A DNA stretch of 20,789 nt. Source: a virus. Location of the stretch: positions 1 through 20,789 of the IMG/VR virus record IMGVR_UViG_3300047552_000666; one strand, written 5' to 3'. A model generated the notes under the pieces. It was not told the origin of the DNA. It searched no databases and worked only from the letters and a program-made list of their open reading frames with translations. Numbering within the stretch: position 1 is the stretch's first letter; every line of letters begins with the position of its first letter. The translations under genes and the position numbers were made by a program. This document shows positions 1 to 20,789 of the stretch, piece after piece.

Positions 1-1
1 G

Positions 2-127
2 GTAAGTGGAGAATCTAATACTAAAAAAAATGCTATTAAAGAAATGAACCATTATGCATTTCAATATGCTCAAGATTATCCAATTAAAATAGAGAAAAAC
101 TGGAAAGAATCAAATGAAACAAAATAA
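2..127 (+). CDS. 3' end of an unrecognised protein (partial)
   Basis: The frame is open from the window edge and ends at TAA 125-127, giving 41 residues (VSGESNTKKN at the start, ending NWKESNETK). The start lies outside the window. The visible part is lysine-rich with an aromatic-containing helix-like stretch (MNHYAFQYAQDYPIKI). I do not recognise the family. The next gene begins inside it (ATG 114), the same overlapping arrangement seen through the rest of the early block, which supports this as a real co-transcribed gene end. Confidence 0.55.
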   Translation, partial: VSGESNTKKNAIKEMNHYAFQYAQDYPIKIEKNWKESNETK

Positions 128-311
128 ACAACTTTGCGAATGTGGACATTATAAAGAAGACCATTGTGAAATAACTTTAATAGGAATAAATGCTTGCAAC
201 CACGAAAAGAAAACTAAAGAAAGAAAAAGAGATAAAAATGGAGAATATCAAACAATAAATTGTGTTTATATTTGTAATTGTAATAAATTTAAATTGAGGA
301 AAGGACAATGA
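114..311 (+). CDS. Small Cys/His-rich putative zinc-binding protein
   Basis: This 65-aa basic protein has clustered metal-ligand candidates: C8, C10, H12, H17, C18, C28, H30 near the N-terminus and C50, C54, C56 near the C-terminus. The spacing suggests one or two small zinc-binding knuckles, but I cannot assign a named family. It overlaps the preceding partial gene by 14 nt and shares an ATGA stop/start overlap with the following gene (308-311), so it is probably translationally coupled in the early operon. Small Cys/His-rich proteins like this are common in archaeal and phage early regions; function is unknown. Confidence 0.65.
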   Translation: MKQNKQLCECGHYKEDHCEITLIGINACNHEKKTKERKRDKNGEYQTINCVYICNCNKFKLRKGQ

Positions 312-607
312 GCCATCAGCAAAGAAGTTCAGAAGAAAAGTTAAGAAACAGAGTAGATGCACACGTAGGCTTCCATAGGTTAACTCACTATGAAACATCC
401 GGACTAAGAAGCCAAAAGAAGATGTGTGGTTACTTAAGACTTCCATTTGGAAATACGGACCTAACAGAAGTAAGGGGTTTATGCGCATTTACAATGCAAG
501 GGTGTAACGTATATTCCACAGCCGATCAAGGAACATATTCATGCTTAGTTTATAGCAATTGGTTTAAAGGAAGAAAACTTGAAATGGAACTGCAAGCTAA
601 AAAATAA
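308..607 (+). CDS. Hypothetical early protein, 99 aa
   Basis: The start ATG at 308 overlaps the previous stop (ATGA) and is preceded by a purine-rich Shine-Dalgarno-like stretch (GAGGAAAGG, about 297-305). The protein has a charged N-terminal helix-like segment (residues 5-20) and four cysteines (C40, C59, C66, C79) in a Gly/Thr/Tyr-rich second half, which could form a small metal- or disulphide-stabilised fold. No motif identifies a family. It lies two bases before a nuclease-like gene (ATG 610), so the two are probably translated from one message. Confidence 0.6.
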   Translation: MSHQQRSSEEKLRNRVDAHVGFHRLTHYETSGLRSQKKMCGYLRLPFGNTDLTEVRGLCAFTMQGCNVYSTADQGTYSCLVYSNWFKGRKLEMELQAKK

Positions 608-609
608 CT

Positions 610-1083
610 ATGGAAAAGAATCAAAAAAACATAATTAAAGGAAGAATTAATCGTAAAAGTGGTAATGACTTTGAACGCAGGGTCCGAAAGGATCTAGAAG
701 AACAAGGATGGATTGTAACAAAGTGGCAAAATAATGTAGATTTAGAAGATTTAAAATTAATACCTGCAAAGCATCAATTTAATTTTTTTACAAAGGCAAT
801 GACGGTCGGCCATGGTTTTCCTGACTTTTTAGCAATAAAGAAATTTGATGAGGAAGAAAATTTTTATAACACGGGTGCAGTTCCATCAGGGAAAGGATTA
901 TTTATAAATGCCTTTGAAGTAAAATTTGTAGAGAGTAAATCAAACGGATACTTAAAAAAAGATGAGAAAGCAAAATGTGAATGGATTACAAAGAATTTAA
1001 AAATTCCAATATACATCGCTAACAAGAAGAAAGAAGGCAGAAAGATCAAAGTAGAGTACCAAGAGTATGTAACTTCAATGTAG
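610..1083 (+). CDS. PD-(D/E)XK nuclease (Hjc / VRR-NUC-like)
   Basis: This 157-aa protein has the core of a PD-(D/E)XK nuclease in order: an N-terminal helix with E22 (GNDFERRVRKDLEEQGW), then FPDFLAI with D72, then FEVKF with E103 and K105, followed by a helix (KKDEKAKCEWI). This layout matches archaeal Holliday-junction resolvase (Hjc) and VRR-NUC type enzymes, which cut branched or flap DNA with Mg2+. Compared with Hjc there is an inserted stretch between the first helix and the PD motif (about residues 42-66) and another between PD and ExK. A role in viral replication/recombination intermediates is inferred; a restriction-like nuclease is an alternative. It ends the first visible transcription unit, before the promoter-containing gap at 1084-1179. 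Confidence 0.75.
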   Translation: MEKNQKNIIKGRINRKSGNDFERRVRKDLEEQGWIVTKWQNNVDLEDLKLIPAKHQFNFFTKAMTVGHGFPDFLAIKKFDEEENFYNTGAVPSGKGLFINAFEVKFVESKSNGYLKKDEKAKCEWITKNLKIPIYIANKKKEGRKIKVEYQEYVTSM

Positions 1084-1110
1084 TAATTGAATATATTTAA
1101 AAATAGAAAG

Positions 1111-1118
1111 TTTTAAAA
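1111..1118 (+). promoter_or_regulatory. Archaeal TATA box upstream of HNH gene
   Basis: TTTTAAAA preceded by GAAAG sits in the 96-nt gap between the nuclease gene and the HNH gene. A second AT-rich box (ATATATTTAA, 1091-1100) lies just upstream. A start about 25 nt downstream would leave a leader of roughly 40 nt before ATG 1180. The rest of the gap shows no clear hairpin or Shine-Dalgarno site. Confidence 0.5.
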
Positions 1119-1179
1119 AGGGGAGAGTCGTAGAGAATTTAACAAAACAGGAGCAAACGAAGAAACTCCAAACAAAAAA

Positions 1180-1584
1180 ATGACAAAAAAAACCTGCACA
1201 ACATGTAAACAAGAGAAAGAGGATACAGACTTCTTTAATAATGATAAAAAGAGAAAAAGAGCGATCTGTAAAAAATGCGACATTAAGAGAAGACGAGAGT
1301 GTTATATTAAGCATAGACTTTTAATTATAGAACACTATACGAAAGGTAAAATGACATGTAGCCAATGCCAAGAATCTAGGATAGAGTGTTTAGATATAGA
1401 CCATATAAACGGTGGTGGAACTCAGGAGAGAAAATTATTAAAAAATACCACTGGGGTTTATTTAAAAATTATAAGAGACAACTTTCCAACTAAATATAGG
1501 ATTTTATGCAGAAATTGCAACTGGATAGAGTACCTAATTAGATTGGGAATAAAAACTAAACAGCCCAGTAAACAATGCAACTGA
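1180..1584 (+). CDS. HNH endonuclease with zinc-finger N-terminus
   Basis: This 134-aa protein has CxxC pairs at C6/C9 and C30/C33, then C60/C63, the HNH core DIDHING (residues 72-78), a Gly-rich turn (GGG), the segment NFPTKYRILC, and a second CxxC at C110/C113. This is the usual layout of zinc-stabilised HNH nucleases of phages, where the central His of the DH pair is catalytic. It is probably a free-standing nuclease: a homing enzyme, a packaging-associated nicking enzyme or a host-DNA nuclease. Its distance from the terminase favours a mobile or early role. It appears to have its own promoter and starts a run of small overlapping genes. Gene order and ligand pattern are clear; biological role is not. 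Confidence 0.8.
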   Translation: MTKKTCTTCKQEKEDTDFFNNDKKRKRAICKKCDIKRRRECYIKHRLLIIEHYTKGKMTCSQCQESRIECLDIDHINGGGTQERKLLKNTTGVYLKIIRDNFPTKYRILCRNCNWIEYLIRLGIKTKQPSKQCN

Positions 1585-1602
1585 GGGCAAAGGAGACAAA
1601 AA

Positions 1603-1896
1603 ATGGAAAACGAAAACAAAACAAAAAAGACGGAACAAAGAGTGGTTTTAAACCTCTCAATGGACCAAGCAAAGGAACTAAAACAACTTTTATTAGGCGC
1701 ATCTGACTGCGCAAGAATGCAAGAAGATAACACAACATTATCAATTGCAGACAGAATATACGAAAGACTGCACAAAACAATAACTAAACACGAGACTTCT
1801 AAGACATGCAAGAACTGCGGAGGCCCAAGCACAGGAGAATACTGCACATATAACTGCGCAGGAACAGATGAAAAAAATAATGGGGTGACACAATGA
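1603..1896 (+). CDS. Small protein with C-terminal zinc-ribbon-like motif
   Basis: The start at 1603 follows a GGAG Shine-Dalgarno-like site in AAAGGAGAC (about 1590-1598). The 97-aa product has an N-terminal part that looks like a strand plus helix (VVLNLSMDQAKELKQLLLG), a second helix (IADRIYERLHKTI, residues 48-60), and a C-terminal CxxC-x8-CxxxC cluster (C69, C72, C81, C85). The C-terminal half therefore probably binds one zinc ion. I do not recognise the family. It shares an ATGA overlap with the following 44-aa gene, indicating coupled translation. Confidence 0.6.
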   Translation: MENENKTKKTEQRVVLNLSMDQAKELKQLLLGASDCARMQEDNTTLSIADRIYERLHKTITKHETSKTCKNCGGPSTGEYCTYNCAGTDEKNNGVTQ

Positions 1897-2027
1897 ACGC
1901 ACAAGAAATCATAGATCAAGCAAACAGGCCCGTATGGACTAAAGAAAGCCTCCTAGCGAGGTTTTATCCAAAAGTCTACGCACAACAACAAGCAGAACTA
2001 AATCTAAGCAAGGTGACAGGAAAATGA
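1893..2027 (+). CDS. 44-aa overlapping small protein
   Basis: ATG 1893 sits in an ATGA overlap with the preceding gene and the stop TGA 2025-2027 sits in an ATGA overlap with the following gene, so the frame exactly bridges two neighbours. The peptide begins MNAQEIIDQANRPVW and continues with a predicted helical, Gln-rich end (YAQQQAELNLSK). The bridging overlaps are the main evidence that it is translated. Function unknown. Confidence 0.55.
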   Translation: MNAQEIIDQANRPVWTKESLLARFYPKVYAQQQAELNLSKVTGK

Positions 2028-2251
2028 GATACGATAGAGTAGAATTCGAAGAAAACAAGTACTCCGACCTAGTGGACTCATTTATAGACAGCCATCCAAA
2101 CGAATGGAACGCCCACGTAGACAAGAAATACGATGAATACCTACAAACAGCCATAGATCGCTCAGGGATGACAGAAGACGACCTATACGATCAAGCAAGA
2201 GACGACTATATAGAAAAATTAAAAGACATAGATAGTCAGGAGCCATTATGA
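2024..2251 (+). CDS. Acidic hypothetical protein, 75 aa
   Basis: This is a strongly acidic, Asp/Tyr-rich protein without cysteines (for example DKKYDEYLQ and EDDLYDQARDDYIEKL). It is probably mostly helical. Small acidic proteins of early viral regions sometimes mimic DNA or bind host regulators, but nothing here shows that. It is coupled to both neighbours by ATGA overlaps (2024-2027 and 2248-2251). Confidence 0.6.
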   Translation: MRYDRVEFEENKYSDLVDSFIDSHPNEWNAHVDKKYDEYLQTAIDRSGMTEDDLYDQARDDYIEKLKDIDSQEPL

Positions 2252-2481
2252 AAATAAAAAACATCAGCAAAAGAACTATGACTGAATGCCTAGAAAAAAA
2301 GCAGCCATTCAACTGCACAACAAAAGAAGGAGCCGTAACTTTTATGCCAGGATCCAAACTAGAAAATCCTACAAACTTAAAATGCTTCGGAGCAGACGGA
2401 TTCCCTGATCTATGCGTAATAGTAAAAGACGGACAACCACACTGGGTCCAAAATGGTAAACTTATCAGGTGGTTCGAATGA
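2248..2481 (+). CDS. Hypothetical protein, 77 aa
   Basis: The start overlaps the previous stop as ATGA. The protein looks beta-rich (EGAVTFMPGSKL; GFPDLCVIVKDGQPHWVQNGKLIRW) and ends with alternating aromatic/hydrophobic residues. Cysteines C15, C23, C47 and C56 are not in a recognisable zinc pattern. It is the last gene before a gap of about 30 nt that contains the GGAGGT site of the next gene. I do not recognise a family. Confidence 0.55.
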   Translation: MKIKNISKRTMTECLEKKQPFNCTTKEGAVTFMPGSKLENPTNLKCFGADGFPDLCVIVKDGQPHWVQNGKLIRWFE

Positions 2482-2512
2482 AAACTCAACTAAATCAACA
2501 AGGAGGTAAAAA

Positions 2513-2956
2513 ATGGAAAACAAACAAGTAACAGGGATAGTTCAAGCTGTCAAGAATGAAACTAAATCCGTACTGATTGCAGACCAATGGTATAGCGGTC
2601 AATACACCTACAAAGGCGAAATGCCTAAGAAAGGCGAAACAATAGATATGACTACAATATCAAGCGTCAGCAAAGCAAACGGAAAGACATACTGGAACAT
2701 TGCTGATATAAAGGTAATCAAAGCAAACACGCAAACTTTTGATGGAAAAGATCGAACAAACGTGGATGCCGGAAATTGCCTCGCAAAAGCAAGTGACGCT
2801 TTTATAGCTGGAAAATTTACTACTATCTTAGAAGCACAGAAATCCTACATAGGAGCTTTTAAAGAAGGTGTTAGATTACTAAACTCAACAGAAAAAGAGA
2901 TCGTACAATCTGCTATAAAAGAACAACCTATTGATGAAGAAGGAATGTACGTATAA
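2513..2956 (+). CDS. Possible OB-fold / single-strand-binding-like early protein
   Basis: The start is set by a perfect GGAGGT at 2502-2507, five bases before ATG. The first ~70 residues alternate short strands with turns (VTGIVQAVKNETKSVLIADQ, then KKGETIDM, then TYWNIADIKVIK), a pattern suggestive of a five-strand OB fold, with an aromatic pair in the WYSGQY stretch. The rest (about 85-147) is helical (CLAKASDAFIAGKF; EAQKSYIGAFKEGVRLL) with an acidic C-terminus (EEGMYV). An N-terminal OB fold plus acidic tail is typical of phage single-stranded-DNA-binding proteins, which support replication and recombination. The assignment is by pattern only. The gene ends just before a T-rich terminator. 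Confidence 0.5.
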   Translation: MENKQVTGIVQAVKNETKSVLIADQWYSGQYTYKGEMPKKGETIDMTTISSVSKANGKTYWNIADIKVIKANTQTFDGKDRTNVDAGNCLAKASDAFIAGKFTTILEAQKSYIGAFKEGVRLLNSTEKEIVQSAIKEQPIDEEGMYV

Positions 2957-2964
2957 ACAAACAA

Positions 2965-2990
2965 TTTATTTTTTTTATTTTTTTATTTTT
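2965..2990 (+). terminator. Archaeal T-tract terminator
   Basis: Twenty-three of 26 bases are T, broken by three single A residues, immediately after the stop of the OB-fold-like gene. No hairpin precedes it. Archaeal RNA polymerase terminates on T-rich tracts in the non-template strand without a stem-loop, so this is a good terminator candidate. The tract also occupies the position where a TATA box for the next gene (ATG 3014) would be expected. Confidence 0.65.
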
Positions 2991-3013
2991 AAGACAAAAA
3001 AGAGGACAAAACA

Positions 3014-3517
3014 ATGAAAATACAAATAACAGAAAAAGCAAAAAAAGAAGCAAGAGAATACGCGAACCAAATAGCGAGCCTAGATTTAATGAAGAAAGAC
3101 AACTATACTCAGATAAACAGGCCCGATAGATACTACATAGGATACTTGGGAGAATGGGCATTCAGTAGATTTTTAGTGAAAAATAACATTCAGTTTAAAT
3201 GGGCAACTAATGCCTCAGGAAAATCAGACAATGGAGACTTTATAGTAAGAGGAAAAACTATAGATATCAAGACAGCTAGCCAGGCAAACTATAAACGAAT
3301 GATGACTCCTGAAAAACAATTAATCCACAGGAGAGATTATTACATAGCAATAAAACTAGACGGAGATGAAGCAGACATCTTAGGATTCGCAACTTATGAA
3401 GACTTAAATCAAACACCTACAGAAGACTTCGGATACGGCCCAACAAAAGCAATAAACCTTCAAGAATTAAAAGATATAAATTTTTTAATAGAACAATGGG
3501 TCAAGAAGACATACTAA
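3014..3517 (+). CDS. PD-(D/E)XK endonuclease-like protein
   Basis: This 167-aa protein contains YLGEWAFSRFL with E47, GDFIV with D75, and IDIKTAS with D84 and K86, spaced like the E...D...(D/E)xK active site of restriction-type nucleases. After the core come an alternating strand (YYIAIKLDGDEADILGFATY) and a helix. The same framework occurs in phage-encoded nuclease-like proteins of unknown role; it could process viral DNA or degrade host DNA. It is distinct from the Hjc-like nuclease at 610-1083. It is preceded by a purine stretch (GAGGAC, 3002-3007) and overlaps the next gene by 22 nt. Confidence 0.65.
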   Translation: MKIQITEKAKKEAREYANQIASLDLMKKDNYTQINRPDRYYIGYLGEWAFSRFLVKNNIQFKWATNASGKSDNGDFIVRGKTIDIKTASQANYKRMMTPEKQLIHRRDYYIAIKLDGDEADILGFATYEDLNQTPTEDFGYGPTKAINLQELKDINFLIEQWVKKTY

Positions 3518-3702
3518 ACACATTAAAAGAAGAAGAATGGATGTCAGTCGTAGAAATTCACCAACAACTTAAAATAACAAGAAGTAACATAAGCACCCAA
3601 TTAAACAAACTTTACAAGCAAGGAGAAGTATCAAAGAAGATTTTTAAGGATGAACACTCCTACAGAGAGATTACAAAGTGGAGGAAAAGATTACTCGTCT
3701 GA
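3496..3702 (+). CDS. Winged-helix DNA-binding protein
   Basis: This 68-aa protein fits a minimal winged helix-turn-helix: helix 1 (EDILNTLKEEEW), helix 2 (SVVEIHQQLK), recognition helix (TRSNISTQLNKLYKQGEV), then a basic wing (SKKIFKDEHSYREI). The layout resembles MarR/ArsR-like archaeal transcription factors in one-domain form. It probably binds DNA as a dimer and could regulate early viral promoters. The start lies 22 nt inside the preceding gene, so translation is likely coupled. A related small winged-helix protein is encoded at 4522-4734. Confidence 0.65.
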   Translation: MGQEDILNTLKEEEWMSVVEIHQQLKITRSNISTQLNKLYKQGEVSKKIFKDEHSYREITKWRKRLLV

Positions 3703-3929
3703 TACCCTTCACATTCGAGTCAAACGCAGAAGGCGACCTAGTATGCAAATCAATATGGAAAGCTACAGGCAAGGGTTATTGGATGGTAGAAATAACTATA
3801 AACCCCATAACCATGGAGATCGTATCAACAAATTGTGATTGCTGGGCAAACAAAATGAAACCAACATGTAAACACATTAAGAAATTTTATGAAATCATAG
3901 TTAAATTCAAAAAAGAGATAGGATGCTAA
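3678..3929 (+). CDS. Minimal SWIM zinc-finger protein
   Basis: The 83-aa product has the SWIM signature CxC-x8-CxH (C53, C55, C64, H66) after three strands (LVCKSIWKATG; GYWMVEITINP; MEIVSTNCDC), which is the core SWIM fold. In larger proteins SWIM domains bind nucleic acid or partner proteins in Rad51-paralogue complexes, SWI2/SNF2 helicases and transposases; here the domain stands alone. The start is a GTG at 3678 overlapping the previous gene by 25 nt; no in-frame ATG occurs before residue 36, which would remove the first strands. A different frame across 3650-3838 is open but looks like a shadow. Confidence 0.7.
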   Translation: MEEKITRLIPFTFESNAEGDLVCKSIWKATGKGYWMVEITINPITMEIVSTNCDCWANKMKPTCKHIKKFYEIIVKFKKEIGC

Positions 3930-4240
3930 TTATAAACAATCCACAGATAAAACATTTTTATTTAAACGGAAAACAATTGTGTAACGAGAGTATCAATCCA
4001 CTACCTCATAAACTCGTAACAGACAAGAAAAAAGTAACCTGCTTGAATTGTAACAGAATCTTAGGACAAAAGATCACATTTGATTCAAAATACAATGCGC
4101 CAAGAGACAGAGAGAATTTTAAAATAGAAAGAGATCCACGAGATATCGAACGAGAAAGGATCCAAAAGACAAACCAAGAGAAAAAAATAAAACAATTAAA
4201 TGAGATGAGAAAGAAACTAGGTTGGGAGCCATTAAAGTAG
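3923..4240 (+). CDS. Zinc-ribbon-like small protein with charged coiled tail
   Basis: This 105-aa protein has likely ligands H11, C20, H29 and the pair C40/C43 (VTCLNCNRIL). This is the pattern of small phage zinc-binding proteins that begin with a His, a Cys and a final CxxC. Residues 55-105 are highly charged and helical (DPRDIERERIQK then QEKKIKQLNEMRKKLG), probably a coiled or RNA/DNA-binding tail. Start ATG 3923 overlaps the SWIM gene by 7 nt. Function unknown. Confidence 0.6.
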   Translation: MLIINNPQIKHFYLNGKQLCNESINPLPHKLVTDKKKVTCLNCNRILGQKITFDSKYNAPRDRENFKIERDPRDIERERIQKTNQEKKIKQLNEMRKKLGWEPLK

Positions 4241-4482
4241 GGAATACTTGGGGATTTAAAGTCTGCCCAAAATGGTTAAAAAAGAAATACCGAGAAGCAG
4301 TAAATTATATTTGCCATCAATGTAAAAGACACGAAGACATCGTAGGAGAACTAACACCTCACAGAATCATTCGAGGGAATCAAGGAGGATTATATACGCT
4401 AGCAAAGTTAAACTCTAAAGAGAGTAATGTTTTAATGTTATGTGATGCTTGTCACAAATTGATACATTCTAAAGAGTTTTAA
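4222..4482 (+). CDS. Small HNH nuclease
   Basis: This 86-aa protein carries a complete compact HNH motif: C31/C34, the HRI element with H47 followed by a Gly-rich turn (RGNQGG), and C74/C77 with CHKLIH at the end (H78, H82). The start is the only unclear point: TTG 4222 is the first in-frame start-like codon and lies 19 nt inside the previous gene; no in-frame ATG precedes the zinc ligands. It ends just before a TATA box for the next gene. A nicking or homing function is inferred from the family. Confidence 0.7.
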   Translation: MGAIKVGNTWGFKVCPKWLKKKYREAVNYICHQCKRHEDIVGELTPHRIIRGNQGGLYTLAKLNSKESNVLMLCDACHKLIHSKEF

Positions 4483-4492
4483 AATAGAAACA

Positions 4493-4500
4493 TTTATATA
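4493..4500 (+). promoter_or_regulatory. Archaeal promoter (TATA box)
   Basis: TTTATATA preceded by the BRE-like purine stretch TAGAAACA lies with its centre about 26 nt before ATG 4522, so the mRNA would begin at or next to the start codon. No Shine-Dalgarno site is present between the box and the start, consistent with a leaderless transcript. Confidence 0.7.
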
Positions 4501-4521
4501 CTTAAACAAATTAAAAAAGAC

Positions 4522-4734
4522 ATGGAAAGCAGAAGACTAAACAATTTAAAAGAAGACATCTTTAAATTATTAACCAAACCAACAACTACAAATCAATTGC
4601 TTCAAGAATTAAAACAAGAAGAACAATACGAATTTATAAGTTGGGCATCAATTAATTCTAGACTAGACGAATTAGAAAAAGAAAAGAAAATCAAATCAAA
4701 TAAATCAGGGAGGACAAAAATTTACTACACATGA
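4522..4734 (+). CDS. Winged-helix DNA-binding protein
   Basis: This 70-aa protein has helix 1 (NNLKEDIFKLLTK), helix 2 (TTNQLLQELKQEE), a recognition-helix candidate (SWASINSRLDELEKEKKI) and a basic wing (KSNKSGRTKIYYT), the order of a small winged helix-turn-helix. It is the first gene after its own promoter and probably leaderless, as expected for a regulator. It is coupled to the following 55-aa coiled-coil protein by an ATGA overlap. It may autoregulate the unit 4522-5758 or beyond. Confidence 0.6.
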   Translation: MESRRLNNLKEDIFKLLTKPTTTNQLLQELKQEEQYEFISWASINSRLDELEKEKKIKSNKSGRTKIYYT

Positions 4735-4898
4735 GCTTAAAAGAAGACGCATACGACTTGATCGTTCAGATAAATATTAGACAACAAGAGATACAACAGT
4801 TAAACGAAAGGTTGTCACAAGTAAGCAGAGCGATTCAAGATGAAAAAGGGAAGGTGTCCGATGTGCCAAAAGAGGAAGTTCCTAACAAGGCATCATAA
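4731..4898 (+). CDS. 55-aa coiled-coil small protein
   Basis: The ATG at 4731 is in an ATGA overlap with the winged-helix gene. Residues 5-37 form a long helix with regular hydrophobic spacing (DLIVQINIRQQEIQQLNERL), a good coiled-coil candidate. The 3' end overlaps the following HNH gene by 59 nt in another frame, which is larger than the other overlaps here and lowers confidence slightly. Function unknown; it may pair with the upstream DNA-binding protein. Confidence 0.5.
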   Translation: MSLKEDAYDLIVQINIRQQEIQQLNERLSQVSRAIQDEKGKVSDVPKEEVPNKAS

Positions 4899-5040
4899 GG
4901 ATCACAACAGAAATAACAACTACAAAGATAATATTTTATTTGTTTGTCGTAGTTGCCACAATGAAATTCACGGAATAAAACTAAAATGCAAAATAAACAA
5001 AAAATACCAACCAGGAACAAGAAGAACAAAGAGAAAATAA
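4840..5040 (+). CDS. Small HNH nuclease
   Basis: This 66-aa protein is close to the minimum for an HNH fold: C6/C9 (CPMC), the catalytic HH pair H18/H19 followed by Asp-His, an Asn/Lys-rich turn with NILFVC, C36/C39 (CRSCH) and a final EIHG (H44). The tail is very basic. It is the third HNH protein in 4 kb. The stop shares an A with the start of the glycosyltransferase gene (TAATG). No Shine-Dalgarno site is clear; translation may depend on the overlapping upstream gene. Confidence 0.7.
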   Translation: MKKGRCPMCQKRKFLTRHHKDHNRNNNYKDNILFVCRSCHNEIHGIKLKCKINKKYQPGTRRTKRK

Positions 5041-5654
5041 TGATTGCCCTAATCACAAACCAGGGAATCTTACCTATTAATTTTGTTTCAAGTTTAATGG
5101 GAATGTATGAATATACAAAAGAGTTTTATAACATCAGCCTAAAAGACATTAAAGTAATCTCAAACACTTACGTAGACAATATGAGAAATATTGCAGTAGA
5201 TGAAGCACAAAAAAGCAATTACGATTATTTATTTATGTTGGATGTAGACATGATCTACCCAAAGAATTCTATTGTAGATTTAATGAAACATAAGAAAGAA
5301 GTAATAGGTGGTTTATACTACAGAAGAAAAAGCCCACACTTACCAGTCCACTGGAAGAAAGTCGGAAGACATCTAGATAAACACATCGAATGGTTCGAAG
5401 AAGGAAAAATCAAACAAGTAGGCGCAAGTGGTGGTGGAGGAGTCTTATTTAAAGTTAAGGCATTTAAAAAACTAAAAAGGCCATACTTCCAAGTAAAATA
5501 TATCAATCACGGAATGAACGCAGTAGGAGAAGACATAGATTATTGTTTTAAAATTAAAGGAAAAATCAAGTTTTTCATAGATCCAAAGATTAAATATGCG
5601 CATATTCATACAATCGCAGTAACCGGCAAGAATGAAATAAAGGAGATTATATGA
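5040..5654 (+). CDS. GT-A glycosyltransferase, family-2-like
   Basis: Starting at ATG 5040 (TAATG overlap) gives 204 aa and a natural first strand (MIALITNQG). The frame also extends back to ATG 4986, but the extra 18 residues are a lysine-rich run overlapping the HNH gene. Motifs include VDNMRNIAVDEA (45-56), the metal-binding DVD at 68-70 in FMLDVDMIYP, GGLYYRR (90-96), and GED at 163-165 in the acceptor/base region, followed by IHTIAV near the C-terminus. These are the landmarks of GT-A enzymes that transfer sugar from NDP-sugars. Phages use such enzymes to glycosylate modified DNA bases, virion proteins or host surface. No base-hydroxymethylating enzyme is visible here, so the target is open. 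Confidence 0.75.
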   Translation: MIALITNQGILPINFVSSLMGMYEYTKEFYNISLKDIKVISNTYVDNMRNIAVDEAQKSNYDYLFMLDVDMIYPKNSIVDLMKHKKEVIGGLYYRRKSPHLPVHWKKVGRHLDKHIEWFEEGKIKQVGASGGGGVLFKVKAFKKLKRPYFQVKYINHGMNAVGEDIDYCFKIKGKIKFFIDPKIKYAHIHTIAVTGKNEIKEII

Positions 5655-5758
5655 GACTTTTAGAAAATTTTATATCTTTATGGATTGGAATGATTATAGG
5701 TTACTGGTCGGCTTATTTTGAGTTTAAAAAGAGGAAAAGATGCAAAAAATTGAAATAG
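5651..5758 (+). CDS. 35-aa single-pass membrane peptide
   Basis: The start is in an ATGA overlap with the glycosyltransferase gene. Residues 3-23 form a hydrophobic segment (LLENFISLWIGMIIGYWSAY) followed by a strongly basic tail (FKKRKRCKKLK), so the peptide should insert with its C-terminus inside the cell. Its 3' end overlaps the methyltransferase gene by 19 nt. It may tether the glycosyltransferase or act on the host membrane; neither is shown. Confidence 0.55.
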   Translation: MRLLENFISLWIGMIIGYWSAYFEFKKRKRCKKLK

Positions 5759-7110
5759 TACCCATAAACGAAATCGTTCCATACGAAAACAACCCCCGTC
5801 AGAACGAAAAAGCTGTGCCCGTTGTAGCAAGATCAATCGCAGAATATGGATTTTTAGTCCCAATAGTTCTAGATAACAAAAATGTGTTAGTTTGCGGACA
5901 TACAAGAGTAAAATCAGTCCCAATGGCCCAAATGTTAATCAAAGAAAAAATATCTCAATTGGGAGAAAACGACCAGAAACAAATAGACATCCTAACTGAA
6001 CGATTTAATGATTTAAGTGAAGGGGTCCCAGCAATCTACGCAGAAAACCTCACAGAAGCACAAATAAAGGCATTTAGAATCATGGACAACAAATCCCAAG
6101 AATACTCCAAGTGGGACCTTAAAATGCTAGCAGAAGAACTAAAAGACTTAAAAATGCTAAACATAGATCTAAAATTCACAGGAATACCCGAAACAGAATT
6201 AAACAGACTAATGAAAGAAAACAACGAACAAACAAAAGGCAACAAACCACCCAAATATCAAGTAAAAAAAGGAGACATCTATCAACTAGGAATCCATAAA
6301 GTAAGATGCGGAGACTCAACCAAACCTGAAACATATGACTTCATAGACAAAGAAATCAGCTTAATATTCACAGATCCACCATATGGAGTAAGCTACACAG
6401 GACAAATAGCCTACGACATAGCAAACCCCGAAAAAGGAAGTGGTAAAAAATGGGAAATGATAGAAGGAGACGACCTACGTGGAGAAGAACTTTATAACTT
6501 TTTAAAAGCAACATTCACAGAAATGAACAAAAGACTAGTAAAAAGAGGCGCATTTTATGTATTCTACGCATCCAGGAACCATATGATATTCGAAAGAGCC
6601 TTAAACGATTCAGGACTAACTGTGAAACAAATTTTAATATGGAACAAACACCACGTATTAGGTAGGAGTGATTATCACTGGTGTCATGAACCAATAATGT
6701 ACGGCCACAAAACAGGAGATAACTGCCAATTTTATGGTGACAGAATAGAAAAAACAATCCTAAATAAACCATTAACAGATGAAGCATTAAAAGAATTAGA
6801 TGAAGAAAAACTAAGAAATATACTAAAAAACATCATAAATAATAGCGATTTATGGACAATTAAGAAGGATAATGCAATGGATTACATACATCCAACCCAA
6901 AAACCATCAAATATAGCAAAAAGAGCAATAATCAACTCATGTCCAATAGGTGGAGCAGTACTTGAACCATTCGGAGGATCAGGAAGCACATTAATAGCCT
7001 GTGAACAGCTAAAAAGACCATGTTTTTTAATAGAATTCAGTGAAGACTTTGTAAGTCATATCCTGGAAAGATGGGAGAACGAAACAGGAGGAAAGGCAGT
7101 TAAACTCTAG
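5740..7110 (+). CDS. ParB-like domain / DNA (N4 or N6) methyltransferase fusion
   Basis: This 456-aa protein has a ParB/Srx-like N-terminal domain (about 1-155) with GHTRVKS at 53-59 and a later LTEAQIKAFRIMDNKS segment, followed by a class-beta amino-methyltransferase (about 175-456). The methyltransferase shows the catalytic DPPY at 212-215, HPTQKP at 384-389 and the SAM-binding FGGSGST at 411-417. Motif order (catalytic before SAM-binding) is that of beta-type N6-adenine or N4-cytosine enzymes. Such ParB-MTase fusions are common orphan methyltransferases next to phage terminases and probably protect viral DNA or mark it for packaging. Within the ParB part an extra ~35-residue helical stretch (about 60-94) separates GHTR from the usual VPAIYA strand. 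No cognate restriction gene is visible beside it. Confidence 0.88.
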   Translation: MQKIEIVPINEIVPYENNPRQNEKAVPVVARSIAEYGFLVPIVLDNKNVLVCGHTRVKSVPMAQMLIKEKISQLGENDQKQIDILTERFNDLSEGVPAIYAENLTEAQIKAFRIMDNKSQEYSKWDLKMLAEELKDLKMLNIDLKFTGIPETELNRLMKENNEQTKGNKPPKYQVKKGDIYQLGIHKVRCGDSTKPETYDFIDKEISLIFTDPPYGVSYTGQIAYDIANPEKGSGKKWEMIEGDDLRGEELYNFLKATFTEMNKRLVKRGAFYVFYASRNHMIFERALNDSGLTVKQILIWNKHHVLGRSDYHWCHEPIMYGHKTGDNCQFYGDRIEKTILNKPLTDEALKELDEEKLRNILKNIINNSDLWTIKKDNAMDYIHPTQKPSNIAKRAIINSCPIGGAVLEPFGGSGSTLIACEQLKRPCFLIEFSEDFVSHILERWENETGGKAVKL

Positions 7111-7130
7111 AGTTGACTAAATTGACAAAA

Positions 7131-7604
7131 ATGGGTAAATTAAGCGCTGAAAAGGTCAGGAAAGCGATTGTAGGGTGTGCTGGAAACTACTCTGTGATAG
7201 CCGAACAATGTGGTGTAAGCAGACAAGCCGTATCCTTATTTTTAAATAAGAATCCCAAACTTAAAAGAGAAGCAGATGCAGAAGGCGAAAAATTATTAGA
7301 CCTAGCAGAGAACCAAGTAGCAGTATTTTTAAAAGAAGGCGATAAAAAGGTAATAATGTGGTATTTAGACTCAAAAGGAAAAGAAAGAGGTTACGGCCAA
7401 AAGATGCAATTAGATCAAAACATTCAAACAGACGTATTCAAAGATTCAGACAAACTAGTAGAAATGTTAAGAAAAGAAATCAAAACACCTGAACAATTTA
7501 AAAAAATGGAGGCAGTAAATGCAGCAAGTATGGGGATACAAGAGGTTGATATGTCCCAATTGTCCACCGGGCAACAAGAACAGCAAAAGCAAGGCGACAT
7601 ATAA
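7131..7604 (+). CDS. Terminase small subunit (putative)
   Basis: ATG 7131 gives 157 aa; TTG 7113 would add six residues and is less likely. An N-terminal helix-turn-helix (GNYSVIAEQCGVSRQAVSLF, residues 19-38) is followed by a long helix (PKLKREADAEGEKLLDLAEN) and the segment KVIMWYLDSKGKERGYG, which is characteristic of terminase small subunits that recognise viral DNA and stimulate the large ATPase. The C-terminal third is charged and Gln-rich (QLSTGQQEQQKQ) and may contact the large subunit. The gene lies about 0.8 kb upstream of the large terminase with four small genes between, which supports the call. Its 3' end overlaps a zinc-ribbon gene by 86 nt. Confidence 0.72.
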   Translation: MGKLSAEKVRKAIVGCAGNYSVIAEQCGVSRQAVSLFLNKNPKLKREADAEGEKLLDLAENQVAVFLKEGDKKVIMWYLDSKGKERGYGQKMQLDQNIQTDVFKDSDKLVEMLRKEIKTPEQFKKMEAVNAASMGIQEVDMSQLSTGQQEQQKQGDI

Positions 7605-7713
7605 AGCCTACGAAACCAACACTCATCTTATATTAAGATGTAGAAAGTGCGGACATGATACGCTAATAGCTAAAAAGGAGAAAGGTAAGCAAATACCTGT
7701 AACAATAAAATGA
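7519..7713 (+). CDS. Zinc-ribbon protein, 64 aa
   Basis: The gene starts inside the small terminase gene, but GGAGG at 7509-7513, five bases before ATG 7519, is well placed. The protein has CPNC (C12/C15) and CRKC (C41/C44) separated by a beta-rich stretch (ATYKAYETNTHLILR), the pattern of a zinc ribbon related to transcription-factor or phage Com-like ribbons. An 86-nt overlap is long, but the conserved ligand pairs argue it is real. Possible role in nucleic-acid binding; no direct evidence. Confidence 0.6.
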   Translation: MQQVWGYKRLICPNCPPGNKNSKSKATYKAYETNTHLILRCRKCGHDTLIAKKEKGKQIPVTIK

Positions 7714-7853
7714 AAGAAATTGACTTAAAAAAAGACAGAATACTAATCGTAACGGAAACCCCTGAACAAGCAAAGGTACTAACAGAGAGCTTCGAAAAGT
7801 ATAAAGTAATCTCAACTAACTGCGAAATTATAATCGTAAGGAACTACAAATGA
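7710..7853 (+). CDS. 47-aa small protein
   Basis: Bounded on both sides by ATGA overlaps (7710-7713 and 7850-7853). The peptide reads as strand-helix-strand (DRILIVTETPEQAKVL; EKYKVISTNCEIIIV) with a final basic RNYK, a small alpha/beta unit. Function unknown. The exact bridging of two neighbouring genes is the main evidence for translation. Confidence 0.55.
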   Translation: MKEIDLKKDRILIVTETPEQAKVLTESFEKYKVISTNCEIIIVRNYK

Positions 7854-8059
7854 AAGACCAATATTGTAACTATTCAACATGTAAGGCAGTAGCTGAATTT
7901 GAAACTACCATGGGAAACTATTGCCCGTATCACTTTAAAGTTATGCAGAAGAAAAAGAAACTAGCAGGAAAAAAGATAGAAATGACTAACACCGTAAAAG
8001 AAATGTTGAAACTAACGAGGTTAAATCCAGCATTCACAATCAAGCTGAAAAGGAGGTAA
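7850..8059 (+). CDS. Small zinc-finger-like protein, 69 aa
   Basis: Ligand candidates C6, C11, C25 and H28 lie in the first 30 residues (CNYSTCKAVAEF; NYCPYHF), suggesting one small zinc finger, followed by a very basic helix and tail (QKKKKKLAGKK; IKLKRR) suited to nucleic-acid binding. It is coupled to the previous gene by ATGA. The GGAGGT of the next gene overlaps its last codons (AGG AGG at 8051-8056, encoding RR). Confidence 0.6.
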   Translation: MKDQYCNYSTCKAVAEFETTMGNYCPYHFKVMQKKKKLAGKKIEMTNTVKEMLKLTRLNPAFTIKLKRR

Positions 8060-8060
8060 A

Positions 8061-8408
8061 ATGGATAAGAAAATAAGATACGACAAAGAAAAGAAAGTGT
8101 TAATTGTAGAGATCAATAACAACAACGCAGAGTTAACAGAGCAAGTTCCAACCGAAGACCCAAAGAAAACAGAAACAAGAGTAACCGGTATGTCTAGCAA
8201 TACAATCTATCAAGAGTTAAACGAACACGGAATAAGGGCAGTTTTAAAAGAATTGAACTCCCAACTAAGCTCATTTAAATTGAGTTTAAAGAGGGCAAAG
8301 GAAACAATGAACTTCGAGAAAAAAAGAATAGAAATAGCAGAAAAGGATCTACGAGAGATCACAATGAAGATACCAAGCGACGTTTTAAAGACTTTGGAGG
8401 CACAATGA
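8061..8408 (+). CDS. Coiled-coil protein upstream of terminase
   Basis: Start fixed by a perfect GGAGGT at 8052-8057, three bases before ATG. The first ~20 residues are beta-like (RYDKEKKVLIVEINNN), then a linker rich in Thr/Glu, then a long helix from about 50 to 103 with heptad-like hydrophobics (LKELNSQLSSFKLSLKRAKE and onwards). It is coupled to the large terminase by an ATGA overlap (8405-8408), so it could be a packaging accessory or a second terminase-associated factor. No family recognised. Confidence 0.6.
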   Translation: MDKKIRYDKEKKVLIVEINNNNAELTEQVPTEDPKKTETRVTGMSSNTIYQELNEHGIRAVLKELNSQLSSFKLSLKRAKETMNFEKKRIEIAEKDLREITMKIPSDVLKTLEAQ

Positions 8409-9895
8409 ATCAAGCAGATTACGCAAAGTTTGGATTAACACCAACATTTTTTATTTTTATTAATTTTGTTAAAAACGAGATAGCTCCTTACATGCAGATG
8501 GAGTTCGTAGTAGAAGACTACATAAAGGAATTATATGAGGAGTTTAGAGCACATCAATATACAGCCCAACAGATCCACAGAGGTGCAGGCAAAACAGAGT
8601 TCGGAATATGGATAACTATTTTTTATGCAGTGTGTCAGCCTGAAAATCCATTTAGCGGTAAACGAATTCAAGAACAATTAATCATCACCCAAGCAGGCGA
8701 AGCAATAGACTCCCTATGTTCCAGGATTAAACATTACTTCTATGAGAATCCTAGACTAGCAAAGTTTATCCCTGATGGAGTAAGTATCAAAAACAGAAAG
8801 AATGACTTTTGGAACTCTAAAGAAATGTACTTGAAGAATGGGCACATTATCCATTTTAGGCCAATTAACTCACGTTCAATCAGAGGACTTCACCCGGACA
8901 GAATATGGGCAGACGATCTAGTAGGAGACAATTCGGCAGTAGTAGACAAAGACATAGAAGAAAAATGGTTTTATGCGGTTCATGGGTGCACAACAGCCAA
9001 AAACGCCCTAGTAGACGTAACAGGAACCCCTAGAAGATTTACAGACATTATGTTCAAGATGAAAGAGAACAAATCATACTTTTTTAAAGCTAGGCCCATA
9101 CTCGGCCCAAACGGAGAGATATTAAGTAGCAAGCGTTGGAACCAAGAAAAAATAGATCAAGTAAAAAGCGTAATAGGGTCCGTAATATTTCAATGCGAAT
9201 ATATGTTAAATCCGCTAGACGATTCAACAGGATTAATCAGAAGCGAATGGATTACTAGAAATTATGATCGAACTAGAGGATTTTTAAACGAGCGACCAAC
9301 ATGGGCAAAGGCTGTTTATTTGGGAGTAGACTTCGCTTTTAGTGACAGACTAACAGCAGACAAGTCAGCTTTTATTATTATCGCAGAAGGAGAACTAGAA
9401 GACAGACTAACAAAACAGATGAGGAAATTATATGTCATTATTAACATAATAGAAAAACGTGGAATGAGCGGACTAGAACAATTCGAATTCATGAAACAAT
9501 TACATTCAACATACAGATTCGAAATGATCGGAGTAGAAGAAAACTCAATTAAGGCAATATCGAAAAGTATAAATAGTTTCAACCTCCCACTTAAAAGATA
9601 TTGGACTGGAACAACTGACGAAAAAACAGAAAAAGGAATTATTAAAGATTATGAGACTATCGGTAAGAGAAACCTTATACTCAGAATAGGCAACCAACTA
9701 GAACAAAACAACGTAATCATACCATACGATGAGACATCAAAACCAATGACAAACGAACTTTATAACGAATTAATAACCTTCGCCCAGGAAGACGGCAAAG
9801 TAGTAGAAATAGGAAAACACTCAGACTTCGGAATGGCATTAGGAATAGCCTTAGAAGTTGGAACGCGTTGGGGCGGAAGTTTTTTCCTTACATAA
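8405..9895 (+). CDS. terL: Terminase large subunit (ATPase-nuclease)
   Basis: This 496-aa protein has the two-domain plan of the DNA-packaging motor. ATPase: Walker A RGAGKT at 59-64, Walker B RIWADD at 166-171, coupling motif TGTP at 206-209. RNase H-like nuclease: D309 in YLGVDFAF, E378/E379 in MIGVEENS, and D474 in KHSDFGMALG, the three acidic positions that bind metal. It pumps DNA into the prohead with the portal and cuts it at the end of packaging. Length and motif spacing are normal and there is no frameshift. The C-terminus after D474 is short (GTRWGGSFFLT) and resembles the end of the adjacent HNH protein. Coupled to the upstream coiled-coil gene by ATGA. Confidence 0.95.
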   Translation: MNQADYAKFGLTPTFFIFINFVKNEIAPYMQMEFVVEDYIKELYEEFRAHQYTAQQIHRGAGKTEFGIWITIFYAVCQPENPFSGKRIQEQLIITQAGEAIDSLCSRIKHYFYENPRLAKFIPDGVSIKNRKNDFWNSKEMYLKNGHIIHFRPINSRSIRGLHPDRIWADDLVGDNSAVVDKDIEEKWFYAVHGCTTAKNALVDVTGTPRRFTDIMFKMKENKSYFFKARPILGPNGEILSSKRWNQEKIDQVKSVIGSVIFQCEYMLNPLDDSTGLIRSEWITRNYDRTRGFLNERPTWAKAVYLGVDFAFSDRLTADKSAFIIIAEGELEDRLTKQMRKLYVIINIIEKRGMSGLEQFEFMKQLHSTYRFEMIGVEENSIKAISKSINSFNLPLKRYWTGTTDEKTEKGIIKDYETIGKRNLILRIGNQLEQNNVIIPYDETSKPMTNELYNELITFAQEDGKVVEIGKHSDFGMALGIALEVGTRWGGSFFLT

Positions 9896-9909
9896 ACAAA
9901 GTTTTAAAA
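9869..9909 (+). repeat. Left copy of degenerate repeat flanking the HNH gene
   Basis: This stretch spans the terminase 3' end and the HNH promoter. Read in order it contains TGGGG, a T6 run, ACATAA and GTTTTAAAA. The same blocks in the same order occur at 10527-10564 (TGGGG, T8, ACATAA, GTTTAAAA), with small gaps. The similarity is seen by eye and could be partly chance because the blocks are AT-rich. Confidence 0.4.
9902..9909 (+). promoter_or_regulatory. Archaeal promoter for the HNH gene
   Basis: TTTTAAAA with upstream AAAG is centred about 27 nt before ATG 9934, giving a leaderless or near-leaderless message. It starts seven bases after the terminase stop, so the endonuclease has its own promoter even though it sits inside the morphogenesis block. 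Confidence 0.65.
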
Positions 9910-9933
9910 ACTAGGTATAGATATAACAATAAG

Positions 9934-10551
9934 ATGGTAGAAACAAAGAGGGATAAAAAAGGAAGGTTCATAAAAGGGAATGTTCACACAACGGAAGTAA
10001 TAGAGAAAATAAGGATAGCTTCTACTGGAAGAAAACAATCAATAGATTTTATAAAAAAGAATAGAGAGAGAATGCTCGGCAACAAATTTAATCTAGGTAA
10101 AAAATTATCAGCAGAAACAAGACTTAAACTAAGCATCGCACATAAAGGAAAAACACCTAGCAATTTTCAAAAAATACAACGTCTAGCCTGGAAGAAAAAT
10201 ATAGGTAGGGAACCGCCAAATAAAGGAAAGAAAAGTAAACATGCTGGGCAGGTGCATTGGAACTGGCAGGGCGGAAAAACAAAGCAAAGGGAAGTTATTC
10301 GCAAATCTTTAGAATATAAAGAATGGCGTAGGGCGATATTTAAAAGAGATAAATATAGGTGTATCTTTTGTAATTCTAATAAAAATATCGAGGCAGACCA
10401 CATTAAACCATTTTGTGCATATCCTCAATTAAGATTTGAAATAAGCAATGGTAGAACATTATGTCACGAGTGTCACAAAAAGACAGATACATATGGGGAA
10501 AAAGCGAAAAAGAAACAGCGCACAGGTGGGGAGCCGGGAGCTTTTTTTTAA
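9934..10551 (+). CDS. NUMOD3/HNH homing endonuclease
   Basis: ATG 9934 is preferred over upstream TTG 9868, which lies inside the terminase gene. The 205-aa product begins with a basic KDKKGRFIKGN-like segment, then NUMOD3-type repeats (SAETRLKLSIAHKGK, about 59-73, and a related copy about 20-34), which bind DNA in GIY-YIG and HNH homing enzymes. The nuclease domain (131-190) has C143/C146, ADHIKPF (154-160) and C177/C180. A free-standing homing enzyme would cut viruses lacking it near this site and spread by repair. It has its own promoter and a following T-run, so it looks like an independent cassette. The last residues (RTGGEPGAFF) are unlike the rest and resemble a terminase end. Confidence 0.88.
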   Translation: MVETKRDKKGRFIKGNVHTTEVIEKIRIASTGRKQSIDFIKKNRERMLGNKFNLGKKLSAETRLKLSIAHKGKTPSNFQKIQRLAWKKNIGREPPNKGKKSKHAGQVHWNWQGGKTKQREVIRKSLEYKEWRRAIFKRDKYRCIFCNSNKNIEADHIKPFCAYPQLRFEISNGRTLCHECHKKTDTYGEKAKKKQRTGGEPGAFF

Positions 10552-10564
10552 CATAAGTTTAAAA
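10527..10564 (+). repeat. Right copy of degenerate repeat flanking the HNH gene
   Basis: This is the counterpart of 9869-9909. It covers the last codons of the HNH gene, the T-run and the first bases of the portal promoter. Shared blocks in order are TGGGG, T-run, ACATAA and GTTTAAAA. If real, the pair marks a duplication made when the endonuclease cassette entered between terminase and portal. Confidence 0.4.
10542..10549 (+). terminator. T-run terminator after HNH gene
   Basis: Eight consecutive T residues overlap the end of the HNH gene (its FF codons and stop). The GC-rich sequence just before (GGGGAGCCGGGAGC) does not form a clean stem. It fits a simple archaeal T-run terminator separating the HNH transcript from the portal promoter that begins about 12 nt later. 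Confidence 0.5.
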
Positions 10565-10575
10565 GGATTTAAATA
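10562..10575 (+). promoter_or_regulatory. Late-type promoter AAAGGATTTAAATA (copy 1)
   Basis: This is the first of five exact copies of the 14-nt element. AAAGG fits a BRE and TTTAAATA a TATA box. The portal start (ATG 10612) lies about 40 nt from the box centre, so a leader of about 14 nt is expected, with no Shine-Dalgarno site (TCACTCTCACACTC precedes ATG). Confidence 0.8.
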
Positions 10576-10611
10576 AAGAAATATATTCAATAAATTATCA
10601 CTCTCACACTC

Positions 10612-12906
10612 ATGAAACGCGAACCAGCGAAACTCTTTACAAACTGCCCGTGGGAAGTAGAATCTAAATCAATAGACATAGGCAACTATAGAGCACCAGG
10701 CGAAGTAGAAACAGGTAGTGTTAATTTGACACCTCAAAGCACACAAATAGGATTTAATTCTAGTACTACAGAACAACCAATTTTTAAGGCATTTATTCCC
10801 TGGTTTATGTACAAGCCACCTTACGGATTTCCAAGGGAAAATAACCCATTACAATTAAGACAATTCGCAAAGAATCCATATATCTTCGCAGTAAAGAAAA
10901 CAATCGCAGATCAGGTATCCGGCACAAATTACGACATAAAGTTAAGAGAAGAATATATCGAAGAAGGAGCAACTGAAGACAAAGAAGCTAAAAAACAGAT
11001 TATTAACTTTTTTGATAATCCAAACGGAAACGATGAATCATTCGAATTCTTATTAAGAAGCTGGGTAAATGATGTCATAGATATCGGTAATTTTGTAGGT
11101 GTGAAAGTATTTGATAAGGGCGGAAGATTCTGTCAATTATATGCAAGAGACGCTGGAACATTCTTAAAAAATCCTGACATTTATGGATACATGGGAGATC
11201 GTGCAGATTTCGTGCCTCCTGCAACACAATACTTACTTACAGATGGAATGGACCAAGCAAGAGACCAACTAAGTAAAATAAAATCCCCTGAAGACTTAGC
11301 AAAAGTTAATCAATCAGTTAGAAACACAGCATACGACGCAGAATACAAAGAATCAGCCGCATATTTCCAATACGGATGGACAGCAGGCGCAAGACCCGTA
11401 CCATTTGGAAAACGAGAGATCCTATGGGGAGGACTAACACCTAGAACTAACTCAATATATGAACAAGCACCAATTGAGATTTTATACAACCAAATTTTAA
11501 CATTAGTGTACGGATCTGAATATAACTTAGACTTTTATTTGAATAATAATCTACCAAACGGATTACTAACAATCAAAGGTGCAACTCAGGATCAGGCAAG
11601 TTTATACAGACAGCAAATGGAAAATACCTTCATGAATCAAGATGATTACGGCAACTTTAAGAAAAAGCATTTTAAGATACCAATTACAGGTTACGAAGCA
11701 ATATTCACACAGATGCAGATGAGCAGTAAAGAAATGGAAGTAATAGAACAACAAAAATGGTTCGCAAAATTAGTGTGGAGTGTATTCGGTGTCACAGCAG
11801 AAGAAATGGGATTCACAGAAGATTCAAACAAGGCAGTCTCAGAAAACCAAGCAAGCACCAGTAAGAGAAAATCAATCAAGCCATTCCTTAAAATGTTCGA
11901 GTATGCAATTAACACACAACTAATGCCTGAATTTGGACACCCTGAATTTGAGTTTAAGTTTGATGATTATGACTTAGCAGAAGATAAGGCTAAACATGAC
12001 TTATGGCAGATGCAGATCAATATGGGAGTACGAACACCAAGACAGATCGCAGTAGAAGAACTCGGCATAAGCGACATAGAATATGATGCAGCAGAGAAAG
12101 ATAAAAACGACAAAGAAGTAGAAAAAGAAAACGCAATGAATGGTCAGAACGACTTTTGGACTAAATCAGAGAAAAAAAGCATGTATGAATTCGAGAAAGA
12201 AATCAGCTTAAATGAACTAGAAGCAGACTTAAAACAAGCACTAACTGAACTAGAACTAAGAATCATGGAAGACTTAGAAATGAAATTCCAAGCAAGAGGA
12301 CTTCATAATATAAAAGGTTACATCGATGTAAAAGCAGAGTTTCAAGAAACACTAGAACAATATAAAGGCTTTTTCACAGACAAAGGATACGAAAAGAAAA
12401 TAGCAGAACTAATCAACAAAGAATTCCAAAAAGGCGTAGACGAAATAGAAAAACAAATCAATAAGAACGTAGTAGTAAACACTAGTAAAGTTCAAGACTT
12501 ATCAAATTACGTCTATAAAAACATAAAAGGAATGAATGAAGAAATGATTAATAAATTACAACAACAAATCACTCTCGGAATACTTAATCGTGAAAACTTA
12601 GAACAAGTAAAAACAAGAGTAAAAGGCGTAATGAACATGAGCACAGAGAGAGCCATCATGATCGCACGTACAGAATCAATAAGGGCCCTTAACCAGGGAA
12701 ATCTACAAGCCGCAAAAGAAAGTGGAATAAATTTTAAAAAGAAATGGGATGCTAGACTTGACAGCAGAACAAGTGAAGGTTGTAGACATTTAGACGGCCA
12801 AGTAGTCGGACTAAACGAGAAGTTTAAATGGAACGGCGAAGAATTTGATGCACCACCTGCCCATCCGAATTGTCGATCTCGTGTTCTACTTATTGAAGAA
12901 GATTAA
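10612..12906 (+). CDS. Portal protein fused to MuF-type head morphogenesis domain
   Basis: This 764-aa protein combines two virion functions. Residues 1 to about 500 look like a phage portal: the segment NPYIFAVKKTIADQVSG near 88-104, an LTPRTNSIYEQAPIEI stretch (275-290) leading to NGLLTIKG (316-323), and FGVTAEEMGFTEDSNKAVSE (392-411) before a long helix, the usual crown/wing landmarks. Residues 525-620 are a charged coiled coil. Residues 640-764 match the Mu F / SPP1 gp7 minor head domain: ARTESIRALNQG (685-696), RTSEGC (719-724), HLDGQ (726-730) and PPAHPNCRSR (748-757). The portal forms the dodecameric DNA gate; MuF domains are usually a separate gene just downstream. The fusion is in frame with no stop or shift. 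It opens the late module behind a clear promoter. Confidence 0.9.
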   Translation: MKREPAKLFTNCPWEVESKSIDIGNYRAPGEVETGSVNLTPQSTQIGFNSSTTEQPIFKAFIPWFMYKPPYGFPRENNPLQLRQFAKNPYIFAVKKTIADQVSGTNYDIKLREEYIEEGATEDKEAKKQIINFFDNPNGNDESFEFLLRSWVNDVIDIGNFVGVKVFDKGGRFCQLYARDAGTFLKNPDIYGYMGDRADFVPPATQYLLTDGMDQARDQLSKIKSPEDLAKVNQSVRNTAYDAEYKESAAYFQYGWTAGARPVPFGKREILWGGLTPRTNSIYEQAPIEILYNQILTLVYGSEYNLDFYLNNNLPNGLLTIKGATQDQASLYRQQMENTFMNQDDYGNFKKKHFKIPITGYEAIFTQMQMSSKEMEVIEQQKWFAKLVWSVFGVTAEEMGFTEDSNKAVSENQASTSKRKSIKPFLKMFEYAINTQLMPEFGHPEFEFKFDDYDLAEDKAKHDLWQMQINMGVRTPRQIAVEELGISDIEYDAAEKDKNDKEVEKENAMNGQNDFWTKSEKKSMYEFEKEISLNELEADLKQALTELELRIMEDLEMKFQARGLHNIKGYIDVKAEFQETLEQYKGFFTDKGYEKKIAELINKEFQKGVDEIEKQINKNVVVNTSKVQDLSNYVYKNIKGMNEEMINKLQQQITLGILNRENLEQVKTRVKGVMNMSTERAIMIARTESIRALNQGNLQAAKESGINFKKKWDARLDSRTSEGCRHLDGQVVGLNEKFKWNGEEFDAPPAHPNCRSRVLLIEED

Positions 12907-12907
12907 A

Positions 12908-12921
12908 AAAGGATTTAAATA
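12908..12921 (+). promoter_or_regulatory. Late-type promoter AAAGGATTTAAATA (copy 2)
   Basis: Exact copy of the 14-nt element, starting two bases after the portal stop. The TATA centre is about 26 nt before ATG 12943, so the protease/capsid message should be leaderless. Confidence 0.82.
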
Positions 12922-12942
12922 TAAAGCATTTCTAATTAATTT

Positions 12943-14247
12943 ATGCAAGCGACATACTTAGGCACATCTGAAACATTTAGTTTCCAAGAAATAGAAGGAA
13001 AATCCGAGAAAGAATTTTATATTTCAGGATATATATCAACAAAAGCTATTGACAAATTTAACGACACAATCACTGACGAATGTTTAAACGATATGTTGGT
13101 TCAAATAAAAAGTGGATCAATTAAAATAGACTTCGAACATGAAACAATCCACAACGAAAATCTAGATATAAACCCTGTTGCAAGAATTATTGACGCAAAG
13201 TTGGACCATAAAGGACTATGGGTCAAAGCAATGGTTAATTCTGCACATAAAAGATTCACAGAAATTAAAGGAAGCATAGTTCAAGGATTCTTAGACGCAT
13301 TTAGTATAGCATTCAAACCACTTGAAACTGCAACACGATATATTCAAGGAAAAGCTATCAGAGTTTTAAACAAAGTAAAATTAATCAATGTAGGCATCAC
13401 CGGAACACCAGTAAATGATGAATGTAGACTAGACAAAGTAATGGTTAAGGCTTTAAATGAAATAGATCTTTCAGACATAGAAGATGAAGAAGAAGTAGAA
13501 ATAGCATTAGATGACATGAGCGACTTAGAATTAAAACACAAGTACATTAAAAGAACAGGAACCTCAGGAAATTATACTTATTTTTATAGAGATGGAAGCT
13601 CCAGCAAAAAACCAAAATCACAAGAAAGTAATGATGATTATGACAAAGAAACAATGAAGGAGAAAGAAGAACAAGCTAACTCTGCAAGCGATTCAGCACT
13701 CGAAGAAGCACTTGATGGTAAAAACAAAAAGCAGATTGAAGAAATCTTAAAGAAACAATACGATTTATTAAGTCCTGGAGAAATTGAAGCCCTCGCAAAA
13801 GATGCATATAAAGAAGGACAAAAAGCAATGAAAGACGCAGATAAGAAACTCACAAAACAACAAGAAATGGAAGAAAATGAAAAAGATGATGAATTAATCA
13901 AAAAAGTAGACAAGAAGTTCGAAAAGAAAGCACTAGACACATCAAGCCCATTAGTGTCGGGCGAATCACAGTCATCTGAGAAATCAGAAGATAATAGGCA
14001 AATGACAGAAGAAACAAAACCTGTTGAAGAAGTAGCTAAGGCAGAGGAACCTAAAGCTGAAGAACCTAAGGAAGAAGTTAAAACTCCATCCGAAGTAGAA
14101 GCAGTCAAAGAGGAATTAGCTGAAGTAAAAGCTCAACTTGTAAAGTTACAACAGCAACTTGCAAAGCCTGAATTAAAGGCAATTCAAGAAGCTATGCCAA
14201 CAACTAAACAAAAAGATAACGTGACACCGTTAGGATTAATTGGATAA
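12943..14247 (+). CDS. HK97-type prohead protease (S78) with scaffold-like C-terminus
   Basis: Residues 1-170 match the S78 prohead protease: ISGYISTKAIDKFND (27-41), DFEHE with the catalytic His at H66, GLWVKAMVN (91-99), and FSIAF with the nucleophile Ser at S121. In HK97 the third catalytic residue is Glu in an LLEVSL-like strand; here that strand reads KLINVGITGTPVN (146-158), placing N149 where Glu is expected. Residues 190-434 are charged and low-complexity, with a KYIKRTGTSGNYTYFYR insert (200-216), Lys/Glu-rich helices, Pro/Glu repeats (EEPKAEEPKEE) and a final coiled coil, probably the scaffold that organises capsid assembly. The capsid protein has no long delta region, so this tail may supply it. 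Stop and capsid start overlap (TAATG). Confidence 0.85.
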   Translation: MQATYLGTSETFSFQEIEGKSEKEFYISGYISTKAIDKFNDTITDECLNDMLVQIKSGSIKIDFEHETIHNENLDINPVARIIDAKLDHKGLWVKAMVNSAHKRFTEIKGSIVQGFLDAFSIAFKPLETATRYIQGKAIRVLNKVKLINVGITGTPVNDECRLDKVMVKALNEIDLSDIEDEEEVEIALDDMSDLELKHKYIKRTGTSGNYTYFYRDGSSSKKPKSQESNDDYDKETMKEKEEQANSASDSALEEALDGKNKKQIEEILKKQYDLLSPGEIEALAKDAYKEGQKAMKDADKKLTKQQEMEENEKDDELIKKVDKKFEKKALDTSSPLVSGESQSSEKSEDNRQMTEETKPVEEVAKAEEPKAEEPKEEVKTPSEVEAVKEELAEVKAQLVKLQQQLAKPELKAIQEAMPTTKQKDNVTPLGLIG

Positions 14248-15350
14248 TGGACATACAAACAGCATATGCAATGTCTTTCGCTAACCTCCCAAATGAATCT
14301 AGATACGCTGGAATTGATGCGAAAGCATTAGCTTCTGGTATTGAAAGATATGAAGTCGATGCAAGAGCAAACATGTTCGGAAACGATAATGTAAACTTAA
14401 AAGCATTAGGCACAACAGCAGGCGGAGCAGGAACAGCAGGATATGCATTAGTACCCGTTTATGTAGACCCAAAAATCATAGATCAGACGAGAAAGTACAC
14501 ACCACTTTGTGAAATCGTACCAAGAGTTTCAAACCTAGGTATGACAGCAGACTACAACAATGTAACTGCAAAAGGTGGAGGTTTCACAGCAGCAGAAGAT
14601 TCTGCATTAGCTGAGAGAAACAATACTTTCGACAGATTCAGTACACCAATCAAATTCTTATATGCAGTAGGTAGAGTAACAGGGCCCGCAAAGGCATCTA
14701 TACCCGCTTATGCATTAGCAGGTTTCCAAGCAGGCGCATCTCAAAGTATGGGTTCCCCATTCTCTGACGCATCTGCTCCAAATGCAAAACAACTTGAAGT
14801 TTTACTACAAGCTAGAGCATTAAAGGAACTTGAAGAAAATTTGATCGTGAACGGAAATGTAGGCACAGATTCTACACAATTTAGTGGTATCATCACATTG
14901 ATGAGTACAACAAATACAGTAGCTAAGTCTACATCTGAGTTAGGATTAGAGGACATAAACACAGCCATCCAATATGCATTCGATGACGGAGGCAGACCAT
15001 CTATTGCGGTTTGTTCAAGCGCAGTCTACACAGACTTACTTGGATTATTACAGCAAAGAATCGGTTATATGCAGGCACAACAACAAGTACTTTGGGGATT
15101 CCAATCTATTGTAATTCATACAATGGTTGGTCCAGTAACTGTTATACCTTCAATGTTTATGAGCAACGTATCTGGTAGTAAAGCAATTTACTTCTTGGAT
15201 TTGTCGGTCGTAGAAATGAGAGTATTACAAGATATGGTATACGAAGAACTTGCGAAAACTAATGACTCAGAGAAATTCATGCTTAAAATGTATGAAGCTC
15301 TAATCATTAAGAACACCTCATTCTGCTCGTCTATCACAGCAATAAAGTAA
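14247..15350 (+). CDS. Major capsid protein (HK97 fold)
   Basis: This 367-aa protein directly follows the prohead protease (TAATG overlap). Landmarks include YALVPVYVDPKIIDQTR (66-82), VPRVSNLGMTADYN (91-104), FSTPIKFLYAVGRVTGPA (131-148), a spine-helix-like LLQARALKELEENLIVNG, and a P-domain-like end with IYFLDLSVVEMRV. These are typical of an HK97-fold capsid group also found in archaeal and bacterial tailed viruses. The Gly/Ala-rich part around 55-66 (TTAGGAGTAG) may be the processing or hinge region between the N-arm and the core. It assembles into the icosahedral shell with the portal at one vertex. No promoter lies immediately upstream; it is read with the protease. Confidence 0.88.
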   Translation: MDIQTAYAMSFANLPNESRYAGIDAKALASGIERYEVDARANMFGNDNVNLKALGTTAGGAGTAGYALVPVYVDPKIIDQTRKYTPLCEIVPRVSNLGMTADYNNVTAKGGGFTAAEDSALAERNNTFDRFSTPIKFLYAVGRVTGPAKASIPAYALAGFQAGASQSMGSPFSDASAPNAKQLEVLLQARALKELEENLIVNGNVGTDSTQFSGIITLMSTTNTVAKSTSELGLEDINTAIQYAFDDGGRPSIAVCSSAVYTDLLGLLQQRIGYMQAQQQVLWGFQSIVIHTMVGPVTVIPSMFMSNVSGSKAIYFLDLSVVEMRVLQDMVYEELAKTNDSEKFMLKMYEALIIKNTSFCSSITAIK

Positions 15351-15351
15351 A

Positions 15352-15633
15352 ATGGTAGAAAATTTTAATGTACAACCCGTTAGAGCAGCTCCACTTGGTG
15401 GATCAGGCTTAAATGGAACACGACTTGTATCCGTTACAGTTGCGAAAGCGACACAAAACGATACAGTTACTCTAAAAAACATTAAAAGTTTACTAGCAGT
15501 CGTAGGCGGAAGTGTAACAGCTTCCAATGGTGCAATTACAGCAGAAACTTACACAGCAGTGTTAAGTACTGGTGTTATTACATTAACCTCCTCAGCAGTA
15601 GGCAACACCACATTACTATTATTAGTGAAATAA
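15352..15633 (+). CDS. Small beta-rich virion protein (possible capsid decoration)
   Basis: This 93-aa protein starts two bases after the capsid stop and has no Shine-Dalgarno site, so it is probably read by re-initiation. It has Pro/Gly-rich N-terminal residues then Thr/Val-rich strands (RLVSVTVAKATQNDTVTL; YTAVLSTGVITLTSSAVG; TTLLLLV). Composition and position directly after the capsid gene suggest a head decoration or cement protein. It resembles its downstream neighbour in size and in the final strand pattern (VLSTGVITL here, ATILAFGI there), although identity is low. The call rests on context. Confidence 0.6.
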   Translation: MVENFNVQPVRAAPLGGSGLNGTRLVSVTVAKATQNDTVTLKNIKSLLAVVGGSVTASNGAITAETYTAVLSTGVITLTSSAVGNTTLLLLVK

Positions 15634-15634
15634 A

Positions 15635-15913
15635 ATGGCAGCAGCAGCACAAACAGCAACTCGAGTCGGAAGCATAGGAGAAGTTGTCACCATAACTGGA
15701 ACACCATTAAAAATGGGAGTTTATTCGGCTACAGTAGCAACACAATCTGACTGGGTAATTCTATCAGATTTTGACGAAGTAAAATTCGCAACAGCTACAG
15801 TCGTTGCAGACGGCACTATAAATGCCTCTACAATCGATGGAACCACAAAGAATAAAGTTTTATTGAATGGATCCACAACTGGTGCCGCAACAATCTTGGC
15901 ATTCGGAATTTAA
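15635..15913 (+). CDS. Small beta-rich virion protein, tandem with previous
   Basis: This 92-aa protein starts right after its neighbour (TAAAATGG). The N-terminus is AAAAQTATRVG, then strands GEVVTITGTPLKMGVYSATV, DWVILSDFDEVKFATATVVA and a final TGAATILAFGI. No cysteines or catalytic motifs. As the last gene before a hairpin terminator, it shares the capsid transcript, which is presumably abundant. A capsid-decoration or head-stabilising role is likely by position. A distant duplication of the 15352 gene is possible but not provable by eye. Confidence 0.6.
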   Translation: MAAAAQTATRVGSIGEVVTITGTPLKMGVYSATVATQSDWVILSDFDEVKFATATVVADGTINASTIDGTTKNKVLLNGSTTGAATILAFGI

Positions 15914-15916
15914 TAT
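15909..15916 (+). promoter_or_regulatory. Possible TATA box for the connector gene
   Basis: TTTAATAT overlaps the stop of the preceding gene and lies within the small inverted repeat GGAAT-TTAAT-ATTCC (15905-15919). A start ~25 nt downstream would fall near 15938, inside the terminator hairpin, leaving a 15-nt leader to ATG 15953. It matches the late consensus poorly. Confidence 0.3.
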
Positions 15917-15922
15917 TCCCGA

Positions 15923-15946
15923 GGTGGAGCCTAGCTCCATCTTTTT
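15923..15946 (+). terminator. Hairpin terminator after capsid/decoration genes
   Basis: GGTGGAGC (15923-15930) pairs with GCTCCATC (15934-15941): eight pairs including one G-U, with a three-base CTA loop, followed by TTTTT (15942-15946). This is the structure of a bacterial intrinsic terminator, unusual beside the plain T-tract terminators elsewhere here. It probably ends or attenuates the abundant protease-capsid-decoration message, or protects its 3' end. Confidence 0.75.
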
Positions 15947-15952
15947 ATATTC

Positions 15953-16768
15953 ATGGCTTACACAACAGCTCAACTCATACTAGATAAAATAGGAGTCCTA
16001 GAAGCAGACGTAGGGGCTACAAATTTATCAAATATTATTATAGATGCGCAAGCAGAAGTAGATAGAATCTTAAAAACAACTTGCGAACCAAAGCAAGAAA
16101 TCAAAACATTCGTAGGAAATGGAAAAGATACTTATTACTTAACAAACGTACCCGTAATGACTATCAAAGCAGTCTTCATTGATTCTGAGAGCTTAGATAT
16201 GGAAGACGTAAGATTCAACAGAGAAGGTGCAGTTACTTTATTAAGATCAGGAACTCAAACAGCCTTTTATTCAGCTTTAGAACCAAACTGCTCGATTAGA
16301 TATTATTATGCATGGCTTGAAGATACAACACAATATACTACAAGTGGAAACGTATTAGCAGGAACAGACATCACAGTTACTTTAGACACAAAGGTAGGCC
16401 TAACAGCAGGAAACTGGTTAAGAATAATTGGTACAGATGGACACGAAGAATGGACAAAAATCAAAACAGTACATTCAACTAATCCTACAATAACATGCGA
16501 TCTAGTTTACTCACATTCATCAGGAAGTATAGCTTACTTGGGAGCAGTTCCAAGAATAGTACAAAAACTAGCAGCAGTAGTTGGAGCAATTATGGGTGCA
16601 GTTTATATGGTTGGTTCTACTTATGACTTCGCAACAGGATATACTATTCCAGACTTCTCAATCCAAAAGGGAGAACCTTACCCAGCATTTTTGAGAGTTA
16701 TTGACGACCTAATAAAAGAAAGAGACTTCTTAATCGGACAGATCGTCCCATTCCCCACATTTTGCTAG
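15953..16768 (+). CDS. Head-tail connector (gp6-like) with inserted beta domain
   Basis: The 271-aa protein begins with helices typical of gp6/gp15-type adaptors (AYTTAQLILDKIGVLEADVG; IIIDAQAEVDRILKTTC), has a strand-rich middle, and returns to helices (IVQKLAAVVGAIMGAVYMV; AFLRVIDDLIKERDFL). In the family the protein forms a ring under the portal. Standard members are about 100-200 aa; here an extra beta-rich stretch (about 125-200, with DITVTLDTKVGLTAGNWLRI and TWTK-like turns) looks inserted, perhaps exposed on the neck. Position after capsid/decoration and before head closure fits. ATG 15953 follows the T-run of the terminator by six bases. Confidence 0.72.
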   Translation: MAYTTAQLILDKIGVLEADVGATNLSNIIIDAQAEVDRILKTTCEPKQEIKTFVGNGKDTYYLTNVPVMTIKAVFIDSESLDMEDVRFNREGAVTLLRSGTQTAFYSALEPNCSIRYYYAWLEDTTQYTTSGNVLAGTDITVTLDTKVGLTAGNWLRIIGTDGHEEWTKIKTVHSTNPTITCDLVYSHSSGSIAYLGAVPRIVQKLAAVVGAIMGAVYMVGSTYDFATGYTIPDFSIQKGEPYPAFLRVIDDLIKERDFLIGQIVPFPTFC

Positions 16769-16777
16769 TTTAGATGG

Positions 16778-16785
16778 TTTTAAAA
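16778..16785 (+). promoter_or_regulatory. Archaeal promoter (TATA box)
   Basis: TTTTAAAA preceded by GATGG is centred about 26 nt before ATG 16808 of the 37-aa membrane peptide, giving a leaderless message. It lies ten bases after the connector stop. It differs from the five-copy late element. Confidence 0.6.
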
Positions 16786-16807
16786 AGAGCAAAGTTATAG
16801 AATAAAT

Positions 16808-16921
16808 ATGGTAAAAAAACGATGGTATAGTAAGACTGCGCTTGTGTTATGGCTTTTATTTTTTTGGCCAGCCGCGATAGCATACTTGCTAATCAAACAC
16901 TCAAACAGGAAAAGGATTTAA
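16808..16921 (+). CDS. 37-aa single-pass membrane peptide
   Basis: This small gene has an N-terminal basic stretch (MVKKRWYSK), one hydrophobic segment (TALVLWLLFFWPAAIAYLLI, about 10-29) and a basic tail ending KRI. The FFWP-aliphatic-K pattern resembles small host membrane segments rather than a classic holin. It has its own leaderless-type promoter. Its last codons AAA AGG ATT TAA are the late promoter of the next gene, so the coding end and promoter are the same bases. It may alter the host membrane (lysis, exclusion or sensing); no family is certain. Confidence 0.6.
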   Translation: MVKKRWYSKTALVLWLLFFWPAAIAYLLIKHSNRKRI

Positions 16922-16924
16922 ATA
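16911..16924 (+). promoter_or_regulatory. Late-type promoter AAAGGATTTAAATA (copy 3)
   Basis: Exact copy of the element, overlapping the last codons and stop of the membrane-peptide gene. The TATA centre is about 26 nt before ATG 16946, predicting a leaderless message for the 51-aa protein and perhaps the metallophosphoesterase. Confidence 0.82.
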
Positions 16925-16945
16925 CTTCTGCTTAATAAATAAAGT

Positions 16946-17101
16946 ATGGCAGCAGTAAAAGTAAAGACATTTATTATCAATAATGTTAGTACAACAGATA
17001 GCGATATTGAAACAGGACTAGGTGTAACAAGCACAGTCTTCGGAATTTCAGTAATTCCAATATCTGCACAAAAATCTCGTGTGATAGTTTTTTATAATTA
17101 A
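16946..17101 (+). CDS. 51-aa beta-rich small protein
   Basis: The peptide begins MAAVKVKTFIINNVSTTDSD and ends SRVIVFYN, with alternating hydrophobic residues in three likely strands. There are no cysteines or charged clusters. A perfectly placed late-type promoter directs a leaderless start, which is the best evidence that it is expressed. It may be a minor virion component; I do not recognise it. Confidence 0.6.
   Translation: MAAVKVKTFIINNVSTTDSDIETGLGVTSTVFGISVIPISAQKSRVIVFYN
17091..17098 (+). promoter_or_regulatory. Possible TATA box for metallophosphoesterase
   Basis: TTTATAAT, within a T-rich end of the 51-aa gene, is centred about 24 nt before ATG 17118. The whole 16-nt gap is AT-only, so the box is not certain. 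The gene could also be read from the upstream late promoter. Confidence 0.4.
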
Positions 17102-17117
17102 TATTAAAAAATTTTAA

Positions 17118-17942
17118 ATGGGGATAGAAGAAATAATTAAAAAAGCAGGCTTGACAGAACAAGAACTAAGGGCGCTTATTTCTAGTAAAAAAAGAGATCC
17201 TTCTGTAAGAACCTATGAACATGAAATTCCAAGTTATAAATTTAAAATAGGACTAATCTCAGATACACACATAGGACATTCTAAGTTTAAAGAACCATTA
17301 TTCGCAAAAGCAGGTAAGCATTTTAGATCATTAAAAATAAAAGAAGTCTATCACGCAGGCGATGTATTGGAAGGAATGAGCGGTCGACCAGGGCATGTTT
17401 ATGAATTAGCCCAAGTAGGATTCAACGCACAAATTAAATATGCAGAAGAATTGTGGAAAAAACATTTTAAAGGATTAAAAACATTTGGAATAACAGGAAA
17501 CCACGATCAATGGTATAAAAACAAAAACGATGCAGGAGTAGATGTCGGTGTAGAATTAGAAAAAAGGCTCGCTGGAACAGATAGCCCATTCACATACCTA
17601 GGAGAAAATGAAGCAGATATTCATCTAGGGCCCGTCAAACTTAAATTATTTCATGCTAACGATGGGACAGCATACGCAACTAGTTACAAACTACAAAAAT
17701 TAATAGAGAGCCTTGAAGGAGGAAATAAACCTCATATCTTAGCAGAAGGACATTATCACAAGGCAATGTATGCTTTTATAAGAAATGTACATGGATTCGA
17801 AGGAGGAACATTCTGCGGTCAAAGTGGGTTCATGCGAGGTAAAAAGATCCCTGCACATATGGGTTATTGGGTTTTAGATATCAAAGCTAACAAAAAAGGA
17901 GTCACAGAAATAGCTCCTATTTTCACACCTTGGTACGAATAG
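17118..17942 (+). CDS. Calcineurin-like metallophosphoesterase
   Basis: This 274-aa protein has every core motif of the two-metal phosphoesterase fold: DTH in GLISDTHIGH (D49, H51), GD in HAGDVLEG (81-82), GNHD (127-130), the metal-binding His in LFHAND (H179) and GHYH (211-214). An N-terminal ~40-residue helical extension (IEEIIKKAGLTEQELRALIS) resembles a small helix-turn-helix or docking segment. Relatives include nucleases (Mre11/SbcD), cyclic-nucleotide phosphodiesterases and dinucleotide hydrolases; motifs alone do not separate these. It sits between a connector and a head-closure gene, an unusual place for an enzyme. It might destroy host signalling nucleotides or trim DNA ends at packaging; both are speculation. 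Confidence 0.88.
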   Translation: MGIEEIIKKAGLTEQELRALISSKKRDPSVRTYEHEIPSYKFKIGLISDTHIGHSKFKEPLFAKAGKHFRSLKIKEVYHAGDVLEGMSGRPGHVYELAQVGFNAQIKYAEELWKKHFKGLKTFGITGNHDQWYKNKNDAGVDVGVELEKRLAGTDSPFTYLGENEADIHLGPVKLKLFHANDGTAYATSYKLQKLIESLEGGNKPHILAEGHYHKAMYAFIRNVHGFEGGTFCGQSGFMRGKKIPAHMGYWVLDIKANKKGVTEIAPIFTPWYE

Positions 17943-17956
17943 AAAGGATTTAAATA
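17943..17956 (+). promoter_or_regulatory. Late-type promoter AAAGGATTTAAATA (copy 4)
   Basis: Exact copy of the element, starting at the base after the metallophosphoesterase stop TAG. The TATA centre is about 26 nt before ATG 17978, predicting a leaderless message. Confidence 0.82.
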
Positions 17957-17977
17957 AAAACCTTATGTATTATTTTT

Positions 17978-18346
17978 ATGGGCATTTCAAGTTTAGGAAT
18001 TGTTAAGGAAGACTTCGAACAATCAGCATTCGCAGATTTATCTAGGACAGTTTTCAGAACACCGATGACAAAAACAACATCTAACACATCAGGAGCCGTA
18101 ACATTCACCGCAGGAACGCCTGAAAACATCTACGCAATATTCACAAAAAGGACTAAAAGATTTGATTATTCTAAAGAAGGTTTGGTAGAAATGGGCGATG
18201 CGTTCATGCAGATTAAACAAGATCAAACTTTAAACAAAGAAGATTTAATCGCAGTAGATTCAGAAACATATAGAGTTAATGAAATTTTATTAAGGGTGCC
18301 AGGTGGAAGTAACTTTTTTAAATCCGTCACATTATTCAAGATATAA
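17978..18346 (+). CDS. Head closure / head-tail joining protein (putative)
   Basis: This 122-aa protein has an N-terminal helix-like part (KEDFEQSAFADLSRTVFRT), then strands: AVTFTAGTPENIYAIFTKRT, QIKQDQTLNKEDLIAVDSET, YRVNEILLRV. The final ETYRVNEIL segment preceding a GGS turn is typical of small beta-barrel head-tail joining proteins that close the portal channel and receive the tail. Position after the connector and before the gp10-like neck protein supports this. It leads a unit with the CxxxCC protein (TAATG overlap) and the methyltransferase. Confidence 0.6.
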   Translation: MGISSLGIVKEDFEQSAFADLSRTVFRTPMTKTTSNTSGAVTFTAGTPENIYAIFTKRTKRFDYSKEGLVEMGDAFMQIKQDQTLNKEDLIAVDSETYRVNEILLRVPGGSNFFKSVTLFKI

Positions 18347-18642
18347 TGGGCTGTTTAGAAAATCTAAAAATATGCAAAGGAGAATGTTGTAGATATTTTG
18401 TTTTTAATGTAGAATTAACAGACGACTTAAGAAATTATTATAACCTTCATGAAAACACAAAAGCAGTAGGAAACCAAGTTTTTATTTTAAACAAATGTAA
18501 ACACTTATCAAAAGCTGGAAAGTGTAAAATTTACAATAGTCCTAAGAAACCTAAAATCTGTAGCAAAGGATACACAGAAACAATGGACTCTCTAGATTGT
18601 CCTGATTCGTGCATCTACAAAAACAAATGCAAGAAGAAATAA
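18346..18642 (+). CDS. YkgJ-like Cys-rich metal-binding protein
   Basis: This 98-aa protein shows the CxxxCC signature (C10, C14, C15 in KICKGECCRYF), CKHL (C51), GKCKIY (C60) and KICSKGY (C72), the order expected for the YkgJ/CxxCxxCC domain thought to bind zinc or iron. Extra cysteines C85, C89 and C95 follow. Cellular relatives are widespread but functionally obscure, with a proposed metal-chelating or Fe-S role. Finding one in a virus morphogenesis block, translationally coupled to a structural gene (TAATG), is unusual. It may act with the overlapping SAM methyltransferase gene. Confidence 0.75.
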   Translation: MGCLENLKICKGECCRYFVFNVELTDDLRNYYNLHENTKAVGNQVFILNKCKHLSKAGKCKIYNSPKKPKICSKGYTETMDSLDCPDSCIYKNKCKKK

Positions 18643-19130
18643 TCAGATACGTTGAGATAAAACCTCACGAAGTAGAATTTATTAAAAATATTGTAGGAAC
18701 AGGAAAAAAAGTAATCGAAATAGGAGTCTATGCCGGAACCACAACCTGCGCGCTCCAAGAAAATAACAAAGTCTATGCAATAGATCCTCATGAAGAAGGA
18801 TACGACTCTAAAGATGTAGCTAGCCAAAACATGAAAGGCATAAAAGAGCTATTCCTAGGAAAGATTAATTCTAATGTGGTATATTTCCAAATGAAATCAG
18901 AAAAAGCGCTACTAGACTGGAAAGAACAAGCCTACGCATTGATTATAGATGGGGAACATAGTAAAAAGGCCTTAGAAATAGACATTCAATTTGAAAGATT
19001 CGTAGAAGTGGTAATATTTCACGATTATTCAAGTAGCTGGCCAGAAGTTAGAGATTTTATAGATGAATATAAAAAAGGAAAAGAAGTAATAGGTATCTGC
19101 GGATCAGCAATCGCAATAAAAAGGATTTAA
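18627..19130 (+). CDS. SAM-dependent methyltransferase (class I)
   Basis: ATG 18627 gives 167 aa; GTG 18609 would add six. SAM-binding motif I is KVIEIGVYAGTTT (28-40), followed by the acidic end of strand 2 in VYAIDPHEE (D53), then ALIIDGEHSKKALEIDI (104-120) and VVIFHDY (128-134). IDGEHS...DI and HDY are typical of Methyltransf_24-type enzymes that methylate sugars, small molecules or other acceptors. A sugar O-methyltransferase could extend the work of the glycosyltransferase at 5040-5654, but that is only inference. It overlaps the YkgJ-like gene by 16 nt, and its last codons AAA AGG ATT TAA are the late promoter of the next gene. Confidence 0.8.
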   Translation: MQEEIIRYVEIKPHEVEFIKNIVGTGKKVIEIGVYAGTTTCALQENNKVYAIDPHEEGYDSKDVASQNMKGIKELFLGKINSNVVYFQMKSEKALLDWKEQAYALIIDGEHSKKALEIDIQFERFVEVVIFHDYSSSWPEVRDFIDEYKKGKEVIGICGSAIAIKRI

Positions 19131-19133
19131 ATA
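19120..19133 (+). promoter_or_regulatory. Late-type promoter AAAGGATTTAAATA (copy 5)
   Basis: Exact copy of the element, containing the final codons and stop (TAA 19128-19130) of the methyltransferase gene. ATG 19176 is about 46 nt from the TATA centre, so unlike copies 2-4 this transcript should carry a leader of about 20 nt. Confidence 0.8.
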
Positions 19134-19153
19134 AAGAATTAAATTGTAAATCA

Positions 19154-19167
19154 TAGGCAAGAGCCTA
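19154..19167 (+). other. Small leader hairpin
   Basis: TAGGC (19154-19158) and GCCTA (19163-19167) are perfect inverted repeats with an AAGA loop, lying at the predicted 5' end of the neck-protein message, 8 nt before ATG 19176. It could be a 5' stabilising structure or an operator; only the pairing is seen. Confidence 0.4.
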
Positions 19168-19175
19168 ATAGTTCA

Positions 19176-19541
19176 ATGAATACAAATCAAGTGATGTTCA
19201 GAATCGGCAACTCAATAGTAAACGAGCTAGTAGCCCAACTAGACAGAAATGATTCAGTTGATACCGGACTTTTAAAGAATTCTATCAGAATGGAACTTAC
19301 AGATAAGAAAATTACAATCATAATGAACGGCTATGGAAAGAATGTAGAATACGGAACTCCAATAGGAACTAAAGTATCAATCGAAGCATTAAAAGGCTGG
19401 TGTAAAAGAAAACTAGGAGATGAAGATCTAGCGTTCGCAGTAGCAAAAAAAATAGAAGAAGAAGGAATTGAACCAAGACCTTTTATTAGACCCGTACTAC
19501 ACCAAAAATTACCAATGATTATAGCGAGGTCCATAAAATGA
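19176..19541 (+). CDS. HK97 gp10-like neck / tail-completion protein
   Basis: This 121-aa protein has the family landmarks in order: DTGLLKNSI (29-37), a strand pair ending NVEYGT (56-61), and EPRPFIRPVL (99-108) near the C-terminus. This matches the HK97 gp10 group of neck proteins, which join the head connector to the tail. The size is usual. Stop and next start overlap (ATGA at 19538-19541) and the next gene is the tail terminator, the expected order in tailed phages. Confidence 0.82.
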   Translation: MNTNQVMFRIGNSIVNELVAQLDRNDSVDTGLLKNSIRMELTDKKITIIMNGYGKNVEYGTPIGTKVSIEALKGWCKRKLGDEDLAFAVAKKIEEEGIEPRPFIRPVLHQKLPMIIARSIK

Positions 19542-20185
19542 GTTTAGACAACCTTAAATCTGAATTAGTGTACTTAATCAGAAACGCAAACATACTGACA
19601 ATAGCCCAAAGAGGCGTCACAACTACCACAACATCTTTAATCCCAATCGTAAGCGCAACTAGTTACACACTAAATGTAGCCAATGTAAAAAACATAAGAA
19701 CACTGACAGTTGGAGCTACAACATTAAAATATGGTCATGATTACACGGTAGATTTAGACTTTATGGACACAACCAAGAAATGTAAAATAACCTTCAGAAC
19801 AGCAAAAACAGGGGACTTACAAATAACATATGACGCAGGAACAGACAAAATATTTAATGATTATCCAAGAGTAGATTTGAGTATTTCAAGCTATCCAAGA
19901 ATAGGACTTGAAGAAATAAGCAAATCTACACAAAATCTCAGCCTAGGCGGATTAGATTTTATATCAAGCAGAGTTGTAACAATTTTAGTACTAGCAGAAA
20001 ACGCAGATGACATTGAAACTTATATTGCAGCAATAGAGAGTTTAATCAGAACAAACGCAAAGTCTTTATACTACGCAAAATATATCAGTCCAACAGGTAG
20101 AGGTCCTTTAATTAAACACATGGCTAGAAACGATACAATCTTACAAAAGAATGTAGACTTACTAGCAAAATTCGAAGTCGAATAA
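19538..20185 (+). CDS. Tail terminator-like protein with inserted beta domain
   Basis: The 215-aa protein has an N-terminal helix (LDNLKSELVYLIRNANIL), a beta-rich stretch (about 27-105: YTLNVANVKNIRTLTVG, DYTVDLDF, GDLQITYDAG), and a C-terminal alpha/beta part with NDYPRVDLSISSYPRIG (107-123), SSRVVTILVLAENADDIETY and a long helix. The outer parts fit a tail terminator/tube-capping protein that sets tail length and binds the neck. The inner stretch, similar in feel to the GKITF/GDVTVTY domains of phage structural proteins, looks like an insertion. It lies between gp10-like and tail tube genes, as expected. Confidence 0.65.
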   Translation: MSLDNLKSELVYLIRNANILTIAQRGVTTTTTSLIPIVSATSYTLNVANVKNIRTLTVGATTLKYGHDYTVDLDFMDTTKKCKITFRTAKTGDLQITYDAGTDKIFNDYPRVDLSISSYPRIGLEEISKSTQNLSLGGLDFISSRVVTILVLAENADDIETYIAAIESLIRTNAKSLYYAKYISPTGRGPLIKHMARNDTILQKNVDLLAKFEVE

Positions 20186-20197
20186 CTAAATCAAAAT

Positions 20198-20203
20198 GGA
20201 GGT
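20198..20203 (+). promoter_or_regulatory. Shine-Dalgarno site preceding a non-ATG start
   Basis: GGAGGT, identical to the sites at 2502-2507 and 8052-8057. The spacing to ATC 20210 is six bases (five and three bases to ATG in the other two). No ATG, GTG or TTG in the tail-tube frame lies between the upstream in-frame stop (20183-20185) and this point, so this site selects ATC as the most likely start. Confidence 0.7.
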
Positions 20204-20209
20204 ACAAAA

Positions 20210-20789
20210 ATCGCAGACACACAAGTATCAGGCACAGAAGTAGGCGCAGCATTCGCATTTGAGGATCCATCATTCTTTGATTTGCCAGTAGCATCTCACA
20301 CAGCTAGTACAGAAGCTTACACAGCATTTGGTAGAAATGTAGACATCAGTGTCGCAAGAAATCAAAACAAAGAAAGAGTATACTCAGTCGGAGCAAGAAA
20401 CGCAGAAGCAACAGTCACAAAACAATTCAGTGGAACAGTCACCGTTGGAGGAATTTTAAGCAATGCTTATTGGTTATTGGGAGTATTAGGCACAAACACA
20501 AACGGCGGAACAACCGGAGCTTATACACACACATACACAGAAGCAGACAGACAACCAACAATGACTATCAAAAGACAAATAGACTTTGGAACAACTCACG
20601 GAATAGAAGCATTTATTGGCGGAGTAATAAACAGCTGTACAATAACAAGTGCAGTAAACGAACCAGTAAGATTCAGCTTAGAGATTCCATATAGACACGA
20701 ACCAGCAGTTGATGAGTCAACAGCAATCTCGTATGTAGTAGATTCAGAAGAAATCTTCACATTCGCAGGAGCAAGTATTGAAGCACCAT
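20210..20789 (+). CDS. Major tail tube protein (partial, unusual ATC start)
   Basis: The frame is open from after TAA 20183 to the window edge (193 codons from ATC 20210). The sequence starts IADTQVSGTEVGAAFAFED and includes YTAFGRNVDISVARNQ, a VGARNAEATVTKQFSGTVTV stretch, ILSNAYWLLGVLG, MTIKRQIDFG and FIGGVINSCTI, the strand pattern of tube-forming tail proteins. Position right after the tail terminator supports the call. A normal gene would read ATGGCAGAC here; the window reads ATCGCAGAC. Alternatives are ATG 20196 followed by a -1 shift on the A5 run at 20206-20210, or a sequencing error. Protein identity is likely; the start is uncertain; the C-terminus is outside the window. Confidence 0.75.
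   Translation, partial: MADTQVSGTEVGAAFAFEDPSFFDLPVASHTASTEAYTAFGRNVDISVARNQNKERVYSVGARNAEATVTKQFSGTVTVGGILSNAYWLLGVLGTNTNGGTTGAYTHTYTEADRQPTMTIKRQIDFGTTHGIEAFIGGVINSCTITSAVNEPVRFSLEIPYRHEPAVDESTAISYVVDSEEIFTFAGASIEAP

Follow-up and report, generated by a model that had tools for sequence, protein, structure and literature searches.

Recurrent AUC, AUA and AUU start codons in the tail-tube gene of a group of probable archaeal viruses

The tail-tube gene and its start region

The window, that is, the whole stretch of viral DNA analysed here (20,789 nucleotides; IMG/VR record IMGVR_UViG_3300047552_000666), closes with a tail-tube (major tail) protein gene of the PF18906 Phage_tube_2 family (20210..20789, + strand), which is cut by the contig end. 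The genes 5' of the tube gene encode a terminase, a portal protein that carries a fused Mu F-like domain, an SU10-type capsid, and head-tail and neck proteins, and this order is of the tailed-virus type. The initial annotation had named the product a tail tube from the letters alone, and the profile matches agree with it. The fragment present in the window matches phrog_18409 at 2.9e-10, full-length relatives (mostly 321-335 aa) match PF18906 at 6.6e-24 and 1.3e-18 with scores of 85.4 and 68 bits versus the Pfam cut-off of 27, and the tube profile matches PDB 8ed0, "Tail Tube Protein gp93" of P74-26, at 2.3e-6. The truncated copy of the window has no Pfam match when it is searched alone, and no tube relative is found among the INPHARED phages. 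The Phage_tube_2 proteins, gp93 of P74-26 included, thus belong to the same protein family as the product of the window, although, among the tubes that are more distant, those whose start could be read (e.g., L139, L109 and L110) begin with ATG, unlike the window.

Upstream of the tube gene lies a conserved 215-aa gene with an ordinary ATG start (19538..20185, + strand), the stop codon of which (TAA, 20183-20185) is also the in-frame stop 5' of the tube gene. The codons that follow read CTA AAT CAA AAT GGA GGT ACA AAA ATC GCA GAC, exactly as had been claimed, and no ATG, GTG or TTG is present between the stop and the body of the protein; the first such codon in the tube frame is TTG 20282, 24 codons downstream. 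Direct reading of 20198-20212 places the Shine-Dalgarno (SD) sequence GGAGGT (20198..20203, + strand) six nucleotides 5' of ATC (20210..20212, + strand), with the spacer ACAAAA. A 15-codon frame that had been put forward for frameshifting is likewise present (20196..20243, + strand; translation MEVQKSQTHKYQAQK, stop TAG). It is offset from the tube frame, traverses the A5 run at 20206-20210 and is not conserved, and its ATG, which overlaps the SD of the tube gene, is most likely a chance occurrence. An exact-pattern scan of IMG/VR for the start region of the window returned no match. The short motif AA(T/C)TAAAT appears to recur 5-12 nt 5' of the SD in tube and other genes (20183-20197 in the window, and in many relatives).

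Start codons across the tube family

The tube of the nearest relative, L002, is 69% identical to that of the window. Its start region reads AGGAGGTTAAATA-ATG-GCAGAT, compared with GGAGGTACAAAA-ATC-GCAGAC in the window, and the protein alignment (MADNIVSG and (I)ADTQVSG) is gapless. The ATC therefore occupies the exact place of the L002 ATG, which identifies it as the homologous start codon.

Two alignments (A1 and A2) drew on about 75 loci from IMG/VR in addition to one contig of a MAG; after the removal of copies, they yield 56 distinct tube genes with a readable start, the window included. The start codon is ATG in 31 of these genes, ATC in 12, ATA in 8, ATT in 3, TTG in 2 and GTG in none. 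An AUH codon (ATA, ATC or ATT) is thus used by 23 of the 56 genes (41%), namely the window and 22 others. In every AUH gene, no canonical start exists from the upstream in-frame stop to the conserved N-terminus, and GGAGG or a longer SD precedes the start in all 23, as a GGAGG-type SD does at the equivalent place in nearly all 56 genes. The homology with L002 and the recurrence of AUH support the ATC start that the initial annotation had offered as one of two options, and we assign a probability of about 0.9 to AUC 20210-20212 being the start codon of the tail-tube gene, as judged from sequence comparison. That annotation had also proposed that an in-frame ATG in close relatives would speak against ATC. 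Such an ATG is indeed found at the aligned codon in the closest relatives (L002/L003, L013/L104 and L014), but the start codon of this family switches back and forth between ATG and ATH, and an ATG relative therefore does not make the ATC an error.

The N-terminal codons behave as coding sequence. Over codons 2-18 of the AUH tube genes, pN/pS is 0.52 in the tube frame versus 1.3 and 1.85 in the two alternative frames (0.41 in the AUG tube genes), and these codons are under purifying selection in the tube frame. The AUH codon itself does not behave as an ordinary isoleucine codon, since the mixture of ATC, ATA and ATT at the start (12/8/3) is unlike that of internal isoleucine codons (186/328/490, p 4e-5).

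These data bear on three other explanations of the missing ATG. A sequencing or assembly error, in which a true ATG was read as ATC, would fit the ATG of the closest relatives; it is improbable because three different third bases occur over 23 distinct genes from many metagenomes, and some contexts are identical in independent assemblies, although for the present contig taken alone such an error keeps a small probability. Contigs from two or three metagenomes share identical AUH contexts with ATC (L028/L030), ATA (L093/L094/L095) or ATT (L040/L044/L046), which argues against sequencing error as a general explanation. Still less credible is a programmed -1 frameshift on A5 that joins ATG 20196 to the tube frame. 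The window does contain both elements, but the A5 run holds only a P-site A AAA and no canonical slippery heptamer, no separate SD precedes the ATG, and the product would carry five extra residues that are absent from all AUG relatives. This ATG is peculiar to the present contig, whereas the L002 start aligns with ATC, and the 45 nt 5' of the start contain no ATG, whatever the frame, in 18 of the 23 AUH genes. Frameshifting is thereby eliminated as a mechanism for the family as a whole. The slippage proposed in the initial annotation is thus not borne out; both a conserved upstream frame and a slippery site, as expected of a programmed -1 frameshift gene, are wanting. Initiation at TTG 20282, with the preceding codons left untranslated, is just as implausible as the frameshift. 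Although TTG 20282 is the first canonical in-frame start, GGAGGT lies upstream, residues 2-24 of the window can be aligned with the corresponding residues of AUG relatives, purifying selection acts on the N-terminal codons as described above, and many AUH relatives have no canonical start within their first 20 codons.

Several further candidates were rejected. A-to-I editing of ATA was set aside because ATC and ATT are used too, and read-through from the upstream gene is dropped because in-frame stops, which often fall within the spacer, lie 6-30 nt 5' of the AUH codon. A host without aIF1 does not fit, as the Woesearchaeota MAG has SUI1. Virus-encoded tRNAs are absent from 27 of 28 sources, and the remaining one (L108) encodes tRNAs for Pro and Gln alone; the 28 sources thus show neither an initiator tRNA nor an Ile tRNA of viral origin.

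The use of AUH is largely specific to the tube gene. Approximately 11 of 460 other genes of these viruses (about 2%) have AUH starts, and the difference from the tube corresponds to Fisher values of 7e-17 for all other genes and 5e-11 for those with GGAGG, values that disregard the shared ancestry of the genes and use approximate non-tube tallies, in particular for gene families in which the conserved core starts well behind the N-terminus. AUG is kept by other genes that have a GGAGG of equal strength. No AUH start occurs among 49 homologues of the 215-aa gene upstream of the tube, nor in the capsid and several other gene families of these viruses. A small tail-region gene beginning MATIGGKSLG is a second AUH-prone gene, in which 7 of 44 relatives have an ATC or ATA start (L055 near 3216, L067/L098 of FAM7, L090:7040, L097:9118, L101:11793 and L054:4680). 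AUH is also found in 2 of 24 members of one other gene family and in 2 of 49 tape measure genes, the latter two being near-identical copies.

Start-codon switching, SD spacing and tube expression

On a tube tree computed without the first residue, at least 16 changes between AUH and non-AUH are observed, and 11 independent AUH/non-AUH pairs lie on well supported branches. With the spacing counted from the end of GGAGG, all 23 AUH tubes have a spacing of 6-9 nt and 19 of them a spacing of 8-9 nt, whereas the AUG tubes are mostly spaced at 6-7 or 10-12 nt (8-9 nt in 4 of 30). The comparison of AUH with all other tubes at 8-9 nt (19/23 versus 5/32) gives p 1e-6, which, like the other p-values that leave the tree aside, is inflated by relatedness; in a tree-aware comparison, all of the approximately 7 informative independent pairs point in the same direction, with a median p of 0.016. 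The non-tube AUG genes in these genomes are mostly spaced at 5-7 nt, which suggests that 8-9 nt may not be the optimum there. RNA folding around the start is alike in the AUH and AUG classes.

The simplest account of the AUH start would be SD-driven initiation on a third-position mismatch, in which the strong GGAGGT positions the 30S subunit at AUC 20210-20212 and the initiator Met-tRNA forms base pairs at just the first and second codon positions. We infer that Met-tRNAi decodes the AUH start; removal of the initiating methionine would then be usual, given that Ala or Ser mostly occupies residue 2. By matching the strength of the start codon to the SD spacing, the viruses may hold tube production close to a set point, such that AUH with an SD at 8-9 nt and AUG with an SD at 6-7 or 10-12 nt would be interchangeable and would give a similar intermediate rate. 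That the weak AUH codon is retained for its effect on the level of tube synthesis appears about as likely as not. The suggestion of the initial annotation that the start lowers or tunes synthesis is thus plausible and receives indirect backing from the spacing trade-off. A stronger form is put forward more tentatively, namely that AUH is a real expression device on the tube gene of DPANN-associated viruses, in which the start codon is toggled against SD spacing for virion stoichiometry. Such a device would have the aIF1, aIF2 and Met-tRNAi of the host (Nanoarchaeia) read third-position mismatches behind a strong SD, either with a well-defined rate or under certain conditions in the course of infection.

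The main rival to tuning accepts AUC as the start codon, and competes with the tuning part only. It holds that host ribosomes take AUH so easily behind a strong SD that the codon choice is nearly neutral, with drift between AUG and AUH that is without consequence, and it deserves about the same tentative credence as the device. The many switches on the tube tree are consistent with drift, as are the scattered AUH starts among the remaining genes of these viruses and a methionyl-tRNA synthetase gene of one cellular Nanoarchaeia genome that seems to be AUU-started. However, drift would not readily account for the retention of AUG in other genes with an equally strong GGAGG, for the absence of GTG and the rarity of TTG in the tube although both occur elsewhere, for the tie of AUH to a narrow SD spacing, or for the lack of a clear AUH class in about 0.8 Mb of Nanoarchaeia DNA.

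Known AUH starts, probable hosts and neighbouring observations

AUH start codons are textbook rarities of a few bacterial regulators; AUH starts are also known from S. aureus citZ (AUA) and E. coli pcnB (AUU). In S. aureus, AUU and AUA starts yield about 10-30% of AUG output and are accompanied by extended SDs, as in infC (AUA), and the extended SD is strong in ccpN (AUA) and cvfC1 (AUU) (PMC13009471). The infC start is ATT in E. coli and ATC in Streptomyces, and Streptomyces sigR has a GTC start that is repressed by IF3 (PMC5472188). As proposed for the tube, the AUH start of bacterial infC lowers initiation. However, infC encodes IF3, which regulates start-codon fidelity in the cell and is part of a feedback loop, whereas the tube is a virion protein without such a loop, in probable archaeal viruses that switch between AUG and AUH. 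An infC-like autoregulated start was therefore rejected, the product being a tail tube protein and not a fidelity factor. Archaea possess aIF1 and not the bacterial IF3. The genes ccpN, cvfC1, citZ and pcnB have a weak AUH start in common with the tube, but they are bacterial cellular genes, whereas the tube is a virion structural gene with three AUH codons across a virus family. The likeness to sigR would lie in a non-canonical start kept for regulation; the codon class is different, and sigR, unlike the tube, is bacterial and has a known control factor.

To our knowledge, recurrent gene-specific use of AUH in a virion gene has not been described, nor has an expression device of start codon and SD spacing in archaea or virion genes. 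AUH initiation at the tube is notable for its recurrence, its near confinement to one gene, and its occurrence in a virion protein, here of viruses that probably infect archaea. Its presence in 41% of the copies of one abundant structural gene, with many switches, provides a natural experiment on archaeal start-codon strength. In addition, gene callers restricted to ATG, GTG and TTG would truncate or miss major tail proteins of these viruses.

The hosts of these viruses are likely tiny DPANN archaea. Within the named genome collection, the sole match is L070, a viral contig related to the window and binned in a Woesearchaeota MAG; this contig carries viral genes over the stretches read, and the host link is therefore by binning only. 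Distant tubes are present in three further genomes of the same class. Approximately 0.8 Mb of Nanoarchaeia sequence shows no AUH start class of its own, apart from one MetRS gene. The methionyl-tRNA synthetase genes of two Nanoarchaeia genomes (L153:9200-9320, - strand, and L183 near base 522) have no ATG, GTG or TTG; the homologous start, directly after a stop codon, is ATT, or TTT in the second genome (L183). An AUU-started MetRS in Nanoarchaeia is thus possible.

Two observations concern the region 3' of the tail genes and of the tube. In L137:8090-11980 (JAIPIC010000016.1), the viral relative binned with a Woesearchaeota MAG, almost 4 kb of N (masked or a gap) lies 3' of the tail genes. 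The window stops 5' of a candidate G/GT frameshift region that is seen in relatives, where a small gene lies directly 3' of the tube and the next frame, which overlaps the small gene, has no usable start (L002:7029-7376 and the frame after it). In most of 49 relatives, a long A-run (AAAAAAA) stands at the opening of the overlapping frame; the pair is represented by FAM3/FAM5 (e.g., L070:11403-11631). By their arrangement, these frames resemble the typical G/GT programmed frameshift of tail chaperones, in this case in viruses that probably infect archaea.
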